A stretch of DNA of 64,000 nucleotides, taken from the NCBI GenBank assembly GCA_030055515.1, contig JASFYI010000001.1, forward strand, positions 620,001 through 684,000. Reading direction: 5' to 3'. Origin of the DNA: Methanolinea sp. (GTDB lineage Archaea > Halobacteriota > Methanomicrobia > Methanomicrobiales > Methanospirillaceae). Position 1 is the first letter of the stretch. The number at the start of each line of letters is the position of its first letter. The notes beneath the pieces are model-generated. The model was not told the origin of the DNA, ran no database searches, and was given only the letters and a program-made list of their open reading frames with translations. This document shows positions 1 through 64,000 of this stretch, in pieces. Position numbers and translations under genes: made by a program.

Positions 1-820
1 ACCGCTGCGCCGAGAAACGCTCGAGCGCGACCTTCTCCTCCTCGAGGTAGGCCTTCTGCCGCGCCATCAGCATGTCGAAGTCGACGAGGTGGGCATCGAA
101 CTCCGGGCCGTCGACACACGCGAAGCGTGTCTCCCCCCCGACCTCCACCCTGCACGACCCGCACATCCCCGTGCCGTCCACCATGATGGGATTGAGCGAG
201 ACGACGGTGGGGATTGCGGCGGGCCGCGTCACCTCGGACGTGACCTTCATCATGATCGCGGGGCCGACGATCCAGACCCTGTCAGGCCTCTCCCTCTCGA
301 CGAGTCTTTTCAGGACGTCGGCTGCAAACCCGTGGTAGCCCTTCGACCCGTCGTCGGTCGCGACGAGGAGTTCGTCGCACGCCTCCCTCATCTCGTCCTC
401 GCAGACGAGGTACGCGGCTGTCCTCGCCCCGATGATCCCCGTGACCCTGTTTCCCGCGGCCCTCGCGGCCCTCGCGATGATCGGGCAGCACGCGATGCCG
501 ACACCGCCACCGACGACGACGCAGTGCCCGAAATACCGGATCTCGCTCGGCCTCCCGAGCGGTCCCGCGACGTCCCTCACCTCGTCCCCCGGCCCGAGCG
601 TCGCGAGCTGGTACGTCGTCTTCCCGACGGCCATGTAGATGACGCGCACCATGTCACCGTCGACCGCGGATATCGTGAGGGGGATGCGTTCACCCCTCTC
701 GTCGATGCGGAGGACGAGGAACTGCCCCGCGCGTGCATTCCGGGCGACGTGGGGTGCCTCGATCCACGTCTCGAATATGCGGTCGGCTAGCTGCGCGGCA
801 CGCTTCACCCTGTATCCCAC
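1..820 (-). CDS. Sulfide/dihydroorotate dehydrogenase-like FAD/NAD-binding protein (ferredoxin-NADP reductase alpha-like), 3' end cut
   Basis: Flavoprotein electron-transfer subunit of the PyrK/NfnA (SudB) type, which passes electrons between NAD(P)H, FAD and a [2Fe-2S] centre. Reading leftward from a GTG at 820 there are 273 codons with no stop before the window edge. Visible features are an FAD-binding PLTIS motif near residue 47, a glycine-rich GGGVG nucleotide loop near residue 104, and a C-terminal cluster GTGMCGSC with a further Cys in RFACVDGP (about C220, C223, C235), the usual iron-sulfur ligands of this family. GGAGGT lies just upstream of the GTG and supports it. The family is normally about 280 residues, so only a few codons are missing. 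Its usual partner, a glutamate-synthase-like (GltA/NfnB) subunit, would be expected next on the left, outside the window. Confidence 0.85.
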   Translation of the reverse strand, partial: MGYRVKRAAQLADRIFETWIEAPHVARNARAGQFLVLRIDERGERIPLTISAVDGDMVRVIYMAVGKTTYQLATLGPGDEVRDVAGPLGRPSEIRYFGHCVVVGGGVGIACCPIIARAARAAGNRVTGIIGARTAAYLVCEDEMREACDELLVATDDGSKGYHGFAADVLKRLVERERPDRVWIVGPAIMMKVTSEVTRPAAIPTVVSLNPIMVDGTGMCGSCRVEVGGETRFACVDGPEFDAHLVDFDMLMARQKAYLEEEKVALERFSAQR

Positions 821-852
821 GGTTACCTCCCCCTCTGCGCGAAATTCCAATG

Positions 853-2502
853 TCATACATGTTGCCCGTCGTGGGTCTTTACCTTACGCACTTTCACCGC
901 GACACCCCGGCGGGACCGGAGCATCTCGGGGCCGGGCATCGCGGCCCTGCCCGTCGCGACCGCGAGCGGACCGACCACGAGGACCTCGTCGCCTTCCCTG
1001 ATCCTTTGGTCGGCGTCGAGCACACCGGGTGCGAGGATGTCTCCAGAGGGGACGAACGCGTCGATCTCGACGCGGTACCCCGGGGAGAGGAGCTGCCATC
1101 CCGCGAGCGTCGGGCGGAGCAGACCGGTCGCCGGATCGAGCGAGAAGAGGGGTTCCCTCCCGCGCGAGACCTTCAGCTCGGGGAACTTCTCTTTCACGGT
1201 GAGCCCTTCGGTGAAGAGATCGCAGTCGAACTGGTACGAGGCGGTCGCCCTGACGACGTCGTGGGTGACGGGGGGTTCCCCCCGCAACGCGTCGGAGAGC
1301 GCGCGGAGTGCGGGTGGAGACGTTGGTCTCTCATCGCCGGTCGTGACCTCGAGGTCGATGGATGCCTCCCTCGCCGCCATGCGCGCGGCCTCGAGTGCAC
1401 CCCCCTCGAGGTGGGCAACCACGCGGCGGAACCGGTGTTTCGCGAGGAACCGCGCGATGACATCGGCGACACGGGCCTTCTCCTCCGCGTCCCAGTAGCC
1501 GGTCACGGGAACGTCGTAGTGCGCGGCAGGGTACACGCGCTCGAGTTCCCTCGGCACGAGGCCGAGCGGGGACGTCACGACGAGTTCGAGGGCCCGCCCA
1601 GATATCGCACTCATGAATTTCCGGTGGCTCTGGGAGCGGGAGTACGGTTTCCTCGCCGAGCAGGGGAGGAGCACTGCTACGTCCGCGCGGGGGGGGCGGT
1701 AGCGGGTGACCACGCGGTCCGCAAACCGCCTGACCTCGGCCCTCGCGAGGGCTTCGCCCGTCGTCGCGCGGAGGGTGCACGGTCTCGCGACCGGGACGCG
1801 GGGTTCGAGGAACCCGTACTCCCCGTCGAGGAACCGGAGGATGGCCACCTGACCGGGGAACAGCCGCGACCTGCTCTCGACGAGGTCCCGCAGCGTCGAC
1901 GCGTGGATGTGCGCCCTCGCGAGGTGGATCTCGCGGACGAGCGCGTCCCTGTTGTGCGCGGAGAGGTCGCCCCGCGCGCAGCCGGGACAGGAACAGACGC
2001 CCTCGTCGAGGAGGTCCCCCCCGAAGATCCCTTCCGGGAGGCAGAAATTTCCCCTCGCCGTCTCGAGGTCGACCGCGGTGAAATCGAAGAGGTCGAAACC
2101 CGTGTAGCAGAGGATGGCAACTGTGGAGGGGAGGGCGGAGGCCGGCGCGTAGAACGCGGTGTCCGGTGGCAGGCGCGTCTTCAGGCTCACGATCCACTCG
2201 ACGTACCGCCGCGGGTCCGAGAACGCAGTGTGCCAGCAGGGGACCATTACGCAGGCCCCGGAAGGAACTTCCCTCTCGACCGCGGGGTGGATCCGCACCG
2301 GCTGGAGCCCGCCCGGGGGGAGGTAACGGGCCGCGAATGTTGCGTCCGCGCTCAGGGGGACGTTTTCCATCCTCGATTCCGCGAGCGCGTGGAATACGGT
2401 CTCGGGTTCCACCGCGGAGGGGATGGGGATATCCCTCTCTCCCGCGCGGAAAAACCCTGCCCGGGCGAGCCCGTCCCTCCTTGTGATCTCGAGGATGCTC
2501 AT
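853..2502 (-). CDS. arcS: Archaeosine synthase ArcS (TgtA2)
   Basis: Converts preQ0 at position 15 of tRNA, placed there by TgtA, towards archaeosine by adding nitrogen to the nitrile. The 549-residue protein has a TGT-like N-terminal half with a zinc-type cluster (C170, C172, C175, H183) and the ArcS signature [17 protein letters not shown] at 280-296, followed by a C-terminal PUA RNA-binding domain (about 470-549). The start at 2502 overlaps the tgtA stop by four bases (ATGA), so the two genes are translationally coupled and act in one pathway. The ORF is open further upstream, but that part is antisense to or inside tgtA and is not used. Confidence 0.93.
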
Positions 2503-3944
2503 GGAACCAAGGACACTCCTGGGACCTCGGAGACGAGGACGTCGCGCCACTCGGGGGGACACGCAACCAACACGTGGGTTTCCGGGTGGGATTCCCGGAG
2601 AACCCTGATCCCCCTGCACCCCGCCGCGACCATCTCCCTGTCCCACGCGGGGATCTCGCTCTGCCCGATGGGGAACGTCTCGGAGAGGCCGGGGTGGTAC
2701 GGGCCGAACGGTGGCTTGAAGGGGAGCGTCAGGTCGAACCCCTCCCCCGCGGACCCGTCCATCGAGACGAGGACCCTCGGCGGGAGGTCGATCCGCCGGA
2801 GGAGATCGTGGTACCTGATCACCTCGGTGCGCAGGCAGCTCTCCGCCCCCCTGTAGAAGAATCTCCTCTTGCTCACCCTGTCTTTCTTCTCGAGCTCCCT
2901 GCCGTGGGAGAGGAACTCCCTGTAGCCGTCGAGGAGGAGCGGGTGGCTCCTGCACCGCTCGTCCACGAGCTCGAAGAGGACACCGTCCTCGATCGCCTGC
3001 CTCACCCGAGCGATCTCCGCGAGGCTCACCGCGAGGTTGTGGATCGCAAGGAGCCTCTCGGACTCTTCGGACTGCCTGAGCTCTTCGGCGGTGTGGCCGC
3101 GGCAGACCCCGCACGCGCAGGGGAGCTCCTGTAGCTCGGACAGCCGCGCGCTGCCCGAGGGGGTGAGGTACCTCCCCTCCCGCGCGTAGAGGGCATACGC
3201 GGCAGAGTCGAAGACATCGCATCCCATCGCGACTGCGAGCGCGAACATCGAGGGGTGACCCGCGCCGAAGAGGTGGACGCAAGCGGAAGGGGGTATCCCC
3301 CTCTTTGCCGCCATGACGACGCGGACGAGGTCCCTGTACCGGTAGGATTCCATGAGGGGGACAACCGCGCCGATGGGGCAGAAGGCAAAACCCATCCGCC
3401 CGACCCCGCGCCCGGCCTCCTCGCGCAGGTCGGTGAAGATCCCCCCCTGCACGGGTCCGGCGAGGTTCCCCTCTTCCCCGCAGATCTCCCTCGCCTCGCC
3501 GAGCCTCTCCATCGTGACCGCGAGGTCGCGCTCCGCGGTGCGGCGGTCCGCCCCCGGCGGCGTGGGGATGTCGAGCGGGACGATGATGTCGCTGCCGATC
3601 TCCTGCTGGAAGCGGATGACCTCCCCGTTCGTGAGGGAGATGTCGCCGTAGACCGAGAGCTGGTACGCGCCCGAATCGGTCATTATTAACCCGTCGAAAT
3701 CGTAGAGGCGGTGGAGACCCAATTCGAGTGCCTTTTGCCTGTATTCCTCGCTCCTCGAGAGGATGTACGCGTTGGTGATGATACCCTCCGCGCCGAGCGC
3801 CCTCATCTCTGCCGGGCGGACGGGCTGGAGGTGCGGGTTGACGACGGGGAGCAGGACCGGGGTCCTGACCGTCCGGTTTCCCACCCGGAGCCTCCCCGTG
3901 CGTCCCGCGATATCGACCTCGGTTACCTCGAAGTGAATGGCCAT
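2499..3944 (-). CDS. tgtA: tRNA-guanine(15) transglycosylase
   Basis: Exchanges guanine-15 of the tRNA D-arm for preQ0, the first tRNA-level step of archaeosine synthesis. The 481-residue protein has the catalytic Asp of TDSGAYQLS (D90), the nucleophile region GCDVFD (about D246), the substrate segment [11 protein letters not shown], and the zinc site CACGVC plus H302. The C-terminal part (from about 330) matches the extra domain preceding PUA in archaeal TgtA. The protein is shorter than the roughly 580-residue archaeal enzymes because the PUA domain is carried by the downstream ArcS. First gene of the tgtA-arcS pair. Confidence 0.94.
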
Positions 3945-4027
3945 GCTCTCACAGGTCCCTCACGGGGCGTGACAGCCTGCAACCTCTCGCCCGGCTGGCC
4001 GTTCCGGGTCATTCCCCGCGCGTCTCC

Positions 4028-4603
4028 TCATTCCCTGTCCTTTTTCCTCTCCGAGAAGACCTGCCCCTCGAACGTGAAGACCTCGGTCTCCCCGTCCTTC
4101 CAGCATCCCCTCGGCAGACCCGCTTTCAGGCACGTGTGGTCGAGGAACTCGGTCGCGTCCCATCCCCACTCGAGGGGTACCTGCGGGAGGAGGAGCCCGG
4201 ACCGTCCCCCCCTCCTCACGATGAGCCCGTGCGTGCCGACCCTGACCCTCGCGGGCCTCTCGGCGGGAGCGCCGGGGAGGGGCACGGGGAGCGAGAGGAC
4301 CGTCACTTCCACGTCGATTTCCGGGAGTTCGGAGGGGTGGAGGGGTGGGAACCTCGGGTCCTCGAGTGCCGCGGCGCACGCGGCCTCCCGGATCGCCTCG
4401 CCGAGGGGATACACCGGGACGGGAAACCCGATGCACCCGCGGAGTTCCCCGCCCTTCTTCAGTGTCACGAAGACCCCGCGCTTCTCGGAGAAGGCACGCG
4501 GCAGGTCCGGGTACTTCACGCGTTTCCTCCCGATCCTCTCCTCGAGGGCGAGGCGGGCGAGTGTGACGGCGAGGTCGCCTTCTTCCGGGGTGAGCACTTC
4601 CAT
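4028..4603 (-). CDS. AMMECR1 family protein (TIGR00296)
   Basis: Conserved AMMECR1-domain protein of 191 residues; the cellular role is unknown. The family hallmark LRGCIGFP is at residues 54-61, after an N-terminal helical segment. The ATG at 4603 is chosen because a TATA-like CTATATAATT on this strand (4625-4634) puts transcription almost on the start codon, making the message leaderless. A longer reading to 4693 would run into the promoter and rnpB. In some archaea AMMECR1 accompanies MEMO and a radical SAM enzyme; neither is adjacent here. Confidence 0.88.
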   Translation of the reverse strand: MEVLTPEEGDLAVTLARLALEERIGRKRVKYPDLPRAFSEKRGVFVTLKKGGELRGCIGFPVPVYPLGEAIREAACAAALEDPRFPPLHPSELPEIDVEVTVLSLPVPLPGAPAERPARVRVGTHGLIVRRGGRSGLLLPQVPLEWGWDATEFLDHTCLKAGLPRGCWKDGETEVFTFEGQVFSERKKDRE

Positions 4604-4607
4604 CAGG

Positions 4608-4636
4608 TGTATATAATGTGCCACCGAATTATATAG
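4608..4636. promoter_or_regulatory. Overlapping divergent TATA elements of rnpB (+) and the AMMECR1 gene (-)
   Basis: GTATATAAT at 4608-4616 lies about 25 bases before the predicted 5' end of RNase P RNA. AATTATATAG at 4627-4636, read on the other strand, lies about 25 bases before the AMMECR1 ATG. Each promoter sits inside the other's initiation zone. Assignment is by spacing only. Confidence 0.6.
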
Positions 4637-4994
4637 GGAGAGGGAGAGTGCGGCCGACGGTGGCATGGATGCCGCTGAGGAAAGTCCCCCCACCAGCTGA
4701 GCGCGCAGCCGTCACGCAAGGACGGGTGGCGAGAGTCACGGCAATGGCACAGAAACGACACGGCCTGCCCCCAGCAATGACGCGGGAGAGCCCCACTTGG
4801 GGGCCATCCGGGGAAGCGGTCCCCGCGGGACACGCGCCCGGCCGCTGACGCGTAAGGGCAGGAACCGCTGAAACGGCGAATCCCTGCGGGTGCAAGCCAG
4901 AACAGGGCGTAACGGTTGCTCAGCACCCTGCCCGGGTATGGCGCATGAGCTGAATGCCGCAACGAACAGAAGGGGGCTTACTCCTCCCACTCCA
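4637..4994 (+). ncRNA. rnpB: RNase P RNA (archaeal type A)
   Basis: Catalytic RNA that trims tRNA 5' leaders. The universally conserved blocks are present in order: GAGGAAAGTCC (4677-4687), ACAGAAACGACACGGCC (4749-4765) and ACAGAAGGGGGCTTAC (4966-4981). The 5' GGGAGAGGGAGAG and 3' CTCCTCCCACTCC segments can pair as helix P1, which sets the ends to within a few bases. Length of about 358 nt is normal for archaea. Confidence 0.93.
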
Positions 4995-5055
4995 CCAATG
5001 CCTTTCCTCGAATAGTTTTATCCGCCGTTATGCACATGGGTAATACACGAGACCC

Positions 5056-5616
5056 ATGCACATCCCCACGCCCGAAGAGATAAGGGAGAGGCGGGAACTC
5101 CTCGGCATGAAGCAGGCAGAACTCGCGGAGAAGGCCGGGATCAGCCAGTCCATGGTTGCACGCATAGAGAAGGGGAGCGTCGATCCCCGGGTGAGCACGC
5201 TCAAAAAGATCGTCGATGTCCTGAATGCCCGGGAGAGGCCGAGGATCACGGCAGGCCGCGTGATGCACGCGCCCGTCATCTGCGTGAGTATTACCGATCC
5301 CATCACGCACGCTGCCGAGATCATGGAGAAGTACGGGATATCCCAGCTGCCCGTCCTCGAGGGGAACACCCCTGTCGGGAGCATCTCCGGGACGGCCATC
5401 CTGAACGCGATCCACGACAGGGCCACCCACCGGGGACACGGGGACACGGTGAAGGACTACATGGAACCGGGCTTCCCCACTGTCAGGAAGGACACGGACA
5501 TCGAGTCTGTCATCCGTATCCTCGCGCACCACCACGCGGTCCTCGTCATGGAGGAAGGGCGCGTTTCGGGTGTCATCACGACCCACGACCTGATCTCGCT
5601 CGTCCGTGACCACTAG
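5056..5616 (+). CDS. HTH (XRE) - CBS-pair transcriptional regulator
   Basis: A 186-residue predicted DNA-binding regulator. Residues 8-60 form a Cro/C1-type helix-turn-helix ([19 protein letters not shown]), followed by two CBS motifs (about 70-120 and 128-184) that in this family bind adenine nucleotides and signal energy state. A TATA-like TAGTTTTA at 5013-5020 fits a short leader. The stop overlaps the end of the convergent tpiA by four bases. The target genes cannot be told from the sequence. Confidence 0.88.
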
Positions 5617-6281
5617 AGGAGCGAGACGAGGTCACGCAGGACGGCGACGGGAACCTTTGCCTTCACCACGCTCGACGCGAGGAGAACCCCGTCGGTCCCG
5701 AGGTCTATCGCGGTCTTCACGCATTGACCCGAGTGGATCCCGGCTCCCGTGAGGATCCGGACAGCAGGGTTGACCCTCCGCACGGCCTCGACGGTCCCGG
5801 TGATGATGCCGGGGTTCGCGGTCGAGACCGAGATGTTTCCCCCGATGAGTTCCGGGGGTTCCACGGCGACGTAGTCCGGGCCGAGGGCTGCAGCGGCTGC
5901 GCTCGTCGTGACATTGTTCGTGCACACGATGGAGACGAGCCCGGATTCCCTCAGGCGGGAGACGACCGCGTCGATCTCGGCGAGGGTGAGCCTCCTCTCG
6001 GAGTGATTCACGAGCGAGCCCGTCGCACCCGCCTCCTTGATTGCCTCGACCGTGACGGCCCCCGTGTGCGCCCCGGGCGCTGCCGCATCCACGTGCTGGG
6101 CATAGACGGGGAGCGAGTAGTGCACGGAGAGGGGGTGGATGTTCGTGTAGCTGGGGGCGATCCCGATCTCGACGCCTGACTCCTCCGAGACCTGCTGCGC
6201 GGCACCCGCGATCGCGTGGGCCCTCTGGCCGCTCGCTTCGGCGTAGGTCTTCAGGTTGATGAGGATGAACGGTTTTGCCAT
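5613..6281 (-). CDS. tpiA: Triosephosphate isomerase
   Basis: Interconverts glyceraldehyde-3-phosphate and dihydroxyacetone phosphate in gluconeogenesis. At 222 residues it has the short archaeal (tetrameric) length. Active-site residues are visible: N9 and K11 (INLKTY), H93 (VNHSERR) and E141 (VEPPELIG), and the phosphate-binding loop GAGIHSG. Monocistronic, and convergent with the HTH-CBS gene. Confidence 0.96.
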
Positions 6282-6359
6282 GGGGTATCTCCTGCCCGGG
6301 GAGGGTATATGGAACTGCGAGGGGAAAACCCATTCCCTCCGGCGAAAGGGACCCGTGCC

Positions 6360-8942
6360 TCAGATCTCCGGCCTGAGGAAATGCCCTGCCGTGATCCCTC
6401 CCCTCGCGACCCTCCTAATCCTCTCCTTGAGACGGGCAAGCGCGGCCTGGTCGGCACTGCCCGACAGGGTGAGATCGATCGCTTCCCTGTACGCGGGGAT
6501 GACCTCCCGCACGTACGCACGCCCCCTGCGCCGGGCATCCACCGCAAGGGATCCCACGCCCGACGCGACGAGGAACGGGACATAGTCGATGAGTGTCGTC
6601 TCCACTGCGTTGAGGACCCTCGTCCTCCCCAGGCCATCCTCGTACACCGGGAAGATACGGCCCGCCTCGTCCTCGATGCCCCACCATCCCGCGGGTTGTC
6701 TCCCGAGAATATCGGTGAGGAGCCTGTTTTTGCTCACCATCACCTCGATGTTTCCCTGGCATATCACCTCGAACGAGATACCCGGTGACAGTGCGGCCGC
6801 ACGCGAGATAACCCGGGGGATATCGGCGCAGGGGAGTTCAGGGGAGAGGGTGAACCCGTCGAGGGGAGGGTGGAGGGCAATCGCAGCCCACGAGTTGAAG
6901 ATGTTCATGCCCTGCCCGCCGGAGACGCGCACCCGCGGGGCTCGGGACCGGATGGCCTCCGCGAGGCCTGCCTCCATGACGGTGACGCGCTCGAGCCCTG
7001 CCTCCGAGAGACGGGGGAGGACAGCGAGGGCGTGTCCGACGAAGGACGGGGGGGCAACGCGCGGCCACATCCACGAGAACCCTGCGCCCGACTCCCTGCA
7101 GGTCGAGATGGCCCCGAGGATCTCTTCCTCCGTACTATCCCGGTGCCACTCGCGCGCGGTTGGCTCAAAGCAGATGGTATCGCAACCCGCCCCGCAGGCC
7201 TCGGAGAGTTCTTCGAAGGTCGCGCAGTACGCGCAGAGGACCGGGCGGGAACCTCCAGGCGGCGTGTTCCCGCGCGTTCCCCTCTCCGCCTCGCCCACGA
7301 GTGCTCCCACCGCCGATTCGGCCCGCTCGAGGTCCCCCGGCGATGGGGAGAAAGCGCGTGTCCACTCGAGGGAGAGCCTGTCGAGGATCTCCCTCCTCAC
7401 GCGGTTGAGGGACGAGACGGGGAGGAAGCACCCCGCTCCCTCCTGCACCCGAATTTCGCTGAAGGAGAACGGGCTTGAGGAGGTCTTTCCAAGCTGTGCC
7501 CGGATGGTATCGGGGGAGAGCGGTCGAGACTTTGCGGGAGCAGGTATCAACGCCGATTGCCCCACGATCTCCATCCTCCCCCTTTTCGGGTGCACGAGTG
7601 AAGCGGACCACGCGACGGGTTCGTCTGCGCTCACGTAAAGCGCGAGGTCCACGGGGATGGGACGGCTGACCTTCTCCTTCCCCACGATCGACCTCGCCCT
7701 CTCCGCGCATGCCCTGCTCCTCGTGAGGAAGACGAGGTCGCCGGGCCGGGTTCCTGCCACTTCCGCCCGGAGGAGGATGTGGCGATCCCCCGGGATTGCC
7801 GGTCCCTTGAGGGTCGTTCCACCCCGCACCCTTCCTCCAGGAGACGTGACGAGGATCCCGTCTCCCGCAAAGAGGGCGACGTGCGCTTCCGGTTTCACGG
7901 TGATTCCCTCTCCCTCCCGCACGCCCCGCACGGTCCCGATGAAGAGTCCCCTGTTCCCGGCCGCTTCCCGCCCCATGGGCGAGTTGTCCCCGAACAGGTA
8001 CCCTTCCGAGAATCCCCTGCTAAACGCGAGTGCCATCGTCTCCACCTCCCCTGGCTGGACGTGGTCCTCCCCCCGCGCGAGTGCATCGAGTGCCCGGCGG
8101 TACGCGCGGACGACGACTGCCACGTAGAGGGGTGATCGCATCCTCCCCTCGATCTTCAGCGCGGAGACGTCCCTGCGGACGAAGGAGTCGAACCGGGGGT
8201 AACAGCACAGGTCCCTCGTCGAGAGGAGGTAGCTTCCGCCCGGGGGGGCGCGGGGATGTCCGCGCGGGATACGCGAACCGTCCGCGGACAATTCCACGAG
8301 CGTGTAGGGTTTCCTGCACGGCTGGGCACACATCCCCCTGTTGCCGCTCCTCCCGCCGGCAAGGGACGAGAGGAGGCACTGGCCTGAATACGAGTAGCAC
8401 AGCGCCCCGTGCACGAATACCTCGATCTCCGGCCTCCTTTCCCTCGGGACCGCGAGGATCTCGTCCAGTTCCGCGAGCGTGAGCTCTCTCTGGAGGATCA
8501 CGCGGGAATACCCAGCACTGCGGGCCCATGCCACTCCTTCCGGTGTCCCGATGGTTGCCTGCGTGGACGCGTGGAGGGGGAGTCCGGGGAATGCCTTCCT
8601 CGCGAGGGAGAGGAGGCCCGTGTCCTGGAGGATCGCGCCGTCCGCACCCATCCGGTATACCTCGAGGAGGAACGAGAGTGCCTCGGGAACCTCGCTCTCC
8701 CTGACGAGGGTATTGACGGTGACGTACACGCGCACGCCGTGGAGGTGGGCATACGCGATCGCCTCTGCCATCTCTCCGGGCGAGAAATTCGGTGCGAAGT
8801 GCCTCGCGCCGAACCGTTTCCCGCCGAGGTACACTGCGTCCGCGCCGGCGGCGACCGCGGCTCTCAGCGCTTCCATCGAGCCCGCCGGTGCGAGGAGTTC
8901 GGGGATTTCCGCTCGTTTTCCCCCCCTCTCGCGCGTGCCCAT
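6360..8942 (-). CDS. Peptidase U32 family protein with DUF3656
   Basis: An 860-residue U32 protein. The N-terminal TIM-barrel-like part begins LLAPAGSMEALRAAVAAG and contains the U32 signature EVFVHGALCYSYSGQCLLS (174-192), followed by conserved Cys in GMCAQPCR (205-209). The middle and C-terminal region is the DUF3656/collagenase extension. Members include bacterial RlhA, needed for 23S rRNA hydroxylation, so an RNA-modification role is possible, but proteolysis or another role cannot be excluded. A TTAAA element 27 bases upstream suggests a leaderless message. Confidence 0.87.
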   Translation of the reverse strand: MGTRERGGKRAEIPELLAPAGSMEALRAAVAAGADAVYLGGKRFGARHFAPNFSPGEMAEAIAYAHLHGVRVYVTVNTLVRESEVPEALSFLLEVYRMGADGAILQDTGLLSLARKAFPGLPLHASTQATIGTPEGVAWARSAGYSRVILQRELTLAELDEILAVPRERRPEIEVFVHGALCYSYSGQCLLSSLAGGRSGNRGMCAQPCRKPYTLVELSADGSRIPRGHPRAPPGGSYLLSTRDLCCYPRFDSFVRRDVSALKIEGRMRSPLYVAVVVRAYRRALDALARGEDHVQPGEVETMALAFSRGFSEGYLFGDNSPMGREAAGNRGLFIGTVRGVREGEGITVKPEAHVALFAGDGILVTSPGGRVRGGTTLKGPAIPGDRHILLRAEVAGTRPGDLVFLTRSRACAERARSIVGKEKVSRPIPVDLALYVSADEPVAWSASLVHPKRGRMEIVGQSALIPAPAKSRPLSPDTIRAQLGKTSSSPFSFSEIRVQEGAGCFLPVSSLNRVRREILDRLSLEWTRAFSPSPGDLERAESAVGALVGEAERGTRGNTPPGGSRPVLCAYCATFEELSEACGAGCDTICFEPTAREWHRDSTEEEILGAISTCRESGAGFSWMWPRVAPPSFVGHALAVLPRLSEAGLERVTVMEAGLAEAIRSRAPRVRVSGGQGMNIFNSWAAIALHPPLDGFTLSPELPCADIPRVISRAAALSPGISFEVICQGNIEVMVSKNRLLTDILGRQPAGWWGIEDEAGRIFPVYEDGLGRTRVLNAVETTLIDYVPFLVASGVGSLAVDARRRGRAYVREVIPAYREAIDLTLSGSADQAALARLKERIRRVARGGITAGHFLRPEI

Positions 8943-8965
8943 GAGGAGATGTCTGCGCGAGGTCA

Positions 8966-8973
8966 GGTTAAAG
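8966..8973. promoter_or_regulatory. Shared TATA-like element between the U32 gene (-) and aroD (+)
   Basis: GGTTAAAG contains TTTAA-type sequence readable on both strands. It is about 27 bases from the leftward ATG at 8942 and about 31 bases from the rightward ATG at 9001, so one element could position TBP for both genes. Confidence 0.4.
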
Positions 8974-9000
8974 ACTCCTGCGCCTCAATGACTCCCACTG

Positions 9001-9630
9001 ATGAAGATCGTGGCATCGGTCCCGCGGACCGCGCTCATCCCCGCGGCCATATCGGCCGGCGCAGACGCAATCGAGGTACGCCTCGACCACACGGGCCCCC
9101 TGTCCGAGGAGGAGGCGGACGCGGCGTTCCGCGGACTGCCGGTGCCCCTGATCCTCACGGTGCGGAGCGTTGCCGAGGGGGGGAAATTCGCGGGGGGACC
9201 GGACGAGTGGTGGGAGATGGTACGACCGTGCCTCCCGTATGCAACATGCGTGGACGTCGAGGGACCGTTCCGGTCGCTCGCGCCACGCCTGCGAAAACAG
9301 GGAAAGAAGATCATCGCCTCCTACCATACCCCCGAGATGCCATCCGCCGGGTCATTCGAGGCTGCGAGGAGAGACCTCGCGTCGTTTGGGGATATCCCCA
9401 AGATCGTGGTGGGGCCGCGGTCGCTTGACGACGTCGTCTCCCTCCTCTCGTTCACGCTGCACGCGGAAAAACCGATCGTCACGGGTGTCATGGGCTCCCG
9501 GTTCTCGTTTGCCCGCCTGATGCTCCCCCTCTTCGGGTCGTGCCTCCTCTTCTGCCACGCGGGGATCCCCGTCGCGGCCGGGCAGTTCCACGTCTCCAAG
9601 GCCCGGGAGATCATGGACCTCCTCCGGTGA
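9001..9630 (+). CDS. aroD: 3-dehydroquinate dehydratase, type I
   Basis: Dehydrates 3-dehydroquinate to 3-dehydroshikimate through a Schiff base. The 209-residue protein has E25 (AIEVRLDH), the catalytic H109 (IASYHTPE) and the Schiff-base lysine K134 (DIPKIVVG). It is the only shikimate-pathway step in the window encoded outside the large aro operon, which lies 0.6 kb away on the opposite strand. Confidence 0.95.
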   Translation: MKIVASVPRTALIPAAISAGADAIEVRLDHTGPLSEEEADAAFRGLPVPLILTVRSVAEGGKFAGGPDEWWEMVRPCLPYATCVDVEGPFRSLAPRLRKQGKKIIASYHTPEMPSAGSFEAARRDLASFGDIPKIVVGPRSLDDVVSLLSFTLHAEKPIVTGVMGSRFSFARLMLPLFGSCLLFCHAGIPVAAGQFHVSKAREIMDLLR

Positions 9631-9745
9631 GCGTTCCGGCCGATCCGGCCGAGGGTACGTTCTCGAAGAATGAAAGGTCACGCGGAGACTGTTAGGGCGT
9701 ATCCACGGCAGCGCGATTTCCAAGGGAAAAATACGGGGTATCCTT

Positions 9746-10153
9746 TCAGGGTTCCTTCGTGACGGGGATGGCTCGGACAGTATACTGCTTCAGGCACTCC
9801 CCGTCGAGCTCGATGGTGACGGTCCTCTCCTCGCCCGGCCCGAGTGCACCGATGAAGAGTTCCTTCGTGTCGCGCACGACCCCCGTGTCTGCGTTGAGGA
9901 GCTCCACGTGGAGGTACACGTTCCGCTCCCGCGTCGTGCCCGGGTTGTACACCTGGAACACGGTCTCCCACGTGCAGCCGCGCGAGATTCCCCAGTCCGC
10001 GTCCTGACGGACGAGGGTCGCCCTCAGGGCGGTCCCGTTCGCCGTCGCGGAGACGCCCTCCCCTCCCCCCGTCTGGGTGAGGACGGAGACGCAGCCGCCG
10101 CAGAGGAGAAGGGCCAGAGTGACGAGGAACGCGAGAACTGCACTCTTCTGCAC
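9746..10153 (-). CDS. Predicted lipoprotein, unknown function
   Basis: From a GTG at 10153 with GGGGGAGC as ribosome site, a 135-residue protein has a hydrophobic signal (AVLAFLVTLALLL) ending in the lipobox-like CGGC, then a beta-rich exported domain of the kind seen in cell-surface binding modules (VYNPGTTRERNVYLHVELLN). An ATG at 10186 in the same frame would add 11 residues but has no ribosome site. It lies 87 bases after aroC on the same strand and may be read with it or from its own promoter. No family recognised. Confidence 0.7.
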   Translation of the reverse strand: MQKSAVLAFLVTLALLLCGGCVSVLTQTGGGEGVSATANGTALRATLVRQDADWGISRGCTWETVFQVYNPGTTRERNVYLHVELLNADTGVVRDTKELFIGALGPGEERTVTIELDGECLKQYTVRAIPVTKEP

Positions 10154-10240
10154 GGTCGCTCCCCCTTTCCTAGAAGACATTCTCATGCGTCTCTCACCGG
10201 GAACACTTGCCTGGTTTCTCGCGCGCGGGATAAAGCCTTT

Positions 10241-11245
10241 CTACTGCCCCCTCACCCCGGAGCGGACCATCTCCTGCCCGAGGTACGCGTCGGCGAGCAC
10301 GAGGGCGAGCATCGCCTCCGCGACGGGTCCGATCCGGGGGACGATGCACGCGTCGTGCCTCCCCGCGACGGAGATGGTCCTCTCCTGCCCCCTCGCATCC
10401 ACGGTCCTCTGTTCCCTCGCGATGGAGGGGGTCGGCTTGACCGCGATACGGACGACGATCTCTGCACCCGTGCTGATCCCCCCGAGGATACCCCCGGCAT
10501 GGTTCGTGAGAAAGCCGCCCTCGCCCATCTGGTCATTGTGCTCGCTGCCCCGCATCCGCGAGACCGCGAACCCGTCGCCGATCTCCACGCCCTTCACCGC
10601 GCCGATTCCCATCATCGCCATCGCGATGAGGGCGTCGAGCTTCCCGAAGACCGGGTCGCCGAGGCCGGGCGGGCACCCCCTCGCGGTCACTTCCACGATC
10701 CCGCCCACAGAATCGCCCTCGCGCGCCGCGGCTTCTATCTCCCTCTCTATCCCCTCGGGCGTCGTCGCCCCGTGCACCTCGACGATCCTGCTCGCCACCG
10801 AGATCCCTTTCAGGGAGAGGAACTTCCGCGCCACGGCCCCCGCGGCGACCCTCGCGACCGTCTCGCGGCCCGAGCTCCGCCCGCCCCCCCTGAAATCCCG
10901 GATCCCGTACTTCGCGTGGTACGTGTAATCGGCGTGGCCGGGGCGGAAGACGTCCGCGATCGCCTCGTAGTCAGAGGGACGGGCGTCCGCGTTCCTGACG
11001 AGGAGGCAGATCGGCATCCCCGTCGTCCTGCCCTCGAAGACCCCGGAGAGTATCTCCACCCTGTCCTCTTCCCGCCGACCTGTCGAGAACGGGTGGACGC
11101 CGGGGCGCCTCCGCGAAAGGAACCCGTCGATCTCCTCTTTTGATATCTCGATGCCCGGCGGGCACCCGTCGATGACTGCCCCGATGGCCGGCCCGTGACT
11201 CTCCCCGAAGGTCGTGACGCGGAAATTTCTCCCGAAGGTATTCAC
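10241..11245 (-). CDS. aroC: Chorismate synthase
   Basis: Last common step: FMN-dependent 1,4-elimination converting EPSP to chorismate. Starting at the GTG at 11245 the protein has 334 residues beginning with the family N-terminus [17 protein letters not shown], and carries the signatures [32 protein letters not shown] and GSEHNDQM. The GTGA overlaps the stop of the kinase-dehydrogenase fusion. An in-frame ATG at 11353 would add 36 residues unlike the family, so it is rejected. Last gene of the aro operon. Confidence 0.95.
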
Positions 11246-12627
11246 CCTACCATCTCCCTCACCATGTGGAGGGGGGCATCGATCCCCGTGAAATGCTTGA
11301 ATTGCGCCTGTGCCTGGCGGACGAACATCTCCTTCCCTGAAATGACCCTGCACCCCTCGGCCCTCGCCATCCTCAGGAGGGGGGTCTCCGGAGGGGTGTA
11401 CACGAGGTCAAAGACGGTCATTCCCGGGCGGAGCTGTTCCCTCGAGAGGGGGCTCCCCCCGTCCGGTTCCATCCCTACCGGAGTGGCATTCACGAAGATG
11501 TCCGGGTTAATCCCGTCGATGTCGCCCGGGACGCCGTGAGAGCAGCCGAGCCGTGCCGCGAGGGCCGATGCCTTCTCCACGGTCCTGTTCAGGATGGTGA
11601 CGTCCTTGCCGAGCGCGAGGAGGGCGTACGCCGCCGCGGCTGCCGCACCCCCCGCACCGAGGACGACCGCTGTCCTCCCCCTCTCACCCGCGAGAGCGTC
11701 GCGGATTCCCACCCAGTCCGTGTTGTACCCGTAGCTCTTCCCCCCGCAGAAGAGGACCGTGTTGCAGGCCCCTATCGCGGTGCAGTGCGTGTCGGGCCGG
11801 TCTATCGCGGAGATCACCTCCTGCTTGAAGGGAATCGTGACGGAAAGCCCGCGCACGTCGAGGTCTGCCGCGAGGCTCAGTATCCGGGAGAGGGAGGGGT
11901 CGTGGAACCGGACGTAGTGGGCATTGATGCCGAAGTACCGGAAGAGTCCCGCGTAGAGCTGCGGGCTCCTGCTGTGGAGGCTCGGGTACCCCGCGACGCC
12001 GTAGAAGCGGAGGCACGGGTTTTCTGGCATGCCGCCGACTTTCCCGAGGAGTTCGCGGGCCTCGTCCTCGGGGATCCCCGACCGCGAGATCGCGCGCGCC
12101 GCCCTCTCCGCCCTCTCCAGCGGGACGGTCCCCTCCGTGAGGAGCCGCTTGATGTAGATTGCCACTTCGTTTGGGCTCTTCGAGCGGGTGTCGACGCAGA
12201 TGTCGGCCGCACTCAGGTACGCATCCCTCCTCGCCTCGAGGAGGTGCAGGATTTCCCCGCGCAGTCCCATCGCGGTGAGGGGTGGCCTCGTGGATGCCCG
12301 GATTCTCTTCTCGATGGTCAGGGGATCGGCCTGGAGGAGAATGACCGTCCTCCCCCTGCGGAGGTTCTCCACGTTCTCGGGAGAGAGGACTGCCCCCCCG
12401 CCCGTCGCGATCACGGCGGGTCCCGGCGGGAGAGCCGCGATGACCTCCCTCTCGAGCTTCCTGAACCCTTCCTCCCCGGCCTCCTCGAATATTTCGGGGA
12501 TCTCGGCCCCGGCTTTCTCCTCGACGAGCGCGTCGGTATCGTAGAACGGGACGCCGAGGAGACGGGCGAGGATGTGGCCGACTGCCGTCTTCCCCGTGCC
12601 GCGGAATCCTGTAAGGACGACGTTCAT
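11242..12627 (-). CDS. Shikimate kinase-shikimate dehydrogenase fusion
   Basis: A 461-residue bifunctional protein. Residues 1-165 are a bacterial-type (AroK, NMP-kinase fold) shikimate kinase: P-loop TGFRGTGKT (6-14), [12 protein letters not shown], and TGGGAV (75-80). Residues 205-461 are shikimate dehydrogenase (AroE): HSRSPQLY, catalytic K268 (VTIPFKQEV), NTDW (302-305), and NADP-binding GAGGAA (324-329) with NRT. It reduces 3-dehydroshikimate and phosphorylates shikimate. Many archaea use an unrelated GHMP-type shikimate kinase, so an AroK-type domain is notable. Its ATG overlaps the aroA stop by four bases. Confidence 0.93.
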
Positions 12628-13892
12628 AGGAGCCCCTGCACCCTGAGCTGTTCCCAGAACCCGGGGAACGATTTACTGACACATTCCGCGTTCTTTATCT
12701 TTAGATTTCCTGTCGCGAGGCCCAGCACGGCAAAGCTCATCGCCGTCCTGTGATCGGACCCGGGATCGATCTCCCCGCCGCGGAGGGGACCGGGGACGAC
12801 CGTGATCGTGCCATCCCTGACCCTCACCTCCGCCCCGAGCGCGGAGAGCAGCCGCGCCGTCTCCGCGAGCCGGTCGCTCTCCTTGTACCGGAGGTGCGCG
12901 ACCCCCGAGATCCGCGAGACACCCCTCGCCCTTGACGCGAGGACGCAGAGGGTCTGCACCGTGTCCGGCATCGAGGCCATGTCGACGTCGACTCCCTCGA
13001 GGTCCCCCGTGGACATGACTTCCACGCTGTCCTCCCCGTACTGCACCCGGCACCCCATCCCCTCGAGGATGCGGAGGAATCCCCTGTCACCCTGGCACGA
13101 GCGCGGGTTGAGGTTCCGCACGACCACCCTCCCCCCGCAGGCCGCCGCGAGTGCGAAGAAGTACGACGCGGAAGAGTAATCCCCCTCGACCCTGTAGCGG
13201 GCGGGCCTGTACCCGCGGCCGGCGGGAACGTGGAACCTGCGGTACCCGTCGCGCTCCACGCGGGCGGAGAATGCCTCCATCACGCTGACCGTCACGTCGA
13301 GGTAAGACTTCGAGGCGACGTGCCCGCGGAGCGAGAGCGTCACGTCCTCCCTCGCGAGGGGCGCGACGAGGAGGACCGACGAGGCGAACTGGCTGCTCAT
13401 CCCCGCGTCGAGCAAGGCACGGCCGCCGACGAGCTCGCCCGATACCCTGACGGGGGGGTATCCCTCCTTCTCGAGGAATTCCACCCTGCCGCCGAGCGCC
13501 CGGAGCGCGTCCGCGAGCGGTCCCATGGGCCTCTCCTTCATCCTCCCCGACCCGGTGAGGGTCACGGGGGACCCGCAGAGGAGCGCGACGGAACAGAGGA
13601 GACGCATGCTCGTCCCCGATTCCCCCGCGTCGATCACGTGCCCGGCCGGGCAGGAGAGAGCGCCCCCGCGGCCGTGGACGAGGAGACGGTCCCCGTCGCC
13701 GCGTATCCCGATGCCCATCGACTCGAGAGCGCGCCTCGTCACCCACGTGTCGCCTGACTCGAGGGGATTGCAGACCGTCGATTCTCCGTCCGCGAGCGCT
13801 GCGGCCACGAGGGCGCGGTGCGAAAAGCTCTTCGAGGGCGGGGCGACGAACGTGCAGTCGAGCGGCCCTGCCCTGCGGAGCGTCACGTCCAT
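12624..13892 (-). CDS. aroA: 3-phosphoshikimate 1-carboxyvinyltransferase (EPSP synthase)
   Basis: Transfers enolpyruvate from PEP to shikimate-3-phosphate. The 422-residue two-domain protein shows PPSKSFSHRAL (18-28), AGESGTSMRLL, LDAGMSSQFASS and the C-terminal HLRYKESDRL with DHRTAMSFA, all typical of the PEP and shikimate-3-phosphate sites. Its start overlaps the pheA stop region by ten bases and its stop overlaps the next gene by four, supporting one polycistronic message. Confidence 0.95.
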   Translation of the reverse strand: MDVTLRRAGPLDCTFVAPPSKSFSHRALVAAALADGESTVCNPLESGDTWVTRRALESMGIGIRGDGDRLLVHGRGGALSCPAGHVIDAGESGTSMRLLCSVALLCGSPVTLTGSGRMKERPMGPLADALRALGGRVEFLEKEGYPPVRVSGELVGGRALLDAGMSSQFASSVLLVAPLAREDVTLSLRGHVASKSYLDVTVSVMEAFSARVERDGYRRFHVPAGRGYRPARYRVEGDYSSASYFFALAAACGGRVVVRNLNPRSCQGDRGFLRILEGMGCRVQYGEDSVEVMSTGDLEGVDVDMASMPDTVQTLCVLASRARGVSRISGVAHLRYKESDRLAETARLLSALGAEVRVRDGTITVVPGPLRGGEIDPGSDHRTAMSFAVLGLATGNLKIKNAECVSKSFPGFWEQLRVQGLL

Positions 13893-14683
13893 TCACCGGC
13901 CTCCAGCACCGGGTACCTGCCGAGGTCCTTGACGCGCGTCATCGCCTCCAGCTCCCGCAGCGCGTGGATACTCTCCTCGCCCGCGTCGTCGTAGTCGATG
14001 AAGAAGACGTAACTCCCCATCCCCCTCTTTGACGGACGCGACTCGATGCGCGTCAGGTTGATACCCCTCCGCGCGAAGACACCGAGGATGTCGTGGAGGA
14101 GGCCTGCCCTGTCCTCGCGGGGGTCGACGATGATACTCCCCTTTGCCGGATTCCCCCCCGAGTAGGGCGTGCGCGAGATGGTGACGAACCTCGTCACGTT
14201 CTGGCCGCTGTTCTCCACGCAGGTCTTCCTGACCGGGAGGCCGTAGAACCTCGCGGTGATCCCGGGGACGATCGCCGCCCCCTTCCCCTCGCGGAAGAGT
14301 TCGCGCGCGCTCTGGGCGTTGCTCGACGTGTGGACGACGGGGAGGCCGAGCTCCTCGATGATGTCGCTGCACTGCTCGTGCGTCTGGGGGTGGACGTAGA
14401 GGACCCCCGCGTCCCCGAGCGGTCCCAGCGAGACGAGGTGGTGGTGCACGGGGACGTACGCCTCCCCCGTGATGTAGACACTGCACGTGAGCAGGCCGTC
14501 CATCGACGGTCCCACGCCGCCCGCCTCGCTGTTCTCGAGCGGGACGAGGCCTATCCCCTCCCCCCGTTCGACGGTCTCGAAGATCTTCCGGATGGTGGGG
14601 AGGAGGATCACCGTATCTCCAAACAGCCTCGCGCCCAGCTCGTGGCTGAAAGTCCCCTCCGGTCCGAGCGCGAAGACCTTCAT
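13883..14683 (-). CDS. pheA: Prephenate dehydratase with ACT domain
   Basis: Decarboxylates and dehydrates prephenate to phenylpyruvate for phenylalanine. The ATG at 14683 gives 266 residues beginning with the family N-terminus (GPEGTFSHELG). The catalytic TRF motif is at 164-166, and an ACT regulatory domain (about 190-260) has GLLHDIL and ESRP (214-217), the usual phenylalanine feedback site. No chorismate mutase domain is fused. ATGA overlap with tyrA. A longer open frame upstream to 15982 is antisense-type artefact over tyrA and aroB'. Confidence 0.94.
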   Translation of the reverse strand: MKVFALGPEGTFSHELGARLFGDTVILLPTIRKIFETVERGEGIGLVPLENSEAGGVGPSMDGLLTCSVYITGEAYVPVHHHLVSLGPLGDAGVLYVHPQTHEQCSDIIEELGLPVVHTSSNAQSARELFREGKGAAIVPGITARFYGLPVRKTCVENSGQNVTRFVTISRTPYSGGNPAKGSIIVDPREDRAGLLHDILGVFARRGINLTRIESRPSKRGMGSYVFFIDYDDAGEESIHALRELEAMTRVKDLGRYPVLEAGEWT

Positions 14684-15504
14684 CTCCCCACCATCGCCGC
14701 GATCAGCCTGTCGGATTCCTCTGCCGCGACCCTGCAGTACTCCCCAAAGTGGGCGGAATCCTCGAGGAAAACCCGCCTGAACGCCTCCGCGTCGCGTTCC
14801 GCGACGACGCTGCAGAGTCGCGCGAACTCCTCGTTGCACGCGGAGAGGACCTCGGGGACACCCGGGTTGAGCATCAGGATGTCGGCGTAGAGGTCCGGGT
14901 CCTGCGAGAGTAGCCTCCCCGCGAGGAACATCTCGATCTGGTACACCGGGCTCGTGTAGGGCATCGTCTCCTCCGGTTTCATCCCGAGCCTCCGCATCGT
15001 CCCTGCCATCACGAGGGTGAGGTGGTGCGTGAGACCCTGCACGACCGCCATCATCCTGTCGTGCTCCTCGGGGGTCGTGATCGTGACGCGGGCTCCCTGT
15101 GACCGGAATATCCCGAGGATCTCCTCGAGGGTCTCCCGGTCGCACCTCGCGGGCGTGGCGATGATCGTCTGGCCCTCGAGGCTCGCCGCGGAGGGACCGA
15201 ACATGGGGTGGAGGCCCACCACCTTTGCCCTCGATTCGAGCATCGCGCGGACCGGGGCAACCTTCAGGGACGTGAGGTCGCAGAGTACCTGGTCCCCCGT
15301 GAGGTAGGGGGCCACCGACCTGATGACGTTGACCGTCTCCCTTATGGGGACCGAGACCACGACGAGGTCGCACGCGCGGGCGAGATCCACGTCCCGGACC
15401 TCGGTCCTCCTCCCGCAGACCGCGACCTCGCACCCGACCCTCGCGAACACGTCGCGGAAGAAAGACCCCATTTTCCCCGTCCCGCCGATGATTCCCACTC
15501 TCAC
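14680..15504 (-). CDS. tyrA: Prephenate dehydrogenase
   Basis: NAD(P)-dependent oxidative decarboxylation of prephenate to 4-hydroxyphenylpyruvate for tyrosine. The 274-residue protein starts at GTG 15504. Rossmann motif GIIGGTGKMG (4-13), catalytic His in GLHPMFGPS (H99), and the helical dimerisation half after about 160. No chorismate mutase domain is present, so that activity must come from elsewhere in the genome. Six bases separate it from aroB' and four overlap pheA. Confidence 0.94.
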   Translation of the reverse strand: MRVGIIGGTGKMGSFFRDVFARVGCEVAVCGRRTEVRDVDLARACDLVVVSVPIRETVNVIRSVAPYLTGDQVLCDLTSLKVAPVRAMLESRAKVVGLHPMFGPSAASLEGQTIIATPARCDRETLEEILGIFRSQGARVTITTPEEHDRMMAVVQGLTHHLTLVMAGTMRRLGMKPEETMPYTSPVYQIEMFLAGRLLSQDPDLYADILMLNPGVPEVLSACNEEFARLCSVVAERDAEAFRRVFLEDSAHFGEYCRVAAEESDRLIAAMVGR

Positions 15505-15510
15505 CCGCGA

Positions 15511-16497
15511 TCACTTCTCCACGATGCTCTCCCGCACGGCCATTCCAAAGTGCCTCCCCGCCTCCTTCACGCAGCCGAGGACCGAATCGCCGGGCGACAG
15601 CTCGACGACGGAGACCGCGGAGCCCCCGGGAGTGACGAGGCGAATCGTCTCCGCGTTCTGGAGGATGAGGCTGCAGGGAACCCCGTCTGCCTCGGCCTCG
15701 ACGAGCAGGAGCGGCCTCCTCTCTATCTTGACGCGCCCGACTGTCGCCTCGCGCGAAGCCCCGTCGCTCCCGACGACGAGGACCGTCCCGCCGGCCGCGA
15801 GGTCCGAAAGGTACACCGTCCTCCCGCCGGGGGAGAGGAGGTAGGCGTGGACCGCACCCGCGTTGACGCGGAACGGGCGCGGCGCGACGTAGGGGTTCTC
15901 CAGCGTCTCCGCGTGGACGAGGAGGAACGCGGAGGAAGTGTTCCCGACGAGGAGACCCTCGCCGTTCGAAAGGAGGGAACACGTGTCCACGCAGACACGG
16001 TCCCCCATGCCCGCGGGACGAACCGACTTCACGGTGAAGGGGACGAGGGGGATCACCTCGCGGCTCGCGTGGACGAGGGCGCCCGTCTCCTTCACGACGG
16101 CGGGGTCGTCCGTCGCGAGGAGGATGCCTGCCACACCCTTCTCGAGGACCTGGAGCGCGAGGAGAGCGTCTTTGGGGTTGGTCACCCTCGCGATGATCCT
16201 CTCGGACCTCGCGGCGAGATTCTCGAGGGGGATCACGCGCCAGTCGGCTGCATCGACGACGACGTAACCCTCCCGTGCCTTTTCCACCGCGAGGTCCTCG
16301 CTCTCCTTCCCAGTCAGGGTGACCCAGAAGACGTCCCTCTCCGGGACGAGGTCTCCGTCCGGGGCTACGACCCTCACCCTCCCGAGAGATCGGACGTCCT
16401 CCGCGGAGTCCGCGACGATCGTTCCCGCACCCGACTCGAGTGCCGCGGTGGCGATATCCTTCCGCCAGGAGCGCGCATCGACCCAGAACTCCTTCAT
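15511..16497 (-). CDS. aroB': 3-dehydroquinate synthase II (archaeal)
   Basis: Oxidative deamination and cyclisation of the ADH synthase product to 3-dehydroquinate, the second step of the archaeal early shikimate route described for Methanocaldococcus (MJ1249 family). The 328-residue protein begins MKEFWVDARSWRKD and carries the conserved NPYVAPRPFRVNAGAVHAY region and the all-beta C-terminal half. It starts one base after the end of the upstream ADH synthase gene, so the two enzymes of this variant route are read together. Confidence 0.94.
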   Translation of the reverse strand: MKEFWVDARSWRKDIATAALESGAGTIVADSAEDVRSLGRVRVVAPDGDLVPERDVFWVTLTGKESEDLAVEKAREGYVVVDAADWRVIPLENLAARSERIIARVTNPKDALLALQVLEKGVAGILLATDDPAVVKETGALVHASREVIPLVPFTVKSVRPAGMGDRVCVDTCSLLSNGEGLLVGNTSSAFLLVHAETLENPYVAPRPFRVNAGAVHAYLLSPGGRTVYLSDLAAGGTVLVVGSDGASREATVGRVKIERRPLLLVEAEADGVPCSLILQNAETIRLVTPGGSAVSVVELSPGDSVLGCVKEAGRHFGMAVRESIVEK

Positions 16498-17280
16498 CTA
16501 GTCCCCCTCGAGCGCTCTCCTCGGGTCCACGTCCTCGTGGACGACCTTGCAGAGAGCACGGACGAATGCACGCGGGTTATCCCTCTGGAATGCGTTCCGG
16601 CCGACGCACACGCCGGCACCCCCCGCGCGGACCGCGTCTCGGATGATCTCGAGCGTCTCGAGGTCACCTGCCTTCTCGCCCCCCGCGATGAGGACCGGGA
16701 CCGAGCACGCAGAGACGATCTCCCGGAAAGAACGTGGGTCTCCCGTGTAGTTCGTCTTGATGAGGTCTGCCCCGAGTTCCTCTGCCACCCGCACGCAGTG
16801 GCCGACGGTCTCGGGCGCGGTGGGATTGATCCCCTTGCCGCGCGGGTAGATCATCACGAGGAGGGGCATGCCCCACCTGTTGCAGTCCCTCACGATCGCG
16901 CCGGCAGACTCGATCATCTTGGACTCGTTCGGGGCACCGAGGTTGATGTGGATGGAGACCGCGTCCGCGCCGAGCGCGATCGCCTCCTCGACGCTGCAGA
17001 CGATCACCTTGTCGTTAGGATCGGGATTCAGGGAGGTGCTGCCCGAGAGGTGGACGATGAGGCCGATGTCCCTCCCCCTCCTCCGGTGACCCCGCTTCAC
17101 GATCCCCTTGTGGAGGACGATCGCGTTCGCACCGCCCTCGCTCACCTCGGAGATGATGTGCGTCATGTCCTTCAGTCCCTCGATCTGGCCCAGCGTGAAC
17201 CCGTGGTCCATGGGCACGATCACGGACCGGCCCGTGTTCCGGTCCATGATGCGCTCTATGCGTATCTCCTTTCCAATCAT
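16498..17280 (-). CDS. 2-amino-3,7-dideoxy-D-threo-hept-6-ulosonate (ADH) synthase paralog 1
   Basis: DhnA/class I aldolase-type enzyme of the MJ0400 family, 260 residues. The family residues are present: D25 in VPMDHGF, Y145 in IYPRGK and the Schiff-base lysine K175 in LIKTNYTGDP. Family members condense an aspartate semialdehyde with a C6 sugar-derived donor; some relatives act as fructose-bisphosphate aldolases. This copy has GFTLGQIEG and GGANAIVLHKG where the characterised enzyme has a GVSSGP / GGANAVLGHKG pattern, so it may be the divergent one. ATGA overlap with paralog 2. Confidence 0.87.
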   Translation of the reverse strand: MIGKEIRIERIMDRNTGRSVIVPMDHGFTLGQIEGLKDMTHIISEVSEGGANAIVLHKGIVKRGHRRRGRDIGLIVHLSGSTSLNPDPNDKVIVCSVEEAIALGADAVSIHINLGAPNESKMIESAGAIVRDCNRWGMPLLVMIYPRGKGINPTAPETVGHCVRVAEELGADLIKTNYTGDPRSFREIVSACSVPVLIAGGEKAGDLETLEIIRDAVRAGGAGVCVGRNAFQRDNPRAFVRALCKVVHEDVDPRRALEGD

Positions 17281-18077
17281 GCTCTCCCTTCCTTGAGAAC
17301 CCTGTAGGCTTCTTCAGCAGACTCCCCGCCGTGCACGATGAGCGCGGCGGCCGCGATGAACCTGTCGGGGGCGGGATGCTGGAACGCATTTCTCCCTATC
17401 GAGATTCCCGCCGCGCCCCCCTCCATCGCACCTTCTATCAGCTCGAGCGTCGCAAGGTCGCTCGTCCTGCTCCCGCCTGCAACGACGACCGGGACCGGGC
17501 ATCCCCTCGTGACTTGCCTGAAGCTGTCGGGGTCGCCGGTGTAGACGGTCTTGACGATGTCCGCGCCGAGCTCCGCGGCCACGCGCGCGGCAAGGCTCAC
17601 GTGGTCGACGTGGTGTTCGTCCTCGATCTTCCTGCCCCTCGGGTACATCATCGCGAGGAGGGGCATCCCCCACTCCATGCACTCGACCGCGATACGCCCG
17701 AGGTCGGCGAGCATGCGGGCCTCGGAATCTGCACCGATGTTCACGTGGATCGAGACCGCGTCGGCCCCCATCCTGATCGCGTTCGTCACGGTATTGACGA
17801 GGACCTTCTCGTTAGGGTCGGGCCCGATCGACGTGCTCGCCGAGAGGTGGAGGATGAGGCCGATGTCCCTCCCGCTCCGCCTATGCCCGTGGAGGGCAAG
17901 GCCGATGTGCCCGAGGACGGCGTTCGCACCCCCTTCGGCGACGAGGTCGACGGTGCGGCCGAGGTCTATCAGTCCTTCCATCGGCCCGCTCGTCACACCG
18001 TGGTCCATCGGGACGATGATCGTCCTGCCGGTGTTCCGGTCCATGATACGTTCCATGCGGATTTCTTTCCCTCTCAT
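17277..18077 (-). CDS. aroA': 2-amino-3,7-dideoxy-D-threo-hept-6-ulosonate (ADH) synthase paralog 2
   Basis: First gene of the aro operon, 266 residues from the ATG at 18077. This start is preferred because GGGAG lies nine bases upstream and the N-terminus then aligns with paralog 1 (MRGKEIRMERIMDRNTGR). An ATG at 18101 in frame would add eight residues and lie beyond the predicted transcription start region. Active-site D25 (VPMDHGVTSGP), Y145 and K176 (IVKTVYTGDP) are present. GVTSGP and GGANAVLGH match the characterised MJ0400 pattern better than paralog 1, so I infer this is the biosynthetic ADH synthase. Confidence 0.9.
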   Translation of the reverse strand: MRGKEIRMERIMDRNTGRTIIVPMDHGVTSGPMEGLIDLGRTVDLVAEGGANAVLGHIGLALHGHRRSGRDIGLILHLSASTSIGPDPNEKVLVNTVTNAIRMGADAVSIHVNIGADSEARMLADLGRIAVECMEWGMPLLAMMYPRGRKIEDEHHVDHVSLAARVAAELGADIVKTVYTGDPDSFRQVTRGCPVPVVVAGGSRTSDLATLELIEGAMEGGAAGISIGRNAFQHPAPDRFIAAAALIVHGGESAEEAYRVLKEGRA

Positions 18078-18089
18078 CACAGTCTCCCG

Positions 18090-18141
18090 CCCGATCGGCA
18101 CCGTTTTTCCCGCAAAAACGGCCGACGGGCTAGTTAAAATA
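18090..18141 (-). promoter_or_regulatory. aro operon core promoter with palindrome over the start site
   Basis: On the minus strand a TATA-like TATTTTAACTA spans 18141-18131, predicting initiation near 18110. An imperfect palindrome (18090-18129, 16 pairs, inner arms CCGTTTTT and AAAAACGG around a 5-base loop, two small bulges) is centred at 18111. It is suited to a repressor operator or, if initiation is further upstream, a leader hairpin next to the ribosome site. Confidence 0.5.
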
Positions 18142-18384
18142 CCAGAAATAGCCGAAATACGCGCAGTCCCGTGGCGTCGGTATCAGTCCCGCCGGGAGAA
18201 CTTGGGATATCCCGGGGATAGTACGGTCGGAATGTCCTCCACGGGACGAGGCAAGAACAGGTTTCCTTCGATTCCTGCAGGTAGCGCCGCTAGTAGAGAT
18301 AAAGACACTCACAGGCGAAAAGGCACTCACCTTGCATTGGAGAGTGGTTGTCTGTCACTGTATATAAAACTGATGAGCGGGGGC
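18142..18384. other. Intergenic stretch between the aro operon and mbf1, no gene recognised
   Basis: No open frame with coding character or ribosome site. A TATATAAAAC near 18361 on the plus strand resembles a TATA box but faces the 3' end of mbf1. I see nothing else that can be supported. Confidence 0.5.
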
Positions 18385-18903
18385 TCACTTCTTGACCTTC
18401 TTTACCGTGATGACGTCGCCGAGGGTTGGGACGACATTTCCCCGCTGCTTTCCCCCTTCCCCGGGAGACGGAGAGTCGATGAGGCGGATGTTCAGTGCCT
18501 TCTCGAGTTTCTCCCTCACGTCGTCCTCGGGGATGAGGTCCCCCTTCTCTATCTTCTTGATGAGAAGTTCCTTCTCCTTCAGGTGCATCGCGAGATCCTT
18601 CTGCGACCAGCCCCTCTCCATGCGGGCAGTCCGTATCCTCTCGCCGTAATCTTCGACGATCTCCCCCTCGATGAGGTCAAAGACGTCCTTCTTCCTCTTC
18701 GCGGGGGGTTGCGCCGGAGCGCGAACCGCGGTTCCCGGGCGCGGGGGGCTTTTCCGGGTTGCCTGGACCTCCGTGCCGTACCGTGCGCACTGGGCACAGA
18801 CCTCGAGCACCGCTCCCTCCACGCGGACAGTCTTTGGGGGCCCCTGGATCTTCCCCCCGCACATCTCGCACTGCATACCCGTCGCAAACATCTTTATAGA
18901 CAT
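18385..18903 (-). CDS. Multiprotein-bridging factor 1 homolog (zinc ribbon - HTH)
   Basis: Archaeal MBF1, 172 residues. An N-terminal zinc ribbon (C12-X2-C15 and C36-X2-C39), a Pro/Arg-rich linker (50-70) and a C-terminal XRE helix-turn-helix (about 85-140, [23 protein letters not shown]). The eukaryotic homolog bridges TBP and activators; the archaeal protein is linked to translation and stress. Start is uncertain: ATG at 18903, 18891 or 18876. A TATA-like AAGTATATA (about 18911-18919 on this strand) would start transcription near 18890, favouring a leaderless start at 18891. Divergent from pan. Confidence 0.9.
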
Positions 18904-18910
18904 TTTTCCC

Positions 18911-18920
18911 TATATACTTA
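18911..18920. promoter_or_regulatory. TATA-like element between mbf1 (-) and pan (+)
   Basis: TATATACTTA in the 31-base gap between the two divergent genes. On the minus strand it lies about 25 bases from the ATG at 18891. CTTTATAG at 18892-18899 could be the pan TATA box. Assignment rests on spacing. Confidence 0.4.
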
Positions 18921-18934
18921 TTCGAGGCAGAGAA

Positions 18935-20173
18935 ATGGTGGAAAGTGCCCGCCAATCCCAGGAGCCGCAGAATCCCGAGGAGCTGTACCGGTACCTCCTC
19001 GACAGGGTCACGCACATGGAGACCCGCAACCTGGAACTGCGGGAACAGATCCGCCAGATTGAGTCGGACAAGAGGTACATCGAGACCCAGAAGATCCGGT
19101 ACGAGAGGGAAGTGAGGAAGCTCAAGAGCGAGATCGAGCAGCTGCGAAGCCCGCCGCTCGTCATCGGGACGATCACGGACGTGCTCGACAACGGGAGGGT
19201 GATCGTGAGGAGCAGCGCAGGGCCGAGGTTCCTCGTGAGGAGCTCGATGTGCATCGACCCGGAGAAGCTGAAACCCGGCGTGCGGTGCACGCTGAACCAG
19301 CAGTCGCTCGCGGTCATCGACATCCTCCCCGAGAGCTACGATGCACAGGTCTACGGCATGGAGGTCGTGGAGAGTCCCGAGGAGTCCTACGCCGACATCG
19401 GTGGCCTCGACCAGCAGATCACCGAGATCCGCGAGGCAGTGGAACTCCCCCTGAAGAGGCCCGACCTCTTCGAGAAGATCGGGATAGAGCCGCCGAAAGG
19501 GGTCCTCCTCCACGGCCCGCCCGGCACCGGGAAGACCCTGCTCGCGCGTGCTGTCGCCCACGAGACGAAGGCCCACTTCCTCCACGTCGTGGGCTCGGAA
19601 CTGGTCCAGAAGTACATCGGCGAGGGTGCACGCCTCGTGCGGGAGCTCTTCGACCTCGCGAAGAAGAAGGCACCGACGATCATCTTCATCGACGAGATCG
19701 ACGCAGTCGGCGCGGCCCGGACCGAGTCCACGACCTCCGGGGACCGCGAGGTTCAGCGGACGCTGATGCAGCTGCTCGCCGGCATGGATGGATTCGAGCG
19801 GAGGGGTGACGTGAAGATCATCGGGGCGACGAACAGGATCGACATCCTCGACCGCGCCCTCCTCCGTCCCGGCAGGTTCGACCGCATCATCGAGATCCCG
19901 CTCCCCGACCTCCAAGGGAGGGTTGCCATCCTGAAGGTCCACACGCGGAAGATGAACCTCGAGGACGACGTGAACCTCGAGGAGATCGCCTCCCTGACAG
20001 AGGGGAAGAACGGCGCGGACCTGAGAGCGATATGCATGGAGGCCGGCATGTTCGCGATCCGGAGGGAGAGGGAGGCGGTCACGAGGGAGGACTTCATGGA
20101 CGCGATCCGGAAGATCGGCCAGGACTTCGAGCGGCACGTCATCAAGAGCGGATACGGCGCGATGTTCGCGTGA
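18935..20173 (+). CDS. pan: Proteasome-activating nucleotidase PAN, copy 1
   Basis: AAA+ ring ATPase that unfolds proteins and feeds them into the 20S proteasome. The ATG at 18935 with GAGGCAG upstream gives 412 residues, the usual PAN length; the longer frame upstream is antisense to mbf1. Order: coiled coil (15-72), OB domain (75-145), AAA+ domain with Walker A GPPGTGKT (194-201), Walker B IIFIDEID, arginine finger region RPGRFDR, and C-terminal helical domain. The last three residues are M-F-A, a variant of the HbYX tail that docks PAN on the proteasome (Phe in place of Tyr). Confidence 0.95.
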
Positions 20174-20269
20174 CCTTGGGTCACCCCGCTCCCTCTTTTT
20201 CCCCTGCCACGACACGTTCCCCGTGGGTGGGGCCCATTGCGTCCCGGGAAATCGGGGTGCATTCGAAAC

Positions 20270-20279
20270 GTTAAAATAA
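20270..20279 (+). promoter_or_regulatory. TATA box of the MscL-like gene
   Basis: GTTAAAATAA lies 26 bases before a predicted start near 20301, giving an 11-base leader to the ATG at 20312. Confidence 0.5.
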
Positions 20280-20311
20280 GAGTCTCCCGAATCACCACAT
20301 CGTGTGATCCT

Positions 20312-20617
20312 ATGAGCCTCGTCAAGGAATTCCTGGATTTCCTCTACGAATACAAGATAGTCGGCCTCGCGATTGCTTTCATCATGGGCCTCGCCGCAAA
20401 CCAGCTCGTGAAATCCCTCGTGGACAACATCATCATGCCGGTCATCACGTTCTTCATCCCGGGCGGCGAGTGGCAGACGTCGAAGCTCTCCATCGGCCCG
20501 GTGGTGATAAGCTGGGGGCAGTTCCTCGCGGACCTGATCTACTTCGTCATCGTCGCATTCGTGATATTCCTCATCGCAAAGAAGATCCTCCGCGAGGAGA
20601 AGGTCACGAAGAAGTGA
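20312..20617 (+). CDS. mscL: Small MscL-family mechanosensitive channel
   Basis: A 101-residue integral membrane protein with an amphipathic N-terminus (VKEFLDFLYEYK), TM1 at about 15-45 (GLAIAFIMGLAANQLVKSLVDNI) and TM2 at about 70-92, ending in a charged tail (KKILREEKVTKK). The GLAxAFxxGxAxxxLVxSLVxNIIxP pattern is that of the MscL pore helix, which opens under hypo-osmotic stress. It is shorter than bacterial MscL (about 136) as in other archaeal forms. The ATG at 20312 is chosen over upstream in-frame starts because of the TATA spacing. Confidence 0.85.
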   Translation: MSLVKEFLDFLYEYKIVGLAIAFIMGLAANQLVKSLVDNIIMPVITFFIPGGEWQTSKLSIGPVVISWGQFLADLIYFVIVAFVIFLIAKKILREEKVTKK

Positions 20618-20634
20618 TCCCCGGGTGACCCGGG

Positions 20635-21078
20635 TCACCGTTCCATTTTTTCACCGGTGTATTCCTCCTCCGTGCACCACACCTCGAGAGAGTACGCGCC
20701 CTCCTGCACCGCGCAGTCCCCCCCGTCGCGCAAGGGCTCGTCGCCCACGAGCTTCCCGTCGGCAAATGTGTAAACCCGCCTGTATCTCCAGCCCTCGCGC
20801 GGGATCGGCTCCCTTTTTTCGTATATCCGGCGGGCGACGTTGGCCGTGCAGAATGTCCCGGGGGCGATCTCGACGATCACCCCGTGCATGTAGCGGCGGA
20901 CATACCACCGGAGATCCGAGACGAGTGATAGGGCGCTCCCGAGGGTCGCGACCGTGACTGCAACGCCCGCGGGTGTTCTCTCGGGCTGGTAAAACCGGAG
21001 GGCCTCCCTGCTCGTCTCGGACGCGAGGAGGGTGGAATAGAGGTCTGTTCCCTCCCTTGGGACGAAGACGACTCGCAT
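20635..21078 (-). CDS. Conserved hypothetical protein (DUF5804-like)
   Basis: A 147-residue soluble protein with no signal or membrane segment, beginning MRVVFVPREGTDLYSTLLASETSREALRF in blocks of mixed alpha/beta type and with an acidic C-terminus. I think it is one of the small conserved proteins of Methanomicrobia (DUF5804 type) but cannot verify this. A GTG at 21084 would add two residues. It is followed on its right by PAN2 on the same strand, 115 bases upstream; no functional link is evident. Confidence 0.6.
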   Translation of the reverse strand: MRVVFVPREGTDLYSTLLASETSREALRFYQPERTPAGVAVTVATLGSALSLVSDLRWYVRRYMHGVIVEIAPGTFCTANVARRIYEKREPIPREGWRYRRVYTFADGKLVGDEPLRDGGDCAVQEGAYSLEVWCTEEEYTGEKMER

Positions 21079-21198
21079 GCGCACTACCGCCGCGTCCCGT
21101 GGCCCGCCCCGTGGAGAGGCCGTGGCCGGGGGATGGAGTCACGGGGGAGGCCTGGGGACACCTTCCCGCTCACGGCCATCGGGAAAAAGAGAAGGATC

Positions 21199-22362
21199 TC
21201 ATATGTACATGCGGAGGTCGGGCTTCTGCTCGTTCCTCACCTTCTTCACGGCGTGGAGGAAGTCTTCCTGCGAGACCGCATCTGCCTCCCTCCGCACGGC
21301 GTTCATCCCTGCCTCCCTGCATATCGCCTGGAGCTCGGCTCCCGTTGCACCTTCGGTCATCTCCACGATCGCGGCGAGGTCCACGTCCCCGCCGAGGGCC
21401 ATGCGCCGCGTGTGGATCTTCAGGATCTCCATCCTCCCCTCGTCGTCCGGGAGCGGGATCTCGATGATGCGGTCGAACCTCCCGGGTCGGAGGAGGGCGG
21501 GGTCGAGCATGTCGAGCCTGTTCGTGGCCGCCATGATCCGCACGTCACCCCGCGTGTCAAAGCCGTCCATCTCTGCGAGGAGCTGCATCAGCGTCCGCTG
21601 GACCTCCGCGCTCCCCGACGTGCCGTCGTTCGTCCGGGTGCTCCCGACCGCGTCGATCTCGTCGATGAAGACGATCGACGGCGATTTCTCCCTCGCGAGT
21701 GCGAAGAGCTCCCTGACGAGCTGGGCGCCCTCGCCGATGTACTTGTGGACGAGCTCGCTCCCCGACATGCGGATGAACGTCGCCCTCGCCTGGTGCGCGA
21801 CGGCCTTTGCAATCAGCGTCTTCCCTGTCCCGGGGGGGCCGTGGAGGAGGATGCCCTTCGGTGGTTCCACGCCGATCCTCTCGAAGATCTCGGGTTTCGT
21901 GAGGGGGTACTCGACTGCCTCGCGCACCTCCTCGATCTCCCTCGCGAGGCCCCCGATCTGGCTGAACGTGACATTCGGGGATTCCTCGAGTTCCATGACC
22001 CTGACGCGGGAGTCGAAGATGGACCCCACGATCTTCACGATCGAGAGGGTATTGTTGACCGCGACCTTCGTCCCGGGCTTGAGCTTGCGGAAGAGCTCCT
22101 CGTTCACGTGGGTGAGGTACTCCTGGTTGTTCCCCTGCTGGCGGAGGTACACCTCGCCGTTCCCGAGGAGGTCAACGACGACTGCAACGAAGAGCGGCAT
22201 GCGCTTCAGCTGGCTGTTCTCGCGTTTCAGCTGGGCATTCTCCCGCATGAGCTCGTCGTTCTTCACCTTCAGGTCGAGGAGCTGGGACTCGAGGTCCTGT
22301 ATCTTCAGCTGGAATTTTATCTCGTTGTCTCCCCCGGCGTTCTTTATGACGCTCTCTTCCAT
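21199..22362 (-). CDS. Proteasome-activating nucleotidase PAN, copy 2
   Basis: A second PAN-type AAA+ ATPase, 387 residues. Order: N-terminal coiled coil (18-53), OB domain (55-125), Walker A GPPGTGKT (175-182), Walker B IVFIDEID, RPGRFDR and C-domain. It differs from copy 1 in the coiled coil and OB region and ends in M-Y-I, a canonical HbYX proteasome-docking tail. Encoded 1 kb from copy 1 on the opposite strand. A TATA-like CATAAATG at 22389-22396 (minus) makes the message leaderless. Confidence 0.93.
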   Translation of the reverse strand: MEESVIKNAGGDNEIKFQLKIQDLESQLLDLKVKNDELMRENAQLKRENSQLKRMPLFVAVVVDLLGNGEVYLRQQGNNQEYLTHVNEELFRKLKPGTKVAVNNTLSIVKIVGSIFDSRVRVMELEESPNVTFSQIGGLAREIEEVREAVEYPLTKPEIFERIGVEPPKGILLHGPPGTGKTLIAKAVAHQARATFIRMSGSELVHKYIGEGAQLVRELFALAREKSPSIVFIDEIDAVGSTRTNDGTSGSAEVQRTLMQLLAEMDGFDTRGDVRIMAATNRLDMLDPALLRPGRFDRIIEIPLPDDEGRMEILKIHTRRMALGGDVDLAAIVEMTEGATGAELQAICREAGMNAVRREADAVSQEDFLHAVKKVRNEQKPDLRMYI

Positions 22363-22370
22363 GCTACACC

Positions 22371-22396
22371 TATATCTGGACCTCCCTACATTTATG
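22371..22396. promoter_or_regulatory. Overlapping divergent TATA elements of pan2 (-) and the DUF126 gene (+)
   Basis: CCTATATCTGG (22370-22380) is about 26 bases before the GTG at 22401. CATTTATG (22389-22396), read on the minus strand, is about 27 bases before the ATG at 22362. The 38-base gap therefore holds two interlocked leaderless promoters. Confidence 0.5.
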
Positions 22397-22400
22397 TGGT

Positions 22401-22826
22401 GTGATTGTGATCATCAGGGGACGCGGGATATCGGGGGGGTGCGGGACGGGAGAGGCCCTCGTGAGTAGCGTCCCCATCTCGTTCCTCTCCGGCGTCGACC
22501 CTGAGACGGGGGAGATCGTGGAGACGGGTCACCCCCTGAAGGGGCGGTCCATCGCAGGAAAGGTCCTCGTCTTTCCCCACGGGAAAGGCTCGACAGTCGG
22601 TTCCTACGTCATCTACGCCCTCTCGAGGAACGGCAGGGCACCGGCCGCGATGGTCAACGAGGAGGCCGAACCGATCATCGCCGTCGGGGCGATCATCGGG
22701 AGGATTCCCCTCGTCGACAGGCCCGAAGGGGGCATCGGCAGGATCCGCGGGGGGGACGTGGTCAGGGTCGACGGGGACGCGGGAACGATCGAGATCCTCG
22801 AGAGTGGTGGAATGGGGGAGGGATAG
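22401..22826 (+). CDS. DUF126 protein: phosphomevalonate dehydratase small subunit
   Basis: Small subunit of the aconitase-X type enzyme that dehydrates mevalonate-5-phosphate in the archaeal modified mevalonate pathway for isoprenoid lipids. The 141-residue protein has the swivelling-domain pattern: GRGISGGCGTGEAL (7-20), the PHGKGSTVGSYV loop (59-70) and a late AAMVNEEAEPIIAVGAI segment. The large catalytic subunit (DUF521) is not in the window. GTG start at 22401 with a second GTG at 22407. Confidence 0.88.
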   Translation: MIVIIRGRGISGGCGTGEALVSSVPISFLSGVDPETGEIVETGHPLKGRSIAGKVLVFPHGKGSTVGSYVIYALSRNGRAPAAMVNEEAEPIIAVGAIIGRIPLVDRPEGGIGRIRGGDVVRVDGDAGTIEILESGGMGEG

Positions 22827-22830
22827 TCTC

Positions 22831-23295
22831 ATGAGGCCAACCCCCATATCCTCCCCCATGAGATCCATGGTCCGCGCAATCGTCCTCGTCCTCCTCGCTT
22901 CCGGTCTTGCGGGGTGCACGGGGATGCACCCGCAGTTTCCCCCCGGACAGGGTGGGTTTGGGAGCGGCGAGGACTCCCTCAAGCCCGGACCCACGGTCAC
23001 CCTCCCACCCTCCCTCGATGTCACGGTCCAGGTCAACGAGAAAGATCCCATCTATGCAACCGTTCCCGTGATCTTCGCGGGGGGAAAAGGACAGGTCGCG
23101 GTGAGGGACATCCTCGTCCGCCTCACCACTTCCGAGGGGCAGGTGATCGAGGGGCACCTCGAACCGGTCAAGGGTGCCGAAGTGAAACTCCAGGGGACAC
23201 GGGGCGACGACCGGCTGGAAGTCCTCGTCACGCTCACGAACGGCAACACCTACAAAATCATAGACCGCACCGTGAAGTACAGGACGAGGGGATAA
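22831..23295 (+). CDS. Predicted lipoprotein, unknown function
   Basis: The ATG at 22831 follows GGGGAGGG by eight bases and gives 154 residues. A signal peptide (AIVLVLLASGLAGC) ends in a lipobox with Cys near residue 29. A Gly/Pro-rich spacer precedes a small beta-rich domain (LDVTVQVNEKDPIYATVPVI) like other methanogen surface lipoproteins of unknown ligand. It begins four bases after the DUF126 stop, so it may be co-transcribed, though no functional link is apparent. Confidence 0.75.
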   Translation: MRPTPISSPMRSMVRAIVLVLLASGLAGCTGMHPQFPPGQGGFGSGEDSLKPGPTVTLPPSLDVTVQVNEKDPIYATVPVIFAGGKGQVAVRDILVRLTTSEGQVIEGHLEPVKGAEVKLQGTRGDDRLEVLVTLTNGNTYKIIDRTVKYRTRG

Positions 23296-23380
23296 CGGCC
23301 CTGCCGGGGTAGCCGGGGGGACGGGTGCGAGACCGGTCCTTCCTCCCCTCTCCACTTGCCCGCAAGGTGCGTGCCGAACC

Positions 23381-24481
23381 ATGGATACCTGCTGGAGGGA
23401 CATTCCCGCGGCCCGCAACTCCTACGCGGCACTCTACGCTGCCTGCGAGAGGGAAGGGTACATCCTCCGGCCCGTGGACGCGCCGGAAGGCGACGTGACC
23501 TGCTACAGCCTCAACTCCCTGAATGCCCACCGGTACCTCCCCGAGATCGCGCGCGCACCGTGCACCACGATCGTGGGGGGACCCCACGCGACCGCGTGTT
23601 ACCGGGAACTCGTCTCCACTGCAGACTACGTGGTGGTCGGCGAGGGGGAGTACACGCTCCCTGCCCTCCTCTCCTCGATCGAGCGGGGCACGGACCCCCC
23701 TCCCGGTGTCGCGACGAGGGACGGGTTCCGGCCGGCAGAGTGCTGCGTCCGGCTCGACGCGTACCCCGCGTTCACGAGGATGAAGGGCTACATCGAGATC
23801 TCGCGCGGGTGTCCCCACGGCTGCACGTACTGCCAGACACCCCGGATATTCGGGCACGCGATGCGCCACAGGAGCATCGACGCGATCGCGCGCGAGGCGA
23901 AGAAGTACAGGGACGTCCGGTTCGTCACGCCCAATGCCCTCGCGTACGGCTCGGACGGACTGCACCCCCGCCTCGACCGCGTCCGCTCCCTCCTCTCCGC
24001 CCTCCGGTCCCCGGGACGGAACGTGTGGTTCGGGACGTTCCCCAGCGAGGTCAGGCCCGACTGGATCACGCGGGAGGCACTCGACCTCGTCTCCACGTAC
24101 TGTTCCAACACGCGCGTCCACCTCGGCGCGCAGTCAGGGAGCGACCGCGTCCTCCAAAGCGTCGGGAGAGGCCACACGGTCGCGGACGCGGTCGCAGCGA
24201 TCGAGCTGGTAGTGGACGCGGGACTCGTCCCCGTCGTCGATTTCATCGTTGGGTTTCCCTGCGAGACCGAGGAAGACCAGGAAAAGACCGCGGAATTCAT
24301 CCGTTGGACGGCCTCCCGCGGGTACGTGCACATCCACCGGTTCATCCCCCTCCCGGGAACCCCCCTCACGGGGAGAGAACCGCGCCCATTGAGCCCCCGC
24401 GTGGAGAGACTGCTCGGGAGGCTCGCTCTCAACGGGAGGCTCACCGGTTCCTGGCGTGACAGGACGCAAAGGTTTTTCTGA
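23381..24481 (+). CDS. B12-binding-domain / radical SAM protein (TIGR04013, MJ1487 family)
   Basis: A 366-residue radical SAM enzyme of unknown substrate. The N-terminal Rossmann-like half (about 1-130, VGGPHATACYRELV, VVGEGEYTLPALL) is the B12-binding-like domain common in this class. The [4Fe-4S]-SAM motif is CPHGCTYC (C144, C148, C151), followed by SAM-binding GAQSGSDRVL and VDFIVGFPCETEED. The start is supported by the family N-terminus (WRDIPAARNSYAALYAACE). The next gene follows after 12 bases. Confidence 0.88.
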   Translation: MDTCWRDIPAARNSYAALYAACEREGYILRPVDAPEGDVTCYSLNSLNAHRYLPEIARAPCTTIVGGPHATACYRELVSTADYVVVGEGEYTLPALLSSIERGTDPPPGVATRDGFRPAECCVRLDAYPAFTRMKGYIEISRGCPHGCTYCQTPRIFGHAMRHRSIDAIAREAKKYRDVRFVTPNALAYGSDGLHPRLDRVRSLLSALRSPGRNVWFGTFPSEVRPDWITREALDLVSTYCSNTRVHLGAQSGSDRVLQSVGRGHTVADAVAAIELVVDAGLVPVVDFIVGFPCETEEDQEKTAEFIRWTASRGYVHIHRFIPLPGTPLTGREPRPLSPRVERLLGRLALNGRLTGSWRDRTQRFF

Positions 24482-24493
24482 AAACCCCCTCGA

Positions 24494-25147
24494 ATGAATG
24501 ATCACATGAGGGACGTTCTCCTCCTCGCCGACCTCCACGGCGAGTTCGGAAAGATCGGGCCATTCCTCGAGCTCGGGCCGGATGCCGTCATCATCGCCGG
24601 TGACATCACCAACATGGGTCCAGCCGATGCCGTGAAGAAGCTCTTCGAACGGATCGATGTCCCCGCGTTCGCGGTCCCGGGGAACTGCGACCCGAGGGAC
24701 ACTGTCGATGCCCTCGAGAAGTCGGACTGCGTCTGCCTGCACGGGTCCTCGCTCTCCCTCGGGAACATCTCCCTCGTGGGGATAGGGGGTTCGAACCCGA
24801 CACCCTTCTCCACGCCATTCGAAATGACGGACGAGCAGATCGACGAGATCCTCACCCCCCTCGTCGCGAAGATGGAGAGGCGGACGCACAACGTCCTCGT
24901 GACGCACGCGCCACCCCTCGGGATCCTCGACGTCGCGGGTGGCAACCACGTGGGGAGCGCGAGCATCCGCAAGCACATGAACTCTTTCGACCTCCTCTGC
25001 TGCGCGCACATCCACGAGCAGAGGGGTGTTTTCGAGGAGGTGGGCGTGAAGGTCGTCAACCCCGGGATGGCGGCACTCGGGCAGTGCGCGCTCATCCACT
25101 TCGGCGACGCCCCCAAGTCCATCACGATAGAACTCACCCAGGTCTGA
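24494..25147 (+). CDS. Metallophosphoesterase (calcineurin-like, YfcE/MJ0936-type)
   Basis: A 217-residue phosphoesterase. All metal-binding motifs are present: LLADLHGEF (D13, H15), IIAGDITNMG, PGNCDPRD, VTHAPPLG and CAHIHEQRG. The substrate is not defined; homologs hydrolyse phosphodiesters in vitro. An alternative ATG at 24506 would start MRDVLLLADLHG and fits the family N-terminus as well. Neither start has a clear ribosome site. Confidence 0.88.
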   Translation: MNDHMRDVLLLADLHGEFGKIGPFLELGPDAVIIAGDITNMGPADAVKKLFERIDVPAFAVPGNCDPRDTVDALEKSDCVCLHGSSLSLGNISLVGIGGSNPTPFSTPFEMTDEQIDEILTPLVAKMERRTHNVLVTHAPPLGILDVAGGNHVGSASIRKHMNSFDLLCCAHIHEQRGVFEEVGVKVVNPGMAALGQCALIHFGDAPKSITIELTQV

Positions 25148-25153
25148 CCGGGT

Positions 25154-25684
25154 TTACCCCTGAACCCTCTTCTTTTCCAGGAGTTCGAGGTAAGAGTCCG
25201 TGATGGGCTCGCCCGTGATCCCGAGTGACGCCGCGATCTCGAGGGCGGTGGAGGGGTCGTCCCTCGAGGACGGGTCGAGTTCGATCTCGACGAATTTTCC
25301 GAGGTCTTCCACCGTATCGAGGGTCACCGTCGCGTTCCTGAACCTGTAGTACTCCCTTTTCTTCTTCACCACGGCCACAGGGTGGAACCCCAGCGCGAGG
25401 AGGATCTGCCTCATCGCCTCGCCCGACTCGACACCGCAGGAGATCTCTTCCCTCGCCTTGAGGGCGTGTCCCGGCTTGCGGGACCCCTTGTAGGTGAGGG
25501 CGTACTTCCCCCCGGCTTCCCTCAAGCGGAGCGCTTCGTCGGTCTTCCCGAAATCCCGCAGGGGGGAGTTCAGGTAGAGATCGCGCTCGACGAGCGCGCT
25601 CTCGAAGACCGCTTTCGCACCGCGAAGCTTCTCCCTCACGGCATCGAGATCGTCGACGCGGACCTTCAATTCGACTTCGAGCAT
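25154..25684 (-). CDS. CYTH-domain protein (class IV adenylate cyclase CyaB-like)
   Basis: A 176-residue triphosphate tunnel metalloenzyme. The EXEXK signature occurs at the N-terminus (E3-V-E5-L-K7), followed by LRLREAGGKYALTYKG and DTVEDLGKFVEIE, the charged strands that line the tunnel. Family activities include adenylate cyclase, thiamine triphosphatase and tripolyphosphatase, so CyaB-like names the fold, not a proven reaction. Convergent with the phosphoesterase gene, six bases apart. Confidence 0.85.
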   Translation of the reverse strand: MLEVELKVRVDDLDAVREKLRGAKAVFESALVERDLYLNSPLRDFGKTDEALRLREAGGKYALTYKGSRKPGHALKAREEISCGVESGEAMRQILLALGFHPVAVVKKKREYYRFRNATVTLDTVEDLGKFVEIELDPSSRDDPSTALEIAASLGITGEPITDSYLELLEKKRVQG

Positions 25685-25810
25685 CTTCGCCTTCCCAGAG
25701 AACGCGGGGAGGGGCGCGTGGACACGGCATGGCTATGGAACCGGTCGCGTGGCATTCTCCCGCCTGCACCGCAGCCGTCGCACCGCATCCCTCCCCCGCA
25801 CACTCGATTA

Positions 25811-25817
25811 ACTATAT
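25811..25817 (+). promoter_or_regulatory. TATA box upstream of the FKBP gene
   Basis: ACTATAT is centred 26 bases before 25840, so transcription should begin at or next to the small ORF at 25839, about 78 bases before the FKBP start. Confidence 0.5.
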
Positions 25818-25838
25818 CTCTCCGCGTTTGAAAATGTA

Positions 25839-25913
25839 ATGGGATTCCCGGCCTTCAGCGGCATTTCCATGCCCATCGGAGAGGCGGTCGGTGACGGGAA
25901 GTACCAGGTGTGA
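25839..25913 (+). CDS. Candidate 24-residue leaderless leader peptide upstream of the FKBP gene
   Basis: ATG GGA TTC ... GTG TGA encodes 24 residues (ends in DGKYQV). Its ATG coincides with the predicted transcription start and its stop is three bases before the FKBP ATG. The FKBP ribosome site AGGTG (25906-25910) overlaps its last codons. This arrangement would couple translation of the two. It may be fortuitous; no homolog is known to me. Confidence 0.35.
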   Translation: MGFPAFSGISMPIGEAVGDGKYQV

Positions 25914-25916
25914 GAG

Positions 25917-26600
25917 ATGGCGATTCAGAAGGGCGATTTCATCCGTCTGAGCTACACGGGCCGCGTGGAAGGGTCCGTTTTCGACACGACCGACGAGGAG
26001 ACCGCAAAGCAGGCAAATATCCACAATCCGGGCGCGGGATACGGTCCCGTGACCATCCGCGTGGGCAGCCGCCACGTGATCCTCGGGCTCGACGAGGCAC
26101 TCGAGGGCAAGGAGGTCGGAGAGGAGGGGGAGATAGAAGTCCCCCCCGAGAAGGCCTTCGGGCAGCACGACCCCTCGCTCGTCGAGGCATTCAACAAGAA
26201 TGCGTTCCGGGAGAAGCCGAAGAAGGGGGCCATCCTGAAGGTCCCGGAGAGGGGGGAGGGGAAGGTGGTCGACATGATTGGGAACAGGGTGCTCGTCGAT
26301 TTCAACCATCCCCTCGCGGGAAAGACACTCGCGTACCGGTTCCGCATCGAGGAGCGCGTCGACGACCCGGTGGAGAAGGTGAAAGGCTTAATAAGGCTCT
26401 TTTCGGGAAGGGACATGGGCGTCACGCTCGATTCAAGTCTCCTCACCATCCACCTCCCGCCCGGGATAGTGTTTGACAGGCGGTGGCTCATGTGGAGGAG
26501 CAGGGTCATCAAGGAATCATTCGACGCGATCCCGTCCCTCGAAAAAATTGTCCTCGAGGAGGTCTTTGAGCGGCCGCGGGAAGAGGGGACCGCGGAATAG
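25917..26600 (+). CDS. FKBP-type peptidyl-prolyl cis-trans isomerase (SlyD-like, long archaeal form)
   Basis: Proline isomerase and holdase chaperone, 227 residues. The FKBP core begins KGDFIRLSYTGRVEGSVFDTT and contains the VGSRHVILGLDEALEGKEVGE segment. An insert-in-flap domain (about 85-130, EKAFGQHDPSLVE... VIGNRVLVDFNHPLAGKTL) follows, and a C-terminal extension (150-227) is typical of the longer archaeal members. AGGTG six bases before the ATG is the ribosome site. Monocistronic apart from the short upstream ORF. Confidence 0.92.
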   Translation: MAIQKGDFIRLSYTGRVEGSVFDTTDEETAKQANIHNPGAGYGPVTIRVGSRHVILGLDEALEGKEVGEEGEIEVPPEKAFGQHDPSLVEAFNKNAFREKPKKGAILKVPERGEGKVVDMIGNRVLVDFNHPLAGKTLAYRFRIEERVDDPVEKVKGLIRLFSGRDMGVTLDSSLLTIHLPPGIVFDRRWLMWRSRVIKESFDAIPSLEKIVLEEVFERPREEGTAE

Positions 26601-26643
26601 ACCGCGGAATAGATCTCCCCTTCTCCCCATTCACTCCCGCCAT

Positions 26644-27993
26644 TCACATCGCACCTGTGCAGAGCGGCGAAAGCTTCGTGACGAGTCTCTCCACCTGTCG
26701 CGGTGCGGTACCCACGTAGTGCGCGGGATCGAGCAGCCTCTCCAGTTCGTCCCGTGAAATGACCGCCGTGACCTCGCCCTTTCCCTGGAGCACCGAGAGG
26801 AGCGGGACGTCGTTCTGGAGGGCCTCCATGCTCGCCCTCCGGAGGAGCTCGTGGGCCTCCTGCCTGTCCATCCCCCTCTCCGCGAGCGCGATCATCACTG
26901 ATTCTGCCATGTTTATCCCGTGGAGGATGGACAGGTTCCTCGCGATCCTCTCTGGCCGGATGACCAGCCCCTCGAGGACACCCGTCATCACCGAAAGGAT
27001 GTGGTCGGAAAGGATGCTCGCCTCGGGGAATATGACGCGCTCGCACGAGGAGTTCGTGAGATCGCGCTCGTCCCAGAGGGTATTGTTCTCGAGAGCAGCG
27101 CCGACCGAAGAACGGACGATCCTCGCGAGGCCGCACACCTGCTCGCTCTTGATTGGGTTCCGCTTGTGGGGCATGGTGCTCGATCCCACCTGGCGGTCGC
27201 CGAACGGCTCCTCCACCTCTCCTATCTCGGTCCTCTGGAGCGTCCGGACCTCGATTCCAATCTTGTCGAGGGTGGTCGCCACGTTCGCGAGGAACATGAA
27301 GTACTCCGCGTACCGGTCCCTCGAGATGACCTGGTTTGCGACGTCCACGGGCGCAAGACCGAGCAGTTCCATCATCGTGGCCTGGACCTCCATCCCCTTT
27401 TCCCCGATCGCGGCCTGCGTCCCCACGGCCCCGGTCAGCTTCCCGACCGCGATGCGGGGCGTCATCTGGGAGAGCCTCTCGATGTGCCGGCCGACCTCGC
27501 TTGCCCATATGGAGAACCGCAGGCCGTATGTCGTCGGGACCCCAATCTGGCCGTGCGTCCTCGCCGCGCAGACGAGGTCCCGGGTCTCCGTTGCCCTCCG
27601 GAGCAGGACGCAGAGGAGTCTCCGGAGCTTCCGGTCGAGTACCACGGTTGCCTCCTTGAGCTGGAGCCCCGTCGCGGTGTCGAGGATATCGTTCGATGTC
27701 GCCCCGAAGTGGACGTAACCGCCCCCTTCCCCGCACTGCTCGGCGATCGCCTTCACGATTGCCATCATGTCGTGGCCGATTTCCCGCTCGATCTCCTTGG
27801 CGCGGGCGAGCGTCGCCTTCCCTGCCCCTGCTTCGATCGCGTCCGCTGCCCACTGCGGGATGAGACCGTGCCGGGCGAGTGCACGTGCGAGCGCGACTTC
27901 CGCCCTGACGATGCAGGAAAACCGGAAATCCTCGCTCCATATCCGCCGCATCTCCTCTGTCCCGTACCTGTACTCGATGGGGTGAATGGCCAT
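26644..27993 (-). CDS. purB: Adenylosuccinate lyase
   Basis: Acts twice in purine synthesis: SAICAR to AICAR plus fumarate, and adenylosuccinate to AMP plus fumarate. The 449-residue protein shows THGQIGVPTTYG (H148), the fumarase-superfamily signature GSSTMPHKRNP (270-280) and the family N-terminus MAIHPIEYRYGTEEM. Monocistronic, and divergent from the helicase gene across a 58-base gap. Confidence 0.96.
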   Translation of the reverse strand: MAIHPIEYRYGTEEMRRIWSEDFRFSCIVRAEVALARALARHGLIPQWAADAIEAGAGKATLARAKEIEREIGHDMMAIVKAIAEQCGEGGGYVHFGATSNDILDTATGLQLKEATVVLDRKLRRLLCVLLRRATETRDLVCAARTHGQIGVPTTYGLRFSIWASEVGRHIERLSQMTPRIAVGKLTGAVGTQAAIGEKGMEVQATMMELLGLAPVDVANQVISRDRYAEYFMFLANVATTLDKIGIEVRTLQRTEIGEVEEPFGDRQVGSSTMPHKRNPIKSEQVCGLARIVRSSVGAALENNTLWDERDLTNSSCERVIFPEASILSDHILSVMTGVLEGLVIRPERIARNLSILHGINMAESVMIALAERGMDRQEAHELLRRASMEALQNDVPLLSVLQGKGEVTAVISRDELERLLDPAHYVGTAPRQVERLVTKLSPLCTGAM

Positions 27994-28051
27994 GGCAAGA
28001 GGTTGGTCCTGCCCGATAATAAAAAGGAGTCAGGGGTGAAACCTTCCACGG

Positions 28052-30055
28052 ATGACGGGGCTCATGGATTTTTTCCCCTACGAGAGCTTTCGCCCGCACC
28101 AGCGGAGGATGCTCGAGTTCTCCATGGCGTGCGCGAGGGAGGGGGGAATCGCCCTTATCGATGCCCCGACGGGGAGCGGGAAGTCGAGCATCCTCTCTGC
28201 CCTCCTCGCGGGCGCGGACGGGAGGCGTGTCCTCGTTGCCGTGAGGACCGTGAGCCAGCTCTCCACCTTCATCAGGGAAGCGGCACTGATACGGAAGAAG
28301 AAGCCCGGTATCCGCGTTGCCTACCTGATCGGGAAGCGAGGGATGTGTCCCCTCGGGGGAGAGGGCGACGTGTACCGCCGGTGCGAGGGCCTCAAGAATT
28401 TTTCGTCGACGCTCATGCGCGAGCGGGCCGAGAGGGGGTCGCTCGTGCCCTCGCGGGACCCCTTCATCAGGCAGCAATTGCGCCGCATGGATCCCGAGAG
28501 GCCAACCCTCTGTCCCCACTTCATCGCGAGCAGGGTTTTTAGCCGGTCGGAGGGCGGGCTCCGCGTGTCGCCGTCCGCCGAACTCCGCACTGCGGCAGAC
28601 CGCGTGGCGAGGGAGACGGTCTGGCCCAAGGATCTCCGCGATGTGGCCGATCCCGTCTGCCCCTACGAGATGATGGTCCTCGCCGCGCAGAAGGCGGACG
28701 TCATCCTCCTCAACTACCAGCACGTCTTCGACGAGGAGATCGCGAAGAACCTCTTTGGGGCGCTCGAACTCGATGCGTCCGATACAGTGCTCCTCATCGA
28801 CGAGGCGCATAACTGCGGCGATGCGGTCGCGGCGGCGCAGAGCGTCGAAATCGACGGGGAGACACTCGTGCAGGCCATGCAGGAGATGGCAGGAGCGTCC
28901 CGGCGGAAGGGGACTGCTACTGCCCTCTCCCACGTTATCACGAGGATCTCCGAGTTCATGGAAGGGTTGAAGAACTCGCCGGGAGCCGAGGACTGGTTCG
29001 ACCCCCGTATCTTCGAGAGGATGGTGGTGAAGGGATCGCTCTACACGGAGACGACCGCGATCGTGGACGACCTCGTGGAGATCGCGAGGAGGATAGGGGA
29101 GAGAAACATGCAGGACGGCGAATTCCGCGAGAGTGCCACCGAGAAGCTCGCGCGATTCCTCTTCTCCCTCTCGGTCTCCGCGACCGATCCCTCCTTCCTC
29201 ACGCTCTTCCAGAACGAAGAGGGGAAGGTTACCCTCGAGGTGAGGTGCATCGACCCCGGCGTGAGACTGAGGGAGATCGCCTGCGCCCACCACGCGTGCA
29301 TCCTGATCTCGGGTACCCTCTCGCCCGTCGAGAGCTATGCCCGCCTCTACTTCGGCGATCTCCCCGCGAGAACCCTCTCCCTGCCCAACGCGTTTCCCCG
29401 GGAAAACAGGCTCGTCCTCTGCGCGTGCGACATCACGACCGCGTACTCGATGCGGCAGAACGAATCGAACCTCCGGCTCATAGAGAATTACGTGAGGGAA
29501 TTCTCGCGCCTGCCCGGGAACCTCGCGGTGTATTTCCCTTCTTACATATTCCTCGAGCACTTCGCGGGGCGCCTCGGCCAGGACCTGGGGGGAAAGAGCG
29601 TGTTCGTGGAGCCACGGGACGCGCGCAGCGCGGAAGAGGCGCTCCGCTCCTTCCTCGCGCTCCCCTCGACGGGGAGATCAGGCCTCCTCCTCGCGGTGTG
29701 CGGCGGGAAGTGGAGCGAGGGCCTCGACTACCGGGGTGAACTGCTCAGGGCCGCCATGGTGGTAGGCCTCCCCCTCGCACCTTTCACGCGCGTGAGGAAG
29801 ATGATCATCGATTACTACAGGCGGAAGTTCGGTGACGAAGGGGAATTCCTCTGCTACACCCTCCCCGCGGTGAACAGGGCCCAGCAGGCACTCGGGAGGG
29901 TCATCCGGTCTCCCGAGGACCGCGGGGTGCTCATCCTCGGGGAGAGAAGGTTCCTCGAGGAGAGGGTCAACCGTGGGCTCTCGGAGTGGATGAGGGAAGA
30001 ACTCCGCCCGTGCCGGTTCCCGGAATTCCAGCACATTCTGAGGTCATGGAGATGA
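28052..30055 (+). CDS. XPD/Rad3-family DNA helicase
   Basis: 5'-3' SF2 helicase with an iron-sulfur domain, 667 residues. Walker A APTGSGKS (38-45); four Cys placed to bind a [4Fe-4S] cluster (C99, C111, C154, C203); Walker B DEAH (250-253); helicase domain 2 with SGTLSP and the motif VI segment QALGRVIRSPEDRG. Archaeal XPD takes part in DNA repair. An ATG at 28064 is an alternative start. The stop overlaps the MGMT gene by four bases, placing two repair functions in one operon. Confidence 0.9.
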   Translation: MTGLMDFFPYESFRPHQRRMLEFSMACAREGGIALIDAPTGSGKSSILSALLAGADGRRVLVAVRTVSQLSTFIREAALIRKKKPGIRVAYLIGKRGMCPLGGEGDVYRRCEGLKNFSSTLMRERAERGSLVPSRDPFIRQQLRRMDPERPTLCPHFIASRVFSRSEGGLRVSPSAELRTAADRVARETVWPKDLRDVADPVCPYEMMVLAAQKADVILLNYQHVFDEEIAKNLFGALELDASDTVLLIDEAHNCGDAVAAAQSVEIDGETLVQAMQEMAGASRRKGTATALSHVITRISEFMEGLKNSPGAEDWFDPRIFERMVVKGSLYTETTAIVDDLVEIARRIGERNMQDGEFRESATEKLARFLFSLSVSATDPSFLTLFQNEEGKVTLEVRCIDPGVRLREIACAHHACILISGTLSPVESYARLYFGDLPARTLSLPNAFPRENRLVLCACDITTAYSMRQNESNLRLIENYVREFSRLPGNLAVYFPSYIFLEHFAGRLGQDLGGKSVFVEPRDARSAEEALRSFLALPSTGRSGLLLAVCGGKWSEGLDYRGELLRAAMVVGLPLAPFTRVRKMIIDYYRRKFGDEGEFLCYTLPAVNRAQQALGRVIRSPEDRGVLILGERRFLEERVNRGLSEWMREELRPCRFPEFQHILRSWR

Positions 30056-30495
30056 TGGAAGGATCGTGCCCGCTCGGTCTCTGGCACGTCCACGTCCACT
30101 GGACGGGCACCCTCGTCTCGAGGGTGAGGTTCTCGCGCCTGCCCCTCGCGGGGCCCGTGCCCCTAGAGGTCAGGCGGTACTGCATGGGATACAGGGAGGA
30201 CTTCGAGGGCCTCTCGAGCATCGCTCTCTCGCCGGACTATCCCTTCTCCGCAATCTACCGGGAAGTCCGCAAGATTCCCTACGGCGAGACGAGGACATAC
30301 GCGGAGGTGGGATCGCTTGTCGGCGTTTCGCCCCGCGTCGTGGGCCTCGCGATGAAGAGGAACCCTACCCCCATTGTCGTTCCATGCCACAGGGTCGTCT
30401 CGAAGGATGGCCTAGGGGGTTTTTCCCCCGATCCCGACCTGAAGAGGCTGCTCCTCGAGATGGAGGAGAGGGGGAGGAGGGCTTTTCCGAGATGA
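30052..30495 (+). CDS. ogt: Methylated-DNA-protein cysteine methyltransferase
   Basis: Removes O6-alkyl groups from guanine by suicide transfer to cysteine. The ATG at 30052 lies seven bases after GAGGT and overlaps the helicase stop, giving 147 residues. The DNA-binding helix-turn-helix PYGETRTYAEVGSLVG is at 77-92 and the active site IVVPCHRVV has C112. N-terminal roof domain is reduced. Translationally coupled to the helicase upstream and to a small ORF downstream. Confidence 0.9.
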   Translation: MMEGSCPLGLWHVHVHWTGTLVSRVRFSRLPLAGPVPLEVRRYCMGYREDFEGLSSIALSPDYPFSAIYREVRKIPYGETRTYAEVGSLVGVSPRVVGLAMKRNPTPIVVPCHRVVSKDGLGGFSPDPDLKRLLLEMEERGRRAFPR

Positions 30496-30599
30496 GGGAT
30501 AATGAGATTCGGATGCATCGCGCAGGATTGCCTCTCGCGTACCCGTTCCCCGAGGATGCCCGGGACGTGATGGGAAAGGCACCGCGGAGGCGTGCATGA
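30492..30599 (+). CDS. Candidate small protein (35 residues) between MGMT and mobA
   Basis: ATGA overlaps on both sides: its ATG (30492) overlaps the MGMT stop and its TGA (30597-30599) overlaps the mobA ATG. Such double coupling is the spacing seen between genuine operon members here. The peptide is basic at both ends and has a central AGLPLAYPFPEDA segment; no membrane helix, no known family. Alternatively the frame merely carries ribosomes from MGMT to mobA. Confidence 0.4.
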   Translation: MRDNEIRMHRAGLPLAYPFPEDARDVMGKAPRRRA

Positions 30600-31192
30600 C
30601 AGGGCGGTCGGCGGTGATCCTCGCCGGTGGCGAGGCGAGGCGGGCAGCGGGACGGGAGAAATACTTCTTTTCGGTCGACGGGCACACTTTCATCGAGAGG
30701 CTGGTGGAGAGGCTGGGGGAGGTCACGGACGAGATAATCATCGTCGCGAAGGACGCCTCCCAGTGCAGGCGTTTCTCCGGGCTCGGAGGTGTGCGGTGCG
30801 TGGAGGACATCAGGAAGGGGAGAGGGCCCGTGGGAGGGATACATGCCGGTGCACTCGCTGCATCCGGCGACCTCCTCTTCGTGTGCGCGTGCGACATGCC
30901 GTGCATCTCGCCGGGTGTCGTCAGGCACCTCTTCTCGCTCATCGGAGAGGGGGACGCGGTCATCCCGCGGTGGAACGAGGAGATGCTCGAACCGCTCCAC
31001 GCGGTGTACAGGAGGTCTGCGCTCGTCTCGTGCCTCGAGAGGGAAGACCCCCCGTCCCTCCGGGCACTCGCGCAGTCCCTCCGCGCGGTGTTCGTGGATG
31101 CCCGCAGCCTCGAGGGAATGGACCCCGGCCTGCGGACGTTCACGAACGTGAATACCCCCGAAGATCTCCGGAACCTCTCACGGCGGGCATGA
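30596..31192 (+). CDS. mobA: Molybdenum cofactor guanylyltransferase
   Basis: Adds GMP to molybdopterin, or its tungsten form, for formate dehydrogenase and formylmethanofuran dehydrogenase class enzymes. The 198-residue nucleotidyltransferase begins SAVILAGGEARRAAGREK (5-22), has the RGPVGGIHAGALA segment and metal-binding ACDMPC, and ends with VNTPEDL, a typical MobA tail. Last gene of the helicase operon; its 3' end overlaps the convergent lipoprotein gene by 15 bases. Confidence 0.9.
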   Translation: MTGRSAVILAGGEARRAAGREKYFFSVDGHTFIERLVERLGEVTDEIIIVAKDASQCRRFSGLGGVRCVEDIRKGRGPVGGIHAGALAASGDLLFVCACDMPCISPGVVRHLFSLIGEGDAVIPRWNEEMLEPLHAVYRRSALVSCLEREDPPSLRALAQSLRAVFVDARSLEGMDPGLRTFTNVNTPEDLRNLSRRA

Positions 31193-31873
31193 GAGCGTCG
31201 CGACCGGCGTTGCGGCCTCTTCCGGCCCGGCAGGGACCTTCATCTGGACCGTCACGTTGAGGTCGTTTCCAAGGAACTCGACGATGTATTCCCCGTACGA
31301 GCGGACGGTCATGACCTTGTACGTATCGATGCTGTAGGTTTTCGCAAACCCGTCCCTCGCCACCACCTCTCCCGTTGCCTTGTCTCGGACCCTCACCTCG
31401 AGGTACGCCTGGGGACTGATGACCGTCTTCTGGGTGTACACGTCGTCCCTCGTCGTGAACCTGCTCTCGTACCATATGTTGCGGGTGACCATCCGGGGGC
31501 TGATGCACATCTCGATGGAGAGCGGGGGGTTCTCCACCGTCACGGAGTACGCCGTCGCCGTGTTCTGGAACGCGATCTCGTTCCGGTAGATGACCCTGGA
31601 GGGGACCTGCTCGGCAGGGGGTTCCGGGATCCTGCTCAGTGAAACCTGGGTCGTCACCGGGCTTGGCGTAATGAGGGGGGTCGCAGGGGTGACGAACCGG
31701 GTATCGATTACTCTCGTCTCCGTCGGGGTTGAAGTCGGGAGGGGAGGGGTTGTCGAGTCCCCGGCGTGGGGCTTACTAACCCCGTTCTCCCGCGGGGGAG
31801 TGATGCACCCGGGAAAAAAAGTACCGAGTAAAAGGATGACGATCAGGAGACTTGCAGTCCCTGCGTTTCTCAT
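31178..31873 (-). CDS. Predicted lipoprotein, unknown function
   Basis: A 231-residue exported protein. Signal peptide (LLIVILLLGTFFPGC) with lipobox Cys at about residue 23, then a Thr/Pro-rich spacer (35-75) typical of glycosylated archaeal surface stalks, then a beta-rich domain (90-215) with FQNTATAYSVTVENPPLSIE and SYGEYIVEFLGNDLNVTV. No family recognised. The 5' region is AT-rich and probably holds its promoter. Confidence 0.75.
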   Translation of the reverse strand: MRNAGTASLLIVILLLGTFFPGCITPPRENGVSKPHAGDSTTPPLPTSTPTETRVIDTRFVTPATPLITPSPVTTQVSLSRIPEPPAEQVPSRVIYRNEIAFQNTATAYSVTVENPPLSIEMCISPRMVTRNIWYESRFTTRDDVYTQKTVISPQAYLEVRVRDKATGEVVARDGFAKTYSIDTYKVMTVRSYGEYIVEFLGNDLNVTVQMKVPAGPEEAATPVATLSCPP

Positions 31874-32050
31874 CTGGAAGAGGGATTGATGCTGCCATTA
31901 TTTATCTATTTACTATCTGATTTACGCGGACCACCCGTCCAAGCGCACCGATTGTCACGGGGGAGACGTGGTTGCATTGCCCACGGACGGGATGCATATC
32001 CTTATATGCACCATTCCTCCCACTACTGTAGGAGTGCCGGTTCCCGAATC

Positions 32051-32455
32051 ATGGAAAAGAAGGAGTCATTCTGGAAAAAGGTCGATCGCTCCCTGAACCT
32101 CGCGGACGGGTACGTCCTGAAGGCAGACATGCTCGCCCACGACCAGAGATACGAGGAGGCGGTAGAGTACTATGATAAGGCCCTCGAGATCGTTCCCCAC
32201 AATGCCGACGTCTGGGCATTCAAGGGAATCACCCTCCAGGGAGGGCTCGGCAGGGACGGAGAGGCGAGAAAGTGCTGGGAGAAGGCAAAAGCACTCGACC
32301 GTACCCTCGCGATGGCCGTGGACATGACGAAGGAAGAGACCGGGAAAGGCGTGGAGCTCGAGGCGATCCCGTGGTCCGACCTCGGGGAGAGCTGCCGCGA
32401 GAAATTGAAGAGGATGATGCTGAAACAGGTAGAGGCAGAAAAAACGCGGGAGTAA
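32051..32455 (+). CDS. TPR-repeat protein
   Basis: A 134-residue soluble protein. A tetratricopeptide repeat is clear at about 35-68 (YEEAVEYYDKALEIVPHNADVWAFKGITL) with a second, degenerate repeat after it (GEARKCWEKAKALDRTLAMA). Likely a scaffold for protein contacts; partner unknown. A TATA-like CCTTATATGC (31999-32008) precedes the ATG at 32051. Longer in-frame starts upstream lie before this promoter and are not used. Confidence 0.75.
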   Translation: MEKKESFWKKVDRSLNLADGYVLKADMLAHDQRYEEAVEYYDKALEIVPHNADVWAFKGITLQGGLGRDGEARKCWEKAKALDRTLAMAVDMTKEETGKGVELEAIPWSDLGESCREKLKRMMLKQVEAEKTRE

Positions 32456-32464
32456 GAGTCCGCC

Positions 32465-32653
32465 CTATTTTTCCGGGGTTTCTGCAATCTCGATCTCGAC
32501 GAGGACCGGCGCGATCGTCCCCGTGTCCACGCACCTCTTGGCAAGGCGCGTGAGGCGCCTGACATACATGATGTGGGCCACCTGGAATCCCACGAGGAGA
32601 CCAAAACAGAGTGTGACGATGCTGATGACGATGTAGGCCGTGACGTCCACCAT
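32465..32653 (-). CDS. Small single-pass membrane protein, paralog A
   Basis: A 62-residue protein with one membrane helix (about 6-29, AYIVISIVTLCFGLLVGFQVAHIM), a basic juxtamembrane YVRRLTRLAKR and a short acidic tail (VEIEIAETPEK). It is clearly related to the 59-residue protein encoded 19 bases upstream: shared Y-hyd-VI-hyd-hyd...G-hyd-hyd-hyd-G helix, RR-hyd..hyd-AK and a T/S-I-hyd-P-hyd segment. AGGAG abuts the ATG; a GTG at 32650 is an alternative start. Confidence 0.65.
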   Translation of the reverse strand: MVDVTAYIVISIVTLCFGLLVGFQVAHIMYVRRLTRLAKRCVDTGTIAPVLVEIEIAETPEK

Positions 32654-32672
32654 CTCCTGCCACCCCGGCTTT

Positions 32673-32852
32673 TCAGGATTCCCTCTCCATCTCGGATATC
32701 AGGGGCACGATGGAATCTGCCCGCTCGCACTCCTTCGCGATTGCGAGAAACCGACGGGAATAATACGTACTCATCACGAGGTGTCCCGCGACGAGACCGA
32801 TGATGAACATCAGAATCCCGATGACAAGGTAGATGACCAGTTCGTCCATCAT
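32673..32852 (-). CDS. Small single-pass membrane protein, paralog B
   Basis: A 59-residue protein (two tandem ATGs at 32852 and 32849). Membrane helix at about 5-27 (LVIYLVIGILMFIIGLVAGH), then YYSRRFLAIAKECER and a short tail. A TATA-like GTTTATCAT on the minus strand (about 32880-32888) predicts a nearly leaderless message. Forms a two-gene operon with paralog A. Function unknown. Confidence 0.6.
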   Translation of the reverse strand: MMDELVIYLVIGILMFIIGLVAGHLVMSTYYSRRFLAIAKECERADSIVPLISEMERES

Positions 32853-32941
32853 CTCTCAGCACACTTACCGATCGGTGATATGATAAACCTAACCTCCCAC
32901 CGGGGAGAACGTGTCACTGTATCCCCGAGGGCTCTCCCATT

Positions 32942-33556
32942 CTACCGTTCGCCGTTCTTTTCGCCAAAGAATGTAGATGCGGGGAGCCTGAGCGTCGCGT
33001 GGAATGACTTTCCGGGATATACCTCCCGGAAGAGTTCAAGCCTGCAGCTCTCCAAACCGAACCTTGCCCCCCGATCGTGTGCCTCCTCGCATGCCTTGTA
33101 GAAGGAGAGGAGAGCTCCGCACGGATCTTCGCTGGACAGCACGGGGACAAGGAGAGAGATAAGCTTCTCCCCTTCCCCCTGAGGGAGGGAGAGGGGTTTC
33201 CCATCGATGTGGAGGACGGATTCCTCCACGCGATACGAACCGCCCAATTCGAACGAGAATTGGAGTGAAATGTCCGTCCGGTGGAGACCCCGGAGGCTCG
33301 TGGTGACGAAGTTTGCGAGGAAGTCGTGGAACGCGGAGAGATTCTCTTCCCTTTCTTTTTTCAGGAACGAGAGGGCATCGTCCCTCGTCTTTTCCGGGAG
33401 CGACGCGTCGCGGGAGAGTGCCGATATCACCGCGTCCCTCTCCCTGATGTGCGCCACCATCCGGCGGAGGTGCACAAGGTTCTGCCAGAAACGCACCTCG
33501 TGAACGTTCGGGTGGATTGTCACGTCCCCTGACCCGCGGGCCTCGTCCCCATCCAT
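32942..33556 (-). CDS. Hypothetical protein
   Basis: A 204-residue soluble protein without signal or membrane segments. The N-terminal third is helical and charged (VHEVRFWQNLVHLRRMVAHIRERDAVI... KTRDDALSFLKKEREENLSAFHDFL); the C-terminal part is more mixed (LQFSFELGGSYRVEESVLHIDG). No family recognised. It starts one base after the stop of the 82-residue membrane protein, so the two are an operon. Confidence 0.65.
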   Translation of the reverse strand: MDGDEARGSGDVTIHPNVHEVRFWQNLVHLRRMVAHIRERDAVISALSRDASLPEKTRDDALSFLKKEREENLSAFHDFLANFVTTSLRGLHRTDISLQFSFELGGSYRVEESVLHIDGKPLSLPQGEGEKLISLLVPVLSSEDPCGALLSFYKACEEAHDRGARFGLESCRLELFREVYPGKSFHATLRLPASTFFGEKNGER

Positions 33557-33557
33557 C

Positions 33558-33806
33558 CTACTCTTTCTTTCCCTTGTTGTTCTTGTCCTTGTTCGATATC
33601 TGCTGCATCAATTCCTTCCTCTTGAGGTGTTCCCTCACCTCGTTGAAGATGAGGATGAAATTGAAACCCACCACGACGATGATGAGGGTCGAGCTCATCC
33701 AGAAAAGGGGCGTGATTCCCTGGACGATGAATGTCGTCGCGAGGAGTAAAGCGACAAAACAGATGAGGTAGAAGAAAATCCAGGGGCGGATGGTCATGAT
33801 GTCCAT
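33558..33806 (-). CDS. Small two-helix membrane protein
   Basis: 82 residues with two membrane helices (about 9-29 WIFFYLICFVALLLATTFIV and 34-55 FWMSSTLIIVVVGFNFILIF) followed by a Lys-rich cytoplasmic tail (VREHLKRKELMQQISNKDKNNKGKKE). First gene of a two-gene operon. A TATA-like CCTATATTGG (minus strand, about 33832-33841) fits a short leader. Function unknown. Confidence 0.65.
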   Translation of the reverse strand: MDIMTIRPWIFFYLICFVALLLATTFIVQGITPLFWMSSTLIIVVVGFNFILIFNEVREHLKRKELMQQISNKDKNNKGKKE

Positions 33807-34065
33807 AGCTTGACTCTCATGTATCGTTCTCCTCCAATATAGGTTTAGGGTTCCCGCTCCACCCGCCGCAGGACCCTATTTTCGAAAATTTTAGGAGAAT
33901 TTACCAGAATGCCTATTCTTCACTGGAGAATGGTTCCATTGTTCCAGCTCGTGACCGGAAAACCACACGAACGTGGTCCAGCGTATCCGCACGGGAGGAG
34001 ATCTCGCAGTCTTGCAGCGCACCGTTCCGTTTTTATGTTACCTTGGAGCATACTCTGATTGTACC

Positions 34066-35235
34066 ATGTCCGGCTCCTCCCGCCTCCTCGCTACCGCACA
34101 CCATACGCTCCATGAGAGGAGGGACACCGTCAAACTCTTCATCATCGCCACGTTTGCAGTCACCTCCCTTGTCTTCACCCTCTTCCTCGTCGTCTCCCGC
34201 GACCAGGCTTTTGCGACGTCGCTCTACCCCCTCATCCCCCACCTCTACCTCATCCCCATCATCCTCCTCGCGCTCTGGTACCCGCGCCGCGGCCTCCAGA
34301 TCACGATCCTCCTCATCGCCGCGATACTACTCCTCACAACGGTACTCTTCCTCGAGGGGATCGTGCAGAACCCCTTCATCTCCCTCTTGAATGCCGGGAT
34401 GGACATCGCGATCTTCGTTGCACTCGCGCTGTACGCGAAGGACAGGACACTCGTCGAATCTTTCCTGCGGGGATTCTTCGAGCATTCCGGTCTTGGAGAG
34501 ACATTCGAGGAGGCGATGGAGCACCCTTCCATCCGGGCGAAGATCAAGTTCGAGGGTGCGTTCGAGGATGTCGTCCGCGCCCTCCATAGCCCCGACGAGG
34601 AGGTGCGGGAGGAGGCGGCAAGGGCCCTCGGAGACCTCGGGGACAGCCGGGCTGTCGAGCCCCTGATCGGCCTCCTCTCCGACGAGAACCGGTACGTGCG
34701 CCGCGAGGCCGCAAAGTCACTCGGCAAGATCGGCGACGAGCGGGCGATCGTCCCGCTCATCAATGCACTCAAGGACGAGGACCGGTACGGGAGGGAGGGG
34801 GCGGCCGAGGGCCTCGGGGACATGGGGGAGAAGGCACTCCCCCACCTCCTCTCTGCCATGGAGGATCCCGACTGGCACGTGAGGATGGGGGCCGCAGTCG
34901 CCCTCAGGCTCATCGGGGACAAGAGGGCCCTCCCCGCCCTCACCCGTGCGATGCAGGACGAGAACCGGTTTGTCCGGCGCGAGGCCATCAAGTCCCTCGG
35001 CCGGATCGGGGACCACAGCGTCATCGACACGCTCATCGCCGCGCTGAAGGACCCTGACAGGAGCGTCCGCCTCCGTGCGGTGAGTGCCCTCTCGAAGTGC
35101 AACGATCCCCGCGTGGTCGAGCCCCTCATCGAGGCGCTCAACGACGAGGATTCGGGGGTTCGGCTGCGTGTCATCCGGGCACTCGAGGAGATCGACGACC
35201 CGAGGGCGATACAGGCGCTCAACAACACCATATAA
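34066..35235 (+). CDS. Membrane protein with cytoplasmic HEAT-repeat domain
   Basis: A 389-residue protein. Residues 20-120 hold about four hydrophobic segments (TVKLFIIATFAVTSLVFTLF; LYLIPIILLALWY; ITILLIAAILLLTTVLF; AGMDIAIFVALALYA). From about 160 to the end there are seven HEAT/PBS-lyase-type repeats of 30-31 residues (pattern D-x-VR-xx-A-xx-AL-xx-hyd-GD-x-RA-hyd-x-PL). These form a curved protein-binding solenoid. It lies 150 bases upstream of the archaellin genes on the same strand but has its own promoter (TTTTTATG, 34030-34037). A link with motility is only positional. Confidence 0.8.
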   Translation: MSGSSRLLATAHHTLHERRDTVKLFIIATFAVTSLVFTLFLVVSRDQAFATSLYPLIPHLYLIPIILLALWYPRRGLQITILLIAAILLLTTVLFLEGIVQNPFISLLNAGMDIAIFVALALYAKDRTLVESFLRGFFEHSGLGETFEEAMEHPSIRAKIKFEGAFEDVVRALHSPDEEVREEAARALGDLGDSRAVEPLIGLLSDENRYVRREAAKSLGKIGDERAIVPLINALKDEDRYGREGAAEGLGDMGEKALPHLLSAMEDPDWHVRMGAAVALRLIGDKRALPALTRAMQDENRFVRREAIKSLGRIGDHSVIDTLIAALKDPDRSVRLRAVSALSKCNDPRVVEPLIEALNDEDSGVRLRVIRALEEIDDPRAIQALNNTI

Positions 35236-35308
35236 AATTTTTGATTTGACCCCCGGCCCGTGGTGCCACGGAACATGCTTTTCGGTCCGATACGGGTAGG
35301 ACGATGCA

Positions 35309-35320
35309 AATATTTATAAA
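35309..35320 (+). promoter_or_regulatory. TATA box of the archaellin operon
   Basis: AATATTTATAAA is a strong TATA element preceded by a purine-containing stretch. Predicted initiation is near 35335-35341, at the foot of the leader stem-loop. Confidence 0.7.
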
Positions 35321-35332
35321 TAAGGAGGCTAA

Positions 35333-35383
35333 TCTACACTTACGGGCTAACTGGAGGGATCCGTTAGTCCCGTGAGGTGTAGA
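35333..35383 (+). promoter_or_regulatory. Archaellin leader stem-loop that includes the ribosome-binding site
   Basis: Bases 35333-35355 pair with 35360-35383: nine pairs (one G-T), a bulged G, five pairs, a bulged T, five pairs, a bulged T, three pairs and a GGGA (GNRA) tetraloop, 22 pairs in all. The ribosome site GAGGTG (35374-35379) lies in the 3' arm and the stem ends two bases before the ATG at 35386. Confidence 0.75.
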
Positions 35384-35385
35384 CT

Positions 35386-35970
35386 ATGAAGAACGAAGGA
35401 AGGAAAGACGACGCGTTCACCGGGCTAGAGGCCGCGATTGTGCTGATCGCATTCGTGGTCGTGGCTGCGGTGTTCTCGTATGTGGTGCTCGGTGCCGGGT
35501 TCTTCACGACGCAGAAGAGCCAGGAGACCGTGTACGCGGCAACGAAGCAGGCGAGCGCGAACCTCGCGGAGTCCGGGCCGGTGGTCCTGCAAATTGATTC
35601 AAATGGGACATACGTAAAAACCATCAGCTTCAACCTGAAACCGGCTGCGGGTGCCTCACCGATGGATCTCACGAAAATTACCTATCACCTGACAACAACG
35701 GCACAGGATGTCCTCTACATTGACCAGAATGCCACGGGCTCGAGTCCGAAGATTTCAAGAATCGAGATCACCGGTGACCATGATCATCTGCTGGAGACCG
35801 ACGAAATGTGGAAGGTTACAATTGATACGACCGTACCTACAGAGGATGTGCTCATAGGGACAAATGATCTCTTCTCAATTGAGATCAAGCCTGATGTAGG
35901 TGCTTCCTTACTCCTCCAGAAACACGCGCCCGCAGGATTTACTGCGAATTCTTACTACGAGGTGTATTGA
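35386..35970 (+). CDS. flaB1: Archaellin FlaB1 (ArlB)
   Basis: Major filament subunit of the archaellum, 194 residues. Class III signal peptide cleaved by the FlaK/PibD peptidase between A10 and F11 (KDDA|FTGLEAAIVLIAF), then the hydrophobic filament-core helix (11-50) and a variable beta-rich outer domain. N-glycosylation sequons are visible (NGT near residue 73, NAT near 115). The first 40 mature residues are identical to FlaB2. GAGGTG seven bases before the ATG is the ribosome site, held in the leader stem-loop. Confidence 0.95.
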   Translation: MKNEGRKDDAFTGLEAAIVLIAFVVVAAVFSYVVLGAGFFTTQKSQETVYAATKQASANLAESGPVVLQIDSNGTYVKTISFNLKPAAGASPMDLTKITYHLTTTAQDVLYIDQNATGSSPKISRIEITGDHDHLLETDEMWKVTIDTTVPTEDVLIGTNDLFSIEIKPDVGASLLLQKHAPAGFTANSYYEVY

Positions 35971-35971
35971 G

Positions 35972-36619
35972 ATGTCCCTAAGAATGAATGATTTGGAGAG
36001 GGCATTCACGGGCCTCGAGGCCGCAATCGTCCTGATCGCATTCGTTGTCGTGGCCGCGGTGTTCTCATACGTGGTCCTTGGTGCCGGATTCTTCACAACG
36101 CAGAAGAGCCAGGAGACCGTGTATTCGGCAACGAAACAAGCAACATCAAGTTTTGAGGTCATTGGATCCGTGTATGGGATCGCAATAACTTCAAACGCTG
36201 AAAATATCTCCTACATCAAATTCACAATTGGAAATACTGCGGGAGGGACTGCAGTCGACATCACCAAGGTTATTGTGGAATATACAGATGAGACAACCCG
36301 CTGGGGTGGACAGCCGAGAGATGCATCACCCGCAGGTTACGGTCCACCTGGATATGATCCAGCTACGAGTATATCCATTACTGAAGAGCAACTTAAAGAT
36401 GCAACAACGCCGATGTGGGGCATCATCGAGAGGGTCAATGATGACGGGGACAATCTCCTTGAACCCGGCGAACAGTTTATCATCGGTATAAAGGTCCCCA
36501 CAACTGCAGCAAGGAATGTTCCATTTACCGTCACACTCCAGCCTGCAAATGGAGCAGCATATCCCATTGTCCGGAGGGTTCCTGCGGGTATCGACGTGGT
36601 AAACATCCTCGGGACTTAA
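35972..36619 (+). CDS. flaB2: Archaellin FlaB2 (ArlB)
   Basis: Second archaellin, 215 residues from the ATG at 35972 with GAGGTG upstream. Predicted cleavage A11|F12, identical core helix to FlaB1, but an unrelated-looking outer domain (GYGPPGYDPATSISITEEQ), so the two subunits likely differ on the filament surface. One sequon (NIS, near residue 73). The DNA of the outer domain is more AT-rich than the core. A T-rich tract follows, suggesting that most transcripts of the two archaellin genes end here. Confidence 0.95.
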   Translation: MSLRMNDLERAFTGLEAAIVLIAFVVVAAVFSYVVLGAGFFTTQKSQETVYSATKQATSSFEVIGSVYGIAITSNAENISYIKFTIGNTAGGTAVDITKVIVEYTDETTRWGGQPRDASPAGYGPPGYDPATSISITEEQLKDATTPMWGIIERVNDDGDNLLEPGEQFIIGIKVPTTAARNVPFTVTLQPANGAAYPIVRRVPAGIDVVNILGT

Positions 36620-36628
36620 ACAGTTCCA

Positions 36629-36656
36629 TTTTTCCTTTATTTAATTTTTATATTTA
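36629..36656 (+). terminator. T-rich terminator after the archaellin genes
   Basis: Successive T runs (ATTTTTCCTTTATTTAATTT and following) just after flaB2 match archaeal intrinsic termination on U tracts. This would separate abundant archaellin message from the machinery genes. Confidence 0.55.
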
Positions 36657-36845
36657 GATATTAATTAATAGATTCATTGACAAAATAGGATGGTTAAATC
36701 AGTAAAATGGTTTACACATTGACAGTCTCATCCACTGAGTACATAAAAGATTGTTTGATACAGGTTAATTATATAAATAATTAAATTATAATAATATTTC
36801 ACCAAAAGTAACCTTTAACTATTAGTTCCCTATAGAATCTAAACC
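36657..36845 (+). promoter_or_regulatory. AT-rich intergenic region, probable promoter of flaCE-J
   Basis: About 190 bases of strongly AT-rich sequence between flaB2 and flaCE, with several TATA-like strings (TTATATAAAT near 36768, TAATATTTC near 36791). The precise box for the ATG at 36846 cannot be chosen by eye. Confidence 0.45.
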
Positions 36846-37760
36846 ATGGCAGTCAGTCAGTCACAGGTCGACCACATCATCGCCTCTGCCTCGTCCGACG
36901 ACCCGGAGGTGAAGCTCCTCAAGCTCCAGGACGAGGTCGAGCTGCTGAAGACCTCCATTAAACGACTGCTCATAGACATCCGTGAGCGGATGAACGACCT
37001 CGAGAACCCGATCGTTTCCACCGGCGGCATGGGTTCTGAAGGCGACGTCTCCGCGAAGATGGCGAGCGTTCTCCGGGACACGTCGAGTGCCATCGAGTCC
37101 GCTGCCGGCGCCATAAAGTCGACTGCCGAGACGAAGAAGGGAGAGGAGAAGGGTGCTCCGGGAGAGAAATTAGAAGTTCCAGAAACGAAAACGGAATCCC
37201 AAGGTCCCTCCATCTCCTCCCAATCAATGGCAGTTGCACCCGAAACACATGCGGCACACCCGTCGGTGCAGCCGTCGAAATCCGAGGTCGACCTGCTCGC
37301 TGCACTGAAGTCCCAGCTTGCGTCCCTCCCGAAGGAGGAAGAGACCCCTAAGGCACAGGCAGGGGACAAGGTCAGGCTCCAGAAGGTCTTCCGGCTCTTC
37401 GAGTGGACCTCCCGCAACGTCAAGAGGTACGGGCACGACCGCGTCGACCTGATGCTCGATGCATATCACGCGATGGGCTACATCTCGGACAAGAACTGCA
37501 AGCTCGTAAAAGACATGGCGAGGCTCATGCCGACCAGCATCGGGGAACTGCACGAGATACGGGCAGACGAGTTCGTCTCCGAGCTGTACGAGCTCAACCA
37601 CATCCTCAACCCGTCCGACTCCACGCTCGACCGCGACATGATAGAGGTCCTGATGGAGAAGAGGGAGGAGCGCGAGACGCAGAGGTTCCTCACCCCCGGA
37701 AGGCACCGCAGGGAGGATGCCAGCGAACAAGAGTATTTACCCTCGCGCGACAGACCGTAA
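36846..37760 (+). CDS. flaCE: Archaellum accessory protein FlaCE (ArlCE)
   Basis: Cytosolic ring component that links the ArlH/ArlI motor with CheF and switching. 304 residues: an N-terminal coiled coil (about 20-55, FlaC-like), a long low-complexity Ala/Pro/Ser/Lys/Glu linker (65-175), and a C-terminal FlaD/E-type domain (about 180-275; LFEWTSRNVKRYGHDRVDLMLDAYHAMGYIS). First gene of the machinery part of the operon; flaG follows after six bases. Confidence 0.88.
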   Translation: MAVSQSQVDHIIASASSDDPEVKLLKLQDEVELLKTSIKRLLIDIRERMNDLENPIVSTGGMGSEGDVSAKMASVLRDTSSAIESAAGAIKSTAETKKGEEKGAPGEKLEVPETKTESQGPSISSQSMAVAPETHAAHPSVQPSKSEVDLLAALKSQLASLPKEEETPKAQAGDKVRLQKVFRLFEWTSRNVKRYGHDRVDLMLDAYHAMGYISDKNCKLVKDMARLMPTSIGELHEIRADEFVSELYELNHILNPSDSTLDRDMIEVLMEKREERETQRFLTPGRHRREDASEQEYLPSRDRP

Positions 37761-37766
37761 GGCGAG

Positions 37767-38240
37767 ATGTCCAGCGAGACCATCGTCACCGCCCTCTTTC
37801 TCATCAGTGCAGTGATAGCCGCAGGCGTCCTCATCAACGCGATATTTCCCGCCATCTACAGGACGGCTGATACTTTCGGGTCTGTCACGACACAGGCCGA
37901 GACGAAGATACGGACGGATTTCAGGATCGTGAATACCTTTGCCAACAGTACAGCCGTGAAAGTGTGGGTGAAGAACGTCGGGTCGGCACGCATCCATGCA
38001 AACGAGCTGGACAACGGCGATCTCTACGCCGGAAACCCCGGGAATTTCGAGCGGTGGTCGCTCAAGGGGTTGTACGACAGGGCCGAACTCGGGAATTCCT
38101 ACTGGGACCCGGGCGAGACCCTGACGCTCACGAAGACGGATATCGGCTCGTACCTCGCGGGGAGCGACGACGTGTACGTGGCAATCGTCCTCCCGAACGG
38201 GGCGAGGAGGGAGATGAGCTTCTCGAAGTTCTCGAGTTAG
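37767..38240 (+). CDS. flaG: Archaellum stator protein FlaG (ArlG)
   Basis: Pseudoperiplasmic stator subunit that couples the archaellum to the S-layer. 157 residues with one N-terminal membrane helix (5-30, IVTALFLISAVIAAGVLINAI) and an outer beta-sandwich (45-157). The TQAETKIRTDFRIVNTF segment after the helix matches FlaG rather than FlaF, so I assign G before F. SD AGGCGAG. An NST sequon is near residue 60. Confidence 0.8.
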   Translation: MSSETIVTALFLISAVIAAGVLINAIFPAIYRTADTFGSVTTQAETKIRTDFRIVNTFANSTAVKVWVKNVGSARIHANELDNGDLYAGNPGNFERWSLKGLYDRAELGNSYWDPGETLTLTKTDIGSYLAGSDDVYVAIVLPNGARREMSFSKFSS

Positions 38241-38258
38241 CGTAAAGGGAAGACTCCG

Positions 38259-38735
38259 ATGGCCGCTGCATCCCTCGTCGCAACCGCGTTTGGAATCATC
38301 GTCATCATCGTCACCGCGTACGTCCTCGCGGGCAGCACGCTTGTCACGAGCGAGGTCGTCTCCACGGCGCAGAAGGACATGACAGAAATCCAGCTCAAGA
38401 TGCTCGGGACGTCGGTGCAGTACGTCGACAGCTCCCTCTCGCCCGGGACCGTGTACATCGAGCTCGGGAACAACGGGCGGGAACCCATAAGGGATTACCG
38501 CTACATGGATGTCTTCGTCTCCGACGAGATCTCGCGGGAATGGTTCCGGTTTCCCTACAGCGACTATCCACAGGTCGGGAGCTGGAGTATAGAAGAGATA
38601 AGGGACAATCTCATCTACCCAAACCAGTGGGATCCCGGCGAGACCATCAATATCTCCGTGAGGTATGCAGGTATTTCCCCATCCTACTTCAAGATAGTGA
38701 CACCCAACGGGGTGGCACTCTCCCACGAAATCTGA
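38259..38735 (+). CDS. flaF: Archaellum stator protein FlaF (ArlF)
   Basis: 158 residues: N-terminal membrane helix (7-30, VATAFGIIVIIVTAYVLAGSTL) and a beta-sandwich that in homologs binds the S-layer and pairs with FlaG. F/G assignment is by N-terminal resemblance; the two families are related and could be swapped. The WDPGETINISVRYAGISPSYFKIVTPNG segment parallels the FlaG end (WDPGETLTLTKTD), showing the common fold. Confidence 0.8.
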   Translation: MAAASLVATAFGIIVIIVTAYVLAGSTLVTSEVVSTAQKDMTEIQLKMLGTSVQYVDSSLSPGTVYIELGNNGREPIRDYRYMDVFVSDEISREWFRFPYSDYPQVGSWSIEEIRDNLIYPNQWDPGETINISVRYAGISPSYFKIVTPNGVALSHEI

Positions 38736-38776
38736 GATGCGGTCCCCGGATTGTCCTCACGTCCGGTAAGGATCAC

Positions 38777-38784
38777 TTTATATC
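38777..38784 (+). promoter_or_regulatory. Possible internal TATA box before flaH
   Basis: TTTATATC in an AT-rich 79-base gap predicts initiation near 38806, nine bases before flaH, so flaH-I-J and the che genes may also be read from an internal promoter. Confidence 0.4.
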
Positions 38785-38814
38785 AATATTACGATATAAT
38801 ATTCAGTACCACCC

Positions 38815-39561
38815 ATGGCAGGGTCAGTGAGCGAAGGACTCTCGAGTCTCCTCGGGGGAGAGGACAAGAATATCCTCTCGACAGGCAACAGCGAGATCGA
38901 CAAGAAGATAGCCGACGGCCTTCCCCTCGGGTCACTCACCCTGATAGAGGGCGAGAACGACACGGGGAAGAGCGTGCTCACCCAGCAGATCATGTGGGGG
39001 GCGATGAAACAGGGGTTCCGCGTCGATCTCTACTCGACAGAGCTCACGGCAAAGAGTTTCCTCACCCAGATGGAGTCCATGAGCCTCGACATATCGGACT
39101 ACTTCGCGTGGGGCTACATCCGGCTCTTCCACCTCCACATGGTCGGCTTCAAGTGGACAAAGGAGGAGATGGACGGTATCCTCCACCGCATCGTGAACCA
39201 CATCCGCCGGAGCAAGGCAGAGGTCGCGATCATCGACTCGCTCACGATGTTCACGGAGTATACCGACCAGGCATCGATCCTCTCGTTCCTGACCAACTGC
39301 AAGAACCTCGTCGACCATGGGAAGACGATCCTCATCACGCTCCACACGTACGCCTTCGAGGAGGACACCCTCATCAGGATACGTTCCATCTGCGATGCAC
39401 ACCTTCTCATGAAGAAGGCCCTCATCGGGGACAAGTACGTCATGGTCCTCGAGGTGATCAAGGTGCGGGGGGCCCGCAAGACCACGGGCAACCTGGTCTC
39501 GTTCGAGGTCCACCCCGGGTACGGCATGAAGATCATCCCCATATCGATGGCAAAGGTGTGA
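38815..39561 (+). CDS. flaH: Archaellum ATP-binding protein FlaH (ArlH)
   Basis: KaiC-like RecA-fold protein that sits with FlaI at the motor base and regulates assembly or switching. 248 residues; Walker A EGENDTGKS (45-53), and a Walker B-type hydrophobic strand ending in IIDSLTMF. Usual length for the family. flaI follows after four bases. Confidence 0.94.
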   Translation: MAGSVSEGLSSLLGGEDKNILSTGNSEIDKKIADGLPLGSLTLIEGENDTGKSVLTQQIMWGAMKQGFRVDLYSTELTAKSFLTQMESMSLDISDYFAWGYIRLFHLHMVGFKWTKEEMDGILHRIVNHIRRSKAEVAIIDSLTMFTEYTDQASILSFLTNCKNLVDHGKTILITLHTYAFEEDTLIRIRSICDAHLLMKKALIGDKYVMVLEVIKVRGARKTTGNLVSFEVHPGYGMKIIPISMAKV

Positions 39562-39565
39562 TCAC

Positions 39566-41434
39566 ATGGCGTCGCTCACGGCAGCTCTCACGCTTCCCTT
39601 CAAGCCTGCAGAGAACACCGAGGACAACGACTGCGTGAACAACATCGAGGGGTGTGCACTCTACCGGATGCTGCCGGTCAACGCGAAGGAATACGTGAAG
39701 AAGGCACCGCACCTCCTCGAGTACCTCCACATCTTCCCCGTCGATGAATACGGGATCCCGCTCTTCTTCTCCGAGCTAAAAAGGGATCTTAAGTCCATAT
39801 CGGATCCAAACCTCATCTACCCGGCGGACGACACGGTCTTCGTCCACATCTTCTTCGACCCTAACGACGTCCGGAATTACTACATCCCCGTCGACCCTTC
39901 CTTCATGCACAGCGTGAAAGACCTCCTCCCTGCAGTCGAGGTGAAGCTCGTCGACCTGCTCGATGCCCTCGAGGAGGACCCGGTCACCGACGAGGAGCGG
40001 GCCGAAGTGCTCAAGCGCCTCATCAGCCAGGTCCTCTACGTGAAGAAACCCGGCGAAGATGTCCCCCTGTTGACAGGGAAGACGAACAACAAGGGGTTCG
40101 TCGCGAAGATAAAGGATTTCCTCAACAAGGACCTCACCGCGAAGGAGAACCCCCACAGGGCCCTTGCCCTCGCGAACGTCCCCCAGACCCCCGACGGCAG
40201 GATCATCGTGACGCCGCAGGAGTACCGGGCAATCGAGTACCTCGTGATCCGCGACAAAATCGACGTGGGGCTCCTGAAACCCTTCATCAACGACAGGTAC
40301 ATCGAGGATATCACCGTCGACGGGGTCGGTCCCATCTTCGTCGAGCATAAGATCTTCAAGGGACTGAAATCGGTCGTCGGGTGGGATAACACCGAGGACC
40401 TCGACAACTTCGTCATCAAGCTCGCGGAGAGGACGAAGAGGCCCATCACGTACCGCAACCCCATCGTGGACGCGACCCTCCCGGACGGGTCCCGTATCAA
40501 CATCGTTTACAGCACGGAGATCAGCCGGAAGGGGAGCAACTTCACCATCAGGAAGGCGATGGACGACCCGATCAGTATCCTGAAGCTGATCGAATTCAAG
40601 ACGTGCGACTACATGGTCGCCGCTTACCTCTGGCTCTGCATCGAGAACGGGATGTCCCTCTTCATGAGCGGGGAGACTGCCAGCGGGAAGACGACGAGCC
40701 TCAACGCCCTCACGACCTTCATCCCGCCCGAGAACAAGATCGTGACCATCGAGGACACGCCCGAACTGCAGGTTCCCCACAAGAACTGGACGCGCGAGGT
40801 CTCCAAGGGCAAGGGGAGAGGTGAAGGGGAAGGATCTGACGTCACCATGTTCGACCTCCTCAAGGCAGCCCTCCGCCAGCGTCCAAACCAGATCCTCGTG
40901 GGTGAAATCCGTGGAGTCGAGGGGGCCGTCGCCTTTGGCGCGATGCAGACCGGCCACCCCGTCCTCTCGACGTTCCACGCCGCGTCCGTGGAGAAACTCA
41001 TCCAGCGTCTCTGCGGGGACCCAATCAACATCCCCAAGACGTACGTGGACAACCTCAACATCGTGGTCATCCAGAGCGCGGTCAAGAGGCCGACAGGGGA
41101 GACGGTCCGCCGGATGCTGAGCGTGAACGAACTCGTCGGGTACAACCCCGAGACCCAGGGGTTCTCATTCGTCGAGATGTTCCACTGGGATCCCGTCACC
41201 GACACCCACGAGTTCACCGGGAAAGGGAGTAGTTACCTCCTCGAGAACAAGATCGCGACAATGCTCGGCATCCCGGAGCACAAGAAAGCCCTGATCTACG
41301 ACGAGGTGGAGAAGAGGGCCCGGATCCTCGAGAGGCTCCACAAGGCGGGCTACACCGGGTTCTACGACCTCTACCACATGATCACGAAGATCAAGAAGCA
41401 GGGTCTCCTCAAGATCGATATCGACTCCATGTAG
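39566..41434 (+). CDS. flaI: Archaellum motor ATPase FlaI (ArlI)
   Basis: Hexameric GspE/PilT-type ATPase that drives both assembly and rotation. 622 residues; an N-terminal region (1-230), then YIEDITVDGVGPIFVEHK, Walker A GETASGKTT (about 370-378), Asp box, Walker B ILVGEIRG (about 443) and His box TGHPVLSTFHA. The stop TAG is directly followed by the flaJ ATG. Confidence 0.96.
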   Translation: MASLTAALTLPFKPAENTEDNDCVNNIEGCALYRMLPVNAKEYVKKAPHLLEYLHIFPVDEYGIPLFFSELKRDLKSISDPNLIYPADDTVFVHIFFDPNDVRNYYIPVDPSFMHSVKDLLPAVEVKLVDLLDALEEDPVTDEERAEVLKRLISQVLYVKKPGEDVPLLTGKTNNKGFVAKIKDFLNKDLTAKENPHRALALANVPQTPDGRIIVTPQEYRAIEYLVIRDKIDVGLLKPFINDRYIEDITVDGVGPIFVEHKIFKGLKSVVGWDNTEDLDNFVIKLAERTKRPITYRNPIVDATLPDGSRINIVYSTEISRKGSNFTIRKAMDDPISILKLIEFKTCDYMVAAYLWLCIENGMSLFMSGETASGKTTSLNALTTFIPPENKIVTIEDTPELQVPHKNWTREVSKGKGRGEGEGSDVTMFDLLKAALRQRPNQILVGEIRGVEGAVAFGAMQTGHPVLSTFHAASVEKLIQRLCGDPINIPKTYVDNLNIVVIQSAVKRPTGETVRRMLSVNELVGYNPETQGFSFVEMFHWDPVTDTHEFTGKGSSYLLENKIATMLGIPEHKKALIYDEVEKRARILERLHKAGYTGFYDLYHMITKIKKQGLLKIDIDSM

Positions 41435-43030
41435 ATGCCGCTGACAGCATTCGGGGAAAAGGTCCGGCGGGCCAACGCGGGAAAACTCCCCTTCCAAGAT
41501 CTCTTTTCTTCCATAAAAGAGAGGATATCCAAAATATCCGAGAACAAGAGGATGGGGCCAGACCTCCTCTTCATGGTCACGTACATGGCCTCCATCACCA
41601 CGGCGCAGGCGACGAGACCGGAGATATTCGCCTATACCGCCGCGCGGAAAGAGTACGTCCCCACGAAGTACATCGAGAGGGTCGAGTTCTTCGTCAAGCG
41701 CTGGAACTACAGCTACGTCCAGGCACTCTCCCTCATCGCGGAAAAAGTCCAGAACGAGATGCTGCGGAGCATGCTCCACAGGTACTCGAACTCCATCGAG
41801 TCGGGCGTCCCGGACGAGGACTTCCTCACGAGGGAACTTGCGACCATAAGGAGCGTCTACCGGAACGCGTACGAACAGGGGCTGGAGATGCTGAAAAAGT
41901 GGAGCGACGCGTACATCGCGATGCTCTTTTCGGCCACGCTCATCGGGATCATCATGATGATCTCGGTCGCGATCTTTGCGCCCGACGACATCCAGCAGAC
42001 GCTCGTCTCCTCTTACGCCATCGTCATCGCCGTCTCCTTCTTCGGGATAGTGACGATGTACAGGTCCGTCCCGCAGGACGACAAGACGCACCAGCTCGAG
42101 AAGGGTTCGAGGGAACAGAACCTGATCCGGAGCCTCGAGAAGAAGATCGTTCCCATCGCCGCAGTGGCCGCGATCCTCCTCGCGGTCCTCACGGCGAACA
42201 TCGGCCTCTCGATGCTCATGGTCGGTCTCCTCCTCCTCCCGCTCGGGTTGATCGGGTACCTCGACGACAAGAACATCATCGTCCGCGACACGGAGTTCAC
42301 CACCTTCATCAGGTCGCTCGGCGCGGTGATGGGCGGGAAGGGCGTCACGATAAGGAATGCCCTCGCCGAGATCGACAGGAAATCCCTCGAGAACCTCGAG
42401 CCTTTCATCAATGGGGTCTACTCGAAGCTGAACCTCGGCCTCGACGAGAAACTCGTGTGGCAGCGTTTCATCTACGAGTGCGGGAGCAACCTCATCTACA
42501 AGTACCTCAACATTTTCCGCGACTCCGTGGAACTGGGGGGAAAGCCCGACATCATCGGGCAGATGGTGGGCTCCTCCATGCTGGAACAGGTTCTCCTGCG
42601 GGAGAAGAGGAACCACCTCGCGATGGGGTTCGTCATCCTCCTCATTCCCATGCACGCGATGATGGTCGGGATATTCCTCTTCCTCTTCCACATCATGATC
42701 AGGATGGCAGAAGCGATAGGGGGTGTCATCTCCTCCATGGGAACAGCGAGTTCTGCCATCACGCAGTCCGGAACCATCTCGGGGACCCTCGCGGGAGGCA
42801 TCAACCTCTTCGTGAACTTCCCGCAGTACGAGATGGGAGTCTACACGGTCATCATGATCACGATCCTCACGCTCTCCAACATCATCGCAGGGAAGATCGT
42901 GATGGGTGGAGACCGGTACATTTACTATTTCTTCGCGAGCCTCCTCCTCGGCGTCACGGGGATCATTTATATCGTCGCGCCGGTAATAGTTGGTATGTTC
43001 TTCAATATTCCTACGTTCCAGGGGATCTAG
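41435..43030 (+). CDS. flaJ: Archaellum membrane platform protein FlaJ (ArlJ)
   Basis: Polytopic platform protein of the T2SS-F/TadC superfamily, 531 residues. Hydrophobic segments cluster around 165-205, 230-275, 400-430 and 460-525, separated by cytoplasmic domains rich in Arg/Glu that contact FlaI. It begins with no spacer after flaI, so translation is coupled. Last of the canonical archaellum genes. Confidence 0.94.
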   Translation: MPLTAFGEKVRRANAGKLPFQDLFSSIKERISKISENKRMGPDLLFMVTYMASITTAQATRPEIFAYTAARKEYVPTKYIERVEFFVKRWNYSYVQALSLIAEKVQNEMLRSMLHRYSNSIESGVPDEDFLTRELATIRSVYRNAYEQGLEMLKKWSDAYIAMLFSATLIGIIMMISVAIFAPDDIQQTLVSSYAIVIAVSFFGIVTMYRSVPQDDKTHQLEKGSREQNLIRSLEKKIVPIAAVAAILLAVLTANIGLSMLMVGLLLLPLGLIGYLDDKNIIVRDTEFTTFIRSLGAVMGGKGVTIRNALAEIDRKSLENLEPFINGVYSKLNLGLDEKLVWQRFIYECGSNLIYKYLNIFRDSVELGGKPDIIGQMVGSSMLEQVLLREKRNHLAMGFVILLIPMHAMMVGIFLFLFHIMIRMAEAIGGVISSMGTASSAITQSGTISGTLAGGINLFVNFPQYEMGVYTVIMITILTLSNIIAGKIVMGGDRYIYYFFASLLLGVTGIIYIVAPVIVGMFFNIPTFQGI

Positions 43031-43034
43031 AGCG

Positions 43035-44198
43035 ATGCAGGAATCGACAACCAGGGTAATCCTCCTCGTCGTCATCATGGCATTCGGGACACTGATGCTC
43101 CTCTTCGACCTCCCTTTCTTTTACCTCCTCCTCGGTGCCGTCGCGCTCGCGTTCCTCGTCCTCCTCGTCACGGGAACGGTGAGGATGCCCTCGCTGAAAA
43201 GGGAGAAAAAGGTCGTCCCGGCCGGTGAAAAGCCTGCGAAAAAACCGTTATTCAGGAGAGAGAAGGAAGAGAAGAAACCCTCGCCACGGAAGGATGCGCA
43301 GGGCCTGCGGGAGTTCTTCTCTTCCCTCAAGAAGGCATTTGCCCTCCTTGGAAAAGACCTCGTGAAAACCCGTTCATCCCGCGCGGGCGAGCAGGAAAAG
43401 TCCAAGAAGATCGATACACTGCTCGACAAGACCGTGAAGGGCGAGGCAATCACATCGCTCGAGGACGTGATCCCCGAGGCCGCACCGGTGGAGAAGAAAA
43501 AAGAGGAGGACCCGTTTGCAGCCCTCGTCGGGGAGGACCTGAATCCCGACCTCCTTTCCGGAATCGAGGAAGCCCCCGAGTTTTCCATCCCGGGTGACGA
43601 GGATCTCGGCATCGATATTCCCGCACCGGTCGAGATCTCCGATTCGGAACCTGCCTCCGGAGAATCACAGGTTACCCAGATGGACCTCTCGCTCGCAGCT
43701 GAAGAGGAGTCCATCACCATCGACGAGACGAACGACGCGGACGAGGTGAAGGAGATCCTCGAGGCGCACAAGGACGAGCTCGAGATGGAGGTCCCCCTCC
43801 CATCCGAAGACCTGGTTGATATCGAGTCAATCGACCTCGAGGGGATAGAGATCGAGGGTGATACGACGCCTTCGCAGCCCGCAACACCTGCCGCACCGGC
43901 GAAGAGTCCGCCTGCCCCTGCCAAGGGAAGTGCAGCTCCTCCCTCCCCGAAACCCACGGGCGCGGAACCGAAATCCATTCCGTCGGCGCCGGAGCCCGAG
44001 ATGGAGATGCTCTCGTTCGGCACGGGGAAGCGCGAGGACGACGACCTCATGGCCGCCCTCAAGACCGAGGTGAAGGCCAAGAAGAAGGGTGAATACGCGA
44101 GCCTCGTGAGGGATCTCAAGGATCTCAAGATAGACGCGGCGGACCTCCAGAAAGAACTCGAGGAGCTCCTGAAACCGAGGAAATCAGGGAAACTGTGA
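43035..44198 (+). CDS. Membrane-anchored protein of unknown function in the archaellum-chemotaxis operon
   Basis: 387 residues, ATG four bases after the flaJ stop. Two N-terminal membrane helices (about 6-25 and 26-47, hairpin), then a strongly basic segment (50-110), then a long acidic, Pro/Ala-rich low-complexity region (150-320; repeated EE/DL elements), and a short predicted helical C-terminus (340-387, YASLVRDLKDLKIDAADLQKELEELLKP). No recognised domain. Position between flaJ and cheF suggests a link or scaffold between motor and switch; this is inference from context only. Confidence 0.75.
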   Translation: MQESTTRVILLVVIMAFGTLMLLFDLPFFYLLLGAVALAFLVLLVTGTVRMPSLKREKKVVPAGEKPAKKPLFRREKEEKKPSPRKDAQGLREFFSSLKKAFALLGKDLVKTRSSRAGEQEKSKKIDTLLDKTVKGEAITSLEDVIPEAAPVEKKKEEDPFAALVGEDLNPDLLSGIEEAPEFSIPGDEDLGIDIPAPVEISDSEPASGESQVTQMDLSLAAEEESITIDETNDADEVKEILEAHKDELEMEVPLPSEDLVDIESIDLEGIEIEGDTTPSQPATPAAPAKSPPAPAKGSAAPPSPKPTGAEPKSIPSAPEPEMEMLSFGTGKREDDDLMAALKTEVKAKKKGEYASLVRDLKDLKIDAADLQKELEELLKPRKSGKL

Positions 44199-44219
44199 CC
44201 CAAAGGTGCGTGCACGGAC

Positions 44220-45029
44220 ATGGCACTGGTTCCAGTCAAGCTTGAAAAGGACGGGAAATGGGTCGTCGGCAAGGTCGACCTCCAGCAGGATGCCATGACC
44301 ATCGTGGAGCCCTTCAAGGCATCCATCCCCTACAAGTCGGTCATCGACCTCGAGGAGAAGAAGAACGTCCTCATCATCACCGTCAAGGGGGACCCGCCGT
44401 CCACCTACAGGATCGCGAGCGTGGAGAAGGTCCTCGCGGTGATGAAACAGTACATCGTCAGGTCGTGCAGTGCCTACAGGCTCATGGCATACTTCATGTC
44501 CCCCGCAGTGAGGGGTGGCGTGATGGTCACGAACGCGACGTGGGAGAAAGGGGCAATCGCGGTCCTCAAGTCGACGATATGGTTCGTGAGCCAGAACAAG
44601 CAGGTCTCGGTCGGCCTCAAGGAGGTCACGAGCATGGAGCTCACGAAGAAAGAGGTCCAGAAGAACCAGGTGGATGTCCTGAAGATAGACCACATGGAGA
44701 ACTCGGATGTCGTGACAAGTTACGTCCTCTGCCCCCTCTCCACACTCCAGATACTCCTCAACTTCCTCAAGGACGCAACAAAGGACCTCGAGGTCACGGG
44801 AGAGGAGCTGGACCCGGTCGCCGCCCAGGTCGGGATGCTCGTCTACAGCGGGATGGATTCCCACGCGATCGAGAAGATGCTCAACATCCCCTACAAGAAC
44901 CTCGATTCAATCTACGAAAAGCTCATCAAGCTCGGGATGGCAGAGGTCACGCAGGTGCGGCGGGAAGTCCAGCTCACCCCCAAGGGCGTCAGGTTCATCA
45001 CCGAGTCCGTGAAACCCCCCACGCAGTGA
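44220..45029 (+). CDS. cheF: Archaeal chemotaxis adaptor CheF (DUF439)
   Basis: Binds phospho-CheY and the archaellum FlaCE complex, passing the chemotactic signal to the archaeal motor. 269 residues; the N-terminal PH-like half has VPVKLEKDGKWVVGKVDL and YKSVIDLEEKKNVLII, and the C-terminal winged helix (205-262) has QVGMLVYSGMDSHAIEKMLNI. Found only in archaea that have chemotaxis. Follows the unknown membrane protein by 21 bases. Confidence 0.92.
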   Translation: MALVPVKLEKDGKWVVGKVDLQQDAMTIVEPFKASIPYKSVIDLEEKKNVLIITVKGDPPSTYRIASVEKVLAVMKQYIVRSCSAYRLMAYFMSPAVRGGVMVTNATWEKGAIAVLKSTIWFVSQNKQVSVGLKEVTSMELTKKEVQKNQVDVLKIDHMENSDVVTSYVLCPLSTLQILLNFLKDATKDLEVTGEELDPVAAQVGMLVYSGMDSHAIEKMLNIPYKNLDSIYEKLIKLGMAEVTQVRREVQLTPKGVRFITESVKPPTQ

Positions 45030-45060
45030 GCAACGTGGTGTTTTCCCCTTCCCTGCAACA

Positions 45061-45070
45061 TTAAATATAT
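45061..45070 (+). promoter_or_regulatory. TATA box of the che operon
   Basis: TTAAATATAT centred at 45066 predicts initiation near 45092, a few bases before the cheY start codons at 45095 (GTG) and 45104 (ATG). Confidence 0.6.
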
Positions 45071-45103
45071 AAATTCTTCGTATTCACCTTTATAGTGGTC
45101 TCT

Positions 45104-45466
45104 ATGGGGAGAATTCTGATAGTGGACGACACCCTCTTCATGCGCACACTCCTGAAGAATATCCTCTTTTCCGGTGGGCATGACATCGTGGGCGAGGCGG
45201 GCGACGGTGACGAGGCAGTCGCCAAGTACAAGGAACTCAAACCCGACCTCGTCACGATGGACGTCGTGATGCCCAAGGTCAACGGGATCGAGGCCTTAAA
45301 GGAGATACGTGCGTTCGACCCCAACGCGAAGGTCGTCATGTGCACGGCCGTGGGACAGGAACAGATGGTCAAGCTCGCGATCAAGTCGGGTGCGCGGGGA
45401 TACATCGTCAAGCCGTTCCAGGCACCCAAGGTTCTCGAAGAGATCAATAACGTCCTGAATTCATGA
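45104..45466 (+). CDS. cheY: Chemotaxis response regulator CheY
   Basis: Single receiver domain, 120 residues. Acidic pocket D8-D9, phospho-acceptor D53 (TMDVVMP), switch T81 and K103 (VKPF) are all present. Phosphorylated by CheA and read by CheF. An in-frame GTG at 45095 would give a nearly leaderless form with three more residues. cheB follows after four bases. Confidence 0.95.
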   Translation: MGRILIVDDTLFMRTLLKNILFSGGHDIVGEAGDGDEAVAKYKELKPDLVTMDVVMPKVNGIEALKEIRAFDPNAKVVMCTAVGQEQMVKLAIKSGARGYIVKPFQAPKVLEEINNVLNS

Positions 45467-45470
45467 GACG

Positions 45471-46499
45471 ATGATCCGGGTTCTGGTCGTTGATGATTCC
45501 CTCTTCATGAGGACCATGATCAGGGACATGCTCGAGAAGGATCCCGAAATAGACGTGGTCGCGACAGCGGTGGACGGTGTCGACGCGCTCAAGAAAATCG
45601 GGGAGTATTCGCCCGACGTGATGACGCTCGACATCGAGATGCCGAGGATGGATGGCCTCGAAGTACTGAGGAGGCGCTCGCAGGTCCCCAACTTCCCGAA
45701 AGTTCTCATGCTCTCCTCGCTCACCTCCGAGGGCGCGGAGATGACGCGGACGGCGATGAGCCTCGGCGCGGACGATTTCATGCTCAAGCCGCGGGAGCCG
45801 GGTGCCGTGAGGGAGATCGGACGGGAACTCATCGAGAAGATCCGCAACCTCGTCAGGATCTCGTACGTGAAGCGGAAGGAGAGCCTGCCGGCCGCAATCG
45901 CCGACACGCTCGTCGTCATCGGGGCATCGGCGGGCGGGCCGCCCATGCTCGACGTCCTCCTCTCGTCGATTGAATCCCCCCTCCCTGCCGCGGTCGTCAT
46001 CACGCAGCACATGCCCGAGGGGGGCTTCACCGCGTCGCTCGCAACCCGCTTGAACAGAATCTCTCCCATGCCGGTCAAGGAGACCGAGAACGGCGACGTA
46101 CTCCTCCGAGGGAACGTCTACATCTCGAAGGGAGGGTACCACACGCTCATCGCGGCACACATCGGGGAAAACGGCACGCGGGGAGGGAGGATTATCCACT
46201 CGCAGTCCCCGCCCGTGCACAGTGTCCGGCCCGCGGTGGACAAGACGTTCCTCTCTGCTGCAACGACATTCAGGGAGAGAACGATATCCATTATTCTCTC
46301 CGGGATGGGATCGGATGGCGGCGAGGGGATGGCAGCGATCAAGCAGCACGGGGGCAAGACGATCGTCGCGAGGGAGGAGGACTGCCTCGTCTACGGCATG
46401 GCCCGGGCTGCCCTCTCCCGGAACTGCGTGGACAAGGTCCTCCCCCTCTCGCAGATCGGCAGGGAGGTCGCGAAGGTCGTGAAAGGGATGGTGAACTAA
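45471..46499 (+). CDS. cheB: Chemotaxis protein-glutamate methylesterase CheB
   Basis: Removes methyl groups from receptors for adaptation. 342 residues: receiver domain with D8-D9, D54 (TLDIEMP) and K106; C-terminal methylesterase with catalytic S153 (GASAGGPP), H180 (TQHMPEGG) and D282 (GMGSDGGEG). The matching methyltransferase gene cheR is not in the window. Confidence 0.96.
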   Translation: MIRVLVVDDSLFMRTMIRDMLEKDPEIDVVATAVDGVDALKKIGEYSPDVMTLDIEMPRMDGLEVLRRRSQVPNFPKVLMLSSLTSEGAEMTRTAMSLGADDFMLKPREPGAVREIGRELIEKIRNLVRISYVKRKESLPAAIADTLVVIGASAGGPPMLDVLLSSIESPLPAAVVITQHMPEGGFTASLATRLNRISPMPVKETENGDVLLRGNVYISKGGYHTLIAAHIGENGTRGGRIIHSQSPPVHSVRPAVDKTFLSAATTFRERTISIILSGMGSDGGEGMAAIKQHGGKTIVAREEDCLVYGMARAALSRNCVDKVLPLSQIGREVAKVVKGMVN

Positions 46500-46505
46500 A
46501 GGCAT

Positions 46506-48473
46506 ATGTCGGAACTTGATGCGTACAGGTCTCTCTACATCGCGGAGTCGAGGGAAAACCACGAGATCATCGTGAAAAACCTCCTCCTCCTCGAGACCGA
46601 GGCGTCAGAAAGTGCAATCGCGGAGATCTTCCGGGCCGCCCACTCCCTCAAGGGAATGTCTGCCTCGATGGACTTCAAGGGGATGGAGAAGCTCTGCCAC
46701 GCGATGGAGGACGTGTTCCAGGAGATAAGGGGCGGAAGGCTCGCGATAACACGTGAACTCATGGACTCGCTCCTCGTCGCGTCCGACCAGATCGAGGCAA
46801 TGCTCGACGATATCGAATGCGGCGGTCCGGGAATTCCCCAGAATCTCGATGAACTCGTGGCAGAGCTGAAGAACTGGATAGCGAGGGGAGAAGGGGGAGG
46901 GCCGGAGGAAAAGTACGAGTCCCCCGCGACGGGAGGTGGTACCGCCCCCGGCATTGAAGGAGGCAGCGATTCCACGGCCTCCCAGAAGTACTTCCTCACG
47001 ATCCAGCTCAAGGACACGTGCGACAACCCCAACCTCCGTGCGATGGTCATCCTCCAGAACCTCGAAGCGGTGGGGACGATCGAGAGGGTGACCCCCGACC
47101 GGTCGGTCGTGGAGGACGGCGACTTCGGCCGGCGCTTCGAGGTCGAGATCACGAGCGACGCGGGGATCGATGCCCTCAGGACTATCGCGGCCACGACCGA
47201 CGTCCTTTCAGCCACCATCAGGTCCCGGGACAGGACAGAGACGGTTGCCCCGAGGCCCCCCTCACCTGCGGCCCCTGCCACCGTGGACGAGCGGAAAGCG
47301 GGAAAACTCCCCGAGAAGGTCGAGAAAAGTCGCGAAGTCAGGAACATACGGGTCGACATAAGCAGGCTCGACTCGATGATGAACCTCGTCGAGGACCTCG
47401 TCATCAACAAGGGCCGGATCACGGAGATCGCGCGGGCGCACCAGATCAAGGAACTGGACGAGACGCTGAACATGATCGGGAGGTCGGTCTCCGACCTCCA
47501 GGCCCTGATGATGGACATCCGGATGATCCCCCTCTCCCACATCTTCAACAGGTTCCCCCGGACCGTCAGGGACATCGCCCACAGGGAGGGAAAGGAAGTG
47601 GAATTCATCGTGGAGGGGGGGGACACGGAACTCGACAGGAGTGTTATGGACGGCCTGAACGATCCCCTCCTCCACCTCATCCGCAACGCGATCGACCACG
47701 GGATCGAACTGCCAGAAGTGCGCGAGGCTGCGGGAAAACCGCGGAAGGGAACGCTCATCCTCTCCGCGCGGCGTGATAGGGACAACGTCATCATCAGGGT
47801 ACAGGACGACGGTCAGGGAATCCACGTCGACAAGGTGAAGAGAAAGGCCATCGAGAAAGGGCTTGTCACGCCGGCAGAGGCCGAGTCGATGAGCCGGGAA
47901 CAGATCATCGAGTTCCTCTTCCACCCGGGATTCAGCACCGCGGAGAAGATCACGGACATCAGCGGCAGGGGTGTGGGTCTCGATGTCGTCAGGACGGCAC
48001 TCGAGGCCCTCCACGGGACAATCAAGGTCGAGAGCCGCGAGGGCGAGGGGACCACGTTCGAACTCCTCCTCCCCCCGACGATGGCGATCGTCAACGTGAT
48101 GATGGTGCGGATCAATGGCAGGAGGTGCGCGATTCCCATCCACAACGTCGTGGAGGTCGCGGCACTCGTCCCCGAGCACATCCACACGATAGGCGGCAGG
48201 GAGACGATTGTCATCCGCGACGAGGTGATCCCGCTCGACCGGCTCGATGACATGTTCGGTCTCTCGCGCGGAACGGATATCCTCGTCGTCCTCCAGCACC
48301 AGAACAGGAAGAGGACCATCGCCGTGGACGGAATCGAGGGGCAGCAGGAAGTCGTGATAAAACCACTTTCAAAGGTCGTGGGAACCATCAAGGGGATCTC
48401 GGGGGTCACGATCCCCGGGGATGGCGAGGTCGTCCCGGTCCTTGACGTGAGTTCGATCATAAGGGAAGCGTAA
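46506..48473 (+). CDS. cheA: Chemotaxis histidine kinase CheA
   Basis: 655 residues. P1 Hpt domain with phospho-His H46 (AAHSLKGMSA); a P2-like domain after a Gly/Ser linker (about 160-235); dimerisation P3 (VDISRLDSMMNLVEDLV); HATPase P4 with N box (RNAIDHG, about 393-399), QDDGQGI and GRGVGLDVV; and CheW-like P5 to the end. Phosphorylates CheY and CheB. The ATG at 46506 follows the cheB stop by six bases. Confidence 0.96.
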   Translation: MSELDAYRSLYIAESRENHEIIVKNLLLLETEASESAIAEIFRAAHSLKGMSASMDFKGMEKLCHAMEDVFQEIRGGRLAITRELMDSLLVASDQIEAMLDDIECGGPGIPQNLDELVAELKNWIARGEGGGPEEKYESPATGGGTAPGIEGGSDSTASQKYFLTIQLKDTCDNPNLRAMVILQNLEAVGTIERVTPDRSVVEDGDFGRRFEVEITSDAGIDALRTIAATTDVLSATIRSRDRTETVAPRPPSPAAPATVDERKAGKLPEKVEKSREVRNIRVDISRLDSMMNLVEDLVINKGRITEIARAHQIKELDETLNMIGRSVSDLQALMMDIRMIPLSHIFNRFPRTVRDIAHREGKEVEFIVEGGDTELDRSVMDGLNDPLLHLIRNAIDHGIELPEVREAAGKPRKGTLILSARRDRDNVIIRVQDDGQGIHVDKVKRKAIEKGLVTPAEAESMSREQIIEFLFHPGFSTAEKITDISGRGVGLDVVRTALEALHGTIKVESREGEGTTFELLLPPTMAIVNVMMVRINGRRCAIPIHNVVEVAALVPEHIHTIGGRETIVIRDEVIPLDRLDDMFGLSRGTDILVVLQHQNRKRTIAVDGIEGQQEVVIKPLSKVVGTIKGISGVTIPGDGEVVPVLDVSSIIREA

Positions 48474-48490
48474 AAAGAGGAGAGAGTGAG

Positions 48491-49096
48491 ATGCTCAACA
48501 GCCAGCAAGCAGATGCATTGAGGGAACTGGGGAATATCGGGGCGGCCCACGCTGCGACGACCCTCTCGACAATGCTCATGACGAATATCGAGATGGAAGT
48601 CCCCGAGATTCGCGTGGTGGATATCGGGAAGGTTCACGAGTACGTGGGGGACGAACCGGCGGCCCTCGTCATTTTCCAGATCACGGGGGAGGTCTCGGGC
48701 GGGGGATACGTGCTCCTCCACATCCCGAAAAATTCTGTCGTGCGCCTGACGAACGCGATGCTCGGGATGACCGAGCTCGAGAGGGACCTCACGGAAATGG
48801 ACCAGAGCGCGCTGCTCGAGATAGGGAACATCATGGTATCCGCGTTCCTCGATGCCACTGCAACCCTCCTCTCGATCGTCATGCTCCCTTCACCGCCTTC
48901 CCTCGTCATCGACATGCCCCACGCGGCATTCGAGTCGATCCTCGCCGCACAGGATTACACGGAATTCAACCAGGTCGTCATATTCAAGACCGAGCTGAAG
49001 AGCGACCAGTACAAAATCCACAGTAACCTCTTCCTACTCCCGAACAGGCCGATGCTGGACGAGATCATCAGCATGCTCGAAAACCTGATGAAGTGA
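48491..49096 (+). CDS. cheC: CheY-P phosphatase CheC
   Basis: 201 residues with both CheC active-site helices intact: LRELGNIGAAHA (E12, N15) and ALLEIGNIMVSA (E110, N113). Dephosphorylates CheY-P and in Bacillus and archaea pairs with CheD. GGAGAGAGTGAG before the ATG acts as ribosome site. Confidence 0.94.
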   Translation: MLNSQQADALRELGNIGAAHAATTLSTMLMTNIEMEVPEIRVVDIGKVHEYVGDEPAALVIFQITGEVSGGGYVLLHIPKNSVVRLTNAMLGMTELERDLTEMDQSALLEIGNIMVSAFLDATATLLSIVMLPSPPSLVIDMPHAAFESILAAQDYTEFNQVVIFKTELKSDQYKIHSNLFLLPNRPMLDEIISMLENLMK

Positions 49097-49106
49097 AAGG
49101 GAAAGA

Positions 49107-49589
49107 ATGCAGCCCCCCGAAGAACAGGTCGTGATGGTTGGAATCGGAGAGTACTTCGTCGGCAGGACACCGATGTCCGCGATCGGCCTCGGCTCCTGCA
49201 TAGGACTCGTGATTCACGACCAGGCGAGGGATATCGGGGGGCTCGCGCACATCATGCTCCCCGAGTCCCAGGGGCGGAGTGACCGCCCGGCGAAGTACGC
49301 CGATACTGCCGTCGAGCTCCTCGTCAGGGAGATCAAGCGACAGGGATCGGGGACCGACTCCCTCGTGTCGAAGATCGTGGGGGGGGCGTCCATGTTCCAG
49401 TCGTTCTCCGGGAATCTCAACATCGGTGACAGGAACATCGAGGCGGTGAAGGTGCACCTCAAAAGATTGAACATAAAGATCGTCGCAGAGGAGACCGGTG
49501 GTGTTCAGGGAAGGACGATCGTGTATTACCCCGCGGAAAAAGGAAAAATAAGCGTGAAGACTGCCAACGGGATGATCAAGTACATCTGA
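49107..49589 (+). CDS. cheD: Chemoreceptor glutamine deamidase CheD
   Basis: 160 residues. Papain-like catalytic elements: C31 in GLGSCIG and H48 in GGLAHIMLP, plus KIVGGASMF. Deamidates receptor glutamines and stimulates CheC. Last gene of the che run; it converges with pdaD with no gap. Confidence 0.94.
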   Translation: MQPPEEQVVMVGIGEYFVGRTPMSAIGLGSCIGLVIHDQARDIGGLAHIMLPESQGRSDRPAKYADTAVELLVREIKRQGSGTDSLVSKIVGGASMFQSFSGNLNIGDRNIEAVKVHLKRLNIKIVAEETGGVQGRTIVYYPAEKGKISVKTANGMIKYI

Positions 49590-50138
49590 TTATTTCGTGA
49601 TGAATACCGCAGCGGCGATGACAGTCGTCCACAGCCCGTTCTTGTCCCCCTGCGCCGACTGGCAGATCTGGGTCGTCTTGATGATCTTCCCACTCGCCTT
49701 GTAGATCTGCTCGCGTTCCTGCCACGCCTTGTTGATGTCAAACTCGATCCCGAGCGTTGTCGCGAGCATCGTGGCCGCGAGATCCTCGGCGTAGTCGCCG
49801 GTCTTCTCGGCAGTCTCCCCGAACGCGTGGTGCTCGGAGAGGTAGCCGTACTCGTTTGCGTCTTTTGGCAGTGCGAGGCCTATCGCCGCGGATATGAGCC
49901 TGTTGGGCTCGTTCGTCTCGTTCTTCGCCATCACGCAGTACGTGATCTCGCCCGGCTCGAGGAGCTTGCACCCTTCCTCCACGGAGACTATCTTGCAATT
50001 GGGAGGGAATATGCTCGAGACGTACACGAGGTTGAACTTCTCGATCCCGGCCTTGCGCAGTGCGAGCTCGAAGGATGCAAGTTTGTCCTTGTGGACACCC
50101 ACGCCCTTCGTGAAAAACACCTTCGTTGGGACGACCAT
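49590..50138 (-). CDS. pdaD: Pyruvoyl-dependent arginine decarboxylase
   Basis: Makes agmatine, the first polyamine step and a precursor for tRNA-Ile agmatidine in archaea. 182 residues; self-cleavage between S41 and S42 (VYVSSIFPP) yields the beta chain and the pyruvoyl alpha chain. [21 protein letters not shown] and the C-terminal [10 protein letters not shown] match the family. The 5' flank is AT-rich and holds its promoter. Confidence 0.94.
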
Positions 50139-50790
50139 ATTCCTGAAATAATCGCATTTTGAATTCTTTAATCTTTTTGTTTTGCAAAAAATCTTATATA
50201 TCGTTTTAATTTTTCATTAGGAATGCATTAAATCTTTTGATTAGAAAAAAAAGATGACACATCGTCACATTACGGAGTGTGAAAGGGGAAGATGATGATA
50301 GTGCATCCCCACGTGCGCTTGAGACGGTTTCCCAAGGCCTGTTCTCCCGTGTCGAGGTGACGGTTACCTGTTTGTGAGTGGTTCTTTGGTGGCGATTGGC
50401 CACTGCGGCGGTGTCCTTCACACTATTACCGATGGTGCCCGATGTGAGAAAAGGCGAGCGTAAAACCTCAAGACTGCGATGGGTTTGGCCGCACCTGTTC
50501 ACGCGGTCTCGTCAATTCGCCCCGTGTGCTGTCACGGCGACCGTGATGAAGAGTGTGAAAGAAAGATGCCTCTCTCTTTTTAGCATCTATCTAGTGGGAG
50601 CAGGATCACCCCCGCCCCCCCCCAAACCTCCCGGGAATACCGTCAGGCACCATCGTGGGGACTCCTGTGGAAGCCATAGACTTTCACGGTGGTGGGTGTG
50701 TCGGCGAGGGGTCCCTTCGGGCGCCGCGCAATCGAGGGGTGACTGCGCATTAAAATAACGGATTTACACTTCCCGTTTCGACCCTCGACA
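50139..50790. other. Long intergenic region between pdaD and carA, no protein gene recognised
   Basis: About 650 bases. The first 120 bases are AT-rich promoter-like sequence (CTTATATATC, 50190-50199, on the plus strand). The middle part lacks coding character. Near 50568-50592 is a hairpin with arms AGATGC and GCATCT around a T-rich loop, like a terminator. A C-run (50610-50627) and a GC-rich, possibly structured stretch (50640-50752) follow. On the minus strand a 35-codon ORF covers 50643-50750. A small RNA is possible but not recognised. Confidence 0.4.
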
Positions 50791-50800
50791 CATATTAAAA
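50791..50800 (+). promoter_or_regulatory. TATA box of carAB
   Basis: CATATTAAAA centred at 50796 predicts initiation at about 50822, on the carA start codon, so the message is essentially leaderless. Confidence 0.6.
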
Positions 50801-50819
50801 CTCCCCTTGCATACCATAT

Positions 50820-51884
50820 ATGGAAACCATGAAGGCGGTTCTGGGCCTCGAAGACGGCACGTATGCTGCCGGGACAGGGTTTGGGGTGGAAGGGGAGTGC
50901 GCGGGGGAACTCGTTTTTACGACCCAGATGGGCGGCTACATGGAGGCGCTCACGGATCCTAGCTACCACGGGCAGATCCTCATGTTCACTTTCCCGACGA
51001 TAGGGAACTACGGTGTCGACAGGATGAATTTCCAGTCGGCGAAGGTCTGGGCACGTGGGTGCGTGGTCAGGGAGGTCTGTCCCGTTCCCGAGACCCTCCC
51101 CTCGCTTCGGGACTTCTTCGAGGAGAATGCCCTCCTCGGCATCGAGGGCGTAGACACCCGCATGCTCACCATCAGGACGCGGACGGAGGGGACCATGCGG
51201 GCTGGCCTCGTCGTGGGGACCGACGACCATGAGCGCGCTGTAGAACTCGCGAGGAAGACTCCAGTCCTCTCGGAAGTAGAGCTCATCCCCGATGTTTCCT
51301 GCAAGGAGCCGTACCACATCCCCGGGAAGGGGAAGAAGATCGCGTTCATCGACCTCGGCCTGAAGAAAAACATGCTCATAAGCTTGAGGCACAGGGATGC
51401 AGACATCTATGTCTACCCCCACGACTGCACTCCTGACCAGGTCATGGAACACTCCCCGGACGCCCTCTTCATCAGCAACGGACCCGGGGATCCCGTCCGC
51501 GCGAAGCATGCGATCCGTTGCGTGAAGGATCTCGCGGGGACAGTCCCCATCTTCGGCATCTGCATGGGCAACCAGATCTGTGCCATCGGTCTCGGGGCAA
51601 GGACGTACAAGATGAAATTCGGGCACCGGGGGACGAACCAGCCGGTGAGGTACAAGGACGGGAGCATCGCCATCACGACCCAGAACCACGGTTACGCCGT
51701 CGATGCAGAGACCCTCCCCGAGGGATGCTCGGTCATCTACACGAACGTGAACGACGGCACACTCGAGGGCTTCGAGGACCCCTACCTCGAGATCACGTGC
51801 GTCCAGTTCCATCCCGAGGCCCATGGCGGGCCTAGGGACACGGAGATCCCCTTCTTTGACACGATGTTCCGGAGGCTCTCCTGA
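50820..51884 (+). CDS. carA: Carbamoyl-phosphate synthase small subunit
   Basis: Glutamine amidotransferase subunit that delivers ammonia to CarB for arginine and pyrimidine synthesis. 354 residues; N-terminal domain with GYMEALTDPSYHGQI, class I GATase with nucleophile Cys in FGICMGNQ (about 248), TQNHGYAV and the catalytic QFHPEA. A second ATG at 50829 is possible. Its stop overlaps the carB ATG by one base (TGATG). Confidence 0.96.
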   Translation: METMKAVLGLEDGTYAAGTGFGVEGECAGELVFTTQMGGYMEALTDPSYHGQILMFTFPTIGNYGVDRMNFQSAKVWARGCVVREVCPVPETLPSLRDFFEENALLGIEGVDTRMLTIRTRTEGTMRAGLVVGTDDHERAVELARKTPVLSEVELIPDVSCKEPYHIPGKGKKIAFIDLGLKKNMLISLRHRDADIYVYPHDCTPDQVMEHSPDALFISNGPGDPVRAKHAIRCVKDLAGTVPIFGICMGNQICAIGLGARTYKMKFGHRGTNQPVRYKDGSIAITTQNHGYAVDAETLPEGCSVIYTNVNDGTLEGFEDPYLEITCVQFHPEAHGGPRDTEIPFFDTMFRRLS

Positions 51885-54800
51885 TGCCGAAGAAACCCCA
51901 CATCAGGAAGGTCCTGCTGATAGGATCGGGCCCTATCCAGATCGGCCAGGCAGCCGAGTTCGACTTCTCGGGCTCGCAGGCATGCCGCGCCCTGCGGGAA
52001 GAGGGGGTAAAGGTCGTCCTCGTCAACTCCAACCCCGCGACGATCCAGACCGACCCGGAAATGGCAGACGTGATCTACATCGAGCCGATCAAGGCAGAAA
52101 TCATCGAGAAGATCATCGAGAAGGAGAAGCCCGACGGGATCCTCTCCGGCATGGGGGGGCAGACGGGTCTCAACATGACCGCGGAACTTGCCGAGAGGGG
52201 AGCCCTCAAGGGCGTCGAGATCCTCGGGACACCCCTCGAGGCAATCTACCACGGCGAGGACCGCGAGAAGTTCCGGTCGCTCATGGAACGGATAGGGGAA
52301 CCCGTCCCCCGGAGCATGATCCTCACCAGCCTGGACCAGGTCGAGGAGGCCCTGCAGACCGTCGGGCTCCCCGCGATCGTGAGGCCCGCATATACACTCG
52401 GGGGAACCGGCGGCGGGATCGCGCACACGAAGGAGGAGCTTGCACGCATCATCGAGATAGGTCTCACGCGTTCACGCATCCACCAGGTCCTCGTCGAGGA
52501 GTCGGTCGTCGGGTGGAAGGAGATAGAGTTCGAGGTGATGCGGGATGCAGCAGACACCTGCATCATCGTGTGCGGCATGGAGAACGTGGATCCCATGGGA
52601 ATCCACACCGGCGAGAGCGTCGTGGTCGCGCCCATCCTCACCCTCCGGGACGACGAGTTCCAGACGCTGCGGACCGCGGCCATCAAGATCATAAGGGCAC
52701 TCGACGTGCAGGGAGGCTGTAACATCCAGTTCGCGTACAGGGACGGGGAGTACCGCGTCATCGAGGTGAACCCGAGGGTCTCCCGCTCGTCCGCCCTCGC
52801 CTCGAAGGCGACCGGTTACCCAATCGCCCGCGTCGCGGCGAAGATCGCGATCGGTCTGCGACTCGACGAGATAATGAACAGCGTGACGGGGTGCACCCCC
52901 GCGTCTTTCGAGCCGGCCATCGACTACATCGTGGTGAAGGTACCCCGGTGGCCATTCGACAAGTTCAGGAACGCGGACAGGACACTGACGACCTCGATGA
53001 AGAGCACGGGGGAGGTGATGGCGATCGGGAGGTGCGTGGAAGAAGCGTTCAAGAAGGCGCTCCGTTCCCTCGATACCGACGTGGAACCCCACACGCACCC
53101 CGCGGAGATACGGATGATCCTCTCCCGACCGACCGACGAGCGGTTCCACACGCTCTTTGACGCCGTGCGGGCGGGATTCTCCGTCGCGGAGATCGCGGAA
53201 CTCACGCACATCTCGCCGTTCTTCATCGAGAAGGTGAAGAACATCGTCGACGTGGAGAGGCGGCTGCGGGATTCTCCCACGAGGGAGGATATCCTTCTCG
53301 CGAGGAAGTACGGATTCACTGCCTCGGAGATCGCCGCGCTGACTGGACTCCCGGCGGACGAAATACGCAGCATCGCGGGGGATCCCGCCTACAAGATCGT
53401 GGACACGTGCGCAGCGGAGTTTCCCGCGCGCACACCCTACTTCTACTCGACGTGGGACCAGGAGTGCGAGATCCACAGGACCGAGACGCCAAAGGTCCTC
53501 ATCCTCGGGTCCGGGCCCATCCGCATCGGACAGGGAATAGAGTTTGACTACTGCACCGTCCACGCGGTCAAGGCCCTCCGCGAGGAGAACGTGGAGGTCC
53601 ACATCGTGAACAACAATCCCGAGACGGTCTCCACCGACTTCGACACGTCCGACCGCCTCTTCTTTGAACCCATGACTCTCGAGGACGTCGTCAACATCCT
53701 CCGCAAGGACAACTACTTCGGTGTCATGGTCCAGTTCGGCGGGCAGAACGCGGTGAACCTCGCCGTTCCCCTCCACGAAGAGATAAAGAGGCTCGGTCTG
53801 CCCACGCGGATACTCGGGACTTCCCCCGATTCCATGGACATCGCCGAGGACAGGGACCGGTTCAGCCTCCTCCTCGGGAGACTCGGCATCCCGACCCCCC
53901 CGAACAGCTCGGCCTACTCCCTCTCCGAGGCCAGGGAGAAGGCGGCGGCAATCGGGTACCCCGTCCTCGTCAGGCCTTCCTACGTCCTTGGCGGGAGGGC
54001 GATGGAGATCATCCACGACGAGATAGAGCTGGAGAGCTACATGAAGGAGGCCGTCAGGGTGAGCAGGAACCACCCCGTCCTGATCGACTCGTTCCTCCAG
54101 AACGCGATCGAGCTTGACGTGGACGCTGTCTGTGACGGGGAAGAGGTCCTGATCGGGGGGATCATGGAACACATCGAGGAGGCGGGAGTCCACAGCGGCG
54201 ATTCCGCGTGCGTCATCCCCACCCAGTCCCTCTCCCCACCCGTCATCGAGACCGTGAAGGACTACACGCGGAAGATCGCGCTCGCGCTCGGTGTCGTCGG
54301 GCTCATCAACATCCAGCTCGCGGTCAAGGATGGCGTGGTCTACGTCCTCGAGGCAAATCCACGGGCGAGCAGGACAGTTCCCTTCGTGAGCAAGGCAACG
54401 GGAATCCCCCTCGCGAAGATCGCCGCGAAGGTGATGATCGGGAAGAAAATCAAGGATCTGGGGTACACGGAGAGACCCATATCCCACGTTGCCGTGAAGG
54501 AAGTCCTCCTCCCGTTCAACAAGCTCCCGGGAGTCGACACTGTCCTTGGACCCGAGATGAAGAGCACGGGAGAAGTGATGGGCATCGACTACGACTTTGG
54601 CCGTGCTTACTACAAGGCATCGGTCTCCGCGGACAACACGCTCCCCCTCGAGGGCAACATCTTCATCTCCATCTCGAAGGACCAGAAGGACGAGGTCATC
54701 CCCATCGCGCGCAAGCTCCACGAGATGGGGCTTCGCCTGTTCGGGACAGCCGGGACAGTGGAGTACCTCAACGACGCGGGCATCCCTGCAGAACAGGTGC

Positions 54801-55051
54801 GGAAGGTCCAGGAAGGCTCGCCGAACGCGATCGACCTCCTCAGGGGCGGCGAGATCCAGCTGATAATCAACACGCCGGCTGACAAGCAGTCCCGGCAGGA
54901 CCACTACCAGATCATGAGGGCAGCGGTGGACTACGGAGTCCCGTACATCACCACCATTCAGGCAGCGAGGGCAGCGACGATGGCAATCGAGGCGATGAGA
55001 AAGCAGCAGGTCACCATCGAGCCGCTCTCCCACTACATCGGGACGATGTGA
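51884..55051 (+). CDS. carB: Carbamoyl-phosphate synthase large subunit
   Basis: 1055 residues, full length. Two homologous ATP-grasp halves: GSGPIQIGQAAEFDFSG (first) and GSGPIRIGQGIEFDYC (second, about 542), each with its ATP-grasp loops (VNPRVSRSSALASKATGYP; ANPRASRTVPFVSKATGIP), an oligomerisation domain between them and a C-terminal allosteric MGS-like domain (about 930-1055). Makes carbamoyl phosphate from bicarbonate, ATP and ammonia. Together with argG nearby it serves arginine synthesis. Confidence 0.97.
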   Translation: MPKKPHIRKVLLIGSGPIQIGQAAEFDFSGSQACRALREEGVKVVLVNSNPATIQTDPEMADVIYIEPIKAEIIEKIIEKEKPDGILSGMGGQTGLNMTAELAERGALKGVEILGTPLEAIYHGEDREKFRSLMERIGEPVPRSMILTSLDQVEEALQTVGLPAIVRPAYTLGGTGGGIAHTKEELARIIEIGLTRSRIHQVLVEESVVGWKEIEFEVMRDAADTCIIVCGMENVDPMGIHTGESVVVAPILTLRDDEFQTLRTAAIKIIRALDVQGGCNIQFAYRDGEYRVIEVNPRVSRSSALASKATGYPIARVAAKIAIGLRLDEIMNSVTGCTPASFEPAIDYIVVKVPRWPFDKFRNADRTLTTSMKSTGEVMAIGRCVEEAFKKALRSLDTDVEPHTHPAEIRMILSRPTDERFHTLFDAVRAGFSVAEIAELTHISPFFIEKVKNIVDVERRLRDSPTREDILLARKYGFTASEIAALTGLPADEIRSIAGDPAYKIVDTCAAEFPARTPYFYSTWDQECEIHRTETPKVLILGSGPIRIGQGIEFDYCTVHAVKALREENVEVHIVNNNPETVSTDFDTSDRLFFEPMTLEDVVNILRKDNYFGVMVQFGGQNAVNLAVPLHEEIKRLGLPTRILGTSPDSMDIAEDRDRFSLLLGRLGIPTPPNSSAYSLSEAREKAAAIGYPVLVRPSYVLGGRAMEIIHDEIELESYMKEAVRVSRNHPVLIDSFLQNAIELDVDAVCDGEEVLIGGIMEHIEEAGVHSGDSACVIPTQSLSPPVIETVKDYTRKIALALGVVGLINIQLAVKDGVVYVLEANPRASRTVPFVSKATGIPLAKIAAKVMIGKKIKDLGYTERPISHVAVKEVLLPFNKLPGVDTVLGPEMKSTGEVMGIDYDFGRAYYKASVSADNTLPLEGNIFISISKDQKDEVIPIARKLHEMGLRLFGTAGTVEYLNDAGIPAEQVRKVQEGSPNAIDLLRGGEIQLIINTPADKQSRQDHYQIMRAAVDYGVPYITTIQAARAATMAIEAMRKQQVTIEPLSHYIGTM

Positions 55052-55372
55052 GTGCCGGGATTCCAACCGCGTATCGCGGGGGGGATGACCGCGAAATCCT
55101 CCTCTCCGTTTCCGCCCGAATAACGGACTGCTCGCCGAAACGACGAGTCCCGTTCCCCGGCGACTCCCCGGCACCTTTCGCGTGCCTCCGCGCACGATAC
55201 TCCCCATTTTAATCCGTTTCGGGATTTCAAGCACCTCCGAAGAACCCATCCTCTCCCGCTATTTAATCCCGGCGGGATTTCCCTCCATCACGATGACGCA
55301 GCCTTATTACCCGGCGAAGGGCAATGAATAGGTATCAAGTTCGCAAAGAGACCTTGGAGGAGCGCACGAGAG
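55052..55372. promoter_or_regulatory. Intergenic region carB-argG with a repeated palindromic element
   Basis: No gene seen in 321 bases. Two similar elements occur 54 bases apart: 55207-55228 (TTTTAATCCGTTTCGGGATT plus TC) and 55261-55282 (ATTTAATCCCGGCGGGATTT plus CC). Each has a TATA-like TTTAAT fused to an inverted repeat AATCC...GGGATT. A further TATA-like TTATTAC lies near 55305. They probably belong to argG control. Confidence 0.4.
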
Positions 55373-56578
55373 ATGGGAAAGGGAACTGTTGTCCTTGCCT
55401 ATTCCGGCGGGCTCGATACGTCTGTCTGCATCCCGCTCCTGCGGGAACGGTACGGGTTTGACCGCGTCGTGACGGTCGTCGTCGACGTGGGCCAACGCGA
55501 CGAGGAGATCAGGGCAGCGACAGAGAAGGGGCAGAGACTCGCCGACGTCCACTACACGATAGATGCCCGGGAAAAGTTCGTCACGGACTACATCCTCCCC
55601 GCGATCAGGGCGAACGGTTCCTACGAGGGGTACCCGATGGGAACCGCGCTCGCCCGGCCGCTCATCGCGGAGGAGGTCGTCGGCATCGCCGCACGCGAGG
55701 GGGCGCGGACGGTTGCCCACGGGTGCACGGGGAAGGGGAACGATCAGTTCCGGTTCGACTTCGTCTTCCGGATGGCGGGGCTCGAGGTGATCGCCCCCGT
55801 GAGGGACCTCAACCTCACGCGCGAGTGGGAAATCGAGTACGCGAGGGAGCACGGGATACCCGTTCCCGCGGCGAAGGAAAAACCGTGGAGCGTCGACGAG
55901 AACATCTGGAGCAGGAGCATCGAGGGAGGTGCTCTCGAAGATCCCGCGTTCCACCCCTCCGAGGAGATATATGCGTGGACGGTGTCCCCTTCGTCCGCTC
56001 CCGCAACACCGGAGGTCATTGCAATCGACTTCATCAAGGGAATTCCCCACCGGCTAAACGACGTGGAGTACGCGCCCTACGACCTCATCAGGGAGTTGAA
56101 TCTCCGTGCAGGCCGGCATGGGATAGGCCGGAACAACATGATCGAGGACCGTATCCTCGGGTTGAAAGCACGAGAGATTTACGAGCACCCGGCCGCGACG
56201 GTGCTCCTGTGCGCGCACCGCGACCTCGAGCACCTCACCCTCACGCGCCACGAGCTCTCGTTCAAGCGAATCGTCGAGGAGAAGTGGGCGGAGCTCGCGT
56301 ACATGGGCCTCGTCCACGAGCCGCTCTTCCATGACCTCAACGCGTTCATCGAGAGGTCGCAGGAGAGGGTGACGGGGCGGGTCGAGGTCGAGATGTACAA
56401 GGGGTGCTGCAGGGTCCTCGGGAGATCGTCGCCCGAGGGTATCTACTCGGGAGACCTCGTCTCGTTCGATTCGACGACAATCGACCAGTGCCATGCCATT
56501 GGGGTGTCTGCCTACTATGGCATTCAGGCACGTCTCGTCAGGCAGGGGCGAAAAGAGGGGAAGTCAAGGCCAAAGTAG
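55373..56578 (+). CDS. argG: Argininosuccinate synthase
   Basis: Joins citrulline and aspartate with ATP to argininosuccinate. 401 residues; PP-loop AYSGGLDTS (9-17), [10 protein letters not shown], and the C-terminal tetramer helix. GGAGGAGC upstream of the ATG is the ribosome site. argH is not in the window. Confidence 0.96.
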
Positions 56579-56598
56579 TCTCACGTGGTCCGATTACT

Positions 56599-56627
56599 CT
56601 GATTCATTTTTTTCCTGGAAGAATCAG
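56599..56627 (+). terminator. Hairpin/T-run terminator after argG
   Basis: Arms CTGATTC (56599-56605) and GAATCAG (56621-56627) are a perfect 7-base inverted repeat whose loop contains seven consecutive T. It lies 20 bases after the argG stop. Confidence 0.6.
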
Positions 56628-56926
56628 TACTTCCCGCATGGTCTGTCCTCACTCGTGAAAACATATTTCCATGCCCCCTGTGGATCGGGTAAGCCGAGGC
56701 GGGTGGGATCCCAAAACCGGATTTCCTTTCTGGGAATTGCGATTTCCCTCGATGGCGCGAATCCTCGGCTCGAATACCTCCTCAAAACCATTAAAATGCC
56801 CAAATCTTGGCTTAAAAGAAAGTTTCCGCGCGGAGCCCGTTTTTCCGGGTGAGAGAAACGGTTAGGAAGATACCTTGAAAAAAAAGGGGAAATGTATCCC
56901 TTCACTACCTGTTCGCGTGGAATCTC
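56628..56926. other. Intergenic region after argG, no gene supported
   Basis: Open frames on both strands (for example 56624-56905 on the minus strand) lack ribosome sites and family resemblance. A 6-base inverted repeat CCGTTT/AAACGG (56837-56861) and an A-rich run near 56877 are the only visible structure. Confidence 0.45.
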
Positions 56927-57331
56927 TCAGAGGAGTTTTTTGCCCGCGTGCGGACCGGGATTGCACTCGTAGACTTCCGTGACCTTCATCACGAGGAGGG
57001 ACTTTGCCGGCAACCCCGGTTTCTTCTCGTTGACCATCTTCTTCATTTTCTCGTAATCGGGACCCGAAGTCTTCACTTCCACCGTTCCCTTTACCTGGAA
57101 GCACTTCTTCGCGTCCGCGTCGTAGATGTAGATCGCCGCGTGGGGGTTTTCCATCACGTTTGCGAGTGTTTTGTGCATGTAGTTATCCGCGAGCCAGATT
57201 GTATCATCGGCGACCAGCGAGACAAACGCGATGGGAACGACGTTCGGGATACCGTTCTTTGACGCGGTTGCCACCGGGAATAGCTTTATCTTGGAGAATG
57301 TCTCCTTCATCTCGGGTGTCAGATTGACCAT
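56927..57331 (-). CDS. Pyridoxamine 5'-phosphate oxidase-family flavin-binding protein
   Basis: A 134-residue split-barrel protein: TPEMKETFSKIKLFPVATASKNGIPNVVPI at the N-terminus, TIWLADNYMHKTLANVMENPHAAIYIYD in the middle. Members bind FMN or F420; this methanogen-type small form has no assigned reaction. The ATG at 57331 is chosen because GAGGTG lies nine bases upstream; the longer frame to 57676 overlaps the divergent radical SAM gene. Confidence 0.85.
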   Translation of the reverse strand: MVNLTPEMKETFSKIKLFPVATASKNGIPNVVPIAFVSLVADDTIWLADNYMHKTLANVMENPHAAIYIYDADAKKCFQVKGTVEVKTSGPDYEKMKKMVNEKKPGLPAKSLLVMKVTEVYECNPGPHAGKKLL

Positions 57332-57483
57332 CTTTCCATCCACCTCGGAACAACGACGGGTATCTCGGCACAATGAACCGACAATACACCGGTGTGCACC
57401 ACACCCCATATTCTTTTTGGGAGAACAACCCTGATTGCAGAGGGGGATATCCCTGCATGGGACGGACTCTTGGGAGAGAAGGC

Positions 57484-58434
57484 ATGGCAGTGTGGCAGGA
57501 GAACCCGGTTGCCTCTTACGTGGGACTCCACGAATCGGGCCAGCTGGAGCACCGCGTCGATGCCGCGTGGGAAATACTCTCCTCGTGCCGCCTCTGCCCG
57601 AGGAGGTGCGGGGTGGACAGGCTCGGTGGGGAAACGGGGTATTGCGGCGGGGGTGAGATGCCGAAGATTTCATCATACGGCCCGCATTTTGGGGAAGAAC
57701 CGCCGCTCGTGGGATTCCACGGTTCGGGGACGATCTTTTTTACCGGGTGCACGATGCGGTGCGCTTTCTGCCAGAATTACGAGATAAGCCAGGATGGAAT
57801 AGGGAGGGAGGTGAGCTGCGAATACCTCGCTCGGACCATGCTCCTCCTCCAGGAGCGGGGATGCCACAACATCAACTTCGTGACACCGACCCATTTTGTC
57901 CCGCAGATCCTCCGTGCTCTCACCATTGCGGTAAATGACGGGCTCACGGTACCCCTCGTGTACAATACAGGGACGTACGACTCTGTCGATACGCTGCGGA
58001 TCCTCGACGGGATCTTTGACATTTACATGCCGGACGCGAAGTACGGGTCGGACGATGTCGCCATTGCACTCTCGGACGCCCCCCGCTACGTCGAGATCAT
58101 GCAGGATGCAATTGTCGAGATGCAGCGGCAGGTCGGCGACCTCGTCACAGTCGAAGGCGTAGCCACGAGGGGCCTGATAATCCGCCACCTCGTCCTCCCC
58201 GGCAACCTCGCGCAGAGCGAAGAGGTGTTCCGGTTCATCGCGGAGAACGTCTCGATCGACGCGTACGTGAACATAATGGACCAGTACCACCCGTGCGGCC
58301 GCGTTCGGATGTTCAAGGACGATCCACGCTACGACGCATTGACGAGGAGGCTCTCGCCGCGCGAGTTCTTCGCTGCAGTCGAGGCCGCGAAGAGGGCCGG
58401 ACTGCACCGCGGCATTCCCCTCGGGGATGAGTGA
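57484..58434 (+). CDS. Radical SAM protein, PflA-like (COG1313)
   Basis: 316 residues from the ATG at 57484, with GGGAGAG upstream; in-frame starts further left lack support. N-terminal Cys set CRLCPRRCG plus C54 suggests an extra iron-sulfur site; the radical SAM motif is GCTMRCAFC (C89, C93, C96), followed by the SAM-site NFVTPTHFVPQIL. Homologs are annotated as putative pyruvate formate-lyase-activating enzymes, but the substrate in archaea is unknown. Confidence 0.87.
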   Translation: MAVWQENPVASYVGLHESGQLEHRVDAAWEILSSCRLCPRRCGVDRLGGETGYCGGGEMPKISSYGPHFGEEPPLVGFHGSGTIFFTGCTMRCAFCQNYEISQDGIGREVSCEYLARTMLLLQERGCHNINFVTPTHFVPQILRALTIAVNDGLTVPLVYNTGTYDSVDTLRILDGIFDIYMPDAKYGSDDVAIALSDAPRYVEIMQDAIVEMQRQVGDLVTVEGVATRGLIIRHLVLPGNLAQSEEVFRFIAENVSIDAYVNIMDQYHPCGRVRMFKDDPRYDALTRRLSPREFFAAVEAAKRAGLHRGIPLGDE

Positions 58435-58465
58435 AATAACCGTTAAAAACTGCCGAAAAGGAAAA

Positions 58466-58537
58466 CGCCCCGGCCGGGACTTGAACCCGGGTCAAAAGCT
58501 CCGCAGGCTTCTAGGATATCCACTACCCCACCGGGAC
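58466..58537 (-). tRNA. tRNA-Arg (anticodon GCG)
   Basis: 72-nt cloverleaf on the minus strand: acceptor GTCCCGG / CCGGGGC with discriminator G, D-arm with AGTGGATA, anticodon stem GAAGC/GCTTT around loop CTGCGGA (anticodon GCG, reading CGC), and T-arm CCGGG-TTCAAGT-CCCGG. No CCA is encoded. No intron. Confidence 0.93.
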
Positions 58538-58563
58538 ACTGAGTACAATTATCATCCTCGCGG

Positions 58564-58571
58564 ATTTAAAT
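58564..58571 (-). promoter_or_regulatory. TATA box of tRNA-Arg
   Basis: ATTTAAAT, symmetric, is centred about 30 bases upstream of the mature tRNA 5' end on the minus strand. A T-rich TTTTCC tract just after the 3' end is the likely terminator. Confidence 0.55.
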
Positions 58572-58677
58572 AATTCACCATTCCGTTTGCACGTTCTGTT
58601 TTTGAGAATCGCCACCGCTGTGGGGAAATTATATCCCCTTTCCGGTCAGATATAACTCACCACGTGCGGGGCAAACC

Positions 58678-59736
58678 ATGAAAAAAGCCTTGATCACCGG
58701 GATTACGGGACAGGATGGATCGTATCTCGCGGAACTCCTCCTCTCCAAGGGTTACGAGGTCCACGGCCTCGTCCGGAGGTCATCCACTCTCAACCTGAGC
58801 CGGATAGCCCACATTTTCCCCGAGACGGAGATCGCGGGAACCGCGTCGAGCGGGACAGGGCTCTTCCTCCACTACGGAGACCTCTCGGACTCCGACCAGA
58901 TCTCGACCGTCATGCACCGCGTTCGGCCCGACGAGGTCTACAACCTCGCAGCCCAGAGCCACGTCCGGGTGAGCTTCGATACACCGGAGTACACGGGCAA
59001 CATCACCGGCCTCGGGACGACGCGTCTCCTCGAGGCGGCGAGGAGGAGCAACCCCGACGTGCGGTTCTACCAGGCCTCGAGCAGCGAGATGTTCGGCGGT
59101 TCACCCCCGCCCCAGAACGAGGATACCCCGTTTTACCCCCGAAGCCCGTACGCGTGTGCGAAGCTCTACGCCTACTGGATGACGAGGAACTACCGGGAGG
59201 GGTACGGGATGTTTGCCTGCAACGGCATCCTCTTCAACCATGAATCCCCTCGCCGGGGCGAGACATTCGTCACGAGGAAGATCACGAGGGGTATTGCAAA
59301 AATCCTCGCGGGGAAAGAAAAAGTCCTCGCCCTCGGGAACCTCGAGGCGAGGCGGGACTGGGGGTATTCACCCGAGTACGTCGAGTGCATGTGGATGATG
59401 CTCCAGCAGGAGAGCCCCGATGACTTCGTGATCGGGACGGGCGAGACGCATTCGGTACAGGAGTTCCTCGACGCGGCATTCGAGTACGCGGGGCTTGAGC
59501 GGGACGAGCACGTCGTCATCGACAAGAAGTACTTCCGGCCGACAGAGGTGGATGCCCTCGTGGCCGACCCGCGCAAGGCGGAGCGGAAACTGGGCTGGAA
59601 GGCACGGGTGAAATTTTCGGATCTCGTGAAGATCATGGTGGACGCGGACATGCGGGCGTTCGGCCTCGAGCCCATCGGAGAAGGGGACAATATCGTGGAG
59701 AAGAGGTTTGGGGAGAAGTGGTGGAGGGGGGACTGA
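58678..59736 (+). CDS. gmd: GDP-mannose 4,6-dehydratase
   Basis: Short-chain dehydrogenase making GDP-4-keto-6-deoxy-mannose, precursor of rhamnose- or fucose-type sugars for surface glycans. 352 residues; NADP site [13 protein letters not shown] (7-19), [24 protein letters not shown], catalytic SPYACAK and [16 protein letters not shown]. Base composition matches the chromosome, unlike the genes that follow. TATA-like AGATATAAC (58649-58657) precedes it closely. Confidence 0.94.
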
Positions 59737-59738
59737 GG

Positions 59739-60728
59739 GTGAAAAAATCTATTATTATTATAATTTTCATTTTTTTATTATTTTTTCTCGCTGTAACATT
59801 ACCAAAAGCAATTGATTTTTCGGAAAAAGTGGATTATTGTAGTTTAAATGGTTATTCTCTACCAACAAAAGATGGTTATTATTATCTGCCATCTGAAAAC
59901 TTTTCAACAATTCGAAGTGAACGAACTTTTGATAATAAAGGGGTCGTAGTATATGATTACGGAGGGACAATTGGAAAACAATATAATCCGGTCACTATAT
60001 CTCAATATGTTTTATCAATTGCACCATATGCCTATACAAATGAAGAAGCGTATGATTCAATGAGAATAAATTTAGAATTTTTATTGTTAAATGCAAATAT
60101 CACTCCTAAAGGTAATATAATCCATCCCTATAATTTTGACTGGCCGACGAATAATGAGAGTGCACCATGGTATTCATCCATGGCTCAAGGACAAGCAGCA
60201 TCTGCTTTCTTGTGGGGATATCGAATTTCCAATGAGACAAGATTTTATGAAGGAGCAAAGAAGTCCATACTCGCATTAATTGAAGAGAATTCATCTGTCC
60301 CATTTATCAAACAAAAAAATGGAGGAAAATGGTTAAAGGAATACCCTCATTATAAATATGAAGTTCTTGACGGTTCTTTGGCTGCAATTGCGGGGGTATA
60401 TGACTTGTATAGATCACTTGATGAATCTGATCCAGATAAATATTTAGTAGAGAGTTTATTGAAAGATTCTATAGATGGTTTTAAAAAATCTTCGCACGAA
60501 TTTAGAAGTACTTTTTTTGGACATTACTTTGATAACAGTAAAATCGTTCCTAATCCAAGTTATTATTCGTGTAATTTGGCTTGGTTAAAATATCTATCGA
60601 ATTATGATCCTGAGCTTGAAATAATAAGAGAGGGGTATATTATGAAAAATTGTAATTTATTTAAAGAAATATTTATTTGGTATTGGAATACAACAATCTA
60701 TTACATATTTCATAAAACAATTCTTTAA
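59739..60728 (+). CDS. D-glucuronyl C5-epimerase-like membrane-anchored protein
   Basis: 329 residues from the GTG at 59739 (GGAGGGGGGAC is the ribosome site, two bases after the gmd stop). An N-terminal signal-anchor (SIIIIIFIFLLFFLAVTL) precedes an (alpha/alpha) domain of the glucuronyl C5-epimerase C-terminal type (NPVTISQYVLSIAPYAYTNE; WYSSMAQGQAASAFLWGYRIS; YEVLDGSLAAIAGVYDLY). Family members convert glucuronate to iduronate residues in polysaccharides; the substrate here is unknown. The gene is far more AT-rich than gmd, suggesting recent acquisition. Confidence 0.78.
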   Translation: MKKSIIIIIFIFLLFFLAVTLPKAIDFSEKVDYCSLNGYSLPTKDGYYYLPSENFSTIRSERTFDNKGVVVYDYGGTIGKQYNPVTISQYVLSIAPYAYTNEEAYDSMRINLEFLLLNANITPKGNIIHPYNFDWPTNNESAPWYSSMAQGQAASAFLWGYRISNETRFYEGAKKSILALIEENSSVPFIKQKNGGKWLKEYPHYKYEVLDGSLAAIAGVYDLYRSLDESDPDKYLVESLLKDSIDGFKKSSHEFRSTFFGHYFDNSKIVPNPSYYSCNLAWLKYLSNYDPELEIIREGYIMKNCNLFKEIFIWYWNTTIYYIFHKTIL

Positions 60729-60757
60729 ATTAATATGTGCCGTTCATAATAAGGTGT

Positions 60758-60795
60758 GGCTCCCTCTCTAAATCACCACTCAGATAACCGACGAT
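60758..60795. repeat. Decayed left end of an IS relative
   Basis: GGCTCCCTCTCTAAATCACC and the following ACTCAG, AACCG match the left terminus of the intact element at 60970 (AAATCACCACTCAGCCAACCG) with substitutions. No transposase sequence follows, so it is a remnant. Confidence 0.6.
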
Positions 60796-60969
60796 TTCGA
60801 AAAACCCATGATATTGAGAGAAAGATCCGGCCCTTTCCAAATATGATAACTCAAAATGGTATTAACCCTCTCCATAACCATCCTTCAAATCAATGAAAAT
60901 TCTAACATGAATATGAAGAGATAATACACATCTGCGCGGTTTCTGTGCTCCCCGGCTAAAAGTACAGTA

Positions 60970-62222
60970 ATAGCCCCCCCAAATCACCACTCAGCCAACC
61001 GCTGTAATCGAATCTTATCGCCAAATCCCAGAGAAATAACGAGCTCGAGTAAAAGTACATTCAGGCAGACCGTCTTTTTCACAGATCGCGTTGTATATTT
61101 GTGGATCCTCTTCAAACCGAATGCATTTTTCGCCATTTTGAAAACATCCTCGATGAGGGATCCCTTCTCCACGAGTTGGATCTCGTCGCGGAGGTACATC
61201 ACCAACCAACGCGCCAGGGAAGTGTATCTCTGGACGAGTTGTTTCGTATCAGACCTCCCGAAAATCCAGAGGGGAAAATTGAGTTTCCTGAGCAGTTTGG
61301 GTAATGAGAAGTTCCTCTTAGCGAAGATCGCCGGGACGATGCTGAACGCGAAGATTCCCTCCACGTAGTTATCATACGCGTAGTATCCCTTGTCAAAGAC
61401 GATTGTATCACCGATCCGGGCGATTCTGCGCCTTTTCAATTCACTCACGATTTCACGGAAAATGACAGAATCGTGGGGAGATCCCGGATGGAGCAGGAAA
61501 CAGACCGGCCGCAGGGAATGCACATCGAGTGCGAGTGTGAGTTTGTAGCCGATATAGTGGCCGTGGGTAGGACAATACCCCCACGCGTAGTCCCTGTTCT
61601 CCAGCTGTTTCTTCGTATACTTTTTCCTGAACCAGTTCAAATCGAGGGTAATCGCGGTTGCATCCACGATAAACGTGTTCTTCCTCCATCTCCTCTTCCT
61701 CGTGCAGCAGGAATTGAGGATCCCGTTCACGAGGGAGATGAACTGGGTTTCATCGAACCTGCTCAGTGTTTTATAGACTGAATCGACCGTGGGAATCGTG
61801 CGAATGTCCAGGAATTTACGGAGTCTCCTGCGATTTACCAATTCCTGGATGACAAAGGAACAATCACAAGAGAAGAACATCGCGGTGAGAACGATCGCGA
61901 TTGCATCTAAAGTTGCGGGAATGGGCTCAATCTCGTTTCTCGCAAATACCTGTTGGGCGGGACGACTGGTGATGAGTTCCAGGACTCGTTCGAGGAGAAA
62001 CCATTTTGGGTCCTTGCGATCCACTACCAGAGGGGGATGCATCTCTTCACCAAATATGTATTCCCCTCCGAGTACGATCAATTTTACGATTTATTCTTGC
62101 GTATTTTTCGATTTAGAGATATTTCGAAATGTACTTTTACACTAGGCGCGTGAATCTCTTGTTTATTGTGAATTAAGGTGATTATCATGCGTATTTTGGG
62201 TGAGAGAAATGGAGGGGGCTAT
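60970..62222 (-). mobile_element. Insertion sequence, intact copy
   Basis: About 1.25 kb, bounded by imperfect inverted repeats: left ATAGCCCCCCCAAATCACC, right (reverse complement) ATAGCCCCCTCCATTTCTC. One DDE transposase gene fills it. No clear target duplication is visible at the ends, so the exact limits may be off by a few bases. A second, partial copy lies at 63494 in the same orientation. Confidence 0.75.
60984..62042 (-). CDS. DDE transposase (IS4/IS5-like)
   Basis: 352 residues from the ATG at 62042 (GGTGA upstream; a TTG at 62081 would extend it). Catalytic triad candidates: D in TFIVDATAITLD, D in DTIVFDKGYYAYD, E in SLIEDVFKMAKNAFGLKR. Cuts and inserts the element. Complete and apparently intact. 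Family assignment by motif spacing only. Confidence 0.82.
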   Translation of the reverse strand: MHPPLVVDRKDPKWFLLERVLELITSRPAQQVFARNEIEPIPATLDAIAIVLTAMFFSCDCSFVIQELVNRRRLRKFLDIRTIPTVDSVYKTLSRFDETQFISLVNGILNSCCTRKRRWRKNTFIVDATAITLDLNWFRKKYTKKQLENRDYAWGYCPTHGHYIGYKLTLALDVHSLRPVCFLLHPGSPHDSVIFREIVSELKRRRIARIGDTIVFDKGYYAYDNYVEGIFAFSIVPAIFAKRNFSLPKLLRKLNFPLWIFGRSDTKQLVQRYTSLARWLVMYLRDEIQLVEKGSLIEDVFKMAKNAFGLKRIHKYTTRSVKKTVCLNVLLLELVISLGFGDKIRLQRLAEW

Positions 62223-62289
62223 CTCCCATTTTGAGTTCTCAAATTTCGAGAGAGCGTTCTCCTTTTTTCGATGTCACAGGTTTTTCGAA

Positions 62290-62359
62290 ATCGTCTTGTG
62301 TATTTTGAATTGAAAAGAGTATCAAGTAGATTTTGGGTGACAGAAATGGATGGGGTTAA
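62290..62359. repeat. Decayed right end of an IS relative
   Basis: ATTTTGGGTGACAGAAATGG resembles the right end of the intact element (ATTTTGGGTGAGAGAAATGG), and the preceding 60 bases (CTTGTGTATTTTGAATTG ...) also match the corresponding inner sequence of the intact element. It is outside the intact copy and has no transposase. Confidence 0.55.
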
Positions 62360-62406
62360 TGTTTATTAGATATTGAAAATAAATTGGTTTTTCATTTGCG
62401 GTAACG

Positions 62407-63369
62407 ATGGTCAAAGTCAGTGTTGTGATCCCATCTTATAATAATGCACGATTCTTACCAGAATGTATAGAGAGCGCTTTGAATCAAACTTTTTCAGATA
62501 TAGAGCTTATTATTGTTGATGATGGTTCATGCGATAATTCAATGGATATAATCAGGAAATATGCCTCAAAAGACCCGAGGATTCGTGTTATTATTCACGA
62601 TAAAAATTATGGAGTTTCTAAAACGACAAATGATGGTATTCTTGCCTCTCTAGGGGAGTTTATCACATTACTTGCATCTGATGATGTTATGTTACCAACG
62701 CGCATAGAGGAATTATACAATGAGATTTTAAAGAATCCGGATTATGGACTAGTTCACTCTGATATTTATGTAATTGATGAAAAAGGAGTGATACAGGGGA
62801 AAATAATCGGAAAGGAAAAGTATTCAAAAGGGTGGATATGTGGTGAAGTATTATGGCGCAGGGGATGTCATATTGGATATCCTTTGTTTAGAAAAAGCGT
62901 ATTATTTGAAGTTGGACTTTACGATGAGTCACTACGTGGAGGAGAAGATTACGACCTTTATACGAGAATAACACAAAACTATCCCATTGGATATGTTCAG
63001 AAACCACTTATTTTGTATCGAAGACATAGTTCAAATGCCTCCCGGAATTTGAGATTAATGGTAAATGATTACAAGCATTATCTTGATAAAACTTTTAAAA
63101 ATGATTCTTGTAATATCTATTGGAAAATAAAGCCTTTTGCATATTCTCATTATTATGTCGATCTTCTTTATTGCATTTTCATGGAGGGCAAGAAGCACTA
63201 TATACTAAAGCTAATAAAGAAAATTTTCCATTTTATTATTCGAAATCCCACTACTATTATTAATAATATAATCCCATTTTTTACTATTCTTTTTTTGCGT
63301 ATTGAAAAAATTGTCAAGAAAAAAATAACAAAAATCGTTTTTAGGCAATATATACAAGTAGGATGGTAA
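62407..63369 (+). CDS. Family 2 glycosyltransferase
   Basis: 320 residues. GT-A fold: SVVIPSYNNARFLPECIESALNQT (5-28), nucleotide-binding VDDGS (38-42), ASDD (about 93-96), and GGEDYDLYTRI for the acceptor/base region. A C-terminal hydrophobic, basic stretch (265-320) may associate with the membrane. Transfers a sugar in surface-glycan assembly; sugar unknown. Strongly AT-rich and lying between two copies of one IS, hence probably acquired. Confidence 0.88.
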   Translation: MVKVSVVIPSYNNARFLPECIESALNQTFSDIELIIVDDGSCDNSMDIIRKYASKDPRIRVIIHDKNYGVSKTTNDGILASLGEFITLLASDDVMLPTRIEELYNEILKNPDYGLVHSDIYVIDEKGVIQGKIIGKEKYSKGWICGEVLWRRGCHIGYPLFRKSVLFEVGLYDESLRGGEDYDLYTRITQNYPIGYVQKPLILYRRHSSNASRNLRLMVNDYKHYLDKTFKNDSCNIYWKIKPFAYSHYYVDLLYCIFMEGKKHYILKLIKKIFHFIIRNPTTIINNIIPFFTILFLRIEKIVKKKITKIVFRQYIQVGW

Positions 63370-63493
63370 AAATAAGAAAGTTCTGATAATTTTAGTTAAA
63401 GAGGTTTTATAAAAACTCTCCATTAATTTCTAGAATCTTGAAATAACTTTAACCCGAGACATATCCCACATTTCGCAGGTAGAGAAATTCTTT

Positions 63494-64000
63494 TAGCCCC
63501 CTCCCCAAATCACCACTCAGCCAACCGTTGTAATTGAATCTTATCGCCAAATCCGAGAGAAATAACGATTCCGAGTAAAAGTACATTCAGGAAGACCGTC
63601 TTTTTCACAGATCGCGTCTTATACTTGTGAATCCTCTTCAATCCGAATGCATTTTTCGCCGTTTTGAAGACATCCTCGATGAGGGATCTCTTCTCCACAA
63701 GGTGGATCTCATCGCGGAGGTACATCACCAACCGGCGCGCAAGGGAAGTGTATCTCTGGACGTGCTCTTTCGTATCAGACCTCCCGAAAATCCAGAGGGG
63801 AAAATTGAGTTTCCTGAGCAGTTTGGACAATGAAAAGTTCTTCTTTGTAAAAATCACCGGGACGATGCCGAACTCGAAGATTCCCTCCACGTAGTTATCG
63901 TACGCGTAGTACCCTTGTCAAAGACGATTGTATCACCGATCCGGACGATTCTGCGCCTTTTCAATTCACTCACAATCTCGCGGAAAATGGTTGAGTCGTG
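63494..64000 (-). mobile_element. Insertion sequence, second copy, truncated by the window edge
   Basis: Begins with the same terminus (TAGCCCCCTCCCCAAATCACC) and runs off the right end. Same orientation as the intact copy, about nine in ten bases identical by eye. Confidence 0.75.
63510..64000 (-). pseudogene. Transposase, frameshifted copy
   Basis: C-terminal part (from about EGIFEFGIVPVIF to RLAEW) is readable and matches the intact transposase. At about 63910-63917 this copy has GTACCCTT where the intact copy has GTATCCCTT, a one-base loss that shifts the frame; homologous sequence continues to the window edge in another frame. The 5' part is outside the window. Confidence 0.75.

Follow-up and report, generated by a model that had tools for sequence, protein, structure and literature searches.

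Does the leader of an archaeal filament-subunit gene carry a selected RNA structure and, if so, does that structure bury the ribosome-binding site? The question arises at flaB1 (35386 to 35970, + strand; PF01917, 1.9e-30), the first archaellin gene of the window, i.e., the whole 64,000-nt stretch of Methanolinea sp. DNA that was analyzed. It is followed by flaB2 (35972 to 36619, + strand), a second archaellin gene (PF01917) without a hairpin leader of its own, and by ORFs that presumably make up the remainder of the archaellum cluster, the later names having been assigned by reading the sequences. The archaellin promoter contains the TATA box TTTATAAA (35313 to 35320, + strand), recognized by its sequence and by its constant spacing from the hairpin in relatives. 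Directly upstream of the promoter, on the same strand, lies an ORF with repeated HEAT-like units of the EEAARALGDLGDSRAVEPLI type (33973 to 35235). Folding of the leader from 35333 to 35395 gives one hairpin of 22 pairs, with arms at 35333-35355 and 35360-35383, single-base bulges at U35352, U35368 and G35376, a GGGA loop at 35356-35359, and the flaB1 ATG at 35386, two bases past the stem. The original prediction had described this same hairpin, and the fold reproduces its arms, bulges, loop, GAGGTG position and ATG spacing exactly. Its judgment that chance formation is unlikely also holds for the full-length fold, the minimum free energy being -30.1 kcal/mol versus a mean of -15.0 (sd 2.9) for dinucleotide shuffles (z -5.28; 0 of 200 shuffles as good).

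How much of this hairpin is transcribed depends on the start site. Archaeal TATA boxes lie about 19-23 nt from the transcription start (PMC5378194, PMC4247193), a spacing that places +1 at about 35340-35343. Within this interval, a position 25.5 nt from the TATA center, together with an invariant T followed by a purine (A or G) at 35342 in the alignment of all congeners, suggests that transcription starts at 35342 (+ strand). Since 35342 pairs with 35373 at the base of the inner, 13-pair stem (35342 to 35373, + strand, with bulges U35352 and U35368), the RNA should open with a blunt hairpin and leave free the Shine-Dalgarno sequence GAGGTG (35374 to 35379, + strand), which sits immediately 3' of that stem and is largely unpaired in the predicted transcript. 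The 5' side of the outer helix (35333 to 35341, + strand) would then be upstream of +1 and untranscribed, and its 3' side (35374 to 35383, + strand) would find its partner only with an upstream transcription start; the outer pairs of the 22-pair hairpin thus probably lie outside the transcript. From 35342, the leader folds at -18.1 kcal/mol into the 13-pair hairpin, with a z of only -1.95 and 6 of 200 shuffles as good. Because this start so reduces the single-sequence signal, it is between-species comparison, a strong line of evidence here, that carries the case for function.

Within the genus, archaellin is encoded in 12 of 13 genomes (the window's own included), all 12 of which carry the leader, and the thirteenth lacks both. 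Compensatory changes occur at four pairs of the inner helices, for example at 35342/35373, which changes from A-U to G-C among congeners, and the covariation score, a statistic that ignores tree relationships, is 0.142 against 0.101 for shuffled alignments (0 of 500 as high). The apex, GGAGGGATCC in the genus alignment, is invariant; in the window it occupies 35353 to 35362 (+ strand) and reads GGA-GGGA-TCC, a GNRA tetraloop at 35356-35359 on GGA/UCC. In the outer helix, no pair has changed on both sides, the outer 7 pairs showing no compensatory change, and pairs are broken in several congeners.

To follow the element across the Methanomicrobiales, a covariance model was built from 12 archaellin leaders outside the genus and used to search 232 whole genomes from this order. 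The search used strict filters, scored only the best candidates per genome, and covered several genomes that are incomplete bins. It returned 24 matches at E <= 1e-3, 23 of which are found a short way ahead of the start codon of an archaellin gene; the model's 12 sequences overlap with the genomes searched, and 12 of these 23 matches, in 11 genomes, were absent from model building. The window's own leader scored only 16.8 bits, because of its bulge, and bulged and unbulged types were counted apart, the search alignment not having placed the bulge. In the alignment of 24 leaders, pairing stands at 87% and 6 of the 10 pairs have changed on both sides, with a covariation score (again blind to tree relationships) of 0.419 against 0.203 when shuffled (0 of 500) and at most 0.156 in slid-partner controls. 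G-U accounts for 26 of 166 paired cells, and these count as evidence at the RNA level, since G-U pairs only in RNA. The original prediction had proposed looking for compensatory changes in related leaders, and they were found both within the genus and across the order, in the inner helices; at the level of sequence comparison, the two sets together support a selected RNA structure in the archaellin leader.

The apex GGA-GRGA-UCC is nearly invariant and sits on stems of entirely different sequence. It was found in at least 18 genera of Methanomicrobiales, bulged and weaker forms included, among the 35 genera that have archaellin, part of which were inspected. One further genus has GGA-[C/U]GGG-UCC and one more a divergent form, and in genera lacking the apex many leaders still carry a hairpin with another loop near the predicted start. 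Several individual leaders deserve mention. One (L079:2937-2964) has the variant apex GGAG-GAGA-CUCC, one pair longer than usual. Two archaellin genes on one contig (L106 and L118; G125, contig C6) share the apex and the downstream 5' UTR and have different promoter regions, which suggests a duplication that retained the hairpin. Methanoculleus-like archaellin leaders (L025-L037 and L165) carry a different hairpin before the Shine-Dalgarno sequence, approximately CCGGATGA-N4-5-TCATTCGG, with a varying loop. In the wider phylum, two further matches in 394 genomes (L180 and L181) are not beside archaellin and look like chance; we take the second to resemble antisense 16S rRNA.

The position of the element is equally regular. 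Measured from the TATA center, the first G of the apex comes after 36.5 nt in most of the genus. In 20 leaders outside the genus this distance is 36.75 +/- 1.04 nt, whereas that from apex to ATG is 47.9 +/- 17.2 nt; apex-to-ATG values span 31 to 93 nt. For these figures, TATA boxes were picked by simple scoring, which was ambiguous at some loci; ties or weak boxes were settled by eye (e.g., L048, L053, L055, L062, L066 and L109), and the ambiguous L058, L080, L099, L106, L114 and L163 were excluded from the spacing statistic. By these sequence distances, the element is positioned relative to the promoter and not to the ribosome-binding site. In L154, which has a longer stem, the TATA-to-apex distance grows to 40.5 nt and the stem base is still at about +3; what keeps its place near the predicted start is therefore the stem base rather than the apex. 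TATA spacing places the start of the stem near the predicted mRNA 5' end in 29 leaders, and when the sequence is trimmed to that predicted end, folding begins at nucleotide +1 to +3 in most species; outermost pairs taken from free minimum-energy folds that included upstream sequence were noisy and were discarded. Other genera have their Shine-Dalgarno sequence 9-71 nt 3' of the apex, and in many of these genera it is clearly outside the hairpin.

A second gene family has the same layout. When 5'-terminal folds were compared for 46 strong-TATA promoters of contig C1 in the window's own genome, the archaellin leader ranked second in stability. First was the leader of a type IV pilin gene (PF07790, 4.3e-23) outside the window (G000:C1:581711 = L211:1711, - strand), with the 5'-terminal hairpin GTTGTGAGGGGAGGGGCCCGCCCTTCACAAC. 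This leader places GGAGGGGCCC 35.5 nt from the TATA center, the GGANGGGCCC apex having nearly the archaellin TATA spacing. This pilin form, with a stem of the GTTGTG...CACAAC type that begins about 10 nt before the apex, is also present in six further genomes of the genus and in one other genus, with the apex GGACGGGCCC. As a GGA/YCC tetraloop, the fold of the pilin apex is less clear than that of the archaellin apex, so kinship between the two is argued from sequence and position. Searching the 232 genomes with a joint pattern (TATA, 30-34 nt, GGANRGRYCC) gives 43 places, of which 29 are archaellin or pilin leaders and the remaining 14 mostly lack such a gene or hairpin; the reversed control pattern occurs at 12 places. 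The pilin frame itself (NENEDWNVDAVSPVVG..., near L211 position 1660, - strand) has no in-frame ATG after its Shine-Dalgarno sequence, for which an assembly frameshift and an unusual start are suggested as alternatives.

No Rfam family reached its gathering score for the window's leader, the relatives' leaders, a pilin leader or the own pilin leader; the only weak match was Acido-1 (12.2 bits, E 3.9), which was rejected. No published report of this leader element was found in the open-access literature, subscription papers lying outside the scope of the search. An intrinsic terminator or attenuator was dismissed, as the sequence 3' of the stem, GAGGTGTAGACT, contains no U-run. Other apex-hairpin matches in the own genome mostly look like coding sequence, among those inspected and without systematic annotation; one hairpin or palindrome that is apparently intergenic and not beside archaellin (L086, G000:C1:565432-565457, + strand) reads GTGGGGGAGAGATCCCCCAC, with the apex GGAGAGATCC.

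What might such a hairpin do? The explanation that we favor, with moderate confidence, is an RNA hairpin at the 5' terminus that acts in cis to protect or mark the mRNAs of filament subunits. Specifically, a blunt hairpin would start at, or a few nucleotides from, the 5' end of the archaellin mRNA, with a stem maintained by pairing only, a sequence-specific GGA-GRGA-UCC apex and a Shine-Dalgarno sequence left free. The hairpin would shield the front of this very abundant mRNA against 5'-end-dependent decay, and its invariant apex may be read by a putative RNA-binding factor tuning the stability or translation of filament-subunit mRNAs. Three things lead us to infer the shielding: where the hairpin sits, bacterial precedents (PMC3997798) and archaeal 5'-3' decay; the last is documented in Sulfolobales, together with 5'-end protection by aIF2 (PMC3792030, PMC3936769). 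The own genome encodes an RNase J family protein (G000:C1:67761-69158, + strand), whose match contains one in-frame TAG, which may be the true gene end, a sign of a decayed gene or an error. End protection alone leaves the invariance of the apex unexplained, and it is this invariance that points to recognition by a factor, whose putative scope extends to filament subunits in general because the pilin mRNA has the same layout. A more tentative extension, possible but in our view doubtful, is that the archaellin and type IV pilin mRNAs of Methanomicrobiales form a post-transcriptional regulon, in which a +1 hairpin with the apex GGA-NRGR-YCC would be read by a dedicated, putative RNA-binding protein that controls how long the mRNAs last, their translation or their delivery to where filaments are assembled.

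The constant spacing would also suit a DNA-binding factor, which counts against a reading at the RNA level. In this main rival, a transcription factor would bind the dyad GGANRGRYCC (about +11 to +20) as an operator, at a fixed distance from TATA in archaellin and pilin promoters; the strict TATA-to-apex spacing speaks for such a site, as does the recurrence of one 10-mer, equally spaced from TATA, in front of two gene families. GGA/TCC and the spacing are conserved, but the rest of the dyad covaries, its flanking stem positions conserving pairing rather than sequence, with G-U pairs and a genus-specific bulge, a pattern for which a DNA site offers no explanation, and in L154 the apex has shifted 4 nt along with the longer stem. 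We consider an operator rather unlikely. Less probable still is the thermosensor, or ligand- or protein-controlled translation switch, in which the full 22-pair hairpin would hold GAGGTG. The very stable full-length fold speaks for it, as do three outer pairs (ACA/TGT) that never vary in 13 congeners and the RBS-masking 5' UTRs from alternative starts predicted in Methanolobus psychrophilus (PMC5378194). It requires, however, a start at about 35333, merely 12 nt beyond the TATA box, and an outer helix that is uncompensated, in addition to which the Shine-Dalgarno sequence is well outside the hairpin in other genera; the uncompensated outer pairs and the predicted +1 together make burial of the ribosome-binding site unlikely. 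The original prediction's central claim, that the leader buries this site, is accordingly not supported, and the caveat that accompanied it, namely that a late start would lose the outer pairs and expose GAGGTG, proved decisive, the predicted +1 at 35342 dropping the outer 5' arm and leaving GAGGTG mostly free. Among the functions it offered, a stability element or a protein-bound element remains, and a thermosensor or RBS switch is unlikely.

Similarly improbable is a plain stability hairpin without a specific partner, the apex of which would be kept only since GNRA loops fold well. The 5'-terminal position agrees with it, as do the hairpins near the predicted start in many leaders of apex-less genera and the bacterial precedents (PMC3997798), but GGA/UCC and GRGA hardly vary in at least 18 genera, in which the remainder of the stem is replaced entirely. 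An A-U closing pair does not make for the most stable GNRA loop, which points to recognition of the apex, if not to its recognizer. Finally, it is highly improbable that the apex GGAGG acts as a ribosome standby site or decoy contacting the anti-Shine-Dalgarno sequence of 16S rRNA; GGAGGG does resemble a Shine-Dalgarno core, but its GGA is paired in the fold and the GGAGAG, GGACGG and GGAUGG variants weaken the complementarity.

To our knowledge, few conserved cis-acting RNA structures have been described in archaeal mRNAs, and the favored 5'-terminal hairpin would add one that spans at least 18 genera, with a strict promoter-relative position, a nearly invariant tip and no matching Rfam family. 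CsrA reads GGA in loops or at the Shine-Dalgarno sequence. The hag and flaA leaders controlled by CsrA/FliW (PMC4894983) likewise present a GGA-containing site in a filament-subunit mRNA, whereas here the GGA is paired with UCC and not exposed in a loop, the Shine-Dalgarno sequence is separate, and CsrA (PF02599) is absent from the 13 genomes of the genus, for which reasons a CsrA/RsmA target was rejected. The 5'-terminal stabilizing stem-loops of ompA, papA and aprE, as cited in PMC3997798, are also hairpins at or near an mRNA 5' end and outside the ribosome-binding site; unlike them, the present leader is archaeal, with an apex nearly invariant across genera and a fixed promoter spacing, and its stabilizing effect is conjectural. 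RNA thermometers and other RBS-masking 5' UTRs, such as that of Hsp20 in Methanolobus psychrophilus (PMC5378194), offer a predicted hairpin in a methanogen leader as well, but there the ribosome-binding site is predicted to be masked and here the conserved hairpin does not include the Shine-Dalgarno sequence. EarA-type transcriptional control of archaellin operons (PMC10665913) similarly involves a fixed element near the archaellin promoter, with the difference that the EarA motif is in DNA upstream of the BRE and the element here is in the predicted transcribed leader. Lastly, FlbT of Caulobacter and Brucella (PMC4347634) is a dedicated protein proposed to bind a flagellin 5' UTR and alter the fate of the mRNA; it is bacterial, and its RNA site has no known relation to the archaellin hairpin. 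With the apex hairpin as a bait sequence for finding the putative binding protein, the element offers a test of whether archaea, like bacteria with their flagellins, use 5'-terminal hairpins and specific RNA-binding proteins for the mRNAs of abundant surface filaments.
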